Under the pieces are notes generated by a model. It was given only the letters and a program-made list of their open reading frames with translations. It had not been told where the DNA came from and ran no database searches. DNA of 64,000 nt from Erythrobacteraceae bacterium (GTDB lineage: Bacteria > Pseudomonadota > Alphaproteobacteria > Sphingomonadales > Sphingomonadaceae). Position 1 is the first letter of the stretch, and each line of letters starts with the position of its first letter. This document shows positions 1 to 64,000 of the stretch, one piece after another. The stretch is from the NCBI GenBank assembly GCA_027486035.1, contig JAIXPX010000033.1:1-64000 (forward strand). The letters are read 5' to 3'. The translations under genes and the position numbers were made by a program.

Positions 1-3000
1 GTCGAGATGCCGAGCGTGTCCTGCCCGGCCCGCTCGAACACCAGATCGGGGCTGCCGCGCGGGTTGTCGGGCGAGCGCAGGATCTTGCCCACCGCCGATC
101 CGAAGGGCTTCATCACCCGGTCCTGATAATCGCGCACTGCCGCCTTGAAGACCTCGATATCCACCTTGGCATCGGGCAGGCGCGGCATGGTGTCGGGCCA
201 GTGGAAATTCGCGCCCTCGCGGCGGCGGATGGACTCGAGGCTGACGATGCCTTCGATCGCGTCCTCGAGCCCCAGCGATTGCAGGAACTCGCGCTGCCCG
301 TCGGTGGTGGTGGCAATCACCGAGCGCGCGTTGAAACGCCGCGCCGCTTCGATCATTTCGAGCCCGGTCTCATCGAGCAGTTCGGAGGAGCCCGGCCCGT
401 AGAAGATCAGCACCGCCTCGCCGCCGCGAAGCTGGGCGCGCCGGAGCATCTCCTCGGGGGAAGCCGTTCCCGGCTTGCCCATGAAGCTGAAATGATAGCC
501 CGACGAGGCCCCGTAAAAGGCGAGCGTGCCCCCTTCCGCAAGCAGCTGGAACGAGCGCGGGAAGGCCGTCTCCCCCGCGTGGCTGACCACGTAATCGGCA
601 AGCTTGCCGCCATTGAGCGCCTTGTAGGCCTCGACCAGCGGCGCGCCTGCAGCTTCCCACGCCTGCGCCTCGGCCTTGTCTTCGGGCACCACGGAGTAGA
701 GGCTGGCAAAGCGCGGATCCTTGCGGTTGATCGCCCCGACAGCGCCCTGCACCTTGGTGATGAAATCGGCGCGCTCGCCAGACGACACCAGCCCCGTCAC
801 CTGCAAGCCCGTCCGCACCGACGACCGCAGCGCATCCAGCCCCGTCCCCGTCGCCGCACCCTCAACGAACAACGTCCGCCCCGGCGCGATTTGCAAGGTG
901 GTGAACAGGCAGCGCGCGATCGTGCCGAGGTTGAGCACATAGCTCCCCGCCTGCTCCAGCGTCAGATCGGGCGGCACCTTGTGCATCTGCGGGGCCTGCA
1001 CGGTGAGAAACTGCGCATGGCTACCGGTCTCGGTCTCGTAGCCCTGAATGCTGAAGTCAGCATACATCGGGTCATTGCCGACCAGCGGGCTCAGGAGATC
1101 ATTGGTGCCGGAATAGACCGTCACCAAGTCGCCGACCTTGATCCGCCCCTGCGCGCGCGTTTCGGAGCCCAGAGCCGCGACCAGCGCGATGCCGCCCGAT
1201 CCGGTGATCTGGACGTCTTCCTCGTGGCTGTCGAAGGGCGAGACCGGGATTCCGGTCAGAGCCCAGATGTCGTTGAAGTTGACCTCGCTCGTCAGCATGT
1301 AGAGCAGCGCCTCGTTGGGCGCAGGCTCGGGGGTTGTGACGATCAGCTCCTTCTCGTGGCTCGCCGGGGGGCCGAAGCGGGGCTGGCCCGTGTCGGGATC
1401 GCGGGCGATGCCGAAGGCATACTGATAGGGCGGGATCGGGGTCACGCCGGGGAAGAACGGCGCGCCGACCGGCAGGAGGTCGCCCGCTGCCTCAAGGGCT
1501 TGCGCACGCATCTCGTGCTCGGCATCGATCCACACCCCGTCGCGCCGCACCGGGAGCGGGGGCGCAACCTTGTCCATGAATTGCTTGATGCCGGTCTTCC
1601 CGCCCTCGGGATCGACGATGGCCTCGGAGAACAGCCGCGCCTCGCGCGCCGTGCCTTGCGTGATGCCATGTTCGAGCCCGGTGCGCACCGCGTCCAAGGC
1701 CCGCGCGCCCGCGACATCGCGGCCCGCCCAGGCGAGCTGGCGCAGGATGCGCTGGAGGAAGTCGTCTTCCAGAACCGCATCGAGCGACACATCCGCTGCG
1801 CTTTCCCAGCGCGCGGTTGCCGCCTGGCGCTCGGCAAAGGCGAAACCGAGCGCGCTGTCCGGCCCGCGCTTCACAAAGTTGCGCACCGCGGCGTGGGCGG
1901 CCGAAAGCGCATCTTCCGCGCCGTCCACCAATTGATCGACCACGCCGATAGCGGCGGCCTGCTCAGCGGTGATGCTGCGCCCGCCAAGAATCAGGTCGAG
2001 CGCATCGCGCACGCCCTCCGCGCCCCGCCGGTCGAGCAACAGGCGCGGCAGGCGCTGCGTGCCGCCATAGCCGGGGAGCAAGCGCAGCCGGATCTCCGGC
2101 TGGCCGAAGCGCGCCACGGGCTCGGCCACGCGGTAATGGCAGGCGAGCGCGAATTCCATGCCGCCGCCCAGCGCCACGCCCTGCACCGCCGCGACGCAGG
2201 GCTTGCCCATGCTCTCGATGGTGCGGAAAGCGAGGTGCGCATTGTTGGGGAGGACCATGGCCTCCTCGACCGTGTGGATCTCCTCCAGCATCTGGCGGAT
2301 GTCCGCCCCCGCCACGAAGGACGAGGTGCCCTCGCCGGTGAACACCACCGCGACCACCGAATCGTCACGGGCCAGCGTCGAGGTGACCAGCACCAGCTCG
2401 TCGATGGCGCGCTCGTTGAGCGCATTGACCGGCGCGTTGGTGACGGTGACCGTCGCCACCTGCTTGCCCGGCGCGACAGTGTTGTACTGCACGAGGAAAT
2501 AGCGGTGCCGGTCGAACAGCGCCTGCTCGTCCGACAAACGCTGCCTGCGCTGCCATTCGGTGATGACCTTGCGCAATTCGTCAAGCGCCTCGGGGTTGCG
2601 CAGCGTCGTGACGTCGCCGACATCCTCGCCCACCACCAGCGCGCGGACCATGCGGCGCATATACTTGCCCGAGCGCGTCTCGGGGAACTGCGAGACCTCG
2701 ATGAAGTCCGCCGGCACCGCGACCGCGCCTTTCTCGGTGCGCACCAGATCGAACAACCGGCGCTTGTCCTCGTGTGTCAGCTTGCGGCCCGCGACGGGCA
2801 CCACGAAGGCGAGCGGGGTCAGCCCCTTCTCGCGGTGCGGCGCGCCGACCACCAGCACATTGCCGACGGGCGAGTCCGGCGCCAGCGCCTTGTCGCGCAG
2901 CACCGCGCCCTCGATCTCCTCGGTCCCCATGCGGTGGCCCGAGACGTTGATCACGTCGTCCGAGCGGCCGTGGAAAGAGAAGGAGCCGTCCGCGTGCTGG

Positions 3001-5105
3001 ATCGCGAAATCGCCCTGGGTATAGGCCCAGGCGCCCTTCCAGCGCCGCCAGTAGCCTTCCTCCCAGCGCGTCGCATCGCCGCGCCAGGCGGGATCGACGC
3101 GGCCGTCCTCGACCTTGAAGCCGGCGATGTCGCCCCAGATCGTGCGCGCGAGATAGGGATAAGGCGCGGCGATCACGATCTCGCCCTTCTCGCCGATATC
3201 GGCCTTGCGCCACGGCACGCCGCCGTCTTCCGAGCGCGCGAAGGGAGCATGCGCGCCCGTGCCTTCATCGTCCTCGACCCACACATCGCCGACGATCCAC
3301 GGCAGCGGATAGGCGTGGGCATCGGGACGCAGCGGGAAATCCTCGTTGCCGAACATATGCGTCCACGCGATCCCACCGTGCTCGGTCGCCCAGTAGGAGT
3401 TGATGTAGCGGGGGGTGACGTGCTCCATCCCGAAGGCCTGCACGCTGGGGCTGACCGGCTCGGCGCAGAAGGTCGCCACGCGCAGCCCGCTCATGTCGTA
3501 GCGTTCGAGCTCGGCAAGGTTCGCCGGGTCCGACATGATCGCCTTGAGGAAAGTCACGCCCGCCTTGAAAATGCGGACATTGTGTCGCTCGATCATCGAG
3601 GCAAAGCGCCCCGCGTGGGGGAAGACCGGCGAGCCTTCGGAAACGAGCGTGGTCACCCGCGTCATCAGCGGCGCGCAGATGAGGTAGCTCTGCCCGGTGA
3701 TCCAGCCCGGATCGGCGACCACGAACAGCGTGTCCCCGGCGCGCGCGTCGAAGCTCGCCTTCATCGTTTCGGCCACGCCTGCGGCATAGCCGTGGCTGTG
3801 GACGATCCCCTTGGGCTTGCCCGTGCTGCCCGAGGTGTAGATGAAGAACATCGGGTAGTCGGCATCGACCGGCATGGGCTTGGAGGAAGCCCATATCGCG
3901 CGGACGAAATCGCCGTCCGCCAGCGCCATCAGCTCGGCTTCCGACTGGACGGCGAAGCCTGCGGCCCGCGCCTTCTCCAACACCGTGCCGAGCGCCGCCT
4001 CGGTCAGCGCGTGGCTCCAGCGGTCGCGCTCCTCGCGCCAGATCATGTCGGGCTGGTGCGTGTGCCGGCACACGATCACCGCCTCCACGCGCGGCGGCAG
4101 GGTCACGAGGCTCGAGGCGATGGCGATCCGCACACGGGCCGCATCGGCGCTGGTGATCCGCCCCTCGCTCCCGAGATTGATGAGCGCCTTGCCCACGCCG
4201 CGCATCACGTCGGAACGATCGACCGTGATCTCCCCGGCCAGCGCCTCGCGCACCGTCTCGAGGATCGCCGCGTGGCCACCTTCGGGCAGGCCGAGCTCAA
4301 GCCCGCCGAGGATCTCGAGCGCCGTCGTCACCGGTACGAAATTGTCGAGCGCCGGGTCGGTATAGGCGTTCTTGAACGCGGCGACCTGGGCGTTCCTGTA
4401 GGAACCGTCCGAGGTAACGATCACCCGCGCGCCGGTGTCGGCGATGCGGTCCGAGAGGGTCTTGTCGGAGAACCCGCCGAACACCGCCGTATAGACCACG
4501 CCCATGCGCTTGGCCGCCTCGGTCCAGTAGATCTGCGGCACGATGCTCGGCATGTTGAGCGCCATCCGGTCGCCCGCTTTCAGGCCCAGCGCTTCCAGCG
4601 CCACCGCGCACTTCGCCACTTCCAGCAGCAAGCGCTTGCGGCTGATCGTGAAGCAATCGATCGGCGCGCCCTTGCCGCCGCCCGCGCTCATGTCCCAGCG
4701 GTCGCCCTCGAAGATCAGCGCCGCTTCGGCCCCGTGCCCGGCGAGCACATGGCGATCGAGTTCGGAGAAGGCGGCATTGGTCCGGCCGCCGACAAACCAG
4801 CGCCAGTGCGGCGGGTTGGAACCGTCAAACCCGGTGTGCCACGGTGAAAAATCCTCTGGCAATTCAAGGAGCAAAGGCTCGGCCGAGACCGCGTCCCAAC
4901 CCTGCCAGCGCCCGTCCTCCTGCCGCGCGAGCCACGCGCCAGCGGGCCCTGCATCAGCCACGAACCAGTGCATGTTGCGCGCGGCAATCGCCCCGTGGAA
5001 GGCGCCGGGATCGGCAAGGGCCGCAGCGCGCATCGCGTCCCACTGGGCGCGGCTGCGCAGGCTGTTGGACCGGGCGGCAATCGGGCTTGCCGGCAGAGTG
5101 CTCAC
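1..5105 (-). CDS. pcs: Propionyl-CoA synthase (acyl-CoA synthetase + enoyl-CoA hydratase + enoyl-CoA reductase fusion), 3' end outside window
   Basis: Continuous minus-strand reading frame (not in the ORF track because it runs off the edge) with AMP-binding motif YTSGSTGKPKGIVHSHG, hydratase motif QGVALGGGMEFALACHYRVA and a C-terminal MDR-type reductase domain (EGAATGTGLDALRSSVRTGLQVTGLV). Putative GTG start at 5105. Confidence 0.9.
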   Translation of the reverse strand, partial: MSTLPASPIAARSNSLRSRAQWDAMRAAALADPGAFHGAIAARNMHWFVADAGPAGAWLARQEDGRWQGWDAVSAEPLLLELPEDFSPWHTGFDGSNPPHWRWFVGGRTNAAFSELDRHVLAGHGAEAALIFEGDRWDMSAGGGKGAPIDCFTISRKRLLLEVAKCAVALEALGLKAGDRMALNMPSIVPQIYWTEAAKRMGVVYTAVFGGFSDKTLSDRIADTGARVIVTSDGSYRNAQVAAFKNAYTDPALDNFVPVTTALEILGGLELGLPEGGHAAILETVREALAGEITVDRSDVMRGVGKALINLGSEGRITSADAARVRIAIASSLVTLPPRVEAVIVCRHTHQPDMIWREERDRWSHALTEAALGTVLEKARAAGFAVQSEAELMALADGDFVRAIWASSKPMPVDADYPMFFIYTSGSTGKPKGIVHSHGYAAGVAETMKASFDARAGDTLFVVADPGWITGQSYLICAPLMTRVTTLVSEGSPVFPHAGRFASMIERHNVRIFKAGVTFLKAIMSDPANLAELERYDMSGLRVATFCAEPVSPSVQAFGMEHVTPRYINSYWATEHGGIAWTHMFGNEDFPLRPDAHAYPLPWIVGDVWVEDDEGTGAHAPFARSEDGGVPWRKADIGEKGEIVIAAPYPYLARTIWGDIAGFKVEDGRVDPAWRGDATRWEEGYWRRWKGAWAYTQGDFAIQHADGSFSFHGRSDDVINVSGHRMGTEEIEGAVLRDKALAPDSPVGNVLVVGAPHREKGLTPLAFVVPVAGRKLTHEDKRRLFDLVRTEKGAVAVPADFIEVSQFPETRSGKYMRRMVRALVVGEDVGDVTTLRNPEALDELRKVITEWQRRQRLSDEQALFDRHRYFLVQYNTVAPGKQVATVTVTNAPVNALNERAIDELVLVTSTLARDDSVVAVVFTGEGTSSFVAGADIRQMLEEIHTVEEAMVLPNNAHLAFRTIESMGKPCVAAVQGVALGGGMEFALACHYRVAEPVARFGQPEIRLRLLPGYGGTQRLPRLLLDRRGAEGVRDALDLILGGRSITAEQAAAIGVVDQLVDGAEDALSAAHAAVRNFVKRGPDSALGFAFAERQAATARWESAADVSLDAVLEDDFLQRILRQLAWAGRDVAGARALDAVRTGLEHGITQGTAREARLFSEAIVDPEGGKTGIKQFMDKVAPPLPVRRDGVWIDAEHEMRAQALEAAGDLLPVGAPFFPGVTPIPPYQYAFGIARDPDTGQPRFGPPASHEKELIVTTPEPAPNEALLYMLTSEVNFNDIWALTGIPVSPFDSHEEDVQITGSGGIALVAALGSETRAQGRIKVGDLVTVYSGTNDLLSPLVGNDPMYADFSIQGYETETGSHAQFLTVQAPQMHKVPPDLTLEQAGSYVLNLGTIARCLFTTLQIAPGRTLFVEGAATGTGLDALRSSVRTGLQVTGLVSSGERADFITKVQGAVGAINRKDPRFASLYSVVPEDKAEAQAWEAAGAPLVEAYKALNGGKLADYVVSHAGETAFPRSFQLLAEGGTLAFYGASSGYHFSFMGKPGTASPEEMLRRAQLRGGEAVLIFYGPGSSELLDETGLEMIEAARRFNARSVIATTTDGQREFLQSLGLEDAIEGIVSLESIRRREGANFHWPDTMPRLPDAKVDIEVFKAAVRDYQDRVMKPFGSAVGKILRSPDNPRGSPDLVFERAGQDTLGIS

Positions 5106-5323
5106 AGGAATGACGCTATCCCCCGTTGAGAGCAAAACTCGCAAGGGCGCGATCCCGAACGCCTGGGCGGTGTTGCATTAAAATTGCACGAAGCGAAACG
5201 CCTCGGCAAGAAAATGCCAAAGCATTGCTTGGATCGATAACGCCGCTGTGCCCCAAGGGTTCCAACACGAAGCCCGCGCGCCAGCGCTTCGGCCTGCGCC
5301 GCACACGGCGCGGCGCATTGGCG

Positions 5324-5359
5324 GGCCCGGCCATGTTTCATGTGAAACATCGCCGGGCC
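5324..5359. promoter_or_regulatory. parS-like site embedded in a 36-bp near-perfect palindrome
   Basis: GGCCCGGCcATGTTTCATGTGAAACATcGCCGGGCC; core TGTTTCATGTGAAACA (5334-5349) is 15/16 to parS consensus TGTTTCACGTGAAACA. Confidence 0.55.
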
Positions 5360-5370
5360 GCCGATCTACA

Positions 5371-5413
5371 GGGGGTCTAGAGGAGGCTGGAGGGGGTCTG
5401 GCGGGGGTCTGGA
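5371..5413. repeat. Short degenerate GGGGTCTGG-type tandem repeats beside the parS-like site
   Basis: GGGGGTCTAGA-GGAGGCTGGA-GGGGGTCTGGC-GGGGGTCTGGA. Confidence 0.55.
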
Positions 5414-5456
5414 CCGCGCTGGCGCTACGCCAGACCGCGCAGCCGCCCCCCTCAAC

Positions 5457-5927
5457 TCACCCGCGTCCGCGATAGGACGGCACGCCCTGGTCGGGCAGCC
5501 ACAGATCGGCTGGCGGCGCGCCCGATTGCCAGAACACGTCGATCGGGATGCCGCCACGCGGATACCAGTAACCGCCGATCCGCAGCCATTGCGGGCGCAT
5601 CTCCTCGAACAGGCGCACCCCGATGCCCACCGTCACATCCTCGTGGAAACCATTGTGGTTGCGGAACGAGCCGAGAAACAGCTTGAGGCTTTTGCTCTCG
5701 ACGATGGTCTCGCCCGGCACATAGTCGATCACCAGATGCGCGAAATCGGGCTGGCTGGTCACCGGGCACAGCGAGGTGAACTCGGGGCTCACGAAGCGCA
5801 CCAGATAGGTAAGGCCGGGCCGCGGATTGGGCACGTAGTCGAGCACCGCTTCCTCCGGAGAGGCCGGGAGCGGCGTGTCCTTCCCGAGGAACTGCGGGGC
5901 GGGCTTGTGCGGGGGTGTGCTTTCCAT
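5457..5927 (-). CDS. queF: NADPH-dependent 7-cyano-7-deazaguanine reductase QueF
   Basis: [32 protein letters not shown]...[20 protein letters not shown] is the QueF signature (catalytic Cys in [10 protein letters not shown]). Start set at MESTPPHK. Confidence 0.93.
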
Positions 5928-6291
5928 GCCGCGCTGTTGCCCCGATCCGCCGCGCCGCGCAAGCCGCAAGCTGGACGCGCGAGGGCCATGCGCCTTATGG
6001 CGTCAGCGCCGGTTCACCGCCGCTCGGGCAAGGATCCCGGCCCCGCACCACCGCCCGCCACCAACACGCCGCTGATCACACCGGGCGCGAGCGGCGATAC
6101 ACCGGCGGGCGTGCCGGTGCCTCCTGCCACACCGCCTTCTTCGCTGCCGTCGGCCCTGCCAGCGGTGCTCCCGCCCGGCGGCATGGCCGGCCTCGTCGCG
6201 CAGGCGATCACCCTTCCGCTACGGGCAGCGGCGGCCGCCTGAACCGGGCCCTTTGCCGCAGGCTTTGCAGCCGGGCGCGCAGGGCGCTAGG

Positions 6292-7158
6292 ATGGCGGGC
6301 ATGACCCTGCTGCCCGCCCCGCTCGTGAGCACCCAATGGCTTGCCGCGCATTGCGATGCGCCCGGCCTCGTGGTGCTCGATGCCTCCTATCACCTGCCCG
6401 CGGCGAACCGCGACGCTGCCGCCGATTTCGCCGCCGCGCATATCCCCGGCGCGCGCTTCCTCGACCTCAAGACCCTGTTCGATCCCGCCTCGCCGGTGCC
6501 CTATGCCTTCCCGACGCCCGAGCAACTCGCCGCGCGGCTGGCGGGCCTCAGCGTTGCGCCGGATGCGGCGATCGTGATCTATGACGACAGCGCGATCCGC
6601 AGTGCGGCGCGGGCGTGGTTCGTCCTCACGGCAAGCGGCTGGAGTGACGTCGCGATCCTCGACGGCGGGCTGGCCAAGTGGCGCAGCGAGGGCCGTGCGC
6701 TGGAAAGCGGCACCTGCGACATCGCGCCCGCCGAACCTGCCAGCCTCGCCGCGCCCTCGCGGCTGCGCAGCAAGGCCGAGATGCTCGCCAACCTCGACAG
6801 CCGGGCCGAACAGGTGCTCGACGCGCGCGGAGCCGACCGGGTCTATGGCCGCGGCCTCGATCCGGTGCACGGCATGCCCAACGGGCGCATCCCCGGCAGT
6901 TGCAACCTCCCCTTCGGCGCGCTGTTCAACGATGATAGCACGTGGACGTCGCCAGATGCCATCAGGGGCGCTTTCACCGCCGCCGGGATCGACCTCGACG
7001 CGCCCGTCACCACCACTTGCGGCAGCGGCGTGACCGCGAGCGTGCTGCTGTTCGCCATGCACCTCCTCGGCAAGCACGACACCGCGCTTTATGACGGAAG
7101 CTGGAGCGAGTGGGGCGCCGATCCCGCGACCCCGAAGGCCCAGGGGCCTGAGGCATGA
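6292..7158 (+). CDS. sseA: 3-mercaptopyruvate sulfurtransferase / tandem rhodanese
   Basis: Two rhodanese domains; active-site loop TTCGSGVTAS. Confidence 0.85.
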   Translation: MAGMTLLPAPLVSTQWLAAHCDAPGLVVLDASYHLPAANRDAAADFAAAHIPGARFLDLKTLFDPASPVPYAFPTPEQLAARLAGLSVAPDAAIVIYDDSAIRSAARAWFVLTASGWSDVAILDGGLAKWRSEGRALESGTCDIAPAEPASLAAPSRLRSKAEMLANLDSRAEQVLDARGADRVYGRGLDPVHGMPNGRIPGSCNLPFGALFNDDSTWTSPDAIRGAFTAAGIDLDAPVTTTCGSGVTASVLLFAMHLLGKHDTALYDGSWSEWGADPATPKAQGPEA

Positions 7159-8348
7159 GCGGCGGCGGCGATGGCAGGCATCTGAAGCCCGCCACCCGCC
7201 TCGTCCAGGGCGGGCGGCGCAAGGAATGGACCGGGCCGGTCGTCAATCCGCCCGTCTGGCGCGCCTCGACCCATCTCTATGAAACCGATGCCGAGCGGCA
7301 GGCGGCGGGCCACAGCAATGCCGACGGGCAGTTCTTCTACGGCAGGCGCGGCGCCCCGACCCAGTGGGCGCTGGCCGAGGCGCTGACCGCGATCGAACCG
7401 GGCGCGCATGGCACGGTGCTCTACCCGAGCGGGGTCGCGGCGATTGCCGGGATCATGCTTGCAGTACTCAAGCCGGGCGACCGGCTCCTGATGAGCGACA
7501 ATGCCTATGACCCGACCCGCAGCATGGCGACGGGGCTGCTGGCGCGGCTGGGGGTGACCACCAGCTTCTTCGACCCGCGCGACCCGGACGCCTTCCGCGC
7601 GCTCCTTGCCGATGGGGGCGTGAAGGCGGTGTGGCTGGAGAGCCCGGGCAGCCTGACCTTCGAGATGACCGATGTGCCGTTGCTCGCGCGTCTCGCCCGC
7701 GAGCATGGCGCGGTCTCGATCTGTGACAACACCTGGGCCAGCCCGCTCGGCTTTGCCGCACTGGAACAGGGCTGCGACATCGTGATGATGAGCCTGTCGA
7801 AGCATGTCGGCGGCCATTCCGACCTGATGATGGGCTCGGCCAGCGCGGGCCAGCGCTGGTACACGGCGCTGCGGAGCGTGTCGCAGGAGCTGGGGCAGGT
7901 CGTCTCGCCCGATGATGCGGCGCTGGCGGCGCGGGGGCTGAGGACGATGGGCGTGCGGCTCGCGGCGCAGACGGCGGCGGCGCTGAAGGTGGCCGGGTGG
8001 CTCGAGGTTCAGCCGCAGGTGGCGGAGGTGTTCTGCCCGATGCTGCCCTCGCATGGCGGCCACGCGATCTGGCGGCGCGATTTCACCGGCGGCTGCGGAT
8101 TGTTCTCCTTCGTGCTGGCGAGCGATGATCCGGCCGCCTCGGCCCGGGTTGCCGATGCGCTGGCGCTGTTCGGCATCGGCTATTCGTGGGGCGGGTACGA
8201 GAGCCTCGCCCTGCCGATCACGCCGCATACCTACCGCGAGGCCATGGCCTGCCCCTGCGCCGGACGGCCGGCGCTGCGGCTGTCGATCGGGCTGGAAGAC
8301 CCGGACGATCTGATCGCCGATCTGGCCGGGGCACTGAAGCTGGTCTGA
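7155..8348 (+). CDS. metC: Cystathionine beta-lyase (PLP-dependent Cys/Met metabolism enzyme)
   Basis: NPPVWRASTHLYET..., YPSGVAAI, PLP-lysine context MSLSKHVGGHSD. ATGA overlap with sseA. Confidence 0.85.
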   Translation: MSGGGDGRHLKPATRLVQGGRRKEWTGPVVNPPVWRASTHLYETDAERQAAGHSNADGQFFYGRRGAPTQWALAEALTAIEPGAHGTVLYPSGVAAIAGIMLAVLKPGDRLLMSDNAYDPTRSMATGLLARLGVTTSFFDPRDPDAFRALLADGGVKAVWLESPGSLTFEMTDVPLLARLAREHGAVSICDNTWASPLGFAALEQGCDIVMMSLSKHVGGHSDLMMGSASAGQRWYTALRSVSQELGQVVSPDDAALAARGLRTMGVRLAAQTAAALKVAGWLEVQPQVAEVFCPMLPSHGGHAIWRRDFTGGCGLFSFVLASDDPAASARVADALALFGIGYSWGGYESLALPITPHTYREAMACPCAGRPALRLSIGLEDPDDLIADLAGALKLV

Positions 8349-8426
8349 CGCGGCAATAGCTGCGCTTCGCGCCGGGCAATCCATTCTCGCTGGCGGGAGC
8401 GGCGCGGCTGGCCCATCTGCCCCCCC

Positions 8427-9185
8427 ATGCAGAACAGCGGCACCATATTTCTCGTCGGCGCGGGGCCGGGTCCGGTGGACCTCCTCACGCTGCGCGCCGC
8501 GCGCCTGATTTCCGAGGCGCGGGTGATCGTCCATGACGGGCTGATCGGCCCGGACATTCTCGGCCTGGCGCGGCCCGATGCGCGGCTGATTTCGGTCGCA
8601 AAACAGCGCGCCCGCCACACCATGCCGCAGGAAGACATCAACGCCCTGCTGGTGCGCGAGGCGCTCGCCGGTCACGATGTCGTGCGCCTGAAGGGCGGCG
8701 ATCCCTTCATCTTCGGGCGTGGCGGCGAGGAAGCCGAGGCTGCCCGCGCCGCTGGCATCCCTGTCGAGGTCGTCCCGGGCATCAGCGCCGCCAACGGCGC
8801 GGCCGCTGCCTCGCACATCGCCCTCACCCATCGCGAGGCGTCGAGCATCGTCAGCTTCGTGGCCGGCCAGTGCAAGGGCCTTGCCGAGCAGGACTGGTCG
8901 GGCCTTGCCGGCAAGGGGCGCACGCTGGTGATCTACATGGGCGTCTCGACCGCCGCGCAGATCGCCGAGAAGCTGATGGCGGACGGCCTCGCCCCCGGAA
9001 TGCCGGTCGCAGTGATCGAGAGGGCCGCGCGCCCCGAGATGCGGGTGCTGCGCGGGCTGCTCGCGGGCCTGCCGGAGATGGTCGAGGCGCACGCGGTCAA
9101 AAGCCCGGCGCTGATCATCATCGGCGAGGTGACGGCGCGCGAAGACCTGGCGCTCGCGGCGCTTGCGACGGAGGCGGCGCGATGA
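8427..9185 (+). CDS. cobA: Uroporphyrinogen-III C-methyltransferase
   Basis: FLVGAGPGPVDLLTLRAARLI, VRLKGGDPFIFGRGGEEAEA, VVPGISAANGAAA motifs. Confidence 0.93.
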   Translation: MQNSGTIFLVGAGPGPVDLLTLRAARLISEARVIVHDGLIGPDILGLARPDARLISVAKQRARHTMPQEDINALLVREALAGHDVVRLKGGDPFIFGRGGEEAEAARAAGIPVEVVPGISAANGAAAASHIALTHREASSIVSFVAGQCKGLAEQDWSGLAGKGRTLVIYMGVSTAAQIAEKLMADGLAPGMPVAVIERAARPEMRVLRGLLAGLPEMVEAHAVKSPALIIIGEVTAREDLALAALATEAAR

Positions 9186-9481
9186 AGATCCTCACCGGCA
9201 ACGACCTGCGCAGCGGCGCGGTGACGTGGTGGAACGGCACCGGCTGGTCGCTGTTCGTCGACGATGCCGTGGACGTGGGCGAGGAGGCCGAGGAAATCCT
9301 CGCCCGCGAGGAAGCCGCGCGCCGCGTCAACGCGCCCTATGCTTGTCAAGCGACCATCGACGCCGCCGGCCACGTCCGGCCCGCGCATATCAAGGACCGG
9401 GTGCGCGCGCTCGGCCCGACCGTCCGGCGCGACCTTGCCGTGCCGACGGCGCAGAAAACCGGCTGGGACTGGGTGATCTGA
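9182..9481 (+). CDS. DUF2849-like small protein of the sulfite reductase operon
   Basis: MKILTGNDLRSGAVTWWNGTGWS...; ATGA overlap with cobA; sits between cobA and cysI. Confidence 0.7.
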   Translation: MKILTGNDLRSGAVTWWNGTGWSLFVDDAVDVGEEAEEILAREEAARRVNAPYACQATIDAAGHVRPAHIKDRVRALGPTVRRDLAVPTAQKTGWDWVI

Positions 9482-9482
9482 C

Positions 9483-11153
9483 ATGTACCGTTACGATTCA
9501 TACGACCAAGCCATGGTCGATGCCCGCGTCGCCGAATTCCGCGACCAGGCGCGCCGCCGCCTCGAAGGCAAGCTGACCGAGGACCAGTTCAAACCGCTGC
9601 GGCTGACGAACGGGCTCTATTTGCAGCTCCACGCCTATATGCTGCGCGTCGCGATCCCCTATGGCACGCTCGACAGCCGCCAGATGGCAATGCTGGCGAC
9701 AATCGCCGACAAGTATGACCGGGGCTACGGCCACTTCACCACCCGCCAGAACATTCAGTACAACTGGATCAAGCTGGAAGACTGCGCCGATGCGCTCGCC
9801 GATCTGGCGACGGTCGAGATGCACGCGATCCAGACCAGCGGCAACTGCATCCGCAACATCAGCTCCGATCACTTCGCGGGCGCGGCGGCGGACGAGGTGG
9901 TCGATCCCCGCCCCTATGCCGAGCTGATGCGCCAGTGGTCGAGCTTCCACCCGGAGTTCACCTACCTCCCCCGCAAGTTCAAGATCGCGGTGATCGCATC
10001 GGAAAAAGACCGGGCGGCGATGCGGCTGCACGATATCGGGGTGCGGATCGTCAAGCGTGACGGCGAAGTGGGCGCGCAGTTCTATGCGGGCGGCGGGATG
10101 GGCCGCACCCCGATGGTCGCCCCGCTGATCCGCGACTTCGTGCCGATCGACCAGTTCATCACCTATGCCGAGGCGTGCCTTCGCGTCTACAACCGCTATG
10201 GCCGGCGCGACAACAAGTACAAGGCGCGGATCAAGATCCTCGTCCATGAACTGGGCGCGGCAGAGTATATCCGCCAGGTCGAGGAGGAATTCGCGCACCT
10301 GCTTTCGGTCGGCGTCGAGCCGCCGCGCGAGGAACTGGCGCGGATTGCCGAATACTTCGCGCTTCCCCCCTTCCGTCATCCCAGCGAAAGCTGGGACCTA
10401 GAGCAATTGCAGAGCAAAGTCGCCGGAGATCCCAGCTTTCGCTGGGATGACGGGTTTGGTCAGTGGGTTCGCCAGAACACCCACCCCCACAAGGCACCGG
10501 GCTATGTCTCCGCCGTCATCAGCCTCAAGCCCGCTGGCGGCATTCCGGGCGATGCAACCTCCGATCAGATGCGCGTCGTCGCCCGGCTCGCGAAGGAATA
10601 CTCCTTCGATGAGCTGCGCGTGATGCACACCCAGAACCTGCTGCTGCCCCATGTCCGCATTGCCGACCTTCCGGCGGTGTGGGCGGCGCTCGACGCGGCC
10701 GGCCTCGGCAGCGCCAACATGGACACCATCGAGGACATCATCGCCTGTCCGGGCCTCGACTATTGCAGCCTCGCCAATGCGCGTTCGATCCCGCTGGCCC
10801 AGCGCATCTCCGAACGCTTTGCGCAAAGCGGGCGCACCGAGTTGGTGGGCGAATTGAAGCTGAAAATCTCCGGCTGCATCAATGCCTGCGGGCACCACCA
10901 CGCGGGCCATATCGGCATCCTCGGCGTCGACAAGAAGGGCAAGGAGAACTTCCAGCTCTCATTGGGCGGGTCGGAAGCCGAGGATGTCAGCCTCGCCAAG
11001 ATCACCGGCCCCGGCTTCGACGAGGACGGCGTGATCGCCGCGGTCGAGACAGTCACCGAGGTCTATCTCGCGTCGCGCACCGAGGGCGAGCGTTTCCTCG
11101 ACACCTATCGCCGCATCGGCATGGAGCCGTTCAAGGAGGCGCTTTATGGGTGA
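9483..11153 (+). CDS. cysI: Assimilatory sulfite (nitrite/sulfite) reductase hemoprotein subunit
   Basis: Siroheme/4Fe-4S ligand motifs CPGLDYCSLANARSIP and KLKISGCINACGHHHAGHIG; uninterrupted 556-aa ORF. Confidence 0.9.
   Translation: MYRYDSYDQAMVDARVAEFRDQARRRLEGKLTEDQFKPLRLTNGLYLQLHAYMLRVAIPYGTLDSRQMAMLATIADKYDRGYGHFTTRQNIQYNWIKLEDCADALADLATVEMHAIQTSGNCIRNISSDHFAGAAADEVVDPRPYAELMRQWSSFHPEFTYLPRKFKIAVIASEKDRAAMRLHDIGVRIVKRDGEVGAQFYAGGGMGRTPMVAPLIRDFVPIDQFITYAEACLRVYNRYGRRDNKYKARIKILVHELGAAEYIRQVEEEFAHLLSVGVEPPREELARIAEYFALPPFRHPSESWDLEQLQSKVAGDPSFRWDDGFGQWVRQNTHPHKAPGYVSAVISLKPAGGIPGDATSDQMRVVARLAKEYSFDELRVMHTQNLLLPHVRIADLPAVWAALDAAGLGSANMDTIEDIIACPGLDYCSLANARSIPLAQRISERFAQSGRTELVGELKLKISGCINACGHHHAGHIGILGVDKKGKENFQLSLGGSEAEDVSLAKITGPGFDEDGVIAAVETVTEVYLASRTEGERFLDTYRRIGMEPFKEALYG
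10375..10453. repeat. 79-bp palindromic repeat (REP/MITE-like) inside the cysI coding sequence
   Basis: Perfect 23-bp inverted repeat CGTCATCCCAGCGAAAGCTGGGA (10375-10397) / TCCCAGCTTTCGCTGGGATGACG (10431-10453), 33-nt spacer. Confidence 0.9.
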
Positions 11154-11607
11154 CACGCAGAACCTCGGCACCTCGCCCGACGAGGTGCAGTTCCGCTTCC
11201 GCGACGATGAGCCGGTCGATCACGCCGCCGTCACCGTCGATAGCGTGCTGGACCAGACCAACGCCGCCGCTGTCCGGATCGAGCCGGGCGACGATGCGCG
11301 CCTGCTGCTGCCCTTTCTCGATCGCCTCGCGCTGGTCGAGGTTAACTTTCCCGTGTTCGGCGACGGGCGCGGCTATTCGGCGGCCCGGATCCTGCGCGAG
11401 GCGGGCTATACCGGCGAGCTGCGCGCGGTGGGCGCAGTGCTCATCGACCTGCTCAGCCATATGCGCCGCTGCGGCTTCGACAGCTTCGCCCCCGACAAGC
11501 GCCTCGACGAGGAAGACGCCGCGCGCGCCTTTGCGACGTGGGCGAACGTCTACCAGCGTGCGGCAGATCGGCGGGCGACCATTGCGGACAAGCGCCATGA
11601 AGCCTGA
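11146..11607 (+). CDS. DUF934 family protein
   Basis: Lies between cysI and cysH; FLDRLALVEVNFPVFGDGRGYSAARILRE is typical of DUF934. Confidence 0.8.
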   Translation: MGDTQNLGTSPDEVQFRFRDDEPVDHAAVTVDSVLDQTNAAAVRIEPGDDARLLLPFLDRLALVEVNFPVFGDGRGYSAARILREAGYTGELRAVGAVLIDLLSHMRRCGFDSFAPDKRLDEEDAARAFATWANVYQRAADRRATIADKRHEA

Positions 11608-12373
11608 ACTGCGGATCGCCCCCGGGGACCGCGCCCGCGACAGGCTCGACCTCGCGCCGCGCTTCACCGAGCATGATGCGGTGCGATTGAACCGCATGTT
11701 CCGCGGCAGCTCGACGCCCGAGATGCTCGAAGCGGTGATCCGTGACGGGCTGGCGGGCGATCTGGCCGTGGTCTCCAGCTTCGGCGCGGAGAGCGCGGTG
11801 CTGCTGCATCTGGTCGCCAGCGTCGATCCGAAGGTGCCGGTGCTGTTCCTCGACACCGGCAAGCACTTTGCCGAAACGCTCGAATACCGCGACCTTTTGG
11901 TCGAACGGCTCGGCCTCAACCTCGTTGTGCTGACCCCGGATGCGGCGGACCTCGCTGCGAAGGACGCAACCGGCCTCAGGTGGTCCTACGATCCCGATGG
12001 CTGCTGCGAGATCCGCAAGGTAAGGCCGCTCGAAAAGGCGCTGGCCGGCTATGACGCGAGCTTCACCGGCCGGAAAGCCTTCCAGGCCGCGACCCGCGCC
12101 AACCTCCCGCGCTTCGAGGTCGACACCTCGGACGCGCAGGGACGATTGAAGATCAACCCGCTGATCGATTGGGACGCGGGCCAGATCGAGGGGTATTTCA
12201 TCCAGCACGACCTCCCCCGCCACCCGCTGATCGCAAGCGGCTATCCCTCGATCGGCTGCTCGCCCTGCACCACGCAGGTCGCGCCGGGGGAAGACCCGCG
12301 CTCGGGCCGCTGGAAGGGCTGGGACAAGACCGAATGCGGCATCCACAAGCCGGGCGAGGAACCGTTTCTTTGA
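11597..12373 (+). CDS. cysH: Phosphoadenylyl-/adenylyl-sulfate reductase
   Basis: VVSSFGAESAVLLHLVA, FLDTGKHFAETLEYRDLL, CCEIRKV, IGCSPCTTQV...KTECGIH. Confidence 0.92.
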   Translation: MKPELRIAPGDRARDRLDLAPRFTEHDAVRLNRMFRGSSTPEMLEAVIRDGLAGDLAVVSSFGAESAVLLHLVASVDPKVPVLFLDTGKHFAETLEYRDLLVERLGLNLVVLTPDAADLAAKDATGLRWSYDPDGCCEIRKVRPLEKALAGYDASFTGRKAFQAATRANLPRFEVDTSDAQGRLKINPLIDWDAGQIEGYFIQHDLPRHPLIASGYPSIGCSPCTTQVAPGEDPRSGRWKGWDKTECGIHKPGEEPFL

Positions 12374-12383
12374 TCTACCGACC

Positions 12384-12465
12384 CGTCATCCCAGCGGAAG
12401 CTGGGACCTAGGGCAACAAAGGGCAGTGCTCGCCACTCTAGGTCCCAACTTTCGCTGGGATGACG
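12384..12465. repeat. 82-bp palindromic repeat, second copy of the cysI-embedded family, in the convergent cysH/epimerase gap
   Basis: CGTCATCCCAGCGGAAGCTGGGACCTA ... TAGGTCCCAACTTTCGCTGGGATGACG (27-bp arms, 2 mismatches). Confidence 0.9.
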
Positions 12466-12478
12466 TGTGTTGTCAGAC

Positions 12479-13423
12479 CTAAAGCCACCCCTCGCGCCGA
12501 TACCATTCGGCGGTCGCCTTCAGCCCCTCGTCACCCGCAATCCTCGGCTGCCACAGGCCCGGCGGCGGCTTGCGGTCGGAGCGGGCGACCCAGTTGGGGT
12601 GGCACATGTAGCCGACGCGGTCAGCGGTGAGCTTGGCCCGGTCGCCGCGCGCAAGGCGGTCGGAGGCGGCGGAGGCATCGAGCACGATGCGGGGCAGATG
12701 CGGCGCGAAAACGCGGGCACGCCCCACGGCACGGCCGATCGCGGCGGCCAGGTCCTTGTGGCTCCATCCACCCTCCCGCCCGTCGTCGGGTTCGTAGGTC
12801 TGCTTGAAAGTTGCCTTCCGGCTTGCCGAGTCCTCAAGTCGCGAAGCGGTAGGACCGGCAAGCCCAACAAGAAGCCGCGCGAGATCGTCTGCGTGAATGA
12901 TCGAACTGGCCCCGCCGGGCGGGAGCGGCACGAAGCCCCATTTCGCCGTGCGGAACATGTCGAGGTAATCGACATCGCGCGGGCCATAGACGCCCGGCGG
13001 GCGCACCGTGGTCCAGTCGAGACCGGAGGCTTCGACCAGCCCCTCGGCCTTGGCCTTGGAGGCGCCATAGGCCGACAGCCCGGGCTTGCGCGCCGAGAGC
13101 GAGGAGACGAAGACGAGGCGCTTCACGCCGGCCGCACTCATGGCGGAAAGGACATTGGCGGTCCCGGTGACATTGGCGATCTCGAACGCGGCCGGATCGG
13201 GTGTGTTGGTCAGCCCGGCGACGTGGATCACCGCGTCTGCACCCTGCACCAATGCCGCGAGCGCAGCGGTGTCATTCAGATCGCCGCGCACCCATGTGAC
13301 GCCCTCCCGCGCAGGCTGATCGCGGCGGGCAAGCGCACGCACCTCATGGCCTTCTGCGCGCGCCGCATCGAGCACCGCAGAGCCGACGAAACCTGTCGCG
13401 CCGGTGATCGCGAGCCGCGTCAC
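12479..13423 (-). CDS. NAD(P)-dependent epimerase/dehydratase-like (extended SDR)
   Basis: ITGATGFVGSAVLDAARAEGHEVRALAR; VFVSSLSA, YGASKAKAE. GTG start overlapping the proB stop. Confidence 0.8.
   Translation of the reverse strand: MTRLAITGATGFVGSAVLDAARAEGHEVRALARRDQPAREGVTWVRGDLNDTAALAALVQGADAVIHVAGLTNTPDPAAFEIANVTGTANVLSAMSAAGVKRLVFVSSLSARKPGLSAYGASKAKAEGLVEASGLDWTTVRPPGVYGPRDVDYLDMFRTAKWGFVPLPPGGASSIIHADDLARLLVGLAGPTASRLEDSASRKATFKQTYEPDDGREGGWSHKDLAAAIGRAVGRARVFAPHLPRIVLDASAASDRLARGDRAKLTADRVGYMCHPNWVARSDRKPPPGLWQPRIAGDEGLKATAEWYRREGWL
12818..12865. repeat. About 48-bp imperfect inverted repeat inside the epimerase CDS
   Basis: GGCTTGCCGAGTCCT (12820-12834) pairs with AGGAC-CGGCAAGCC (12851-12864) with one bulged base; 16-nt loop contains CGCgaaGCG. 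Confidence 0.6.
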
Positions 13424-14538
13424 AGCAGCACCATGTGATCCCGGTGGATCACGCAGGAGCGCGGGGCATAGCCGAGGCGCTCGGCCTGATCCTCGGCGCG
13501 CTTGCCGGCGATGAGCTGCATTTCGGCCGCGTCATATTCGGCGAGGCCCTGCGCCAGCCGTTCGCCCTTCATGCTCAGGACGCTGACCAGATCGCCGCGG
13601 CGGAAATTGCCCGATACGCCGACGACTCCTGCCGCCAGCAGGCTCGCGCCGCCCCTCAGCGCCTCGGCGCAGCCCTTGTCGACGCGCAACTCGCCCGCAG
13701 GCGCCAGCCGCCCGCCGAGCCACGCCTTGCGGGCGCTGTCGGCGCGCACGGGCAGGAACAGCGTCCCCGTGCCCGCTGCGAGCGCATGGGCGATCGGCGC
13801 GTCATGTGTCCCGTTGAGGATGCCGAGCGCGATCCCGGCGCGGGTCGCGATCTGGGCGGCCTGCAACTTGGAGATCATGCCGCCCGAGCCGAGGCCCGAG
13901 GAGGACGCCCCGCTCGCCATGGCCATCACCTCCGGCGTCACGGCTTCGACCACCGGGATCAGCGCCGCGCCTTCGGTCCGGGGATCGCCGGTATATAGGC
14001 CGTCGACGTCCGACAGCAGCAGCACCAGATCGGCATTGGCCGCCTGCGCCACGCGTGCGGCGAGGCGGTCATTGTCGCCGAAGCGGATTTCCTCGGTGGC
14101 GACCGAATCGTTCTCGTTGATGACGGGGATCACGCCCGCCTCGAGCAGCCGGTCGAGCGTCGCAGCGGCATTGAGATAGCGGCGGCGGTCTTCGAGATCG
14201 CCCAGGGTCAGGAGCATCTGCGCCGCGGTGATCCCCTCACCCCCGAGAGCGCGGCTCCATAGGTCGGCGAGCGCGATCTGGCCCACGGCAGCGGCGGCCT
14301 GTGCGTCCGCGAGGCTCCCACGCCCCCCTTTCGCCAGCCCCAGCCGCGCCGCGCCGAGCGCAATCGCGCCGGAACTCACCACGATCACCTGCGCGCCCGC
14401 CCGCCGCAGCGCCGCGAGGTCGCCCGCCATGCGCGCCAGCCAGCCCTCGCGCGCCTTACCGCCGCCGACCAGCAGCGACGAGCCGATCTTGACCACGATC
14501 CGCCGCGCGGCGGGGATATCCGAAAGGCGGGTCAGCAT
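13420..14538 (-). CDS. proB: Glutamate 5-kinase
   Basis: RIVVKIGSSLLVGG, VSSGAIALGAARLGL, NENDSVATEEIRFGDNDRLAARVA, C-terminal PUA-like domain. ATG set at MLTRLSDIPAARR. Confidence 0.92.
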   Translation of the reverse strand: MLTRLSDIPAARRIVVKIGSSLLVGGGKAREGWLARMAGDLAALRRAGAQVIVVSSGAIALGAARLGLAKGGRGSLADAQAAAAVGQIALADLWSRALGGEGITAAQMLLTLGDLEDRRRYLNAAATLDRLLEAGVIPVINENDSVATEEIRFGDNDRLAARVAQAANADLVLLLSDVDGLYTGDPRTEGAALIPVVEAVTPEVMAMASGASSSGLGSGGMISKLQAAQIATRAGIALGILNGTHDAPIAHALAAGTGTLFLPVRADSARKAWLGGRLAPAGELRVDKGCAEALRGGASLLAAGVVGVSGNFRRGDLVSVLSMKGERLAQGLAEYDAAEMQLIAGKRAEDQAERLGYAPRSCVIHRDHMVLL

Positions 14539-14545
14539 CGCAGGA

Positions 14546-15622
14546 TCAGAGCGGCGACCACTCAGGAGTGTCACCGTCGTCCTCCACCTCGACCGTCTTG
14601 GTCTCGGTCGCGGTGCGATCCGGCAGGTAGGCGAGCACCGCGTCGAGCAATTCCGGGATGCCCGCGCCGGTCGCGCCGGAGACGGCGAAGACCTGCTCCG
14701 CGCCGGCGGCCAGCAGCTCCTCGCGGAAGCCCTCGACCAGTTCGGCATCGGCCAGATCGAGCTTGTTGAGCACCACCAGCCGGGGCTTTTCGTCAAGGCG
14801 CGTGTGCTCCTTGTCGCCATAGGCGGCGAGTTCCTCCTCGACGATGCGCATCGCCTCGGCGGGGTCGGCATCCTCGGTGCCGGTGATGTCGATGAGGTGG
14901 ATCAGCACCCGGCAGCGCTCGATATGGCCGAGGAAGCGGTCGCCGATCCCGACGCCGTCCGCCGCGCCCTCGATCAACCCGGGAATGTCGGCGAGCACGA
15001 ATTCGCGGCCCTTGTGGCGCACCACGCCGAGCTTGGGGACGAGCGTGGTGAAGGCATAATCGCCGACCTTCGCCTGCGCGTTGGAGACGGCATTGATGAA
15101 GGTCGATTTGCCCGCATTGGGCAGGCCGACAAGGCCGACGTCGGCGAGCAGCTTGAGCCGCAGCCACACCCACATCTCCTCGCCCGGAATGCCGGGTTGG
15201 TGCTGGCGCGGGGCGCGGTTGGTCGAGGTCTTGTAGCTGGCATTCCCGCGCCCGCCCATGCCGCCTTCGAGGAAGACGATCCGCTGCCCGACCTCGGTGA
15301 AGTCGGCGAGCACCTCCTCCTTGTCCTCGGAGAGGATCTGCGTGCCCACCGGCACCTTGATGACCAGCGGCTCGGCCGAGGCGCCGGTGCGATCCTTGCC
15401 CATGCCGTGCCCGCCGCGCGGGGCCTTGAAGTGCTGCGAATAGCGGAAATCGATCAGCGTGTTGAGCCCGGCAACGGCCTCGAACACGATGTCGCCCCCG
15501 CGCCCGCCATTGCCGCCATCGGGGCCGCCATATTCGACATATTTCTCGCGGCGGAACGAGACGGCGCCGGGGCCGCCTCCGCCGGACTTCACGTAGATCT
15601 TGGCCTGGTCAAGGAAATGCAT
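14546..15622 (-). CDS. obgE: Obg/CgtA GTPase
   Basis: MHFLDQAKIYVKSGGGGPGAVSFRREK..., GLPNAGKSTFINAVS, DIPGLIEGAADGVGIG. Confidence 0.96.
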   Translation of the reverse strand: MHFLDQAKIYVKSGGGGPGAVSFRREKYVEYGGPDGGNGGRGGDIVFEAVAGLNTLIDFRYSQHFKAPRGGHGMGKDRTGASAEPLVIKVPVGTQILSEDKEEVLADFTEVGQRIVFLEGGMGGRGNASYKTSTNRAPRQHQPGIPGEEMWVWLRLKLLADVGLVGLPNAGKSTFINAVSNAQAKVGDYAFTTLVPKLGVVRHKGREFVLADIPGLIEGAADGVGIGDRFLGHIERCRVLIHLIDITGTEDADPAEAMRIVEEELAAYGDKEHTRLDEKPRLVVLNKLDLADAELVEGFREELLAAGAEQVFAVSGATGAGIPELLDAVLAYLPDRTATETKTVEVEDDGDTPEWSPL

Positions 15623-15670
15623 GGGCGCCCCCTACGCATTTTCTCCCGCAATTGCGAGGAGAATGGCGGG

Positions 15671-16588
15671 TCAGAGCTTGCGGATGAAGGCTTGGAGGCG
15701 TTCGGGCACCGCGTCGGCTGCGTGCACGAGGCAGGCGAGCACCTCGGCGCTCTCGACCAGCCGGGGGCCGGGGCGGTTGAACAGGTGGTGGCCGTCGACC
15801 GCGAAGACCCGCCCCTCGCGCACCGCCCTGAGGCTCCGCCATGGCTCTTCAGCCAGCAGCGCGCGGGCTTCGGGCAGGGTCTGGGCGAGCTGGTAGCCGC
15901 AAGGCATGAAGGCGATGATATCGGGATCGGCGGCGACCACAGCCCCCGCCTCGATCCCGTGCGAATGCACTCCCGGCGCGGCGAGCAGGGGCTCGGCCCC
16001 GGCGGCCCTGATCAGTTCCGGCACCCAGTTGCCCGCGACCATCAGGGGCGCGATCCACTCGACCGCGAGGATGGTGGGGCGAATGGCAGGCGCGGCGGGG
16101 AGCGCGCCGAACCCGGCCCGCATCCGCGCCGCCGCCTCGGCTGCGCGCCCGGGCACGCCGGCGGCCCCGGCCACGCGGGCGAGATCGCCGAAGACGTCCG
16201 CCAGATCATCGGGCGCGAGCGAGACCAGCACGGGCGGCGCGCCGATCCACGTCGCCAGCGCCTCCTCGAGATCGGCAGGCGTCACCGCGCAGACCGCGCA
16301 TTGCGCCTGGGTCAGGATGACGTCGGGCCTAAGCGACTTCAGCAGCGGCGCATCGACATCATAGACCGACAGGCCCTGCTCGACGATCGCCTTCACCCGG
16401 TCCTCGATCGCCTGGGAGGACAGGCCCTTCTCCAGCTTGGTCGAAGTGCAAACGGGCAGCGCCTTCACCGTCGGCGGAAAGTCGCATTCGTGCGAGCGGC
16501 CGACGAGGCTTTCCTGCAACCCCAGCGCCACCGCGATCTCGGTGGCGCTGGGGAGCAGGGAGACGATCCGCAGGGACGCGGCGCTCAT
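15671..16588 (-). CDS. BtuF-like cobalamin-binding protein without obvious signal peptide
   Basis: RIVSLLPSATEIAVALGLQESLVGRSHECDFP...; periplasmic-binding-protein fold motifs; ATGA overlap with the upstream membrane protein gene. Confidence 0.8.
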   Translation of the reverse strand: MSAASLRIVSLLPSATEIAVALGLQESLVGRSHECDFPPTVKALPVCTSTKLEKGLSSQAIEDRVKAIVEQGLSVYDVDAPLLKSLRPDVILTQAQCAVCAVTPADLEEALATWIGAPPVLVSLAPDDLADVFGDLARVAGAAGVPGRAAEAAARMRAGFGALPAAPAIRPTILAVEWIAPLMVAGNWVPELIRAAGAEPLLAAPGVHSHGIEAGAVVAADPDIIAFMPCGYQLAQTLPEARALLAEEPWRSLRAVREGRVFAVDGHHLFNRPGPRLVESAEVLACLVHAADAVPERLQAFIRKL

Positions 16589-17091
16589 CGCACCTGCCAC
16601 GCTGCCGGCATCGGCACGCGCCCGAGCACCTGCCAGCCAAGCCACAGCCCGGCGAACCACAGCGCGTCATTGAGCGCGATCAGCCCCACGATCTTCGGCG
16701 CAAACAGAGCCGGATCGCCGAAGGGGAGCGCATAGGCGAAGAGGCTCGCCTCGAAGGCCGCGAAGGCGGCAAGGAAGGCCGCAACCGGCCCTCCCCTGAC
16801 TGCCCGCGCAGCCGCACAGGCAAGAAGGCTCGAGACGAGTAACGAAAGCCCTGCCGCAAGGGTAGGCCCGTCCCACGGAAAGCCCATCAGCCCGAAGCCG
16901 AGCACCTGGTTGCCAAGCCAGCACGCCGCCACCGTCGCCATGGCCCGCGAAGGCGGCATGGCGAGCGCGGCGATGGTGGCAACAGCAGCGAAGGGCATCA
17001 TGCAGGCGAACACCACCGTCCCGCTGAGCGTGGTTGCGGCAAGGATCGCGGGAAGCGCCAATGATGGGAGCGACTTTTTCAGATCGGTCAT
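16585..17091 (-). CDS. Small multi-TM membrane protein in the cobalamin operon, candidate transporter component
   Basis: 168 aa, several hydrophobic segments; overlaps btuB stop (ATGA) and the btuF-like start. Confidence 0.7.
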   Translation of the reverse strand: MTDLKKSLPSLALPAILAATTLSGTVVFACMMPFAAVATIAALAMPPSRAMATVAACWLGNQVLGFGLMGFPWDGPTLAAGLSLLVSSLLACAAARAVRGGPVAAFLAAFAAFEASLFAYALPFGDPALFAPKIVGLIALNDALWFAGLWLGWQVLGRVPMPAAWQVR

Positions 17092-19061
17092 CGTCCAGCC
17101 CTCCCTAAGAACCGCGCCTCGACGCCCACCACCGCCGAGCGGCCCGGCGAGACAAAGCTGAACACCTGTTCGTAGCGTTCATTCAGCAGGTTCTCGGCGC
17201 GGGCAAAGGCGCTGATCCCTTGCGCCAGCCTGACCCGCGCGTTGAGGTTGACGAGGGTGAAGTCGTCAAGCTGCACCCGCACCGGCACGAAGCTGGGATC
17301 GGTGAAGGCAACATCGCCCGTCGCCCCGTTGTGGCGCACCACCAGCGTTGCCGAAGCCTTGTCGCCCGATGCCGTCCATGTCAGCGCGGCGCTGGCAATA
17401 TGCGCGGGGCGGCGGACCTCCTCGACCCCGTTTTCCTCGGCATCGAGCCAGGAATAGGCGGCATCGAGGTTCCAGCCTTGGGCAAGGCGGGCGCCGAGCG
17501 ACACCTCGATCCCGCGCTGCGTGCTTGTCGTGGAGCGATTGGCCGGAGTGGCGATGAAGGCGGGCGGCGGGAAGGTGGTGAAGATTTCGCCGTCCAGTTT
17601 GCTGTCGAAATAGGTCACCGCCAGGCTGGCAGCCTCGCCCAGTTGCTGGTCGAGGCCCGCTTCCCAGCCTTCAGACCTCTCCGGGCGAAGCGCGGCATTG
17701 CCGATGAAGCGCCCGTCGACAAAGCCGTAAAGCTCGAAGAAGCCGGGGTTCTTGATCCCCGAGCCTGCCGCTGCCCTCAGCCGCGTTGCATCGGTCAGGC
17801 GGTACCCTGCCCCGAGCCGATAGGTGGTCGCGTCGCGGAAGATATCGTTGAAATCGTGGCGGATTGCGGCCGAAAGGTCGAGAGCCTCGCCGCTATAGCG
17901 ATATTCCCCGACCAGGCCGACCTGTTCGATCTCGCGCCGGCCGTTGAAGGCAAAGCCGCCCGGCGTGGTGTTGCGGAAGCCCTCCTGCTCGTAATCGGCC
18001 GCCAGGGTCAGGCTGTGCCCGTCGCCGGGCGCGAAGGCGCTGACATAGGAGAGCTTCACACGGTCGCCCGCGCTGCCCGAGGTGCGGCCGAAGGCAGCAA
18101 AGCTGTCGCGGGTGATGTCGGCCATCTGGGCCGAGAGATCATGCGTCCAGCGCCCCTCCAGCATATCCAGCCGCGCGCCGACAAGGGCATAGAAGGCCTC
18201 GTTGGTGAAGCGCGTGCCCGGACTGTCGATGGTCAGGCCGAAACGCGGGCTGGAGGCGTCGAAATCGCTGTTGTTGAACGGCCCCTCGGTGCGGATGAAG
18301 CGGGCCGCAGCGCGCAGCTCGAGACCATCCGTCACCGCAAGGCTGCCCTTGCCGGCCAACGTGTAGCTATCCCGTCCGATATCGCGGGTGCCGCCTCTGG
18401 CGTTGGGCTGGCCGTCGGTGCTGAGCACGACGGCAGAGAGCGCCGCGTCCCAGCCCGCGCCGAACGCGCCGTAGCGCACAGCACCATTGGCGGTCCCCTG
18501 CGTGCCGGCCTCGAGCCGCCCTGCCAGCCCGGCAATGCTGCTGCCGCGCGCGGTCTCGTAGGCGACCACGCCGCCGACCGCGTCCGAACCATAGAGCGCC
18601 GATTGCGGACCGCGCAGCACTTCGAGCCGCGCGCCGACATCGGCGGCAAGCGTGCCGATGTCGAATTCGCCGGCGAAGGGATCGGAAACTTCGATGCCGT
18701 CGACCAGCACCAGCACATGATTGGCTTCCGAGCCGCGAAGACGGATCTGGGTCTGTCCCGCCACGCCCGCAACCGCCACGCCCGGAACATCGCGCAGCAC
18801 ATCGGCGATGTCCCGGGTCTGGCGGGCTTCGAGCTGCGCATTGGTGATCACGGTGACCGAGCCGGGATAGCGCTCCGGCAGATCGCTCGCCCCGGACCGC
18901 GTCGTGCTGACGATGATATCGCCGCGCATGGCGTCGGCGATGACGACCTCGTCCTCGCCCGGCTTCTCCGGCGCGCGCGCAGCCGCGTCCTGCGCCGCCA
19001 CAGGCACGCCCCAACCCAGCGCTGCCACGGCAACGCTATCCAGCAATGTCCAGTTTTTCAC
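17088..19061 (-). CDS. btuB: TonB-dependent cobalamin receptor BtuB-like
   Basis: Plug domain VTVITNAQLEARQTRDIADVLRDVPGVAV...IRLRGSEANHVLVLVDGIEVSDP; C-terminal beta barrel; cobalamin riboswitch upstream. Confidence 0.87.
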   Translation of the reverse strand: MKNWTLLDSVAVAALGWGVPVAAQDAAARAPEKPGEDEVVIADAMRGDIIVSTTRSGASDLPERYPGSVTVITNAQLEARQTRDIADVLRDVPGVAVAGVAGQTQIRLRGSEANHVLVLVDGIEVSDPFAGEFDIGTLAADVGARLEVLRGPQSALYGSDAVGGVVAYETARGSSIAGLAGRLEAGTQGTANGAVRYGAFGAGWDAALSAVVLSTDGQPNARGGTRDIGRDSYTLAGKGSLAVTDGLELRAAARFIRTEGPFNNSDFDASSPRFGLTIDSPGTRFTNEAFYALVGARLDMLEGRWTHDLSAQMADITRDSFAAFGRTSGSAGDRVKLSYVSAFAPGDGHSLTLAADYEQEGFRNTTPGGFAFNGRREIEQVGLVGEYRYSGEALDLSAAIRHDFNDIFRDATTYRLGAGYRLTDATRLRAAAGSGIKNPGFFELYGFVDGRFIGNAALRPERSEGWEAGLDQQLGEAASLAVTYFDSKLDGEIFTTFPPPAFIATPANRSTTSTQRGIEVSLGARLAQGWNLDAAYSWLDAEENGVEEVRRPAHIASAALTWTASGDKASATLVVRHNGATGDVAFTDPSFVPVRVQLDDFTLVNLNARVRLAQGISAFARAENLLNERYEQVFSFVSPGRSAVVGVEARFLGRAGR

Positions 19062-19194
19062 GGATTCCTCCCGTCACAAGCAACATGGTAGCTGCAAGGG
19101 GATGCCTCCCCCGCAGCTCAGCGATGTCGCTCACAACGAAAGTCTGTTTCCGCGCCTGGCCAACCCCTGAACCAAGCAAAGAGCGACACGCCCC

Positions 19195-19375
19195 GGTCGG
19201 TCTCCTGGCTCGCGGGTCAGCGCATGAGGTGCTCACCTTCCCAGGGCATTGCCGCCCCAGTGGCTGCCCCCTTCCGGTCAAAGACCTTTAGGGGCGCGCA
19301 CGCCATACTCGCCGCTTACAGTTGCAGGGACAGCTGCGGAATCGAACCGCATTCCCGTTACCTTGGCGCGTTTAT
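19195..19375 (-). ncRNA. Cobalamin riboswitch
   Basis: Minus strand reads GGTAACGGGAATGCGGTTCGATTCCGCAGCTGTCCCTGCAACTGTAAGCGGCGAG...GCAGCCACTGGGG...GGGAAGGTGAG...GCGAGCCAGGAGACCGACCGG; B12 box and conserved flanking elements present. Confidence 0.93.
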
Positions 19376-19441
19376 GTTTTACGCGCTCGCCTGCGCGAGC
19401 GCAATCCTCGCTCATGCTGGCTTCGTCAGCGTCGCTGCGGG

Positions 19442-19541
19442 CGCGCGGTCGCGCTTGCGGCCCTGCGGGCCGTTACAGCGCCAGAATGTGAGGATGAAGG
19501 GGAAGACCCTCGGCCCGAAGGGCCGCAAGCGCGAACGCGCG
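19442..19541. repeat. Large nested inverted repeat element
   Basis: CGCGCGGTCGCGCTTGCGGCCCTGCGGGCCG (19442-19472) versus reverse complement of 19511-19541 CGCGCGTTCGCGCTTGCGGCCCTTCGGGCCG, 29/31 match, 38-nt spacer; flanked by hairpins CGCCGCttatGCGGCG and GGCGGACggatGTCCGCC. Confidence 0.85.
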
Positions 19542-19614
19542 TCGCCGCTTATGCGGCGGAAGCCAAGGCGGACGGATGTCCGCCGCCCGGCGTCTGAGGG
19601 CGAAAACAAGGAAC

Positions 19615-19690
<76 letters not shown>

Positions 19691-19803
19691 GTTCCAGTTG
19701 TCTCGCCCGCCAAGGCCCCTCAGGGGGGCGGGCGAGGGCGCGCATTAGCTCGAAGCCAGGGCCCATGCAACGGGCATTTTGCGCCCGCGCCCCGCGGCTT
19801 TCG

Positions 19804-20709
19804 CTACTTGCCGGGCGCGGCCGCCGGCTTGGGCGCGATCGGCTGGATGACTGGCTGCGCGGTGACGCTTTCGTTCACCGGAATGACCGGCACAGGAAGG
19901 CCGGTCATGGGGTCGATCACCCCCTGGTCGGCGCCCGTCGGCGAGCCGGTCGCTGCGCCCGCGCGGGCCTGTTGCGCGGCCACCCAGCCCGGCTGCGAGG
20001 GCCCGTACATCGCGCCCCACTTCGCATCCCATTCGGCGGCGGCCTGCTGATAGGCCTCATATTCGTCGAAGAAATGCTCGAAGGGCAGCATAAGACCGGC
20101 GAAATTCGCCCGAGCAAAGGTCAGCGGATCGGTGGCCGGCGCCGCCGCTGCGCGGACTGCCATGTCAAGCGCCGCGCGGCAGAACCCGGCGCGCGCGGCC
20201 GGCTCGGCGAAGAAGTTGTAGACCTGCGTGGTATAGGCATCGCGGGCCACAACCGCCTCGCGGCGAACCTTGAAGCGGCTGGTATAGCTCTTTTCGATCC
20301 GGTCGTTCACCGCCTTCAGCGTCTTCACGTTCTTCGTCAGGAAGGTGCGGTAGCCTTGAAGGATGGGATCATAATCGGGCGCGAGGCAGTTCAAGGCCGC
20401 GACGTTCCAGGCCGATCGCAGGTTCCAGACCAGCTGGTCATCGCCGAGGTTGGAGTTGACGGTCAGCCGCCGCCCATCGGGCCCGCGTGCCGGCAGGGTC
20501 ATGACGTAATGCGCGCCGCCCGGCGGGAGCGGGCGGTAGGGCACGGGCTCGGCCCTCACCACCGGCGCGGGCGCGGGGGGCGGCGGCGGCGGCAGGGGAG
20601 CCTTGGCAGCACAGCCGGCGAGCACCGCAGCGCCTGCCAGCGCGGCAAGCGCAAGGCCCGGGGAGGTGCGGTGACGGGAGAGGGCGGGCGTACGGGGGGA
20701 CGCGCTCAT
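19804..20709 (-). CDS. Putative lipoprotein, conserved hypothetical
   Basis: Lipobox [10 protein letters not shown] followed by a Pro-rich linker; start at [10 protein letters not shown]. Confidence 0.7.
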
Positions 20710-20811
20710 GGGGTCAATCTCTCTTGCTGCGATCCGGGGGCTGCCGGCGCGGGAAGGCGCAGCCGCCGCTTGCTCCCGCCTGAGCCAAGCGATAGCCGCG
20801 TGCCGCAACAA

Positions 20812-20848
20812 AGCAAATGCCCGGAAAGCCGCAAGGCTCCCGGGCATT
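20812..20848 (-). terminator. Rho-independent-like terminator downstream of the BI-1 gene
   Basis: AATGCCCGGGAGCCTTGCGGCTTTCCGGGCATTTGCTTTG on the minus strand. Confidence 0.65.
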
Positions 20849-20899
20849 CGATGTTTCAACAAGCTTGCGACAGACCGAAGGCCCGCCCGCTGCCTGCGC

Positions 20900-21643
20900 C
20901 TATTCGCGGTTGCCGAGGAAGCGCAGCAGGAACATGAACATGTTGATGAAGTCGAGATAGAGGTTCAGCGCCCCCATGATCACGACCTTGCCCATCATCT
21001 CGGTGCCGCGCACGTAGCTGTACTGCTCCTTGAGGCGCTGCGTATCATAGGCAGTGAGACCCGCGAAGATCAGCACCCCGAGCGCGCTGATCACCAGAGC
21101 AAGCGTGCCCGACTGCAGGAACAGATTGAGCAACGATGCGATGATCAGCCCGAACACCCCCATGATCAGGAAGGTGCCGAAGCCCGACAGGTCCTTCTTG
21201 GCGGTGTAGCCGTAGAGCGACAGGCCCGCAAAGGCACCGGCGGTGGCGAAGAAGGTCGTGGCGATCGATTCCCCGGTGAAGACCAGGAAGATCGTCGACA
21301 TCGACAGGCCCATCACGATCGCGAAGGACCAGAACAGCGCCTGCAGCGTGCCCTGGCTCATGCGGTTGAGGCCGAAGCTCATCGCCATGACAAAGCCGAG
21401 CGGTGCCAGCGCCACGATCCACATCAGCGGGCCGGAAGCAAAGGCATAGGCAAGCCCGGTGCTCGCCGCGACAAGCGCGACAATGCCGGTCAGCAGCACG
21501 CCAGAGGTCATGTAGTTGTAGATCGAGAGCATGTACTTGCGCAGGCCCTCGTCATAGGTCACGCGGCCGGTGACGTCGCCTCCGGCCCGCGGCACGGAGC
21601 CGAGCCGCTGCGCATTGCGCGAGGTGTCATTCCAGTCAGCCAT
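20900..21643 (-). CDS. Bax inhibitor-1/YccA family membrane protein
   Basis: MADWNDTSRNAQRL..., MLSIYNYMTSGVLLTG, YTAKKDLSGFGTFLIMGVFGLI, LTAYDTQRLK..., ALNLYLDFINMFMFLLRFLGNRE. Confidence 0.92.
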   Translation of the reverse strand: MADWNDTSRNAQRLGSVPRAGGDVTGRVTYDEGLRKYMLSIYNYMTSGVLLTGIVALVAASTGLAYAFASGPLMWIVALAPLGFVMAMSFGLNRMSQGTLQALFWSFAIVMGLSMSTIFLVFTGESIATTFFATAGAFAGLSLYGYTAKKDLSGFGTFLIMGVFGLIIASLLNLFLQSGTLALVISALGVLIFAGLTAYDTQRLKEQYSYVRGTEMMGKVVIMGALNLYLDFINMFMFLLRFLGNRE

Positions 21644-21779
21644 TGCTAAACCCTTAGCCTTTCCATCGGAGCGCGACAGCCGCGCTCTCCATGGGGGGAA
21701 TATCGGTGTTTCGGCGGCGCATTTCAAGCGAAACCGGACAGCCGGTGCTACGGCATGTTCAGCTTAATGCCTGTTAACA

Positions 21780-22574
21780 TTAAGCCCCGCGCGAGAGCGC
21801 CGCGCCTTTCTCCGCCGTGGCCCTGAGGGTCGCGGCCAGCAGGCGGCGCAATGCCGCCCCCTCGTCAAGCACGTCGAGGCCCTCGCGGGTCATGCCGCCC
21901 GGGCTCGCCACGCGGTCGGCAAGGGTCGCCGGATCGACGTCCGAGGCCGCCGCCAGTGCTGCCGCACCCTCGACCGTGGCGAGTGCAAGGGCGGCAGCAG
22001 TAGCCTTGTCGAGCCCGAGATCAGCGGCCGCACCGGCCAGCGCGTCAATGAAACGGTAGACAAAGCCCGGCCCCGATCCGGCAAGCGCGGTGACGAGATC
22101 GAAACGCGCCTCGTCCGCAAGCCAGACGGCGCTGCCAAGCGCGTCGAACAGCGCAAAGACAGCATCGCGGCCGCCTGCGTCGAGCCCGCGCCCGGCGAGG
22201 ATTACCGGCGACTTGTTGATGCGCGCGGCAAGGTTTGGCATCACCCGGACGTGGGCACCGGCCGCCGGGAAGGCGGCTGCGAGCTGGTCGAGCGTGATCC
22301 CCGCAAGCAGCGAGAATAGGGCCCTTCCCCGGGTCACACCCTGCAATCCCGGCCCGAGCCGGCCAAGCTGCTGCGGCTTGAAGCCGAGCAGCACTGCATC
22401 ATGCGTTCCGGGCACTTCGGCACCGTCGCGGTAGAGCGCCACGCCCGCCGGTGCTTCGGCCAGCGCCGGGTCGAGTACGCTGAAGCGCGCGGGGCTCTCT
22501 CCGGCAGCCAGCCACCCGGCGAGCATCGCGCCGCCCATGTTGCCGCAGCCGATGATGAGGAGGTGTTGGGTCAT
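21780..22574 (-). CDS. proC: Pyrroline-5-carboxylate reductase
   Basis: LLIIGCGNMGGAMLAGWL, VRVMPNLAARINKSP, ALAGSGPGFVYRFIDAL, VASPGGMTREGLDVLD. Confidence 0.93.
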   Translation of the reverse strand: MTQHLLIIGCGNMGGAMLAGWLAAGESPARFSVLDPALAEAPAGVALYRDGAEVPGTHDAVLLGFKPQQLGRLGPGLQGVTRGRALFSLLAGITLDQLAAAFPAAGAHVRVMPNLAARINKSPVILAGRGLDAGGRDAVFALFDALGSAVWLADEARFDLVTALAGSGPGFVYRFIDALAGAAADLGLDKATAAALALATVEGAAALAAASDVDPATLADRVASPGGMTREGLDVLDEGAALRRLLAATLRATAEKGAALSRGA

Positions 22575-22589
22575 CGCGCCGGAGGCGTA

Positions 22590-23081
22590 TCAGGCCTCGC
22601 CCGCCGCGTCGACCATCGCCGCCTCGAGCGCGGCGCGAGGGGATTTGCCGCCCCACAGCACGAACTGGAAGGCGGGATAGAAGCGGTCGCATTCGTCGAT
22701 CGCGCTCTCGACCAGCGCCTGCGCCATGTCGAGGCTGAGGCGCCCGCCATCGCCCAGCAGCGCGCCGTGGCGGTAAAGCAGGACGTCGCCGTTCGACCAG
22801 ATATCGAAATGGCCGAGCCACATCTGCTCGTTGACGAGGCAGAGCAGCTCGTAAGCAGCCGCGCGCTTGTCGTCGGTGACGCGGATGTCGGGCAGGCACA
22901 GGAACTGCAGCACCCCGTCCTCGGCCCGCCAGATCGCGCGCAGCTGGTAATTGGCCCAGCTGCCCTGCACCTCGCCGGTCATCTCGTCCTCCGATACCAT
23001 CTCGCAGGGCCACCCGCGCGCGGCGAAGAGGCTGGCCAGCATATCGACGGGGGCGGCATCGTCCTCGGCGGAATAGTCCAT
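22590..23081 (-). CDS. YbjN domain-containing protein
   Basis: FLCLPDIRVTDDKRAAAYELLCLVNEQMWLGHFDIWSNGDVLLYRHG resembles alphaproteobacterial YbjN proteins. Confidence 0.75.
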   Translation of the reverse strand: MDYSAEDDAAPVDMLASLFAARGWPCEMVSEDEMTGEVQGSWANYQLRAIWRAEDGVLQFLCLPDIRVTDDKRAAAYELLCLVNEQMWLGHFDIWSNGDVLLYRHGALLGDGGRLSLDMAQALVESAIDECDRFYPAFQFVLWGGKSPRAALEAAMVDAAGEA

Positions 23082-23255
23082 GTCAGCTGCTCTCATCGCC
23101 GGGCTTTCGCGGGGGTTAGGGACGGGGAAACGATGGCTGGCAGGATTGGACGCGAAGCGGGGGACTTGGCAATCACATGGGCTGGAGCGGCTGGGGAGAA
23201 TTGGACAGAGCTGTGCAAAGCCTGTGCACAGAACCTCCCAGCGCGCCGAAAGGCG

Positions 23256-24692
23256 TCACTTAAGCGGTTGAACAGGCTCGCCTTCGTCGCTCAGCCACAG
23301 GAATACGTCCATACCCTTCTTCTTCAGTTCGCGCACCAGCGCCTCGGCCTTGTCGCGGCTCGCAAGCGGGCCGACGAGAAGGCGCGTGTTGGCACCCCAT
23401 TTGGCGGTGTGCGGCTGGTAGGCAGCAAGCGGCTTGCCGCCCTCCTTGGAGATCCGCTTCCAGTCGAAGGCGAGCGCGTCGATCTTGCGGCCCGTGGCGA
23501 CCTGCACCCAGGCGCGACTCGGGTGCTTCGGCTTGGGCGGCTCCTTGGGCTTGGGCTTGGCCTTCTCGGCGGGCTTGGCAGACTCGGGCGCTGACGGCGT
23601 GGCCGGCAGCGCGGTCGTCTCGCGGCGCACCTCGAGGCGCGCGATGTCGACCGCATCCGCGCCCGCGCGCGCATCGGGCAGCGGGGCGCCGAGATCGGCG
23701 AAGGCATCGGCAACGCGCGAGGATGGCGGGCTGGCGGGCCTGACCGGCGTGGCACTCGCCGCGCGGGCCGCAGCAGGCGCAGGCGCAGGCTTCGCGGGCG
23801 GCGCTGCCGGGGGGCGCGAACCCAGAGGCGCACCGGCGGGAGCAAGGCGACTGTCGGCGCGTTCTTCGGCAGCGAATCGCGCGAGGCGTGGATCATCGCG
23901 GCCAATGTCGGCAGCGCGGGGGAAGATCCCGAGGTTGGCAGCCGCAGCCTGCTGCGGCTTGGTGAGGCGCGGCATGTAGCCGAGATAGGGCACCAGCCGG
24001 GTCGCAAGATCGCGCGGCATGACCTGTTCGACGATCGCCGTCGCCCGCTCGTTGTCGCCGAGGATCGCCAGACCGAAGGCCCGCGCGCGTTGCGCGGCCA
24101 TGTCGCGCCGGTCGAGCAGCGGCCGCAGCACCTCCTCGAAGCGCGCGCGGTTGCCGCTGATGGCATAGCTCACCGCCAGCCGCCGCCGCGCCTCATCGTC
24201 GCCGGGATCGGCCTCGATTGCGCGCAGGTAGGCCGCCTGCGCCGCCGGATGCTCGCCGACCAGATCAAGCGTCAGTGCCCGGTCGGTAAGGAGCGATTGT
24301 TCGGTGACGCCGGCGGCCAGCGCCTTGTCGAACTGCACGAGCGCCTCTCCGGCCCGGCCCGAGCGCAGGTAGACCGCGCCGAGCCCCCGGGCGACGCCGG
24401 GATGGCCGGGATCGACATCGGCGGCACGTCCGAAAAAGCCGATCGCCGCCTCGAGATCATCGACCCCGAGTGCGGCCTGGCCGGCCTCGATCAGCGTATC
24501 GCGGTCGCGCGGGGCCTTGGCGAGCGCCAGCAGAGCGCGGTTCAAGCGCTGCCCTTCGGGCGAAGGCAGTGGCTGCACCACCGGCTGGGCAACCGATTCC
24601 TGTGCCGCAAGGCCCGCTCCGGCGGGCAGCAGGGCAAGGCCGAGCGTCAGCGGCAGAACGGACGGACAGGTGAAAGGGAAGCGCGACATCAT
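23256..24692 (-). CDS. TPR and SPOR domain-containing secreted protein
   Basis: Signal-peptide-like N-terminus, TPR-like helices, C-terminal SPOR-like WVQVATGRKIDALAFDWKRIS...LVGPLASRDKAEALVRELKKKGMDVFLW. Confidence 0.75.
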   Translation of the reverse strand: MMSRFPFTCPSVLPLTLGLALLPAGAGLAAQESVAQPVVQPLPSPEGQRLNRALLALAKAPRDRDTLIEAGQAALGVDDLEAAIGFFGRAADVDPGHPGVARGLGAVYLRSGRAGEALVQFDKALAAGVTEQSLLTDRALTLDLVGEHPAAQAAYLRAIEADPGDDEARRRLAVSYAISGNRARFEEVLRPLLDRRDMAAQRARAFGLAILGDNERATAIVEQVMPRDLATRLVPYLGYMPRLTKPQQAAAANLGIFPRAADIGRDDPRLARFAAEERADSRLAPAGAPLGSRPPAAPPAKPAPAPAAARAASATPVRPASPPSSRVADAFADLGAPLPDARAGADAVDIARLEVRRETTALPATPSAPESAKPAEKAKPKPKEPPKPKHPSRAWVQVATGRKIDALAFDWKRISKEGGKPLAAYQPHTAKWGANTRLLVGPLASRDKAEALVRELKKKGMDVFLWLSDEGEPVQPLK

Positions 24693-24772
24693 CGCTCGTG
24701 CTCTATCCTCGCGGCCGCATTGTGCCCGCGGCCGTGACGCAGGGCGCATCGGTCCGCGGGCCGGGGCCTGCC

Positions 24773-26503
24773 CTACTGGTTGTTCTGGCGACCGAGGAAG
24801 CGCGGGATGCTGATCGCGGGGCCATCATCATCGCCGTCATCATCCTCGTCACGCGCGGTGTTGCGCGACAGGTTCGCCATGCGCTCGAACAGGGTGCTGC
24901 CCGAGCCCGAGCCGCCACCGGCTCCCTCGCCGGCACCGCCGCCGAGCAGCGAACGGCGGCGGCCGCCGCCAAGACGGGCATCGACCGGACGATCGCCCGC
25001 CGCCCCGCCAACGCCCGCTCCGCCGAGCAGATCGTTCTGCACCGGCCTTGCGGGCTGATCATCGCCATAGGCGGCAAAGCCTTCATCAAGATCGAGCGGC
25101 TCGTCGGCAGGCTTGGCCGCGCCGTAGCCATAGCTGCCGCGTTCCTCGGCGTTGCGCAGACCCGCCAGCGGATCGACGATGCTATCGACATCGTCCTCAT
25201 ATTCCTCGCCGTCATAGTCGCCCGCCTGCATACCGGTCAGATCGAATGCGGCAGCGGGGGTGTGGGCGTCTTCCTCGTCATCGAGAACGTCATCGAGCGC
25301 GTCATCGAGCGCATCGGCGAGATCCAGCGCCTCTTCATCCTCGGCCGGAGCCTCGACGACCGAGGAGGCGAAGCCGAGGAACGGCGTTTGCGCCGGAGCG
25401 GGCTCGGGCTCGGGCTCGGGCTCGACCGCCGAAACCTCGGCAAGCCCTGCGTTCTCGGAGAGTTCGAGCACCGGACGCTTGGGCGGACGCGCGCCGCCCA
25501 GCGGGACCGGCTGCGGACGATCGATCGCGCCGATCGCACCCTGCTCGATCCCCGTGGCGACCACCGAGACACGGATCTTGCCCTTGAGGTCCGGGTTGAA
25601 GGCCGAGCCCCAGATGATGTTGGCGTCTTCATCCACCAGCTCGCGGATATGGTTCGCCGCCTCGTCAACTTCGAGCAGGCGCATATCCTCGCCGCCGATG
25701 ATCGAGATGATGACGCCCTTGGCACCCGCCATCGAAACGCCGTCGAGCAACGGGTTGGCGATGGCTTGTTCTGCGGCTTCGAGCGCGCGGTTCTCGCCCT
25801 CGCCCTCGCCGGTGCCCATCATCGCCTTGCCCATTTCGCTCATCACCGAGCGCACGTCGGCAAAGTCGAGATTGATGAGGCCGGGCATGACCATCAGGTC
25901 GGTAATCGAACGCACGCCCTGCTGGAGCACTTCGTCGGCGAGCTGGAAGGCTTCCTTGAAGGTCGTCTCGGCCTTGGCGACGAGAAACAGGTTCTGGTTG
26001 GGGATGACGATCAGCGTGTCGACATGGCGCTGGAGCTCGTCGATACCGGCTTCGGCAGCGCGCATCCGGCGGGTGCCTTCGAAGAGGAAGGGCTTGGTGA
26101 CGACGCCGACGGTGAGCACGCCCATCCGGCGGGCGATCTCGGCGATCACCGGCGCAGCGCCGGTGCCGGTGCCGCCGCCCATGCCGGCCGCGATGAAGCA
26201 CATGTTGACGCCTTCGAGGGCACGCTCGATATCGGCGACGGTTTCCTCGGCCGCGGCCTTGCCGACTTCGGGACGCGCGCCTGCGCCGAGCCCGCCGGTG
26301 ATGTCGGGACCGAGCTGGATGCGCTTTTCGGCCGGGCTGGTGGCGAGCGCCTGGGCATCGGTGTTGGCGACGATGAACTCGACACCCTCGATCTCGGCCG
26401 CGATCATGTTGGCGATGGCATTGCCGCCGGCACCGCCGATCCCGATCACGGTGATGCGCGGGCGCAGGTCATCGCTTGCCGCGAGTCCGATATTGATGGT
26501 CAT
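24773..26503 (-). CDS. ftsZ: Cell division protein FtsZ
   Basis: [36 protein letters not shown]; long C-terminal linker and terminal [11 protein letters not shown]. Confidence 0.98.
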
Positions 26504-26604
26504 GAGCTGGTCCTCCAGGCGCAGGGTCGCGATTTGTTCGTGCTGGTCCCCGCTTATAGCGTCTCTGGCATAATCACGGGCATCATTTTATAGCAGCAGC
26601 CGCC

Positions 26605-26613
26605 TTATCCACA
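26605..26613 (+). promoter_or_regulatory. Perfect DnaA box in the ftsA-ftsZ intergenic region
   Basis: TTATCCACA, about 100 bp upstream of the ftsZ ATG. Confidence 0.45.
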
Positions 26614-26649
26614 GCATCAGCCCCCGCCTTGCCTAGGGCGGCGGACCGG

Positions 26650-27972
26650 TCAGAAATACTCGCGCACCGCCCTCATCAGACGGGCGGCAAGCGCCATGAC
26701 GCCGGTCTCGCGGGCGAAGGCCCTGTAAACGCCGCCGCGCCCTGCCCCGACCGCACGGATATCGACCGGATCATCGGCCGCGTAGAGGCACAGGCCCGCC
26801 AGCGTCGAGAAGGCGGGCGCGTGATGCGCCTCGGGCATCCCGGTGAGCTGCGGCGGACGGCCGATCCGCACTGGCTGGCCGAGCGCGCTCTGCATGAAGT
26901 CCGCCATTCCGGCGAGCTCCGCCCCGCCGCCGGTGAGCACGACCTGCCCCGCCCGCGCGCCCGAGAAGCCGATCGCCTTCAGCGCCTTGCCGATCTCGGC
27001 GGTGAGCAGCCCGAGCTGCTGGGTGACAACGGCCACCAGCTCGGCCCGCACGATGCGGTTCTTGTCGTCCGCCCCGCGCGCAAGCGGCCCGGCAGGCACG
27101 CCCTCCCCGCTTTCGCCCGGCGGGCTGACGGGGATCAGCTCGCGGTGGTCCGACGGACTGGCGATGGCCGAGCCGGCGACACATTTCAGGCGTTCGGCCT
27201 GACTGCGGCGGATGCCGAAGCTCGAGGCGATCGCATCGGTGATCGAGCCCGAGCCCATCGGCACGGCCTGGAGGCCCAGCAGCATCCCGCCCGCGAACAC
27301 CGCGACATTGGTGATGTCCGCCCCGATCTCGACCAGCGCCACCCCGAGCTCGCGCTCCTCGGGGGTGAGGCAGGCGTGCCCTGCCGCCAGCGGCGCGGCG
27401 ACCACGCCCTCGACATCGAGATGGGCGTTCTGCACCGCCTCGGTAAGGTTCCTGACCGGCGCGCCATCGGCAAGCATCACGTGGATATCGACCCCCAGCC
27501 GCTCGGCATGAAGCCCGCGCGGGTTGGCGACGCCGTGCGCGCCGTCGAGCGTGTAATGCGCCGGCTGCGCGTGCAGCACCTTGCGGCCATCGGGCTGGAT
27601 CATGTCCTGCGCCTCGATCAGCAATTGCTCGACGTCCTCGTCCTCGATCCGGCGGCCGCCGATCTCGATATCGACCGATACGACATTGCTGGCGAGCCCG
27701 GCGCCCGCGCAGGCGATCCAGACAGAGCGCACCGAGACGCCGGTGTCCTTCTCCGCCCGCTCGACCGCGTCGCGGATCGCATGGGCGGCGGCATCCATGT
27801 CGGTGACATAGCCGCGCTTGATCCCGGCGCTGGCGCGATGCCCGCTGCCGAGCACCTGCAGGTCGCCGTTCTCGGTTTCGCCCATGATCATGGCCGAGAT
27901 GCGGAACGAGCCGATATTGACCGCCGCATAGGTGCGGGCAAGGCGGCGCTGGTTGGCTGCACGGGACGCCAT
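26650..27972 (-). CDS. ftsA: Cell division protein FtsA
   Basis: AAVNIGSFRISAMI..., GIKRGYVTDMDAAAHAI, VEIGADITNVAVFAGG, VLTGGGAELAGM. Confidence 0.95.
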   Translation of the reverse strand: MASRAANQRRLARTYAAVNIGSFRISAMIMGETENGDLQVLGSGHRASAGIKRGYVTDMDAAAHAIRDAVERAEKDTGVSVRSVWIACAGAGLASNVVSVDIEIGGRRIEDEDVEQLLIEAQDMIQPDGRKVLHAQPAHYTLDGAHGVANPRGLHAERLGVDIHVMLADGAPVRNLTEAVQNAHLDVEGVVAAPLAAGHACLTPEERELGVALVEIGADITNVAVFAGGMLLGLQAVPMGSGSITDAIASSFGIRRSQAERLKCVAGSAIASPSDHRELIPVSPPGESGEGVPAGPLARGADDKNRIVRAELVAVVTQQLGLLTAEIGKALKAIGFSGARAGQVVLTGGGAELAGMADFMQSALGQPVRIGRPPQLTGMPEAHHAPAFSTLAGLCLYAADDPVDIRAVGAGRGGVYRAFARETGVMALAARLMRAVREYF

Positions 27973-28922
27973 CAGGTGGGGTCCTCCTCACTCTCGGCCC
28001 CGACCTCGGCCCCGTCGGCAGCCGCGTCCTTGGGCGCACCGACCGCATCGGGCAGGCGCAGGTAGAGCCGCGGCGGGGTACGCATGTCGAACGCCACCAC
28101 CTTGCCGCCGAGCAGCCGGTTCTTGCCGTCGAGCCGCGCGAACTTGACGAGCGCACTCGCCGCCTCGACCTCGCCTTCCGGCAGCGCGAGCAATTGCCCG
28201 GTGGTGAAGGTGAGGTTCCAGCGGCGATTGCCGACCCACTCGGCCGCCTCGACCTTGGGCGCGAGCGCGGGGGCAGCGGCAAGCAGCGCCTCGAGCGCCT
28301 GCGCCTGTCTGCCCGCGCCCGGGCCGGCAAGGCGCAGCAGGCCCTTGGCCTTGTCGGCAGCCACGGGTTCGAGCTCCACGCCGCTCGCGTCGATCAGCAC
28401 CAGCCGGTCGGGCTTTTCGAGCACCGCGTGCGGGGTCCGCTCGACAATGTCGATGGCAAGCGTGTGGGGAAGCTGGATCGAGACCCGCGCGTCCTTGACC
28501 CAGCGCAGCTGTTCACGCAGGCGCGTGCGGATCGTGACGGGATCGACCTGCGGCATCGGCTGGCCGAGCTGGTCGGCAACCAGCGCATAGACTTGGCCTT
28601 CGTCCATCCGCTGGTTGCCGGTCACGCGCAGGCCTTCAACCTTGAACCCCGCGTCGGCAGCGACCTTCGCCACCTGCACATGCACCAATGCCGGAACGCC
28701 CGCGAGGCTGGCGATGACGAGCGCCAGCGCGACAGCGCCGCCGATGATCGCGGCGAGCCAGATGCGGCTCCACTGATCCTCGGTGAAGGGCAGCACCCCC
28801 ATCGCCTTGTCGACCACGCCGCTCGCCTGCCCGCGCGCCTTGCGGGCGGTGAGGCTGCGGCTTTCGGCCTTGGCGACGCGGCGGACGCTCGAGGCGCTGC
28901 TACGCCTGATCTGCTGCGCCAT
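27972..28922 (-). CDS. ftsQ: Cell division protein FtsQ
   Basis: Single TM, POTRA-like FKVEGLRVTGNQRMDEGQVYALV; position between ddl and ftsA. Confidence 0.92.
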   Translation of the reverse strand: MAQQIRRSSASSVRRVAKAESRSLTARKARGQASGVVDKAMGVLPFTEDQWSRIWLAAIIGGAVALALVIASLAGVPALVHVQVAKVAADAGFKVEGLRVTGNQRMDEGQVYALVADQLGQPMPQVDPVTIRTRLREQLRWVKDARVSIQLPHTLAIDIVERTPHAVLEKPDRLVLIDASGVELEPVAADKAKGLLRLAGPGAGRQAQALEALLAAAPALAPKVEAAEWVGNRRWNLTFTTGQLLALPEGEVEAASALVKFARLDGKNRLLGGKVVAFDMRTPPRLYLRLPDAVGAPKDAAADGAEVGAESEEDPT

Positions 28923-29889
28923 GCGCGCCTCCCTTTTTCAGGGCATGGACCCGAAGCGCCTCGGCACACAGCATCTCGACGAGATCGGCATAGGCAATGC
29001 CGCAGCCCGCCGCCTGTTCGGGAACGAGGCTCAAGGGCGTCATGCCCGGCTGGGTGTTGGTTTCGAGCACGAAGAGCCCGTCCTCCCCCTGCTCCTCGTC
29101 CCAGCGGAAATCGGTGCGGCTGGTGCCGTGGCAGCCGAGCACCTGATGCGCCTTGACCGCATGGGCCTCGCACAGAGCGGTGATTTCGGGCGGGAGCTTG
29201 GCGGGGAAGATGTGCTCGGTGCGCCCGGCGGTGTATTTGTTCTCGTAATCGTAGAAGCCGTTGGCGACGACGAGTTCGGTAACGCCCAGCGCGCGCGGGC
29301 CGTCGGGGCCGTCGAGCACCGCCGCCGTCAGCTCGCGGCCCTTGATGAAGGGCTCGGCGAGGAGTTCGGCGAATTCCTGCCACGGGCCCTTGGCGTCCGG
29401 CGAGATCGGGTTGCCGACATTGCTGTCCGCGGTGACGATGGCGACACCCACCGAAGAGCCTTCGTTGACGGGCTTCAAGACATAGGGCCGCGGCAGCGGA
29501 TCACGCTCATAGAGCTCATCGCGCGTCACGATCCGCCCGCCGGGCATGGGGATGCCGTGCGGCACCAGCGCCTGCTTGGTCAGTTGCTTGTCAATCGCGA
29601 TCACCGAGGTGGCGAGGCCGGAGTGGGTGTAGGCCAGCCCCATCAGGTCGAGCATCCCCTGCACCGTCCCGTCCTCCCCCGGCACGCCGTGGAGCGCGTT
29701 GAAGACAACATCGGGCTTGGCCTCATGGAGCCGCAGCGCGACATCGCGCCCCATATCGATGCGGGTGACCCGGTGCCCCTTGCTCTCGAGCGCATCGGCG
29801 ACGCCCGCGCCGCTGGTGAGCGAGACCTGCCGCTCGTTCGCCCAGCCGCCCATCAGGACGGCGACGTGGAGTTTTCTGTCGAGGCTCAC
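28900..29889 (-). CDS. ddl: D-alanine-D-alanine ligase
   Basis: VAVLMGGWANERQVSLTSG, NALHGVPGEDGTVQGMLDLMGLAYTHSG, VLGCHGTSRTDFRWDE, ETNTQPGMTPLSLVPEQA. GTG start overlaps the murB stop; ATG at 29916 is an alternative. Confidence 0.94.
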   Translation of the reverse strand: MSLDRKLHVAVLMGGWANERQVSLTSGAGVADALESKGHRVTRIDMGRDVALRLHEAKPDVVFNALHGVPGEDGTVQGMLDLMGLAYTHSGLATSVIAIDKQLTKQALVPHGIPMPGGRIVTRDELYERDPLPRPYVLKPVNEGSSVGVAIVTADSNVGNPISPDAKGPWQEFAELLAEPFIKGRELTAAVLDGPDGPRALGVTELVVANGFYDYENKYTAGRTEHIFPAKLPPEITALCEAHAVKAHQVLGCHGTSRTDFRWDEEQGEDGLFVLETNTQPGMTPLSLVPEQAAGCGIAYADLVEMLCAEALRVHALKKGGAHGAADQA

Positions 29890-30851
29890 GGCCGTCCCAC
29901 TCTCTGGATTTCCCATTCGAGGCTCACGCCGGTCGCGGCGTAGACCTTGTCGCGCACCATTTCGCCCAGCCCTTCGATGTCGGCGCTGGTGGCGGTGCCG
30001 GTGTTGATCAGGAAGTTGGTGTGCTTCTCGCTGACCTGCGCGCCGCCCAGGGTGAGGCCCCGGCAGCCCGCGCGGTCGACCAGTTCCCACGCCTTTTCGC
30101 CCGGCGGGTTCTTGAAGGTCGATCCGCCGGTCTTGGTGCGCAGGGGTTGCGAGGCTTCGCGCGCGGCGGCGATGCGGTCCATCTCGGCGCCGATCGCGGC
30201 AGGCTCTCCCGGGTGGCCCCGGAAGCGCGCCGAGACGACAATCGCGCCGTCGGGCAGGGCCGAGTGGCGGTAGGAGTAGTCGAGTTCCTCGGCATTCAGG
30301 GTGATGAAGCTGCCGTCGTTGAGGATCACCGCGCAATCGATCAGCACGTCCGCCACCTCGCGGCCATAGGCCCCGCCGTTCATCCGCACGAAGCCGCCGA
30401 CCGTGCCGGGGATGCCGCGCAGGAATTCGAGCCCCGCGATGCCCTGATCACGCGCGGTCGAGGCGACGAGGATGCCGCTTGCTCCGCCGCCGCAGGTCAG
30501 TTCCAGCTCGCCCGTGTGCTGGACGCCCGCGAAGGCCTTGCCGAGCCGCACCACGACGCCGGGCACCCCGCCGTCGCGCACGATCATGTTCGAGCCGAGG
30601 CCCAGCGCCATGACCGGGATCTCGCCATCGAGCCTTTCAAGAAAGCCCTTGAGGTCTTCGAGGTCGGCGGGCTCGAACAGCCAGTCGGCAGGGCCACCGG
30701 TCTTGAACCAGGTGTAGGGTGCGAGCGGGGCCTTGTTGGTGAGCTTGCCGCGGATGCCTTCCAGCGGCACGGGCGCGCTCACCCCGCCCTCGACCGCACA
30801 GGTCGGCGCCATGCCCGCGCCGCCGATCCAGGTGTCACCGGGCTGGTTCAC
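29886..30851 (-). CDS. murB: UDP-N-acetylenolpyruvoylglucosamine reductase
   Basis: [61 protein letters not shown]. Confidence 0.95.
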
Positions 30852-32290
30852 GCCGCCCCCCGCTTTGCGGTGATCGCGGGCGCGAGGGCAGCGGCCCACT
30901 TGGTGATGTCGCCTGCGCCGAGGCAGACCACCATGTCTCCGGGCTGGACCTCGCCCGCCAGAATATCGGCCAGGGCATCGGCCCCGGCGATCTCGCGGGC
31001 GGCGCGGTGCCCGCGCGCCTTCATCCCCGCGACCAGCGCGGCGTGATCGACACCCGGGATCGGCTCCTCGCCCGCCGGGTAGACCGGGGCGACATAGGCA
31101 ATGTCGGCGTCGTCGAAGCAGGACTGGAAGTCGTTCATCAGGTCATTCAGGCGCGAATAGCGGTGCGGCTGGGCGACGGCGATCACGCGCCCGCCCTCGG
31201 CCACCGCCTCGCGCGCGGCGGCAAGCACGGCGCGGATCTCGACCGGGTGGTGCGCATAGTCGTCGATCACGGTGACCTTGCCGCCTGCCAGCTCCACCGC
31301 GCCCACTCGCGTGAAGCGCCGCCGCACGCCGCCGAAACGGGCAAAGCCGGTGCGGATCACCTCGTCCGAGCAGCCCATCTCGATCGCCACCGCAATCGCG
31401 GCAAGCGCGTTCTGGACATTGTGGCGGCCCGGCATCGGCAGGTGAACGCCCTCGATCCGGCGGTCCTGCGTGCTGTCCCTTGGCCCACGCTGGCGCACGA
31501 TCACGTCGAAGCTGTTGCCCCCGTCCTCGGAATGGACGTTGACGCCGCAGATGTCGGCCTGGAGCGAGAAGCCGTAGGTCACGACCTTGCGGTCGCGCAC
31601 GTCGCCGATCACGGCCTGCACCACCGGATGGTCCACGCACAGCACCGCCGCCCCGTAGAAGGGCACGTTGTGGATGAACTCCACAAAAGCCCGCTTCACC
31701 CCGTCGAAATCGCCGTAGTGATCCAGATGCTCGGGATCGATGTTGGTGACGACCGCGATGGTGCCGTCGAGGCGCAGGAAGCTGCCGTCGCTCTCGTCGG
31801 CCTCGACCACCATCCAGTCGCTGTCGCCAAGGCGGGCGTTGGAGCCATATTGCTCGATGATCCCGCCATTGATGACCGTCGGGTCGATCCCGCCCGCATC
31901 GAGCAGGGTCGCGATCATCGAGGTGGTGGTGGTCTTGCCGTGGGTGCCGGCCACCGCGACAGTGGACTTCAGCCGCATCAGCTCGGCGAGCATCTCGGCG
32001 CGGCGCACCACGGGGACGCGGGCTTCCAAGGCGGCGGCGACTTCGGGGTTGGAGCGGCGCACCGCTGTCGAGGTGACGACAACGGCCACCCCCGCAACGT
32101 TCTCCGCACGGTGGCCGACATGGACAGTGATCCCGCGCGCGCGCAGCCGCTCCACGCTCGGCCCCTCGGCGATGTCGCTGCCCTGCACGCGGTAGCCGAG
32201 GTTGTGCATCACCTCGGCAATGCCCGACATGCCGATCCCACCGATCCCGACGAAGTGGATCGTGCCGATATCAGTCCCGACACCTTTCAT
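30848..32290 (-). CDS. murC: UDP-N-acetylmuramate-L-alanine ligase
   Basis: [64 protein letters not shown]. Confidence 0.97.
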
Positions 32291-33516
32291 GCCGCGCTGC
32301 GCTCCCCGGTCTTTTCGCCGCCGGCCGCAGCGGTGGAGGCGCGGGCGCGCAGGCGGGTTGCCGCGGGGGCCGCCTCGCCGACGCGAATCACGTCCATCAG
32401 GTCGATCCCGCTCATCGTCTCGACGAGGTCCGCGAGGTCCCTGGCCGCATCGGGCCGGCCGCAATTGAAGGCGCAGTGCGCCGCGTTAGCGAGGCTCTGC
32501 GGGTTCATGGCCATGACCTGGATCTGCTTGGCGAGCTCCTTGGGCTGGAAGGCGTCCTGCCGGATCATCCGCGCACCGCCCCCCTTGACCATCTCGCGGG
32601 TGTTGACCGCTTGGTGATCGTCGGTCGCAATCGGAAGCGGCACGAGGATCGCCGGGCGGCCCACGGCGGTCAGCTCGGCGATGGTCGAGGCACCCGCGCG
32701 GCCGATGAACAGGTGGGCATCGGCCAGCCGTTCGTGCATGTCCTCGAAATAGGTGCCGAGTTCGGCCGGGATGTCGTGATTGGCATAGCGGCTGCGCACC
32801 GCCTCGAGATCCTCGGGGCGGCATTGCTGGGTGACCTGCAAGCGCTGGCGCAGCGCCGGCGGGAGCATGGCGAGTCCGTCCGGCACCACTTCGGACAGGA
32901 CACGCGCGCCCTGCGATCCCCCGGTGACGAGGATGCGCAAAAGGCTCTCGTCGGTGAAGGCGGGAAAATCCTGTTCGCGCAAGGTCAGCACCTCGGGCCG
33001 CACCGGGTTGCCGGTAAGGTGGACCTTGTGCGCGTGCTTGGGGCTGAGCCGGTCGACCACGTCATAGGAAGTGGCAATGGCATCGACACGCCCCGCCAGA
33101 AGGCGGTTGACCCTGCCCAGCACCGCGTTCTGTTCGTGGACGATGCTCGGCAATCCGGCCGAGGTGGCAGCGAGCAGCGCGGGGAGCGCCGGATAGCCCC
33201 CGAAGCCGATAACGGCGGAAGGCTCGAAGCTCTCGAACAGGCGCAGCGCCATCGAGCGGCCTTCGAGCACCGCGCGCACACCTGCCGGCCAACCGAGCGG
33301 GTTCGTGCCGAAGCGCCCGGCCGGCAGAACGTGGGCAGGCATGAAGTCGGGCTTGCCCGGGATGTTCGCCCCGCGCTCGTCGGTGATCAGCGCGAGGTGA
33401 TGCCCGCGCGCGTGAAGCTCGGTGGCGAGCGCAAAGGCCGGGATCAGGTGCCCGCCCGTGCCCCCTGCGGCGAGCACGACGTGGCGGGACGCGCCGCTGC
33501 GCACCTCGCTGGTCAT
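32287..33516 (-). CDS. murG: UDP-GlcNAc transferase MurG
   Basis: [74 protein letters not shown]. Confidence 0.97.
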
Positions 33517-34742
33517 GGGCGTTCCTCCTTGCGTTCGATCAGTTCGCGCAAGGATCCTCCCTCGCTGGCGAGGAACGGGTTGCGCCGGGTGATCGCGAGC
33601 AATAGCCCAAGCGTGAAGCACACCGCCAGTGTCGATGAGCCCCCGTAGGAGATCAGCGGCAAGGTCATCCCCTTGGAGGGAAAAAGCTTCAGGTTCACGA
33701 GGATGTTGATGAAGGCCTGCCCCCCGAACTGGGTGATGAGGCCCGCTGCGGCAAGCAGCGCGAAGAGGTTGTCCTCGCCCGTCAGCCGCACCAGCGCGCG
33801 GATCACCAGCCCGCAGTAGAGCAGCACGATCACCGCACACATAAGGAGGCCGAACTCCTCGCCGATCACCGAGAAGATGTAGTCGGTATGGGCCTCGGGC
33901 AGGTTCATCTTGCGGATGCCGAGCCACAGGCCGGTGCCGGTCCAGCCGCCCGCCGTGATGGTGCGCTGGGCAAGGTCCACCTGGTCGAAGGCCGTGCCGC
34001 CGCCGAGGAAGCCGTCGATGCGGTGGCGCGCGTTGTCGTAGAACAGGTAGGCGAGCGTCAGGCCGACCACGCCGACCCCGCCGAGCGCGGCGATGCGCTG
34101 CCACGGCATCCCGGCCAGAAGCACCATGACCAGCCAGATTCCGCCAAAAAGGATCGCATCGCCCAGATTGGGCTGGAGCATCAGCAGCCCTGCGATAAGA
34201 CCGAAGAAGCCGCTCACGTACCAGATCACCGGCAGGTGCGGATCGCGCAGCCGCCAGCTCAGCACCCAGGCGCAGATGATCGCGAAGCCGGGTTTGAGGA
34301 ACTCGGAAGGCTGCAGGCTCATGCCGACATTGATCCAGCGCCGCGCGCCGTTCTTCTCCTCGCCGATGACCGGCACGACGAACAGCAGCGCCAGCATCAC
34401 CGCGCCGACGAGAATACCGAGCCGGCGCGCCTGATCGCGGCTCAGGACACTGAGGCCGATCATCAGCGTCAGGCCCATCAGCTGGAAGACGATATGGCGC
34501 TTGAAGAACATGAAGCCGTCGAGCCGCTCCTTGACGGTCGAGAGCTGGTCGGCGCTGGCAGGCGAGGCAGCGGCGACCGCGACAAGGCCGATGCCCATCA
34601 GCACGAGGATCAGCAGCAACAGCACCTTGTCGATCTCGCGCCACCAGACCCGCAGGGCATCGCGCCAGCGGCGCCGCACCGTCGCGGGCGGCAAGTAGCT
34701 TCCGCCCGCACGCGGCGAGGTCGAGACGAGCGGCGCGGTCAC
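33513..34742 (-). CDS. ftsW: FtsW SEDS glycosyltransferase
   Basis: Multi-TM; MSLQPSEFLKPGFAI, SVIGEEFGLL, LKLFPSKGMTLPLISYGGSS. Confidence 0.96.
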   Translation of the reverse strand: MTAPLVSTSPRAGGSYLPPATVRRRWRDALRVWWREIDKVLLLLILVLMGIGLVAVAAASPASADQLSTVKERLDGFMFFKRHIVFQLMGLTLMIGLSVLSRDQARRLGILVGAVMLALLFVVPVIGEEKNGARRWINVGMSLQPSEFLKPGFAIICAWVLSWRLRDPHLPVIWYVSGFFGLIAGLLMLQPNLGDAILFGGIWLVMVLLAGMPWQRIAALGGVGVVGLTLAYLFYDNARHRIDGFLGGGTAFDQVDLAQRTITAGGWTGTGLWLGIRKMNLPEAHTDYIFSVIGEEFGLLMCAVIVLLYCGLVIRALVRLTGEDNLFALLAAAGLITQFGGQAFINILVNLKLFPSKGMTLPLISYGGSSTLAVCFTLGLLLAITRRNPFLASEGGSLRELIERKEERP

Positions 34743-36124
34743 GGCAGGAGGCTCCGGTCGGCGGCCACGTCATCGCAGGTGTCGCAGCCGGTGATCACGC
34801 CCACCATCTGGCGGAAATGGTGCCCGCGCTTCTCGTAGTCGCGGAACTGGTCATAGGAGGCGCAGGCGGGCGAGAGGAGCACGATCTCGCCCGGACGCGC
34901 GACTTCCTCGGCGCGGCGGACGGCTTCGCTGATGAGCTCGCAGCGCTCGACCCGCACCTGCCCCTCGAGATGCTCGGCAAACATCGGCCCGGCCTCGCCC
35001 ACCGTATAGGCCGCTGCGACATTGCCGAGGTGGTCGGCGCAGGCGCCCAGACCATCCTCCTTGGGCAGCCCGCCGACGATCCAGTGGATGCGAGGGAGCC
35101 CGCCATTGATCGCCGGATCGGGCGGGAAGGCCGCAAGCGCGGGCGCGGCCGAAGCGGCATTGGTCGCCTTGCTGTCGTTGATATAGGTCACGCCCCTCGC
35201 CTCGCAGACCCGCTCCATGCGGTGCGGCAGGCCGCGATAGGTGGCGAGGCCCTTGGCGATCTGTTCGTCCGAAAGGCCGAGCTGGCGGCAGATCGCCACC
35301 GCGACGGCGGCGTTCTGGGCATTGTGCGGCCCGGCCAGCGCAGGCGAGCGCCCGGCCGCGAGCCCGGCCGCCTCGAGATCGGCGGTCCTGACCCGCACCG
35401 GCGCCTTGCCCGCCGCCTCGCGGCGCCCCGCGATGGCAAGCGTCGGCGCGTCCTCGTCGCAGATGACCGCCGTGCCCGTCTGCTGCATCTGGAACAGCCG
35501 TTCCTTGGCCGCGGCATAGGCCGCGAAATCGGCATAGCGATCGAGGTGGTCCGGGGTGATGTTGGTCAGCGCGGCGATATCGCAATCAAGCGTGAAGGTG
35601 AGGTCGATCTGGAAGCTCGACAGTTCGAGCACATAGACGCCGACGCCCTTGTCATTGGGGGCAAGCGGCGCCTGCCCGAGGATCGGATCGCCGATATTGC
35701 CGCCCATCACGCTGGGCACGCCCGCGCTCTTGAGGATGTGGTGGACCAGCGCCGTGGTGGTCGACTTGCCGTTGGTGCCGGTGATCCCGACCACCTTGTG
35801 CGGCGGCAGGCTCACGCGGGCCATCGCAAACAGCTCGATATCGCCGATCACCGGCAGGCCGTATTGCCTGCTGTGCGGGCCGATGGGGTGGGTGTTGAGC
35901 GGCACGCCGGGCGAGACCACCACACCGGCAAATCCGGTGAGGTCGAGCTCCAGCGGGTCGATCAACCGGCAGCGTCCCTCATAGGGTTCGCGCGCATGGG
36001 GCTGGCGGTCCCAGCCGATCACCTCCGCGCCGCTCGCCAGCAAGGCCTCCGCCGCCGCCGCGCCCGAGCGCGCAAGGCCGAGCACCGCGAAGCGCTTTCC
36101 CTTGAAGGCGGAGGAGGTGATCAC
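34739..36124 (-). CDS. murD: UDP-N-acetylmuramoylalanine-D-glutamate ligase
   Basis: FAVLGLARSGAAAAEALLASGAEV, VVGITGTNGKSTTTALVHHIL, LLSPACASYDQFRDYEKRGHHFRQMV. Confidence 0.96.
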   Translation of the reverse strand: MITSSAFKGKRFAVLGLARSGAAAAEALLASGAEVIGWDRQPHAREPYEGRCRLIDPLELDLTGFAGVVVSPGVPLNTHPIGPHSRQYGLPVIGDIELFAMARVSLPPHKVVGITGTNGKSTTTALVHHILKSAGVPSVMGGNIGDPILGQAPLAPNDKGVGVYVLELSSFQIDLTFTLDCDIAALTNITPDHLDRYADFAAYAAAKERLFQMQQTGTAVICDEDAPTLAIAGRREAAGKAPVRVRTADLEAAGLAAGRSPALAGPHNAQNAAVAVAICRQLGLSDEQIAKGLATYRGLPHRMERVCEARGVTYINDSKATNAASAAPALAAFPPDPAINGGLPRIHWIVGGLPKEDGLGACADHLGNVAAAYTVGEAGPMFAEHLEGQVRVERCELISEAVRRAEEVARPGEIVLLSPACASYDQFRDYEKRGHHFRQMVGVITGCDTCDDVAADRSLLP

Positions 36125-36140
36125 GCCTTGCGCCCCTCCC

Positions 36141-37211
36141 TTACCTGAGCTTCAGCGTCGACAGGCCGATCAGCGCGAGCACGATGGCGATGATCCAGAA
36201 GCGGATCACGACCTTGCTCTCGCTCCAGCCGAGCTGTTCGAAATGGTGGTGGATCGGGGCCATGCGGAACACCCGCTTGCCGGTGCGCTTGAACCAGAAC
36301 ACCTGGACGATGACGCTCACCGCCTCGAGCACGAACAGCCCGCCGACGATCGCCAGCACGACCTCGTGGTGCGAGGCGACCGCGATCGCGCCGAGCGCAC
36401 CGCCCAGGGCAAGGCTGCCGGTGTCGCCCATGAACACCGCGGCCGGGGGCGCGTTGAACCACAGGAAGGCGAGGCCCGCCCCCATGATCGCGGCGCAGAA
36501 GATCGCAAGGTCGCCCACGCCCGGCACATGGGGAATGCCGAGATAGGTGGAATAGTCCGCCCGGCCCGCAAGATAGCAGATGATCGCGAAAGTCCCCGCA
36601 GCGATGATTACCGGCATGATCGCGAGGCCGTCCAATCCGTCGGTGAGGTTCACTGCATTGCCCGCGCCGACGATCACGAAGGCGGCAAAGACGTAATAGG
36701 CCGGCCCCAGCGGAATGCTCACGCCGGTCAGGAAGGGCAGGTAGAGATTGGTGTTGATCTGGCTGACGATCAGCCAGGCAGCCACCCCGGCCACCACGAA
36801 CTCCGCCAGCAGACGCACCCGCGCCGGCACGCCCGCGTGGCTGTTCTTGGAGACCTTGTCGTAATCATCGAGGAAGCCGATGATTCCGAAGCCGATCGTC
36901 ACCGCAAAGCACGCCCACACGAAAGGGCTGGCAAGGTTCATCCAGATCAGCAGCGAAAGCGTCAGCGAGACGAGGATCATCAGCCCGCCCATTGTCGGCG
37001 TGCCGCGCTTGGCAAGGTGCGATTGCGGGCCGTCCTCGCGGATCGGCTGGCCCTTGCCCTGCCGCACGCGCAAGAGGTTGATGAAGCGCGGGCCGATGAC
37101 AAGGCCGATCAGCAGCGCAGTCATCAGCGTCGCCCCGGCGCGGAAGCTCTGGTAGCGCACCAGGTTGAGGATGCCTTCGAAGCCAAGCCACTCGGCAAGC
37201 AGATAGAGCAT
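36141..37211 (-). CDS. mraY: Phospho-N-acetylmuramoyl-pentapeptide-transferase
   Basis: [71 protein letters not shown]. Confidence 0.98.
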
Positions 37212-37245
37212 TCAATAGTCCTTTGGTGCCCGCAAAGCGCGGGCG

Positions 37246-38724
37246 TCAGCCTCCCGCGCGGGCGTCCTCGGTATAATGTGCCACGAGCCTGCCCAATCCG
37301 ACCGAATTGGAACCCTTCACCAGCACCGCATCCCCCGCCGCAAGGCCGAAAGCATCAAGCGCCGCAATCGCTTCGGCAGGTGAACCGCAATGGGCGAAGG
37401 TGAGCCCCTTGCCAAGCAAGGGGGCTCCACCTTTCCCCAGTTCCTCGGCAAGCGCGCGCATCTCGTCGCCCACCAGGATCGCGTGAACGACCTCGGCCTC
37501 GGCCAGAGGCGCTGCCAGCTGGCGGTGGAAGGCATCGGCGAAGTCGCCGAGCTCCTTCATCGAACCCAGCACCGCGATCCGCCGCGCGGCATTGGTCGCG
37601 GCGAGCGCCTTCAATGTCGCGCGCATCGAGGCGGGGTTGGCATTGTAGCTTTCGTCGATCAGCAGCGCGCTGCCGCCCGGAACCTTCAGCGCATGCCGCG
37701 CGCCGCGCCCCTTCAATCCGCCCATCTCGGCCAGCGCAAGGCCGGCGCTGGCAAGATCGCCGCCCGCTGCCCGCACGGCGGCGATCACACCCAGCGAGTT
37801 GACGATCCAGTGTTCGCCGGGCTCGGCCACGGTGTAGCACACGCGCCGGTCGCCGAGATCGGCGGTAACGAGCGAACCGCCGCCGGCCGCAGGAATGGCG
37901 TCAAGCAGCCGCACATCCGCACCCGCGGCGCGCCCGAAGGTGACGATCTTCACATCCAGCGCCCTGGCATTGGCGATCATCCGCTCGGCCCATTCGCTGT
38001 CGGCGGGGATGATCGCGACGCCGCCGGGCACGAGGCCGGTGAAGATCTGCGACTTCTCGTCCGCGATCGCCTCGAGGCTGCCGAGGTTCTCGATATGCGC
38101 GGGCGCGATGGTGGTGATCAGCGCCACGTGGGGCTTGGCGTGGGCCGAGAGCGGCGCGATCTCGCCCTGGTGGTTCATGCCCATCTCGAACACCCCGAAC
38201 TTCGCCCGGGCGGGCATCCGCGCAAGGCTGAGCGGCACACCGACATGGTTGTTGTAGCTGCGCACCGAGCGATGCGCCGCGCCGCGGCTGGCGCGGTCGA
38301 GGCAGGCGAAGATCGCTTCCTTCACGCCGGTCTTGCCGACCGAGCCGGTGATCCCGATCCGCACCGCGTCCACGGCGCGGTCGCGCGCGGCGTGGGCGAG
38401 ATCGTGGAGCGCCTGCGTCGTGTCCTTCACCAGCACGTGGGGAAAATCGACAGGCCGGTCGACGATGGCGGCAACGGCACCCTTTTCAAAGGCCTGGGCG
38501 ATGAACCTGTGGCCATCCATCGCCTCGCCCTTCAGGGCGACGAAGACGTCGCCCGGCTTGACGTCACGCGAATCCATCTCGACGCCCGAAGCCTCGAAAT
38601 CGTGGCTGGCGATGCCGCCGGTGGCTGCTTCGATAGCGGCCGCGCTCCACAGCGCGAGCGGCAGTGCGTCACGGGCCGCGAGCGGCCACGGGTGCAGCAT
38701 CGGGTGAGCGAGCGGGGCATTCAC
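37246..38724 (-). CDS. murF: UDP-MurNAc-tripeptide-D-Ala-D-Ala ligase
   Basis: DSRDVKPGDVFVALKGEAMDGHRFI, GITGSVGKTGVKE, NNHVGVPLSLARMP, LIDESYNANPASMRA. GTG start overlapping the murE stop. Confidence 0.95.
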   Translation of the reverse strand: MNAPLAHPMLHPWPLAARDALPLALWSAAAIEAATGGIASHDFEASGVEMDSRDVKPGDVFVALKGEAMDGHRFIAQAFEKGAVAAIVDRPVDFPHVLVKDTTQALHDLAHAARDRAVDAVRIGITGSVGKTGVKEAIFACLDRASRGAAHRSVRSYNNHVGVPLSLARMPARAKFGVFEMGMNHQGEIAPLSAHAKPHVALITTIAPAHIENLGSLEAIADEKSQIFTGLVPGGVAIIPADSEWAERMIANARALDVKIVTFGRAAGADVRLLDAIPAAGGGSLVTADLGDRRVCYTVAEPGEHWIVNSLGVIAAVRAAGGDLASAGLALAEMGGLKGRGARHALKVPGGSALLIDESYNANPASMRATLKALAATNAARRIAVLGSMKELGDFADAFHRQLAAPLAEAEVVHAILVGDEMRALAEELGKGGAPLLGKGLTFAHCGSPAEAIAALDAFGLAAGDAVLVKGSNSVGLGRLVAHYTEDARAGG

Positions 38725-40193
38725 AGCTTTGCACTCCCGGCGCATTCACGCGCCACTTCGACATCATCGAACGCTTCGATCCGCATTTTGTCTCCCGATC
38801 CGAAAATCTGGCCCTGTTCGTGGCCCTTGCCCGCAATCAGCACAATGTCGCGCGAACCGGCTTCCCCGATGGCAGCGGCAATCGCGGCCCGGCGGTCGCC
38901 GATGTCGCGGGCTTTCCCGCCAGCGCCTTCGAGGATCGCGGCGCGGATGGCGGCGGGATCCTCGGAGCGCGGGTTGTCGTCGGTGACGATCGCAAGGTCG
39001 GCAGCGCGTGCGGCGACCGCACCCATCTCCGGGCGCTTGCCCGCGTCGCGGTCACCGCCTGCACCAAAGACGACAATCAGGCGGCCGCCCTCGGCCACGT
39101 GCGGACGCAGGGCGGCAATCGCGGCCTCGAGCGCGTCGGGTGTGTGGGCGTAATCGACATAGGCGGGCGCGCCGGCGGCATTGATCGCAGCGCGCTCGAG
39201 GCGGCCACGCACCGGCTGGAGCCGCGAAAGCGCGTCAAAGGTCGCCGAAGCGGAAACGCCGGTCGCCATGGCGAGGCCCGCCGCGACGAGCGCATTGGCG
39301 GCCTGATAGGCACCGATCAGCGGCAGATTGACCTTCCGGCCCACGCCTTCATGCTCGATGTGAAGAAGCTGCCCCAACTGTCCGGGTTCACGGGCGATCA
39401 GCCTGAGGAAGCGGCCGCCCTCGCCGACGGTCATCACCGCGAGCCCGCGCGCGTCCGCCTCAGCGATGGCGCGTGCCGTCCATTCCGAGCCCTCGCCCGC
39501 GTCATGGATCACCGCCGGGCTGCCGGGCGCAACGACCTCGGTGAACAGCCGCATCTTGGCCGCGAAGTAGTTCTCCATCGTGCCATGGTAGTCGAGGTGG
39601 TCGCGGCTGAAGTTGGTGAAGGCGCTGGCGGCGAGGGTCAGCCCCTCGTTGCGGTACTGGTGAAGCCCATGGCTCGAAGCCTCGTAGGCGACATGGCTGA
39701 CACCCTCGCGCGCCAGGCCTGCCATGTTGGCGAGGAAGGTCACGATGTCGGGCGTCGTCAACCCGGTCGAGACCGAGCCGTCGGGGGTGGTGACGCCGAG
39801 CGTGCCGATACTCGCCGCGCGCTCGCCCGCCATGCGCCAGATCTGGCGGGTCATCTCGACGGTGGAGGTCTTGCCGTTGGTGCCGGTCACCGCAACGATG
39901 GTGGCGGGATAGGGCGCGAAAAAGCCGGCTGCGAGACGCGCAAAGGCGCGGCGCGGGTTGGCATCGGCGATGTGGAGCGCGCCTGCGACCTGCGCCTCGG
40001 GCCGGGCGACCACCGCGATCGCGCCTGCCTCGATGGCGGCGGGGATGAAGTCCTCGCCATTGACACTCGCACCCTCGAAAGCGCCGAATACGGTGCCCGG
40101 CGCGACCTTGCGGTGATCAATGGCAAATCCGGTGACCGCTGCGTCACCACCGCCCTCGCGGCCCGCTGCGCGCAGCAATTCGCCCAGCCTCAT
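38721..40193 (-). CDS. murE: UDP-MurNAc-L-Ala-D-Glu-2,6-diaminopimelate ligase
   Basis: VAVTGTNGKTSTVEMTRQIW, ASSHGLHQYRNEG, FTNFSRDHLDYHGTMENYFAAK, DDNPRSEDPAAI (meso-DAP motif). Confidence 0.96.
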   Translation of the reverse strand: MRLGELLRAAGREGGGDAAVTGFAIDHRKVAPGTVFGAFEGASVNGEDFIPAAIEAGAIAVVARPEAQVAGALHIADANPRRAFARLAAGFFAPYPATIVAVTGTNGKTSTVEMTRQIWRMAGERAASIGTLGVTTPDGSVSTGLTTPDIVTFLANMAGLAREGVSHVAYEASSHGLHQYRNEGLTLAASAFTNFSRDHLDYHGTMENYFAAKMRLFTEVVAPGSPAVIHDAGEGSEWTARAIAEADARGLAVMTVGEGGRFLRLIAREPGQLGQLLHIEHEGVGRKVNLPLIGAYQAANALVAAGLAMATGVSASATFDALSRLQPVRGRLERAAINAAGAPAYVDYAHTPDALEAAIAALRPHVAEGGRLIVVFGAGGDRDAGKRPEMGAVAARAADLAIVTDDNPRSEDPAAIRAAILEGAGGKARDIGDRRAAIAAAIGEAGSRDIVLIAGKGHEQGQIFGSGDKMRIEAFDDVEVARECAGSAKL

Positions 40194-40203
40194 TGACGCT
40201 GCC

Positions 40204-41991
40204 TCATTCCGTCTCGCCCTTGTCCACCAGATAGCGCAGGTCGGAAATGTCGACATCGCGCCTGTCGTCGGGCTGGACACCGAGCATCGGGCCGATACGG
40301 GGCACGAGCTTTCCGACGATCGGCGCGGAGGTGAAGGCGGCGGTGCGCTGGAAGCTGCTGGCGAGGGTGCCCTTGGGTTCGTCGACCACGACCACCACGA
40401 CATAGCGCGGCGCATCCATCGGGAAGGCAGCGGCAAAGGAGGAGACGAGCGCGGTCTTGTTGTAGCCGCCCACGCCTGCCTTCTCGGCCGAACCGGTCTT
40501 GCCGCCGATGCGGTAGCCCGGCGCATCGGCACTGCGGCCGGTGCCGTAGAGCGTGATCATGCGCAGCATCTGGCGCATCCGCGAGGAGGTCGATTCCTTG
40601 AAAACGCGGCGCCCGCGGGGGGCCTTGGCGGGATCGATCTTCATCAGCGTCGCCGGACGCCAGATGCCGCCATTGACCATCGCCGCATAGGCGCTGGCAA
40701 GGTGCAGCGGGGTGACGGCAAGGCCGTGCCCGAAGGCGACCGTCATGTTGGTCACGCGGCTCCAATGGCCCTTGGGGAACAGCGGCTTGCCCTTGGCGGG
40801 CAGCTCGACATCAGGGCGACGGTCCATGCCGAGATCGATCATCGCGCGGCGCATCTTTTCCGCGCCCAGCGCATCGCCGATCCGTGCGGTGACCGTGTTC
40901 GAGGAATGCACCAGCGCCTGGGGCACATTGAGGCTGGCGCCCAGCGGGTGCGAATCCTTGATCGTGCGCGTGCCGACCGGAACCGGATTGGCATCCCACT
41001 GCTTGGCAAGATCGCGCACCACGCCCGCGTCCATCGCCGCCGCGACGCTGATCGGCTTGAAGGTAGAGCCGAGCTCGTAGACCCCGTTGGTGGCGCGGTT
41101 GAAGACATTGGCCGCCCCGCTCGCGCCGGCGGTGTTGGGATCGAAATCGGGGAGCGAGGCCATCGCCATGATCTCCCCGGTATCGACGTCGAGCACGATG
41201 CCCGCCGCGCCCAGCGCATTGGTCGCCAGCATCCCGCGGCGCAGTTCGTCCTCGAGCGCGCCCTGCACCCGCACATCGACCGACAGCGCCACCGGCTCGG
41301 TGCGCAGCTCGGCATTGCCGAGGCGCTTCTCGAGCACCTCCTCCATGCCGACCTTGCCGCCCTCGCCCTCGACCACATAGCCCAGAACATGCGCGGCAAG
41401 CGTGCCTTGCGGGTAGTAACGGTCGGTCTCGCGCGGGATCTCGAGCGCGATCTCGCCCAGCGCGAAGACCTTGTTGGCTTCCTCGGGCAGGATGCGGCGG
41501 CGCAGGTAACCTGCCTTGCCCGAAGCGAGACGCTGGGCCATGCGCGCCTCGTCGATGTCGGGGAAGATCGCCTTCAATTGCCGCGCCACCTCCTGCGGCG
41601 AATGCACCAGCGGCGTGCCGCTGTCGCCCATCGCGGTCGGCTCGAACCACAGGGCATAGGCGGGAAAGGCCCGGGCGAGCGGCGCGCCGTTGCGGTCAGT
41701 GATCTCGCCGCGCGGCGGCAGCAGGGCTTCTTCAAGGCTCGTGCGCTGCGGCGCGTTGCCGACAAAGCCGAGCGAGACGATGCGCATCAGCGCGACCAGC
41801 GCGATCAGTGCGAAGCCCGCCAGCAGCACCAGCAGCCGGACCCGCGCATCCCACAGCAACCGCGCCCGCAGCGTGATGCTGGGGGGGCATCCGGCGGGGA
41901 TGACTGGGGTGGCGGCGAGCCCGGCGGGGGGGGCGGTGCGAGAAGCGGAACGGTGTGCATGAGCGGTCAGGGAGACCGCCATCATTTTCAT
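40204..41991 (-). CDS. ftsI: Division-specific penicillin-binding protein 3
   Basis: Single N-terminal TM, ELGSTFKPISVAAAMDAG (STFK), SSN motif HSSNTVTAR, KTGSAEKAG. Confidence 0.95.
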   Translation of the reverse strand: MKMMAVSLTAHAHRSASRTAPPAGLAATPVIPAGCPPSITLRARLLWDARVRLLVLLAGFALIALVALMRIVSLGFVGNAPQRTSLEEALLPPRGEITDRNGAPLARAFPAYALWFEPTAMGDSGTPLVHSPQEVARQLKAIFPDIDEARMAQRLASGKAGYLRRRILPEEANKVFALGEIALEIPRETDRYYPQGTLAAHVLGYVVEGEGGKVGMEEVLEKRLGNAELRTEPVALSVDVRVQGALEDELRRGMLATNALGAAGIVLDVDTGEIMAMASLPDFDPNTAGASGAANVFNRATNGVYELGSTFKPISVAAAMDAGVVRDLAKQWDANPVPVGTRTIKDSHPLGASLNVPQALVHSSNTVTARIGDALGAEKMRRAMIDLGMDRRPDVELPAKGKPLFPKGHWSRVTNMTVAFGHGLAVTPLHLASAYAAMVNGGIWRPATLMKIDPAKAPRGRRVFKESTSSRMRQMLRMITLYGTGRSADAPGYRIGGKTGSAEKAGVGGYNKTALVSSFAAAFPMDAPRYVVVVVVDEPKGTLASSFQRTAAFTSAPIVGKLVPRIGPMLGVQPDDRRDVDISDLRYLVDKGETE

Positions 41992-42548
41992 TCGCCCAGC
42001 CCCTGCGCGGCAAGCGCCTTGGCGACACGCCGGGTCTCGGCCTTGGCGGGCCGGATCGGGGAGGCATCGACGAGGAAGTCGCCGAAGGCCTGGGTGAAGA
42101 CCGCGCCCGCGCTCTTCTCGGTGGAGGCAGACGCAAGCGTGACCTTCGCGCCCGAGACCGGCGAGCGCATCGGCGCATCGGCGGCGGCAGCAGCAGCAAC
42201 ATCGCCAGCGTCGGCCTTGGCCAGACGGATCGGGTTCGGAGCGTCAGGCCCGCGCACCTCGCCGAGGCTCGCGAGCTGGCGCTCTCCCTCGAGGAACTGG
42301 CCCGAGCGCGGCGCGCCATAGCCGAATTCGACCTGGTTCCACTCGGCGAGCTGGCGCTGGTTGGCGCGGGTCTCGAACTCGGTCTCGAGCAGCAGCTTCT
42401 CGCGCTCGAGCGCGATCAGCTGGCGCTCGGCGAGGAGCACCTGACTCTTGACCGCGTGGACCTTGAAACTGAGCACCGTCATCACCGCAAGGCAGACCGA
42501 CAGAACGGCGGCCCAACCCAGCGACCGGACCTGAGAGCTGTTCATCAT
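41988..42548 (-). CDS. ftsL: FtsL-like division protein with long Ala-rich C-terminal extension
   Basis: Short TM protein with coiled-coil between rsmH and ftsI. Confidence 0.8.
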
Positions 42549-43501
42549 GCGGCGAGGCTCCTCGGTGATGCGGTGGTGCGGACAGCGTGACGCAGGGTGG
42601 ACGACCGCGCGCGGGGGTTGCGGGCGATTTCGGCCTCGGACGGACGGATGGCCTTCGAGACCTGGGCGAAAGTCGGCGGGGGACCGGCGATTTCTCCCGG
42701 AAGATGGCGCGAAACCGCTCGGCCAGCCGCAGAAGCGCCGCGCAGGAATTGCTTGACGATCCGGTCCTCGAGGCTGTGGAAGCTGACCACCGCCAACACC
42801 CCGCCCGGCCGCAGAAGCGCCTCGGCCGCGGCAAGGCCCGCCTCGAGCTCGCCGAGCTCGTCGTTCACATGGATGCGCACCGCCTGGAAGGTGCGGGTCG
42901 CCGGGTCTTTCTTGTCGTGCGGGCGGTGCCCGAGCGCACGGCGCACCACGCGGGCCAGCTCGCCGGTGGTCGCCAACGGGCGTGCGGCGACGATGGCGCG
43001 GGCGACGCGGCGCGACTGGCGCTCCTCGCCATAGCGGTAGAGCACGTCGGCGATCGCTTCCTCGTCGGCGGTGTTGAGGAATTCCGCCGCGCTCTCGCCG
43101 TCCTGGCTCATGCGCATGTCGAGCGGGCCATCATGCATGAAGGCAAAGCCGCGTGCCCCCTGGTCGAGCTGCATCGAGGAAACGCCGATGTCCATCACGA
43201 CGGCATCGACCTGGGTGACGCCGATGGCGGCCAGCTCCTCGCGCATCGCCGAAAAGCGGGCCGGATGGAGCGCGAGGCGACCATCGTGGCGCGCCACCAG
43301 CGCCTGCCCGGCAGCGACGGCATCGGGATCGCGGTCGAAGGCGTGGACACTGGCACCGGCCTCGAGCAGCGCGGTGGTGTAGCCGCCCGCGCCAAAGGTG
43401 GCATCGACGATGGTCATGCCCGCCTGCGGCTGGAGCGCGGCGAGCACTTCATCGAGCAGCACCGGGATGTGGGGAGCCGAGCCGGAGAGTTCGGGCGTCA
43501 T
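42545..43501 (-). CDS. rsmH: 16S rRNA (cytosine1402-N4)-methyltransferase
   Basis: [76 protein letters not shown]. Confidence 0.97.
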
Positions 43502-43992
43502 TCCGCGACTCCCTTGCGGGCGGCGGCGACAAGCTTGGCGCAGCTTGCCTGCGCGCCCTTCCATTCCGGCCCCATGCGGGCAAGCTCGGCCGGGTTCCAG
43601 ATGAAGAAGAACTCGCCCGCGCCCTGGAAATAGAGCCCGCCCTCGATCTTGCCGAGATCGCGCAGATGATCGGGCATGACGAAACGGCCGCTGTCGTCGA
43701 ACGGCAGCTGCTCGAAGCCGAACAATTGCTGGGCGCGGACATCGCGGTCGAAGTCTGCCAGGCCGAGACGGATCGCGCGCTCTTCCTCGCGCTCGAGCTG
43801 GGCTTCGAGCTTTTCGGTGCGCGACAGGCCGAAGCCGACGAGGCAATCAAAGCGGTCATGGGCGGCAAGGCACAGTATGCGGCCCTGCGAGCTGTCCTTC
43901 ACGGCCTTGCGGAAGGCGGAGGGCAGGACAAAGCGACCCTTGTCGCCTGCCGGCGAGAAGGCCTGTCCGCTATATCCTCCAAAGGCAGACAC
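43498..43992 (-). CDS. mraZ: Division/cell wall cluster transcriptional regulator MraZ
   Basis: GTG start: [31 protein letters not shown]...; first gene of the dcw cluster with two AbrB/SpoVT-like halves. Confidence 0.9.
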
Positions 43993-44175
43993 GTGCCTGC
44001 AATCCCCTTTACCCCGGGCAGAGCACCTTGCGGCAGCTCCGCGACAATCGACGCGCTCGCATTCCCCCGGACAGGCCCTCCATGCTCCGGTCCGCGCGCA
44101 CGCGACCCGGCTGCGCCGACCGAAAGGGCCGGACGCGAGACATTCAGGCATGTCTGATGGACTCCGGTAATATCG

Positions 44176-44220
44176 GGGATGGCGCGGGGATGGAAGGGAA
44201 AATTGCGGGATTTCACGGGA
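44176..44220. promoter_or_regulatory. Candidate MraZ-type operator: five GGGA boxes at about 10-bp phasing
   Basis: GGGA at 44176, 44187, 44196, 44207, 44217 (spacings 11, 9, 11, 10) upstream of mraZ. Confidence 0.4.
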
Positions 44221-44394
44221 TAACTTGATATTTTTCTGAATTTAAAGCGTTTTCGTGGCAGATTTGCGATGCCACACGCGGCGCATTCCGCCAAAAAGCC
44301 GCGCAAAAAGCGCCCGGAACCGCGATTTTCCCGTGATTTCCCGCAGGACTCGGGGGCTGCGTGCCCCCTGCTCCCGCGATTTCCCCGATCGTGG

Positions 44395-45201
44395 CTAACG
44401 CAGGGCCGCGTCGATCAGCGCGGTGAGGCCAAGGCCGCCTGCGCCCGCCAGTTCGCTGTGTTCGAAGATTGCGGCATCGGCGATCAGCGTCACCTGCCCC
44501 TTGCCCACCCGGCAGCGGGCGGCGGCGCCCTCTGCCAGCAGCGTGCAGCAGCCGGCAGCTCCAGGAGGGGCAAGGCTGATCCGTCCCGTCAGGGCCAGCG
44601 GCAGCGGGGCATCACCGAGGCGGCTGGCGATCACCCCCGGTGCCTGGTCCGGATCGAAGCCGATGCCCATCCCCCAGCGCCCCACCACCGGCGGGATCGG
44701 CGCGCTATCCACGGGCCGCCGCGGATCGCCCAGCGGCAGGTCATATTCGCCCGTGAGCGCCGGATCGAGCACCAGCAGCAGCCGGCCTCCGGCGCGCACC
44801 CAATCGTCGAGCGCGACATTGTCGGCCGGGGAAAGCCCGCGCGGCTGGATCACCGCCAGCCGCGCAAGGCCCGCCAGCGGGTCGATATCGGGTGCATCGG
44901 GTGACAGCGCGGGGATCGGGGAAAGCGTGTCGAGCGGCTCGATGACATAGGCCGCCTCAAGCGCCTCGCGCTGCCACGGCACACCCGCAGCGCCCCCCGC
45001 GATCGCGCCGACATCGGCGCCCAGCGGCCAAACCAGCGGCAGGCTGCTCATCAGCCCGATCCGCGCGAGCGGTGCCGCGCCCGCAGGCTTTTCCTCGGGC
45101 GGGGCGTCCGCTGCCGGAGCAGCATTGCAGGCGGCCAGGAGCAGCGTCGGCAGCAGGGCGCGCAGCGGGCCTGCCAGACGGCTATTGCGCGGGCGCGGCA
45201 T
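44395..45201 (-). CDS. Lipoprotein with GldG/ABC-auxiliary-like (DUF4350-type) domain
   Basis: Lipobox LLLAAC; LAVIQPRGLSPADNVALDDWVRAGGRLLLVLDPALTGEYDLPLGDPR. Confidence 0.6.
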   Translation of the reverse strand: MPRPRNSRLAGPLRALLPTLLLAACNAAPAADAPPEEKPAGAAPLARIGLMSSLPLVWPLGADVGAIAGGAAGVPWQREALEAAYVIEPLDTLSPIPALSPDAPDIDPLAGLARLAVIQPRGLSPADNVALDDWVRAGGRLLLVLDPALTGEYDLPLGDPRRPVDSAPIPPVVGRWGMGIGFDPDQAPGVIASRLGDAPLPLALTGRISLAPPGAAGCCTLLAEGAAARCRVGKGQVTLIADAAIFEHSELAGAGGLGLTALIDAALR

Positions 45202-45592
45202 TGCCGGGCGCGCCCTGCGGGGCCGACGGCAGATCGGGCGTCTTGACCGCCGGAGACCCGCTCGGCTCGGCAGGCATATCGGGCACCACACCGGCATCGG
45301 CGAGCGGGTTGTTCTGTGCCGGCGGCGCGCCCGGCTCGACGCTGGGAGCGGCCTCGGGCACGGCGAGCTGGTCGTTCCTGTCGGCCTGTCCGCCGATGAT
45401 GCTGGCAAGGCCCACGAGCAGGACCATCGCGCCGATCCCGAACAGGCCGACCTGCAGGCGCTGCACCGCCTCGGCGCGGGCGAGGCCCGTGCCCGGCGCA
45501 TCCTCGTCGGTGGCGACCTCGTGGGCGACAGGGTGGAACAGGCTGCGCTGGTTCATCCGCCGCAGCCGCTCGATCAGCGAGAGCCGGCTCAT
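45182..45592 (-). CDS. Small single-TM protein translationally coupled to cysK
   Basis: MSRLSLIERLRRMNQRSLFHPV...VGLFGIGAMVLLVGLASIIGGQ followed by a Pro/Ala-rich tail; ATGA overlap with cysK. Confidence 0.65.
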   Translation of the reverse strand: MSRLSLIERLRRMNQRSLFHPVAHEVATDEDAPGTGLARAEAVQRLQVGLFGIGAMVLLVGLASIIGGQADRNDQLAVPEAAPSVEPGAPPAQNNPLADAGVVPDMPAEPSGSPAVKTPDLPSAPQGAPGNAAPAQ

Positions 45593-46626
45593 GCCGCGCT
45601 CCCGGTGGCGGACGGCGTGCGCGCCAGCCAGCCCATCACCGGCAGGCCTTTGGCGGCCAGCCACTCGGGATTGTAGAGCGTCGAGAGGTAGCGGAAGCCC
45701 GTATCGCACAGGATCGTCACCACCTGCGGATCGGGGCGGCCTTCCGCGACGAGTTCCCGGCCGAGCGCCACCGCGCCCGCAACGTTGATGCCGGAGGAGA
45801 GGCCGAGGCACAGCCCCTGGTCGCGCAGCAGCCGCTCGACCCAGACGAGGCCCTCCTCGTCGGAGATGCGGTACTGCGTGTCGATCGGCGCGCCTTCGAG
45901 ATTGGCGGTGATCCGCCCCTGCCCGATCCCCTCGGCGACCGAGGTGCCCTCGGCCTTCAATTCGCCGTGGGCATAGTAATTGTAGAGCGCCGCGCCGTGG
46001 GGGTCGGTGAGCGCGATGCGGATCTCGGGGTTCTTCTCCTTCAACCCCATGCCCACGCCGGCAATCGTGCCCCCGGTGCCCGCCGCACAGGTGAAGCCGT
46101 CGATCCGCCCGCCGGTCTGCTCCCACAGCTCCTGCGAGGTGCCTTCGATATGCGCCTTGCGGTTGGCGACATTGTCGAACTGCCCGGCCCACACCGCGCC
46201 GGGCGTCTCCTCGGCCAGGCGGCGCGAGACGTGCTGGAAATGGCCCGGATCGGAATATTTTGTCGGCGGGACGAGCACCAGTTCGGCACCCAGAGCCCGC
46301 AGCGTGTCCATCTTCTCCTTGGACTGGTTGTCGGGCATGACGATGATCGTCTTGTAGCCCAGCGCATTGGCGACGAGCGCGATGCCGATGCCGGTGTTGC
46401 CCGCCGTTCCCTCGATCACCGTGCCGCCGGGCCTGAGTTCGCCGCGACTTTCGGCATCGCGGATCATCCACAGGGCCGCGCGGTCCTTCACCGACGAGCC
46501 GGGGTTGGCGAATTCGCACTTGCCCCAGATGTCGCAGCCCGCCTCGGCCGAAGGACCGGCGAGGCGGACGAGCGGGGTGTTGCCGATGAGCGCGAGCGTG
46601 TCGCCAAAGGGGCGGGTGATATTCAT
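45589..46626 (-). CDS. cysK: Cysteine synthase A
   Basis: IGNTPLVRLAG, EFANPGSSVKDRAALWMI, EGTAGNTGIGIALVA, CAAGTGGTIAGVGMGLKE. Confidence 0.93.
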   Translation of the reverse strand: MNITRPFGDTLALIGNTPLVRLAGPSAEAGCDIWGKCEFANPGSSVKDRAALWMIRDAESRGELRPGGTVIEGTAGNTGIGIALVANALGYKTIIVMPDNQSKEKMDTLRALGAELVLVPPTKYSDPGHFQHVSRRLAEETPGAVWAGQFDNVANRKAHIEGTSQELWEQTGGRIDGFTCAAGTGGTIAGVGMGLKEKNPEIRIALTDPHGAALYNYYAHGELKAEGTSVAEGIGQGRITANLEGAPIDTQYRISDEEGLVWVERLLRDQGLCLGLSSGINVAGAVALGRELVAEGRPDPQVVTILCDTGFRYLSTLYNPEWLAAKGLPVMGWLARTPSATGSAA

Positions 46627-46673
46627 AGGGAGAGAATTAGGCGCTCGGGACGCGGGGGGCAAGCCGCAGGTCT

Positions 46674-47048
46674 TCAGGCCAGCGCGAGCACCGCCTCGAT
46701 CTCGCTGCCCTCGGCGATCTTCTCGGCCTTACGCACGGCGGCCTTCAAGGGGAGCAGCCAGCCGCCAGCCTGTTTCGACGGGAACAGCGACGTGCGCCAG
46801 GTCGTGCCGCCGATGGTCGCCTCGACATAGACCGAGCCCCAGGCGGCGGCGTTGACGGCATGGGCGCGGATCGCCTGCGCGGTCTCGCCGTCGATGGTCA
46901 GAAAATACCACGAGCCCTTGGCCGGAGCGCCGTCGGAGCCCTGCCACAGCCACACGGTGCCACGCACCGCCCACGGGCCGACCGCACCGGAACCCTCGGG
47001 CGCATGGCCCAGTTCATCGCGCAGGAAACGGGCGAGGTCGGCGTCCAC
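46674..47048 (-). CDS. DUF1905 domain protein
   Basis: GTVWLWQGSDGAPAKGSWYFLTIDGETAQAIRA...VYVEATIGGTTWRTSLFPSKQAGGWLLPLKAAVRKAEKIAEG. Confidence 0.75.
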   Translation of the reverse strand: MDADLARFLRDELGHAPEGSGAVGPWAVRGTVWLWQGSDGAPAKGSWYFLTIDGETAQAIRAHAVNAAAWGSVYVEATIGGTTWRTSLFPSKQAGGWLLPLKAAVRKAEKIAEGSEIEAVLALA

Positions 47049-47066
47049 CGGCTCGCCCTCCTCGCC

Positions 47067-47384
47067 TCAGTCTTCCGGAGCGATGGTGACGTGCAGGCCG
47101 TCAAGCTCGGCCGTGAAGGGAATCTGGCACGACAGGCGCGAGGTCGGGGCGCGGTGGTCGGAGGATTCGAGCAGGTCGTCCTCGTCCTCGCTGATCTTGG
47201 GCAGCTTGTCGGCGAAGGCGGGATCGACGACGACGTGGCACGTCGCGCAGGAACAGCACCCGCCGCACAGCGCCAGCAGCTCGTCAAAGCCATTGTCGCG
47301 GATCGCTTCCATCACGGTGAGGCCGTCGCCGACCTCGATCTCGCTGGTGGCGCCTTCGCGATTGGTGACGACCAGTCTGGGCAT
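47067..47384 (-). CDS. 2Fe-2S ferredoxin (adrenodoxin type)
   Basis: Cys ligands in [20 protein letters not shown]-terminal [20 protein letters not shown]. Confidence 0.92.
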
Positions 47385-47483
47385 GGATTTCGGTTCCTTT
47401 TCCGGCTTGAGCGCAAGAATGTGCGCTGTGAGAGTGTGTGGCGGCTGCTAAGGCAGTCTCGGGATCAAGGCAAGTTAAGGAAA

Positions 47484-48107
47484 GTGCGAGTGGGGCTGAG
47501 CACGGAAAAATTGCGCGGTGATCTGGATGCCCTCGCCCTGCGCGAGCCGCGCATCGCAGCGGCGCTCGGGCGGGTCGGCTATCCCGAACCGCGCCTCAGA
47601 GAGCGCGGCTTCACGACAATGCTGCGCACCATCGTCGGCCAGCAGGTCTCGGTCGCGGCCGCCGCTTCGATGTGGCGCAAGCTCGAGGCGGAGCTGGGGC
47701 CGGACTTCACCCCGGGATGCCTCCTCCAGCGCGATTTCGACACCCTGCGCGCCTGCGGGCTTTCGCGGCAGAAGCAGGGCTATGCGCGCAGCCTGTGCGA
47801 GCTGGTCGCGGCGGGCGAACTCGATTTCGCGGCGCTCCCCGAGGACGACGAGGAAGCCATCGCGCTCCTCACCCGCATCAAAGGCATCGGCCGCTGGTCG
47901 GCGGAAATCTACCTCCTCTTCGCCGAGGGCCGCCCCGACATCTGGCCGGCGGGCGATCTTGCGGTGCAGGAGGGGGTGAAGCGGCTGCTCGGGCTGGAAG
48001 AGCGCCCGGCGGAGAAGGTCACCCGTCAGCTTGCCGAGGGCTGGTCGCCCCAGCGGGGGGCGATGGCGATCTTCACCTGGCATTTCTATGCCAACCCGGC
48101 GCTCTGA
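47484..48107 (+). CDS. DNA-3-methyladenine glycosylase II-like (HhH-GPD)
   Basis: FTTMLRTIVGQQVSVAAAASMW, LTRIKGIGRWSAEIYLLFAEGRPDIWPAGDLAVQEGVKRLLGL; GTG start at 47484. Confidence 0.88.
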   Translation: MRVGLSTEKLRGDLDALALREPRIAAALGRVGYPEPRLRERGFTTMLRTIVGQQVSVAAAASMWRKLEAELGPDFTPGCLLQRDFDTLRACGLSRQKQGYARSLCELVAAGELDFAALPEDDEEAIALLTRIKGIGRWSAEIYLLFAEGRPDIWPAGDLAVQEGVKRLLGLEERPAEKVTRQLAEGWSPQRGAMAIFTWHFYANPAL

Positions 48108-48212
48108 TTTCCCGTTGGCCGCCCGCCGCCGTGCGTTCCCCCCACTCTGCCTGCTGACAAGCGTGTCAGTTCGCTCTAGATGGGTTGCAAGCAGCAATTC
48201 GAAGGGATCACC

Positions 48213-49028
48213 ATGACGTCAAACAGCACCGGGCGCTCCATCTTCATCACCGGCGGCGGCTCCGGCATCGGGCGCGCGGCCGCGCTGCATTTCGCCGCGC
48301 GCGGCTGGTTCGTGGGGGTCGCCGACATCAACGAGGCCGGGATGGCCGAGACCCTGGGGCAGATCGCGGGGGACGCCAAGTGGTCGGGCAAGCTCGACGT
48401 GCGCGACCGCAAGGGCTGGGACGAGGCGCTCGCCGCCTTCGCCGCGGCCGCCGGGGGGTGGATCGATGCGCTGGTCAACAATGCCGGGATCGGCACGGGC
48501 GGCTCGCTTTCGGAGCTTGATCCCGAAGAGATCGACCGCTGCCTCGACATCAACCTCAAGGGCGTGCTCTACGGCGCGCAGGCGGTCTACCCCTACCTTC
48601 AGAAGACCGCCCCGGGCTCGGCGCTCGTCAACATCGCCAGCGCCGCCGGCATCGCGGGCTCGGCGGGCATGAGCGTCTATTGCGCCACCAAGTTCGGCGT
48701 GCGCGCCGTGACCGAGAGCCTCGATGCCGAATGGGCGCCCGACGGGATCACGGTCGCCTCGGTATGCCCGAGCTTCATCGACACCCCCCTCCTCAACGGC
48801 ACCGGCAACCGCAAGTCGAACGAGCCGATCCGCGAACGGGTCAAGGCGGCGGGGCTGGAGATCACCCCGGTCAGCCACGTCGCGCAGGCGGTGTGGGACG
48901 CGGTGCACGGCACGAAGCTCGACTATTTCGTGGGCGAGACCAGCAAGCGCATGGCCTTTGCCAAGCGCTGGATGCCGGGCCGGGTGCGCAAGCAGCTCAG
49001 GAACAGCCTTCGGCCGCTAGGGCAGTAG
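48213..49028 (+). CDS. Short-chain dehydrogenase/reductase
   Basis: [44 protein letters not shown]. Confidence 0.9.
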
Positions 49029-49310
49029 CGCCTCCACTGCCGCCGCCATCTTCGCATCGCGCGCCGACAGCCCGCCCGCGTCATGGGTGGTCAGCGTGAT
49101 CTCCACCCGGTTGTAGACGTTGAACCATTCCGGGTGGTGGTCCTGCGCCTCGGCGAGCAGGGCGACGCGGTTCATGAAGCCCCAGGCTTCCGAGAAATCC
49201 TTGAAGCGGAAGGTCCGCGCGATCGCCTTGCCCTCGCGCGCCAGCGACCATTCGGCGTGCGCCGCCAGCAGCGCGGCGATTTCGTCAGCGGTGAGTTCGG
49301 GAACGGACAT
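49017..49310 (-). CDS. phhB: Pterin-4a-carbinolamine dehydratase
   Basis: [50 protein letters not shown]. Confidence 0.93.
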
Positions 49311-49373
49311 GAAGGCACTCCGCAAAAGAGGATCGCTTGTTTGCGCCCCGGCTTTTCCCTAGGCAGGCGGCCA

Positions 49374-49979
49374 ATGCAAGCCGCAAACCCCTCGCTGATT
49401 GCCGAGAACCTCGCCTGCCGGCGCGGCGAGCGGCTCTTGTTCCGGCGGCTGTCCTTCGCGCTCGCGCCGGGCGCGGCGTGCCATGTGACGGGCGCCAACG
49501 GCGCGGGCAAGACCACCCTGATCCGGGCGCTCGCGGGCCTCACGAAGCCCTATGCCGGCGAGGTCCGCCGCGAGGGCGCCCTCGCCCTGCTCGACGAGCG
49601 GTCGGGGCTCGATCCGGATCTGCCGCTGGCAAGGTCGCTTGCCTTCTGGTTCGGGCTCGACAGCGTGGCCGACCCCGCCGCGATCATGGCCCGCCTCCGG
49701 CTCGAAACCCTGGCCGAGGTGCCGGTCGGCTACCTTTCGACCGGGCAGCGGAAGCGCGCCGCGCTGGCCCGCGTAATCGGCCAGAACGCCGCCGTCTGGT
49801 TGCTCGACGAGCCGCTCTCGGGCCTCGACACCGCCTCGCAGGACCTCGTCAGCACACTCGTGTGCGAGCATTGCGAAAGCGGCGGGATCGCGCTCATCGC
49901 CTCGCACCAGCCGCTCGACGTGCCGGGCATGACGAGCTTCGCGATCGAGGATTTCGCGCCTGCCGAGGCCGAGGCCTGA
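49374..49979 (+). CDS. ccmA: Heme exporter ATP-binding protein CcmA
   Basis: VTGANGAGKTTLIRALAGL, YLSTGQRKRAALARVIGQNAAVWLLDEPLSGLD. Confidence 0.9.
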   Translation: MQAANPSLIAENLACRRGERLLFRRLSFALAPGAACHVTGANGAGKTTLIRALAGLTKPYAGEVRREGALALLDERSGLDPDLPLARSLAFWFGLDSVADPAAIMARLRLETLAEVPVGYLSTGQRKRAALARVIGQNAAVWLLDEPLSGLDTASQDLVSTLVCEHCESGGIALIASHQPLDVPGMTSFAIEDFAPAEAEA

Positions 49980-50629
49980 TGCTCGCGCAGCTCCTGCGCC
50001 GCGATCTCGCGCAGTTCTTCCCCTTCACGGGGAGCGGCGCCGCGCTGCCGGTGGTGTTCTTTGTCGCGGTCGCCATGCTGTTTCCCTTCGCGGTCGGGCC
50101 GGATGCCAACCTGATGCTCAAGACCGGCGGCGGCGTGGTGTGGATCGCGGCGCTGCTGGCGGCGATCCTGCCGCTGGAGAAGCTGGTCGCCGGCGACATC
50201 GCGCTGGGCTTTTTCGACCAGCTCCGCCTGCGCGGGTTTGCCGAGGAAGCGATGATGGCGGTGCGCCTGCTCGCCCACTGGCTGAGCTTCGGCCCGCCGC
50301 TGCTGCTGGCGACCTTTCCGGCGGCCGCGCTGCTCAAGATCGAGGGCGAGACCTTCGATATCCTGCTGCTCGGCCTGCTGGCCGGCACACCGGGTCTGGC
50401 GGCGATTGGGTTGATGATCGCGGCGCTGACCGCTTCGCTGAGGGCAGGCGCGGCGCTATCGGGCCTGCTGCTGATCCCGCTCGCGCTGCCGATCCTGATC
50501 TTCGGCGCGGGTGCGCTGGCGCGTCAGGACGTCGCCAGCATCGGCTTCGTCGGCGCAATCAGCCTCGCGCTGGTGGCGATAGCGCCCTTCGCCGCAGGGG
50601 CGGCGATAAGGGCTGCGCGGGAGGGTTGA
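49979..50629 (+). CDS. ccmB: Heme exporter permease CcmB
   Basis: MLAQLLRRDLAQFF..., LPLEKLVAGDIALGFFDQLRLRG; directly follows ccmA. Confidence 0.9.
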   Translation: MLAQLLRRDLAQFFPFTGSGAALPVVFFVAVAMLFPFAVGPDANLMLKTGGGVVWIAALLAAILPLEKLVAGDIALGFFDQLRLRGFAEEAMMAVRLLAHWLSFGPPLLLATFPAAALLKIEGETFDILLLGLLAGTPGLAAIGLMIAALTASLRAGAALSGLLLIPLALPILIFGAGALARQDVASIGFVGAISLALVAIAPFAAGAAIRAAREG

Positions 50630-50653
50630 TCGGCCCGCAAGGAAGAAGGAAGC

Positions 50654-50680
50654 GGGGCCCCGGGTCAAGCCCGGGGAGAC
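50654..50680. repeat. Short GC-rich palindrome (CCCCGGGtcaagCCCGGGG) between convergent ccmB and map
   Basis: Perfect 7-bp stem with 5-nt loop; possible second short palindromic repeat family or bidirectional terminator. Confidence 0.5.
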
Positions 50681-50697
50681 GCTAGGGTTTGAAAAAT

Positions 50698-51537
50698 CTA
50701 GAAATAAGGCGGGCAATCCCGCCCGGTCGGGCTCTTGGTGAAGATCTCGTTGCCCGTTTCCGTGATCGCGATCGAGTGTTCGAACTGCGCTGAAAGCGAT
50801 TTGTCACGCGTCACCGCGGTCCAGCCGTCGCCCAGCACCTTGGCCCAGGGCTTGCCGAGGTTGATCATCGGCTCGATGGTGAAGAACATCCCCGGCTTCA
50901 GCTCCGGTCCGGTGCCCGCGCGCGCGGCATGGACCACTTCGGGCGCGTCGTGGAACAGGCGGCCGAGGCCATGACCGCAGAACTCGCGCACCACGCCGTA
51001 GCGGAACTGGCTGGCATGGGCTTCGATCGCCGCGCCGATATCGCCGAGCCGCGCGCCGGGCTGCGCGGCGGCGATGCCGAGCATCAGGCATTCATAGGTC
51101 ACCTCGACGAGCTTGCGCGCCTTCAGCGAAGGCTCGCCCGCGTAGAACATCCGGCTCGTGTCGCCGTGCCAGCCGTCGACCAGCGGGGTCACGTCGATGT
51201 TGAGGATGTCGCCATCCTTCAGCACCTTGTCGCCCGGAATGCCGTGGCAGATCACGTGGTTGATCGAGATGCACGAGGAGTGCGCATAGCCGCGGTAGCC
51301 TAGCGTCGCGGGGATCGCACCGGCATCGAGCATCATGCCGCGGATCGCATCGTCGATGCTCCCCGTGGTGACGCCGGGCTTCACCAGCTCCACGCAGGCA
51401 TCGAGGATCTCGGCGGCGAGGCGGCCGGCCTTGCGCATCCCTTCGAAGCCAGCGGCGGTGTGCAGTTTGATGGAGCCGTCGCGGTAGACGGTCTCATCGC
51501 CGTCGACGAGTTGGTAATCGTGCATGGGGTGTCCCAT
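50698..51537 (-). CDS. map: Type I methionine aminopeptidase
   Basis: GMRKAGRLAAEILDACVELVKPGVTTGSID, NIDVTPLVDGWHGDTSRMF, GHGLGRLFHDAPEV. Confidence 0.96.
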   Translation of the reverse strand: MGHPMHDYQLVDGDETVYRDGSIKLHTAAGFEGMRKAGRLAAEILDACVELVKPGVTTGSIDDAIRGMMLDAGAIPATLGYRGYAHSSCISINHVICHGIPGDKVLKDGDILNIDVTPLVDGWHGDTSRMFYAGEPSLKARKLVEVTYECLMLGIAAAQPGARLGDIGAAIEAHASQFRYGVVREFCGHGLGRLFHDAPEVVHAARAGTGPELKPGMFFTIEPMINLGKPWAKVLGDGWTAVTRDKSLSAQFEHSIAITETGNEIFTKSPTGRDCPPYF

Positions 51538-51691
51538 AGCGAGTGATGCGGCGGATTGCTACTTGAACGGCGCTGGCGGCGGCGCGCCATGCGCGTTTCG
51601 CGGGGTGCCAGCCGGGATGCAGGCCGGCGGTCGCGCGTCGTAGACTCGTTTAGCCCCCCTCCAGACCCCTTCCAGACCCCCCGCGCGCAAG

Positions 51692-51707
51692 GGTTTCACG
51701 TGAAACA
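51692..51707. promoter_or_regulatory. parS-like ParB binding site
   Basis: GGTTTCACGTGAAACA, 15/16 to TGTTTCACGTGAAACA; intergenic between divergent map and leucyl aminopeptidase. Confidence 0.6.
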
Positions 51708-51776
51708 TTGCCATCGGCGGGGATCACGCGCCAAATCGGCTGGTGACATCGGGCGAGCGGCGATTATGGAACAGGC

Positions 51777-53162
51777 ATGAGCGAGCCCAGAGCATTGATC
51801 CGCCCCGACCGCGGCGAGGACGCGGTTGCCATCCACCTCGTGAGCAAGGACAGTTTCGAAGCCTTCGCCAAGGGACTCACCGCCGCCCAACGCGCCAGCC
51901 TTGCCGGGCAGAGATTCGAGGGCGCTGGATACCAGATCGCGATCGTTCCCGAGGGGGATTCCTGGTTTGTTGTCAGTGGGGTAGTGCACCCCGACAAGCT
52001 CTCGGCCTGGTGCCTGGCCAAGCTCGCAGAGGAGCTGCCCGAGGGGGTTTACCGCCTCGCCAATGCCGAAGCCGGGCCAGCGATGTTCGGGTGGGTGACG
52101 GGCCAGCACCGCTTCACCCGCTACAAGAGCGAGGACAAGGGCACCGGGCCGCGCGTCCTGCTGACCGGTCAGGCCGGCCAGATCGATGCGCAAGTCGCTG
52201 AAGCGGAAGCGGAATGTCTGGTCCGCGACCTCGTCAACACGCCGCCCGAGGACATGGGTCCGGCGGCGCTCGAAGCCCGGTGCGAGCGCCTCGCCAAGGC
52301 GCACAAGGCCGAGCTGACGGTGGTGCGCGGCGAGGCGCTGGAGCGGGACTATCCGATGATCCACGCCGTCGGCCGGGCCGCCACCCGCGCCCACGCGCCG
52401 CGTCTGTTGCATCTCGCCTGGGGCGATCCAACCCACCCTGTGCTGGCGGTGGTCGGCAAGGGGGTGTGCTTCGATTCCGGGGGCCTGAACATCAAGCCGG
52501 GATCGGGCATGCGGCTGATGAAGAAGGACATGGGGGGGGCGGCCCATGCGCTCGCGCTGGCCGATCTGGTAATGGGTGCGCGGCTCAAGGTGCGACTCCA
52601 CCTCCTGATCCCCGCGGTGGAGAACGCCATTTCCGGTGGGGCCTTCCGGCCGGGGGACATCCTCAAGAGCCGCAAGGGCCTCACCGTCGAGATCGACAAT
52701 ACCGATGCCGAAGGGCGCCTGATCCTTGGCGATGCGCTCACCCGGGCTTCCGAGGAAACCCCTGATCTGATTGTCGATTTTGCGACCCTGACGGGCGCGG
52801 CACGGGTTGCGCTCGGCCCTGACCTGCCAGCCCTGATGGCCCGAAGCGACGATACGGCGGAGGCCTTTCTGGCTGCGGGGAAGGCCCATGACGATCCGGT
52901 CTGGCGCTTGCCACTGCCGGAGGCCTACCGCGAATATCTCGCCTCGGATGTGGCCGACATGGCGAATTCCGCTGCCAACCCCTACGCCGGGGCGAGCGTG
53001 GCCGGCCTGTTCCTCGACCGCTTCGTGGGAGAGGGGATCGACTGGGTGCATTTTGACACCTTCGCCTGGAATCCGTCGCCCAAGCCCGGCCGTGCGCGCG
53101 GTGGGCGCGGGATCGGCCTCAGGGCGGCATGGCATGCGATCCGCTCCCGTTACGGCAGCTAA
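51777..53162 (+). CDS. Leucyl aminopeptidase family (M17) protein
   Basis: VVGKGVCFDSGGLNIKPGSGMRLMKKDMGGAAHAL, IDNTDAEGRLILGDALTRA. Confidence 0.93.
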   Translation: MSEPRALIRPDRGEDAVAIHLVSKDSFEAFAKGLTAAQRASLAGQRFEGAGYQIAIVPEGDSWFVVSGVVHPDKLSAWCLAKLAEELPEGVYRLANAEAGPAMFGWVTGQHRFTRYKSEDKGTGPRVLLTGQAGQIDAQVAEAEAECLVRDLVNTPPEDMGPAALEARCERLAKAHKAELTVVRGEALERDYPMIHAVGRAATRAHAPRLLHLAWGDPTHPVLAVVGKGVCFDSGGLNIKPGSGMRLMKKDMGGAAHALALADLVMGARLKVRLHLLIPAVENAISGGAFRPGDILKSRKGLTVEIDNTDAEGRLILGDALTRASEETPDLIVDFATLTGAARVALGPDLPALMARSDDTAEAFLAAGKAHDDPVWRLPLPEAYREYLASDVADMANSAANPYAGASVAGLFLDRFVGEGIDWVHFDTFAWNPSPKPGRARGGRGIGLRAAWHAIRSRYGS

Positions 53163-53256
53163 GCTTGCCCCGCGCTGCGCTTGCCGCTAACGGCCCTGCC
53201 ACGCCGCGCCGGCGGGGGAGCATGCGGCAACAGCAGGGAAGGCAGACGGAACGCAG

Positions 53257-53616
53257 ATGAGCGCAGTGCGCGACGGAACGGATTACGCAGTGCCGACAGG
53301 CGTGCTGGGCCTCAAGGGTCCGGTCGAGAAGCCTGCGCCCGGCACCCTGCCGCTGCGCGGCGATCTGGCACATATCGCGCTCGCCGGGAGCCATCTCGCG
53401 GCGCACTACGTGATCCCCCATGCCCGCGCCCTCGGGGCAGCAGGTGCTGGCCTGCGCCTCGCCCCGCGCGACGATGCCGAGATTTTCACCACCCTGCCCG
53501 CCGCCAGCCGGTTCGAATTGCTCGACGTGGCGGGGGAATGGGTCTGGGGCTGTCCCGGCCCCCAAGGCCCCTCGGGCTGGTGCCGCGCGAGCGACCTCGC
53601 CCCCGAAGAAGCCTGA
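53257..53616 (+). CDS. SH3-like domain protein, resembles N-terminal part of an NlpC/P60 hydrolase without the catalytic domain
   Basis: LPLRGDLAHIALAGSHLAAHYVIPHARALGAAGAGLRLAPRDDAEIFTTLPAASRFELLDVAGEWVWG...; ORF ends before a NlpC/P60 Cys motif. Confidence 0.5.
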   Translation: MSAVRDGTDYAVPTGVLGLKGPVEKPAPGTLPLRGDLAHIALAGSHLAAHYVIPHARALGAAGAGLRLAPRDDAEIFTTLPAASRFELLDVAGEWVWGCPGPQGPSGWCRASDLAPEEA

Positions 53617-53622
53617 GGCAAA

Positions 53623-54552
53623 GTGGCGACCCGCCTGTTCATTGACGGCGCGGCCGGCACCACCGGACTCGAGATCCGCGAGCGCCTGTCGGGCCGCAGC
53701 GAGTTCGAGTTGCTGGTGCTCGACGATGCCCAGCGCAAGGACGAGGCTGCCCGCCGCGAGGCTCTGCATGCGGCCGACATCGCGATCCTTTGCCTTCCCG
53801 ATGATGCCGCCCGAGAGGCAGTGAAGCTTGCACAGGGATCGGGCACACGCCTCATCGACGCCTCTTCCGCGCACCGCGTCGCGGCGGGCTGGGCCTATGG
53901 TTTTCCCGAGCTGATCGGGCGCGAAACCATCGCCTCTGCCCAATTCTTGAGCAACCCCGGCTGCTATCCCACGGGCTTCCTCGCCCTGGTCGCACCCCTG
54001 GTCCGTGCTGCATTGCTGCCGGCGTCCTTTCCCTTCACGGTCAACGCGGTGAGCGGCTATTCGGGGGGCGGCAACGCTCTCATCGACCGCTTCCAGGCTG
54101 ATGCCGATATCGCGTTCCGGGCCTACGGGCTCCAGCTTGGCCACAAGCACCTGCCCGAGATGCGGGAATATGCCGGGCTCGCCCATGCACCGGTCTTCTC
54201 GCCGAGCGTGGTTCCCGCGCATCGCGGCATGATCGTCGATGTGCCGCTGCCGCTCGCTGCCCTCCCCGCGCGACCGAGCGCCGAAGCTCTGCACGCGGCG
54301 CTGGCCGCGTTTTACCAAGACAGCCCCGTCGTGACCCTGGCACCGCTTGGACCTCCGGCGGCAGAGTTGTTGCTGCACAGGTCGGCGGCCGGGTGGGACG
54401 GAATGGCGCTTCACGTCTTCGCCGATGCCGGGAGCACCCAGGCCCGGCTGGTCGCGGTGCTCGACAATCTCGGCAAGGGTGCCTCGGGTGCGGCAATCCA
54501 GAACCTCAACATCATGTGCGGCCTGCCCGAGACCAGCGGGCTGCATCTGTAG
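53623..54552 (+). CDS. argC: N-acetyl-gamma-glutamyl-phosphate reductase
   Basis: LFIDGAAGTTGLEIRERL, DASSAHRVAAGWAYGFPEL, SNPGCYPTGFLALVAPL. Confidence 0.93.
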   Translation: MATRLFIDGAAGTTGLEIRERLSGRSEFELLVLDDAQRKDEAARREALHAADIAILCLPDDAAREAVKLAQGSGTRLIDASSAHRVAAGWAYGFPELIGRETIASAQFLSNPGCYPTGFLALVAPLVRAALLPASFPFTVNAVSGYSGGGNALIDRFQADADIAFRAYGLQLGHKHLPEMREYAGLAHAPVFSPSVVPAHRGMIVDVPLPLAALPARPSAEALHAALAAFYQDSPVVTLAPLGPPAAELLLHRSAAGWDGMALHVFADAGSTQARLVAVLDNLGKGASGAAIQNLNIMCGLPETSGLHL

Positions 54553-54578
54553 AAAGCGCCAGACTGCCTAAAATATAG

Positions 54579-55121
<543 letters not shown>

Positions 55122-55198
55122 ACTCCCACCCTTTCCTGCCTGCCGCAGCGGCGGGCCGGCCAGCAACACACAGCCAATTTACCGGAGGCACACTACCA

Positions 55199-56608
55199 AT
55201 GTCGAAAGCGAAAGACGTCCTGAAGAAGATCAAGGACGAGGAAATCGAGTGGGTTGATCTGCGCTTCACCGACCCCAAGGGCAAGTGGCAGCATCTCACC
55301 ATGGTGGCGAGCGTCATGGGCGAGGACGAGCTCGAGGACGGCCTGATGTTCGACGGCTCGTCGATCGCGGGCTGGAAGGTCATCAACGAGAGCGACATGA
55401 TCCTCAAGCCCGACCTCACCGAAACCTGGGTCGATCCGTTCAGCGCCACCCCGATGCTGATCATCAACTGCGACATCGTCGAGCCTTCGACCGGCGACTG
55501 GTATGCCCGCGACCCGCGCACCACTGCCAAGCGCGCCGAGGCCTATCTCAAGTCGACCGGCATCGGTGACACCGTCTATGTCGGCCCCGAAGCCGAATTC
55601 TTCATGTTCGACGATGTGCGCTTCGAGGACGGCTATGCCGGATCGGGCTTCGCGATCGACGACATCGAATTGCCGGGCAACACCAGCAAGGAATACGAGA
55701 ACGGCAACATGGGCCACCGCCCGCGTGCCAAGGGCGGCTACTTCCCGGTTGCGCCGGTCGACTCCGCTGTCGACATTCGCGCCGAGATGGTCTCGACCAT
55801 GCTGGAAATGGGCCTTCCCTGCGACAAGCACCACCACGAAGTCGCCGCCGCCCAGCACGAACTGGGCCTGACCTTCGGGACGCTGGTGCAGACCGCGGAC
55901 CGGATGCAGATCTACAAGTATGTCGTGCACCAGGTCGCCCATGCCTATGGCAAGACCGCGACCTTCATGCCGAAGCCGATCAAGGCCGACAACGGCTCGG
56001 GGATGCACACCCACATCTCGATCTGGAAGGAAGGCAAGCCGATGTTTGCCGGCAACGAATATGCCGGTCTCTCGGAAACCTGCCTCTACTTCATCGGCGG
56101 CGTCATCAAGCACGCCAAGGCGCTCAATGCCTTCACCAACCCGACCACCAACAGCTACAAGCGCCTGGTGCCGGGCTTCGAAGCGCCGGTGCTGCTGGCC
56201 TATTCGGCCCGCAACCGCTCGGCCTCGTGCCGCATTCCTTACGGTGCGGGCGACAAGGCGAAGCGCGTCGAGTTCCGCTTCCCCGATGCGATGGCCAACC
56301 CCTACCTGTGCTACTCGGCACTGCTGATGGCTGGCCTCGACGGGATCGAGAACAAGATCCACCCGGGCGAGGCGATGGACAAGAACCTCTACGATCTGCC
56401 GCCGGCCGAACTCGCCGAAGTGCCGACCGTGTGCGGTTCGCTCCGCGAGGCGCTCGACAGCCTGGCCGCCGACCACGAGTTCCTGCTCAAGGGCGACGTC
56501 TTCACCAAGGACCAGATCGAAGCCTATGCCGAGCTCAAGTGGGAAGAGGTGATCCGCACCGAGACCACGCCGTGCCCGGTCGAATTCGACATGTACTACT
56601 CGATGTAA
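55199..56608 (+). CDS. glnA: Type I glutamine synthetase
   Basis: [83 protein letters not shown] adenylylation-site context. Confidence 0.98.
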
Positions 56609-56646
56609 CCACCATTCGGGTCCTCACCGCAAGGTGTCTGGTTGAG

Positions 56647-56677
56647 GGGCGGGAGAAAGCGATTCTCCCGCCCTTTT
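56647..56677 (+). terminator. Rho-independent terminator of glnBA
   Basis: GGGCGGGAGAAagcgaTTCTCCCGCCCTTTT, perfect 11-bp stem plus T-run. Confidence 0.92.
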
Positions 56678-56903
56678 GCTTGCGCAACCATCTCACAGGG
56701 GGCTCAAAGCGGCGCTCCTCGGCGGATTTGCGAAGCCGGAAGTAAGGACGAAGATAACTTCAGTCATTTGCATATGATGCAGGAATGCAACGTTTGCGCG
56801 AAAAATTCAGCGGCTCTTGCTCCACCCACAGCGACGGGTAGTTTGCCGCGCCTAACGCGGGATGTGATAGCGCATCCTCGGTCGCACAGAGGGGCTTATT
56901 TCG

Positions 56904-59900
56904 ATGATCAAGAATGATCGCCGGTTCCGTCCGGCGCTAATGACGAGTGTTGCACTTGCCGGTCTGGTCATGGGTGCAGGTGCTGCACATGCGCAATCGA
57001 CCTTGGCGGTGGGCTCCCCCCGCCTCGATCCCACCGAAGTCGAGGATGCGCGCCACCGCGTGTCGGCGCTCAGCGTCGAAGAAGTGCAGGACGAGCGCCA
57101 CAATCCGGCCCGCGCGCCGCTCACGTCCATCAGCACCTACAAGGACGAGATCGAGGTCGTGAACGACCCGTCGATCGTGATTTCGGTTCCCGGAACGCCG
57201 ACAACCGCGCGAGACCCGGTGAACATCAACGGCATCGGCCAGATGATTGTCAGCACCCCGGGTGCCAATGGCGGCGTCTCGCTCGGCCTGTGCACCGGCA
57301 CGCTGATCAATCCGCGCACCGTGCTCTTCGCGGCGCACTGCGTGAACACCCGTCCGGCGACCGCCTACGGCTCCGAATCCGGTGGCGTGGCTATCGCTTT
57401 CGGGTTCAACAACGCCAACAACACCACCCAGCCGGGCCAGCCCGCGGGCACCTCGCCGCTGCTCAACTGGCTGTTCGGTTCGGCCGCGCAGGGCCGCGCA
57501 CCCAACACCACCAGCACCGCCGAGTTCTTCTACACGGTCAACGGGCTGGTCTATAATAACCTTTCGCTTGAGCCGGCTGCGGCAGGCTTCCTCTACGGCG
57601 ACGTGGCGATCGCCTCGCTCGACACGCCTGCGCGCAACATCCCGACCTGGGCGATCCTCCTGTCAGCGCTGACCCCGCCGTCGCAGATCTCCGCCGCGAA
57701 CGGCACCGGCTATCACGTTACCATCAGCGGCTACGGTGCGAACGGTATCGGCACCACGGGCGCCACCGGCGCGATCGACTATCGTCGCCGCGTGGCCGAA
57801 AACTGGCTGGGCGGCCTGACCTCGCTCAATGTGCGCGACACGCTGCTGTTCGGCGGGTTCAGCGTCAACCGCCCGCAGAACCTCTACTGGATCGACTTCG
57901 ACGATCCGCGTCGCGGCACCGCCTCGGCCACGCCGTTCGACTTCAACGTGTTCCGCGACAATCCCCTACCCAACGAAGGAACCACCTCGGGCGGAAACTC
58001 GGGTGGTCCGCTGATCCTCGACCGCACCTTCGCGCAGCAGATCGTCATCGGCGTGCTGTCGGGCGGTTCGCGTTTCTTCAGCGCACAGCCGGGTTCGAGC
58101 TACGGCACGGCCTCGTTCTACCAGCCGATCTACCTCTACTGGGACTGGATCGCCGCGAACAACCCGTATCGCTACGTCGGCGCGAACGCTGGTAACGGCA
58201 ACTGGGAAGACCCCACGCGCTGGGTCTCGCTGCAGGACCCCAACTTCTTCATCATCGGCGCCAACGGGCAGCTGGTGAACGGGGTTCCCTCAGCTCGCGG
58301 CGAGCAAAACCTTGGCACCTCGGGCCAGTTCGGCCAGGTCTGTATCCAGGGCCCGGCTGCGGGCGCTGGCACGCAGGGTTGCACCGATCTGTCGACAGGC
58401 CGCTTCATCCCGACCACCGGCGGAGTCGGCGGCGCCAACGCCCCGTCCGACGCCCCGGGCCTCAGCAACAACTTCGGCACGGCCTCGATCGGGAACGATG
58501 GTTCCATCGATCCGCAATCGCCCGCCGATATGTCCGGCGCCGTACAGGAGCCGCAGAACACCGGCCCGGCGCTTCCGGCTCCCACGATCGCCAACGGCCT
58601 TCCGGGCGCGACGGGCTTCGTGCCCAACAACACCCCGGGCAATCGCCTCGCCGGTGTGCTGCCGCGCTACTTCGACGTGACGCTTGCCAATAGCGGCACG
58701 ACGACCCTGAGCAGCACCGTCACCATCGACCGACTGACGGTGCGCGGCTCGGCCGGGCTGACCATTGCTTCGGACGGCCGCCTCAACTCGCTCATCGATA
58801 TCACCCAGCTGGGCGGCATCATGAGCGTCAACGGCACACTGACCTCGGTCGGCGACTACACCGTCATGGGTGGCCTGCTGCAGGGCACCGGGACGATCAC
58901 CGCGCCCTTCGTGAACAGCGTCGCCGGTCAGATCGCGCCCGGCACCGTCGGGACCGTCGGTACCCTCTCGATCAACGGCAATCTGGTCCTCGCCTCGGGC
59001 AACCAGTTCCTCGTCGATGTCGTGGGCACCACGGCCGACCGCATCACCGTCACCGGGCAGGCGAACATCGGCGGCCAGGTGGTGGTCGGTGCGGGGGTTG
59101 CCGGTCAGGTCAACGGTCTGGGCCGGCAGTTCACGATCCTCTCCGCCACTGGCGGCGTGACCGGCACCTTCACCGCGCAGAGCCTCTCGCCGATCCTCAG
59201 CCAGCAGTTCACCTACCAGCAGAACGCGGTGCTGATGCAGATTCGTGCGGCGAGCTACGCCTCCGTCATCAGCTCGGGCAACCGCGTCCAGACCGCCTAC
59301 GCCCAGCTGCTCGACCAGAACCGTTCGAACGCTGCCCTGTCGGGGCTCTATGCTCTCGACTTTGCCTCGGTCGATACGATCCGCAACACCTTCAACGCGC
59401 TTGCTCCAGTCAACGAGCAGGCGGTGCGGTCGATCGCGGGCCAGTCGGTCAACGTCATCCAGAACTTCAACGATGCGCGCCTGCGCAAGGCTGACAGAGA
59501 GAACGCCGGCGGCAAGATCGCCATCACCGGGCGCCCCCTCGAACTCGCCCAGATGAGCATTTCGCCGGTCGGCCAGCCGCTCGGCGGCGCGCTCATGGCG
59601 CTGCAGGAAGGCGCTGCGGAGACCGAGGCAACCGAAGCGAACCTGCCGGACAATCTCGGCATGTTCCTCTCGGCCGGCTTCATCAACGGCGACATCGCGG
59701 CTCTCCCGGGCTACTCGGCGCCGCGCAAGATGGACGGCTACTACATCTCCGGCGGCCTTGAGTTCTATCCGGGTGACGAGACCATGCTGGGTCTGTCGGG
59801 CTACTACAACTCGCTCGACGCCGAGACCCCGCTGGCTCAGGCGGTGAGCAGCGAGACCTATGCGGCCTCGCTCTACATGCGCCACAAGACTGACGGCGGC

Positions 59901-60470
59901 ATCGTTGTCGACGGGCAGTTCACGATGGGTTCGCTCGGTTTTGACACCACCCGTCAGGTGCAGCTCCTTGGGGCCGCGCAGACCCTGACCTCGTCTTCGG
60001 ACGATCTGCTGGTCTCCGGTGCCTTGGGCGTCTCCTTTGACCTCAAGACCGGCATCGGCACGCTGTCGCCCGGCATCGAGGCGCGCTACGCCAGCGTCGA
60101 TCTCACCAATGTGCGTGAAAACGGCGGCACGCTGGGCCTCGCAATCGATCGCGAGAACTTCAAGAGCTCGCAAGTGCGCTTCGGCCTTGACTACGAGAAG
60201 CGCGGCGAACTGTTGGGCCTCGTCGCCAACGCACAGCTCGTGTGGGAATTCGAGGATGGCCCGCAGCTGCTCGGCGCCAATTTTGCGCAGGGCACGGGTC
60301 CGAATGCCAACTTCGTGCTCGCCACGGCCGACCAGACCTGGGCTGAAGTGGGTGTGGCTGCGGTGTTCGGAAACGGGCCACTGCAGTTCAGCGCGGGCTT
60401 CGACACGACCATCGGCCGCACCAATGCCGATGCACAGGTGATCAGCGGTTCGGCCACCTACCGCTTCTGA
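56904..60470 (+). CDS. Autotransporter with N-terminal trypsin-like (S1) serine protease passenger
   Basis: Signal peptide ending AHAQ; His in LFAAHC, Asp in GDVAIASLD, Ser in GGNSGGPL; autotransporter-like repeat GNGNWEDPTRW; C-terminal beta barrel ending SATYRF. Confidence 0.9.
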   Translation: MIKNDRRFRPALMTSVALAGLVMGAGAAHAQSTLAVGSPRLDPTEVEDARHRVSALSVEEVQDERHNPARAPLTSISTYKDEIEVVNDPSIVISVPGTPTTARDPVNINGIGQMIVSTPGANGGVSLGLCTGTLINPRTVLFAAHCVNTRPATAYGSESGGVAIAFGFNNANNTTQPGQPAGTSPLLNWLFGSAAQGRAPNTTSTAEFFYTVNGLVYNNLSLEPAAAGFLYGDVAIASLDTPARNIPTWAILLSALTPPSQISAANGTGYHVTISGYGANGIGTTGATGAIDYRRRVAENWLGGLTSLNVRDTLLFGGFSVNRPQNLYWIDFDDPRRGTASATPFDFNVFRDNPLPNEGTTSGGNSGGPLILDRTFAQQIVIGVLSGGSRFFSAQPGSSYGTASFYQPIYLYWDWIAANNPYRYVGANAGNGNWEDPTRWVSLQDPNFFIIGANGQLVNGVPSARGEQNLGTSGQFGQVCIQGPAAGAGTQGCTDLSTGRFIPTTGGVGGANAPSDAPGLSNNFGTASIGNDGSIDPQSPADMSGAVQEPQNTGPALPAPTIANGLPGATGFVPNNTPGNRLAGVLPRYFDVTLANSGTTTLSSTVTIDRLTVRGSAGLTIASDGRLNSLIDITQLGGIMSVNGTLTSVGDYTVMGGLLQGTGTITAPFVNSVAGQIAPGTVGTVGTLSINGNLVLASGNQFLVDVVGTTADRITVTGQANIGGQVVVGAGVAGQVNGLGRQFTILSATGGVTGTFTAQSLSPILSQQFTYQQNAVLMQIRAASYASVISSGNRVQTAYAQLLDQNRSNAALSGLYALDFASVDTIRNTFNALAPVNEQAVRSIAGQSVNVIQNFNDARLRKADRENAGGKIAITGRPLELAQMSISPVGQPLGGALMALQEGAAETEATEANLPDNLGMFLSAGFINGDIAALPGYSAPRKMDGYYISGGLEFYPGDETMLGLSGYYNSLDAETPLAQAVSSETYAASLYMRHKTDGGIVVDGQFTMGSLGFDTTRQVQLLGAAQTLTSSSDDLLVSGALGVSFDLKTGIGTLSPGIEARYASVDLTNVRENGGTLGLAIDRENFKSSQVRFGLDYEKRGELLGLVANAQLVWEFEDGPQLLGANFAQGTGPNANFVLATADQTWAEVGVAAVFGNGPLQFSAGFDTTIGRTNADAQVISGSATYRF

Positions 60471-60492
60471 TCGATTGCACCGACACAAGAAA

Positions 60493-60524
60493 GGGGCGCT
60501 CGCAGCGATGCGGGCGCCCCTTTT
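60493..60524 (+). terminator. Rho-independent terminator of the autotransporter gene
   Basis: GGGGCGCtcgcagcgatgcggGCGCCCCTTTT. Confidence 0.85.
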
Positions 60525-60542
60525 GCTTGAGACAGGGCGCGC

Positions 60543-61199
60543 TCAGCGCGGCGCGAGCATGCCGCGTCGGCCGACAACCACAAAGCTTGCCACCAGAACA
60601 AGACCATAGAACAGCGTCAACAAATCGAGTGGCGCAGGGGCGGTGACATAGCCGAGATGTGCCGCAATCGCCCAGAGCCCCACGACCAAGAGCGCCAGAG
60701 TATAGCTTAAGGCACCAGCCTCGAGATTGACGGCGCGCATCAGCTCGTCACAGGCGCGGTGGACAAGGACGGAGAGAAGCGATCCGCCCAGGAGGCCGCA
60801 ACCACCGATCACCAGTGCGGCAACCGAAGGCAATGGCCCGTCGGGCGCCGCAAGAGCAAGGGCGATGAGACACCCGCCCCACAAGAGCATCGAAATGCCC
60901 GACAGGCCGAGCATCCGTTTCTGCTCGTGGAGCTCTTCGGCATCCTCGACATTCAGGAACCGCGAACCGAGGCGCGGGTTCGCGACACCGATCGCTATAC
61001 CCAGGCCAATAACGGCATAAAGCATCCCAACCAGCGACGCGATGGTCGCCGATTCGCTCAAACCGCCGACAGCCTCGCTATCGATGAAGCGCATCATCGC
61101 AGCGCTAGCCGCAAAGCCCGCGATACCGCCGATTGCACCGGGAACAAGCAACTTGCGAAACCAGCGGGGCGTGGCGGCGGGCTTATCCTCAATCATCAT
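60543..61199 (-). CDS. Multi-TM membrane protein paired with XRE regulator
   Basis: Several TM segments; start MMIEDKPAATPRWFRK overlaps the 3' end of the HTH gene. Confidence 0.7.
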   Translation of the reverse strand: MMIEDKPAATPRWFRKLLVPGAIGGIAGFAASAAMMRFIDSEAVGGLSESATIASLVGMLYAVIGLGIAIGVANPRLGSRFLNVEDAEELHEQKRMLGLSGISMLLWGGCLIALALAAPDGPLPSVAALVIGGCGLLGGSLLSVLVHRACDELMRAVNLEAGALSYTLALLVVGLWAIAAHLGYVTAPAPLDLLTLFYGLVLVASFVVVGRRGMLAPR

Positions 61200-61401
61200 C
61201 TTGTGGCCTCCAATCGTCGATAAACAGGTCCGGCACCGCGACGCCGAACAGGCGGGACATGCGGAGCGCGAGGGGCAGGGAAGGATCGTACTTGTCGGTC
61301 TCGACCGCATTGATCGTCTGACGCGACACGCCGAGTCTGCGGGCGAGTTCGCCCTGACTCCACCCTCTTGCCTCGCGGTGTTGCTTCAGACGGTTTTCCA
61401 A
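61189..61401 (-). CDS. XRE-family HTH transcriptional regulator
   Basis: LKQHREARGWSQGELARRLGVSRQTINAVETDKYDPSLPLALRMSRLFGVAVPDLF; start uncertain (TTG at 61401 chosen; track ORF extends to 61485). Confidence 0.88.
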   Translation of the reverse strand: MENRLKQHREARGWSQGELARRLGVSRQTINAVETDKYDPSLPLALRMSRLFGVAVPDLFIDDWRPQDDD

Positions 61402-61480
61402 GCGGTGGCTGTCCGTGCAAATTGATAAGGTACATCCCTCATCCGCTTTTGCGTCTTGCTGACGACCGACGCGGATAGCT

Positions 61481-61531
61481 GACAAGAGCTCTTTACAGAC
61501 AAGAACTCTTGTCAGTCAAGAACTCTTGTCA
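61481..61531. promoter_or_regulatory. Three tandem 17-bp palindromic operator units
   Basis: GACAAGAGCTCTTTACA / GACAAGAACTCTTGTCA / GTCAAGAACTCTTGTCA, contiguous. Confidence 0.75.
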
Positions 61532-61608
61532 CCTCCGGACAAAACCGTTTTCCTACTCCGCACAGACCTGCTTCATCCCCTGGCCTCAAGCCAACGGAGG
61601 CCCCGCCC

Positions 61609-62115
61609 ATGCCCGACAGCACTGTCCATGCCACCTCTGCCCGCCGCATCAGCGCGGAAGGCATCGCCCTGATCCGCCGCTTCGAGGGCTGCGCGCAGCT
61701 CGCCACCGACGGGATGATCGATGCCTATCCCGATCCGGCCACCGGCGGCCCGCCATGGACCATCGGCTGGGGCGCGACAGGACGCGACAGCTTCAACGGC
61801 GGCCGCATTCACAAAGGCACGCGCTGGACGCAGGCACAGTGCGACGCGCGGCTCGCCGAGGATCTCGCCCGTGTCGCCGATGAAGTCTCAGCCGCAATCG
61901 GCGATGTGCCGACCTCGCAGTGCCAGTTCGATGCTCTCGTCAGCTTCCACTACAATACTGGCGCGATTGGACGGGCAACCCTCACGAAAAAGCACATCGC
62001 GCGTGACAGCAAGGGCACCGCACGGGAGTTCGGGCGCTGGAACCGCGCTGGGGCGCGCGTCCTCAAGGGGCTTACGAGACGGCGCATGGCCGAGGCAGAA
62101 ATGTATCTTGGCTAG
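61609..62115 (+). CDS. GH24 phage-type lysozyme (muramidase)
   Basis: GIALIRRFEGCAQLATDGMIDAYPDPATGGPPWTIGWGATG (catalytic Glu context), QCQFDALVSFHYNTGAIG. Confidence 0.9.
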   Translation: MPDSTVHATSARRISAEGIALIRRFEGCAQLATDGMIDAYPDPATGGPPWTIGWGATGRDSFNGGRIHKGTRWTQAQCDARLAEDLARVADEVSAAIGDVPTSQCQFDALVSFHYNTGAIGRATLTKKHIARDSKGTAREFGRWNRAGARVLKGLTRRRMAEAEMYLG

Positions 62116-62118
62116 CTC

Positions 62119-64000
62119 TCAGTAATCCCGCGACACCTGGACAAGCAGCGAATCCCGTCCGATTGTCGAAACCGTTCCGAGAAGCGCCAGCCAACTGGTG
62201 ATGCGGTATTCGACCTGTGTCGCGCTGTAACCGCGCCCGTCGGTGACCAGTTCGACATAGATCGAGCGGGTGATGTTCTTGCCGATGGCAACGCCGGTGC
62301 CCCGTCCCGTCAAGGGATCGGCGCTGACGATCCGCAGCTGATCGAGGCCGATCGAGCGGCGCAGTTTACCGATTGGGTCGAGCCCGCCGCCCCCGCCCTG
62401 CAAGGCCGCGAGTGCTGCGGCAAGCTGCACCGCGTCGGTCGCCGAAAGCGATGTCACCGATCCGCCGAACAATAGGCGGGCGAGGATTTCCTCCTCGGGC
62501 AGCGCGGGATCGGAGGCGAAGGCAATGGCCGGCGACAGAGCGTTGCCGGTAATCGCGATGTCGACATTGGTGCCGTTCTTGCGCGTCTCCGCCAGCACGT
62601 CGAGGCGCGGATTGATCGGTTCGTTGCCATCGAAGAATATGCGCCCACGGGTCAGCTCGAAGCGCGTGCCCGCGAAGGTGTAATCGCCGCGCACCAGCCG
62701 CGCCGAACCGGCGATGCGCGGGTCTGCAACGGTGCCGCGCAGCGCGATATCGATGCCCCATTCGCTCTCCAAGCCCAGGCCCTCGACCGCGACGCGGTTG
62801 GGTGCCGAGGCATTGACGAGGTAGCGCCACGCCGCGTCGCGGCCTGACAGGCGGGTCCGGCTCTCCCCGTCATCGCCATTGATCTCCCGGGTGGCGATGC
62901 GCGGCAGGGCGACGTCCTCGTCGGCGTTGCCCAGAGCCCAGCGCGCGCGCTCGAGACGCACCCGGCCGGCGATCGTTCCGCCCAACCCGTTGGAGACAAT
63001 CCGCAAGGGGCCGGTGATCGTGGCGTCGAGACCATTGGCGTTGAGCAGCCGCGCCCGGATCGCCGCAGCACGCAGATCAAGACTGGGGCCGCGCGTTGCA
63101 CTGATGCCCGCAAGGTCGACTGTCCCGCTGCCCGTCACGGTGCCGCCGCCAGCAGTCTCCCCGGCAAAACGCACCAGTTCGAGCCGTGATCCGGCAAAGC
63201 GCCCGCGCGCGCTGACATTGGTGATCCGGGTACCGGTGAGGGCGCTCTGCACCGTCATGACGTCACTCGCAAGCGTCCCGGCAATGCGCGGATCGGCCAG
63301 CGTACCGCTGGCGCGTGCGGCAATCCGCACCGGGCCGGCGAGGTCGAAGGCCTCGATCGCAGCAAGCCGCCAGAGGGTCTCGGCCGCACCGTCGAAGGCA
63401 AGCCGCGCCTGAAGCCGTCCGCGCATCAGCCGGTCGGTCAACCCGCCATCTGGGGCAAGGCCGCCGACCGCAAGCGCAATGTCCCCGCGCGGTTCCGTGC
63501 CCTCGAAGAGGCGCACTGCGGCGGTAAGGCGGGGCGCGGTGAGATCGATCACGCCCAAGACGTTGATGGGCTTGGAGGACAGGACAAGCCCTGCCCGGCT
63601 GAACCGGTCGATCCGGCCGCGCGCCGTGGCCACAGGAGGCGTGCGTCCCGTTTGACGATAGTCGATCACCCCGGTCAGGTGTCCCCCGAGACCGAGGTCG
63701 CTCCCCGTCAGGTCGAGCAGGCGCAACGGCATTTGCGACAGCTTCAATACGAGACCTGTGGATCCGTCGCCGAAACTGCCGCTGACGATGGCGAAGCCCC
63801 CGCCATAGCCGACCTGGGTCGGCGCAAGGCTCCACCCGCCGCCTTCGATCGCGGTCAGGACGGCCCGGCGCGGCATTCTGATTTCGGACTGGCCATAGGC
63901 CCCGCGCGCCACTGCAGCGATACGGCCGGGCGCGACCTCCGCGTCGAAATTGAGCGCGAGGCGGTCACGGCGGCGGCCGGCGAGCGTGCCGGTCACCTTG
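62119..64000 (-). CDS. tamB: Translocation and assembly module TamB C-terminal part, 5' end outside window
   Basis: DUF490/TamB C-terminal features: RGDYTFAGTRFELTRGRIFFDGNEPINPRLDVLAETRKNGTNVDIAITGNALSPAIAFASDPALPEEEILARLLFGGSVTSLSATDAVQLAAALA. Confidence 0.9.
   Translation of the reverse strand, partial: KVTGTLAGRRRDRLALNFDAEVAPGRIAAVARGAYGQSEIRMPRRAVLTAIEGGGWSLAPTQVGYGGGFAIVSGSFGDGSTGLVLKLSQMPLRLLDLTGSDLGLGGHLTGVIDYRQTGRTPPVATARGRIDRFSRAGLVLSSKPINVLGVIDLTAPRLTAAVRLFEGTEPRGDIALAVGGLAPDGGLTDRLMRGRLQARLAFDGAAETLWRLAAIEAFDLAGPVRIAARASGTLADPRIAGTLASDVMTVQSALTGTRITNVSARGRFAGSRLELVRFAGETAGGGTVTGSGTVDLAGISATRGPSLDLRAAAIRARLLNANGLDATITGPLRIVSNGLGGTIAGRVRLERARWALGNADEDVALPRIATREINGDDGESRTRLSGRDAAWRYLVNASAPNRVAVEGLGLESEWGIDIALRGTVADPRIAGSARLVRGDYTFAGTRFELTRGRIFFDGNEPINPRLDVLAETRKNGTNVDIAITGNALSPAIAFASDPALPEEEILARLLFGGSVTSLSATDAVQLAAALAALQGGGGGLDPIGKLRRSIGLDQLRIVSADPLTGRGTGVAIGKNITRSIYVELVTDGRGYSATQVEYRITSWLALLGTVSTIGRDSLLVQVSRDY

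Follow-up and report, generated by a model that had tools for sequence, protein, structure and literature searches.

Many B12-dependent Gram-negative bacteria possess BtuB and no recognisable BtuCD (PMC6072759, PMC2667541), which raises the question of how the vitamin crosses their inner membrane. In Thiobacillus denitrificans, this step is performed by BtuM, a solitary S-component-like B12 importer (PMC6072759). Here, the question is posed by a cobalamin operon of an Erythrobacteraceae bacterium, located in a stretch of 64,000 nucleotides of contig JAIXPX010000033.1 (the window), in which two genes follow btuB, one for a 168-residue membrane protein (M168) and one for a protein resembling BtuF (F305). 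Based on the linkage of M168 to cobalamin riboswitches, its occurrence in genomes with MetH and without CbiC or FecCD-family permeases, and an invariant cysteine at the end of its first transmembrane helix, we infer that M168 is fairly likely to import cobalamin or other corrinoids across the inner membrane without a dedicated ABC motor, and that F305 would be the cytosolic acceptor.

Organization of the cobalamin operon

All features of the operon lie on the minus strand. It is headed by a cobalamin riboswitch aptamer (RF00174; 19178..19380) that scores 85.1 bits in cmscan (E 1.6e-19), above the gathering score of 31.5 bits, and that is the sole cobalamin riboswitch detected genome-wide in the source assembly (2.55 Mb, 52 contigs, 89.9% complete). 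A tRNA-Ala(CGC) (19615-19690, minus strand) is present just upstream, and a tRNA precedes the riboswitch also at locus L041. The aptamer is followed by a btuB-like TonB-dependent receptor of 657 aa (17088..19061; PF00593 and PF07715), for which the top NCBIfam model is TIGR01779 TonB-B12 (E 4e-55, under the curated cut-off). Next are M168 (16585..17091), a six-helix membrane protein and candidate corrinoid importer as judged from AlphaFold, homologs and riboswitch linkage, and F305 (15671..16588), a leaderless BtuF-like protein (PF01497) and candidate cytosolic corrinoid acceptor. Overlaps of 4 nt, ATGA, join both btuB to M168 and M168 to F305, and the downstream neighbour of F305 in the list of open reading frames is obgE (14546..15622, minus strand), outside the system. 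The gene order given in the preliminary description is hence confirmed, as is its observation that no ABC permease or ATPase is found among the operon's open reading frames.

A BtuFCD-like cassette elsewhere in the genome

The description of the system as lacking BtuC and BtuD is right for the operon and wrong for the genome as a whole, and we reject the notion that the organism has no BtuCD. A single FecCD-family permease is encoded on contig 7, with a substrate-binding protein gene upstream and an ATPase gene downstream. This BtuFCD-like cassette (lipoprotein-like substrate-binding protein, BtuC-like permease and ATPase; locus L027, contig 7 of genome G000, 2360-4988) adjoins malate dehydrogenase and has no cobalamin riboswitch. 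The top NCBIfam models of the permease are BtuC models, with scores under their cut-offs.

Each of the 28 genus members tested has a FecCD permease, which is single-copy in all but G328; in G318 and G320, the sole copy sits in a riboswitch-TonB-SBP-permease-ATPase operon. G328 also carries a riboswitch-controlled TonB-SBP-permease-ATPase operon, along with broken and rearranged substrate-binding protein and permease pieces of the contig 7 type (locus L196, G328:C1:1236500-1245500, at about 4000-5300), apparently a replacement of the old cassette by the riboswitch-controlled operon caught midway. Because of this replacement in relatives and the single copy, the contig 7 cassette probably represents the (constitutive) BtuFCD, i.e. 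the B12 importer, of this organism. M168 and F305 would therefore constitute a second, regulated system here.

The M168 family and its linkage to cobalamin riboswitches

Within the order, 21 of the 301 genomes searched contain a convincing M168; at class level, a profile run against 385 genomes added 16 from other families, and a search with the single protein yielded one Sphingomonas locus; plasmid searches gave no match. As far as sequence comparison can tell, M168 thus belongs to an unnamed and uncharacterised family spread across Alphaproteobacteria. Its members are about 168-194 aa long, and Cys30, Pro33, Gln62 and Gly65 are invariant across 33 aligned homologs, forming the motifs CxxP and NQxxGF; the cysteine previously noticed in the first transmembrane segment is accordingly a constant feature, placed at the helix end. 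At locus L041 (G139:C1, 3941-4404), M168 is split over two frames in an otherwise whole riboswitch-btuB-M168-F305 operon, reflecting a frameshift or a sequencing error. In relatives without M168, obgE directly follows btuB, and a search for remnants between the two genes gave one weak match (G301, E 0.002).

M168 has no match in Pfam, NCBIfam or PDB sequences. A name for the family may nevertheless exist. BtuN is mentioned beside BtuB in annotations of Rhodocyclus and Methylobacterium as a predicted B12 transporter, with no sequence given (PMC8954225, PMC7038796), and several alternative inner-membrane B12 transport candidates besides BtuM have already been predicted (Rempel et al., PMC6072759). 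BtuN resembles M168 in being encoded beside BtuB and in its predicted B12 transport, a comparison by description and not by sequence. It is a real possibility, if the lesser one, that the M168 family is this predicted transporter, which would be a matter of naming compatible with import, the transporter prediction then not being new. Against this stand the lack of any NCBIfam or Pfam model covering M168 and the literature searched, where BtuN is only mentioned and the protein is not described further. The novelty of the family is claimed only within this limit.

A cobalamin riboswitch lies within a few kb at 31 of 37 M168 loci (the window, three from the genus, 16 from the rest of the order, 16 from the class and one Sphingomonas contig), while the remaining six have none even with a looser threshold. 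Such riboswitches are few, one or a few per genome and mostly one in genus members. Usually M168 follows a BtuB-type receptor; in at least five loci (L033, L038, L160, L161 and L170) the riboswitch is followed first by M168, with no receptor gene between. MetE (L163) and CobQ (L170) are among the other neighbours identified by eye. Four cobalamin riboswitches were observed in the genus member G347, of which three lie together within 11 kb (contig 29, 7303-18342) and the fourth (contig 22) heads a btuB-M168-F305 operon (L202).

Predicted structure of M168 and comparison with BtuM

The AlphaFold models of M168 (pLDDT 86, pTM 0.81) and of its G281 homolog (pLDDT 91.7, pTM 0.86) both display six main helices, the second of which is short. 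The N-terminus, L2, L4 and the C-terminus are positive in lysine and arginine counts, and loops 1, 3 and 5 are nearly free of these residues, placing the former inside and the latter outside. Cys30, Pro33, Pro72 and the helix 3 end that carries NQxxGF are consequently predicted at the periplasmic side of the model.

Foldseek returned no significant match for either model (E 2.1 and 4.1, TM-scores mostly <0.5). Among the 50 matches listed for each model, all with non-significant E, the best TM-scores were 0.46/0.58 for MreD (9dvb) and 0.39/0.39 for BtuM (8ovv); MreD ranked at the top for M168, and BtuM with hydroxycobalamin for the G281 homolog. MreD has the S-component fold (PMC11109136), and the likeness of the models to MreD and BtuM is a hint only. 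M168 shares six helices with ECF S-components and MreD, but differs from the former in having no EcfT in its own genome and no significant fold or sequence match.

M168 resembles BtuM in its small size, its six helices, its inner-membrane location, its linkage to btuB and the absence of EcfT from most hosts, as well as in a cysteine near the periplasmic face that is essential in BtuM and invariant in M168. The essential Cys80 of BtuM, a cobalt ligand, belongs to L3 and lies close to the periplasmic surface (PMC6072759), whereas the invariant cysteine of M168 is found in L1, at the end of helix 1; the sizes also differ (about 168-194 aa for M168, about 22 kDa for BtuM). Both phmmer and a profile search of PDB chains were empty at E up to 10, although the PDB structures used for the fold comparison include one of BtuM (8ovv). 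M168 was accordingly rejected as BtuM by sequence, and its cysteine is in L1, not L3. Of the earlier proposal of an ABC-independent corrinoid importer, the riboswitch linkage, the FecCD-less genomes with MetH and the invariant cysteine speak in favour, whereas homology to BtuM is unsupported, given the missing sequence match, a fold similarity below significance (TM 0.39) and a cysteine in another loop. By analogy, the best reading is that the family may work like BtuM, yet departs from it in sequence and cysteine position.

F305, a leaderless BtuF-like protein

F305 scores 45.8 bits against PF01497 (cut-off 27.5), and shares this fold family with the BtuF of BtuFCD; corrinoid uptake by the operon would likewise be located downstream of BtuB. 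In contrast to the type II ABC importer BtuFCD, the operon has no permease or ATPase, F305 is leaderless and M168 is not FecCD-like. When starts and upstream frames were compared, the only conserved ATG in 11 of 11 orthologs was found 4-9 codons before R(I/V)VSLLPSATE, the first strand motif, and therefore no signal peptide fits. Possible starts further upstream, for instance the GTG at 16660, were dismissed as the origin of a leader, since they lack conservation and would be read through M168 in a different frame. That F305 lacks a signal peptide, already suspected from the single sequence, hence holds for all orthologs. Cys35, Cys97, Cys100, Cys230, His33 and His208 are invariant among them. 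A second leaderless BtuF-like family (ERIVCLTEETVETLYLLG...) was observed directly after M168 at three distant loci from other alphaproteobacterial families (L160, 5557-6354; L161, minus strand, 4201-4998; L165, 5500-6267), again starting at the first strand of the domain. The simplest reading of these sequences is that F305 is a putative cytosolic corrinoid acceptor.

In a panel of 45 genomes, F305 is present in 11 of the 22 with M168 and in none of the 23 counted as M168-less (20 searched genome-wide for M168, three read at riboswitch loci only). MetH occurs in all 45 and CbiC in one, so that 44 of these genomes do not need cobalt for de novo corrin synthesis. Alternatively, M168 could anchor the cytosolic BtuF-like protein at the membrane or act as a sensor for it, or its substrate could be a different one under riboswitch control, e.g. 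cobalt or a B12 precursor: both leaderless families are encoded directly after it, and cobalt transporters are also common targets of cobalamin riboswitches (PMC3766115). We regard this as quite improbable, as half of the M168 genomes in the panel have no F305 to anchor, the near-complete lack of CbiC makes cobalt for corrin synthesis unneeded, and M168 usually follows a BtuB-type receptor.

Distribution of M168 relative to other importers

Among complete genomes of the order, M168 is present in 6 of 14 without FecCD permeases compared to 14 of 262 with them, an eightfold enrichment (Fisher p 1.4e-4) in which kinship is ignored. The six FecCD-less sphingomonad genomes (G057, G144, G185, G235, G259 and G281) represent five genera, and all six encode MetH and none CbiC. 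EcfT (PF02361) was detected neither in five of these six nor in the window's own genome (89.9% complete), and an ECF system including M168 was rejected for the latter. In a search that covered FecCD and EcfT, M168 was the only inner-membrane candidate found in the six. Eight further complete FecCD-less genomes have no M168, making the anticorrelation only partial; BacA/SbmA-type or BtuM-type importers may also be compatible with FecCD absence.

A FecCD-family transporter accompanies M168 in the genome studied here and in most M168 genomes, and M168 is therefore not always needed. This coexistence also fits another role, in which M168 would be an accessory corrinoid handler serving a BtuFCD-type transporter instead of an importer, for example by Cys30-dependent decyanation or base-off conversion at the periplasmic face. 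In G280, FecC-FecD genes immediately precede the riboswitch-TonB-M168 operon, and decyanation is an activity of BtuM itself (PMC6072759). The six complete genomes with M168 and MetH, lacking CbiC and any FecCD, argue against a mere helper, which we deem unlikely.

Discussion

Starting from the computed anatomy, conservation, linkage, distribution and topology, import by M168 may be envisaged as follows. BtuB would carry the corrinoid into the periplasm, where M168 would take it up and pass it through the membrane. By analogy to Cys80 of BtuM, the invariant Cys30, with which helix 1 ends, would be suitably positioned to serve as axial cobalt ligand. In the cytoplasm, F305, a BtuF fold whose signal peptide was lost or never present, would bind the corrinoid and assist in its retention or its transfer, e.g. 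to MetH. With plentiful B12, the riboswitch would turn the M168/F305 set off. In the organism studied here, the set would provide an extra, regulated route beside the constitutive BtuFCD-like transporter, and in some relatives the only recognisable inner-membrane route.

A more far-reaching version, to which we attach only tentative weight, is that M168 represents a separate, Alphaproteobacteria-wide family of ATP-independent corrinoid importers, with thiolate capture sited elsewhere than in BtuM and a cytosolic BtuF-fold acceptor on the trans side. If so, a substrate-binding protein, F305, would be working on the membrane side opposite to the usual one.

In conclusion, the M168 family is a candidate for the inner-membrane crossing of B12 in some Alphaproteobacteria without recognisable BtuCD. 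Should F305 be a cytosolic acceptor, this would suggest how a solitary S-component-like protein may drive net uptake without ATP.
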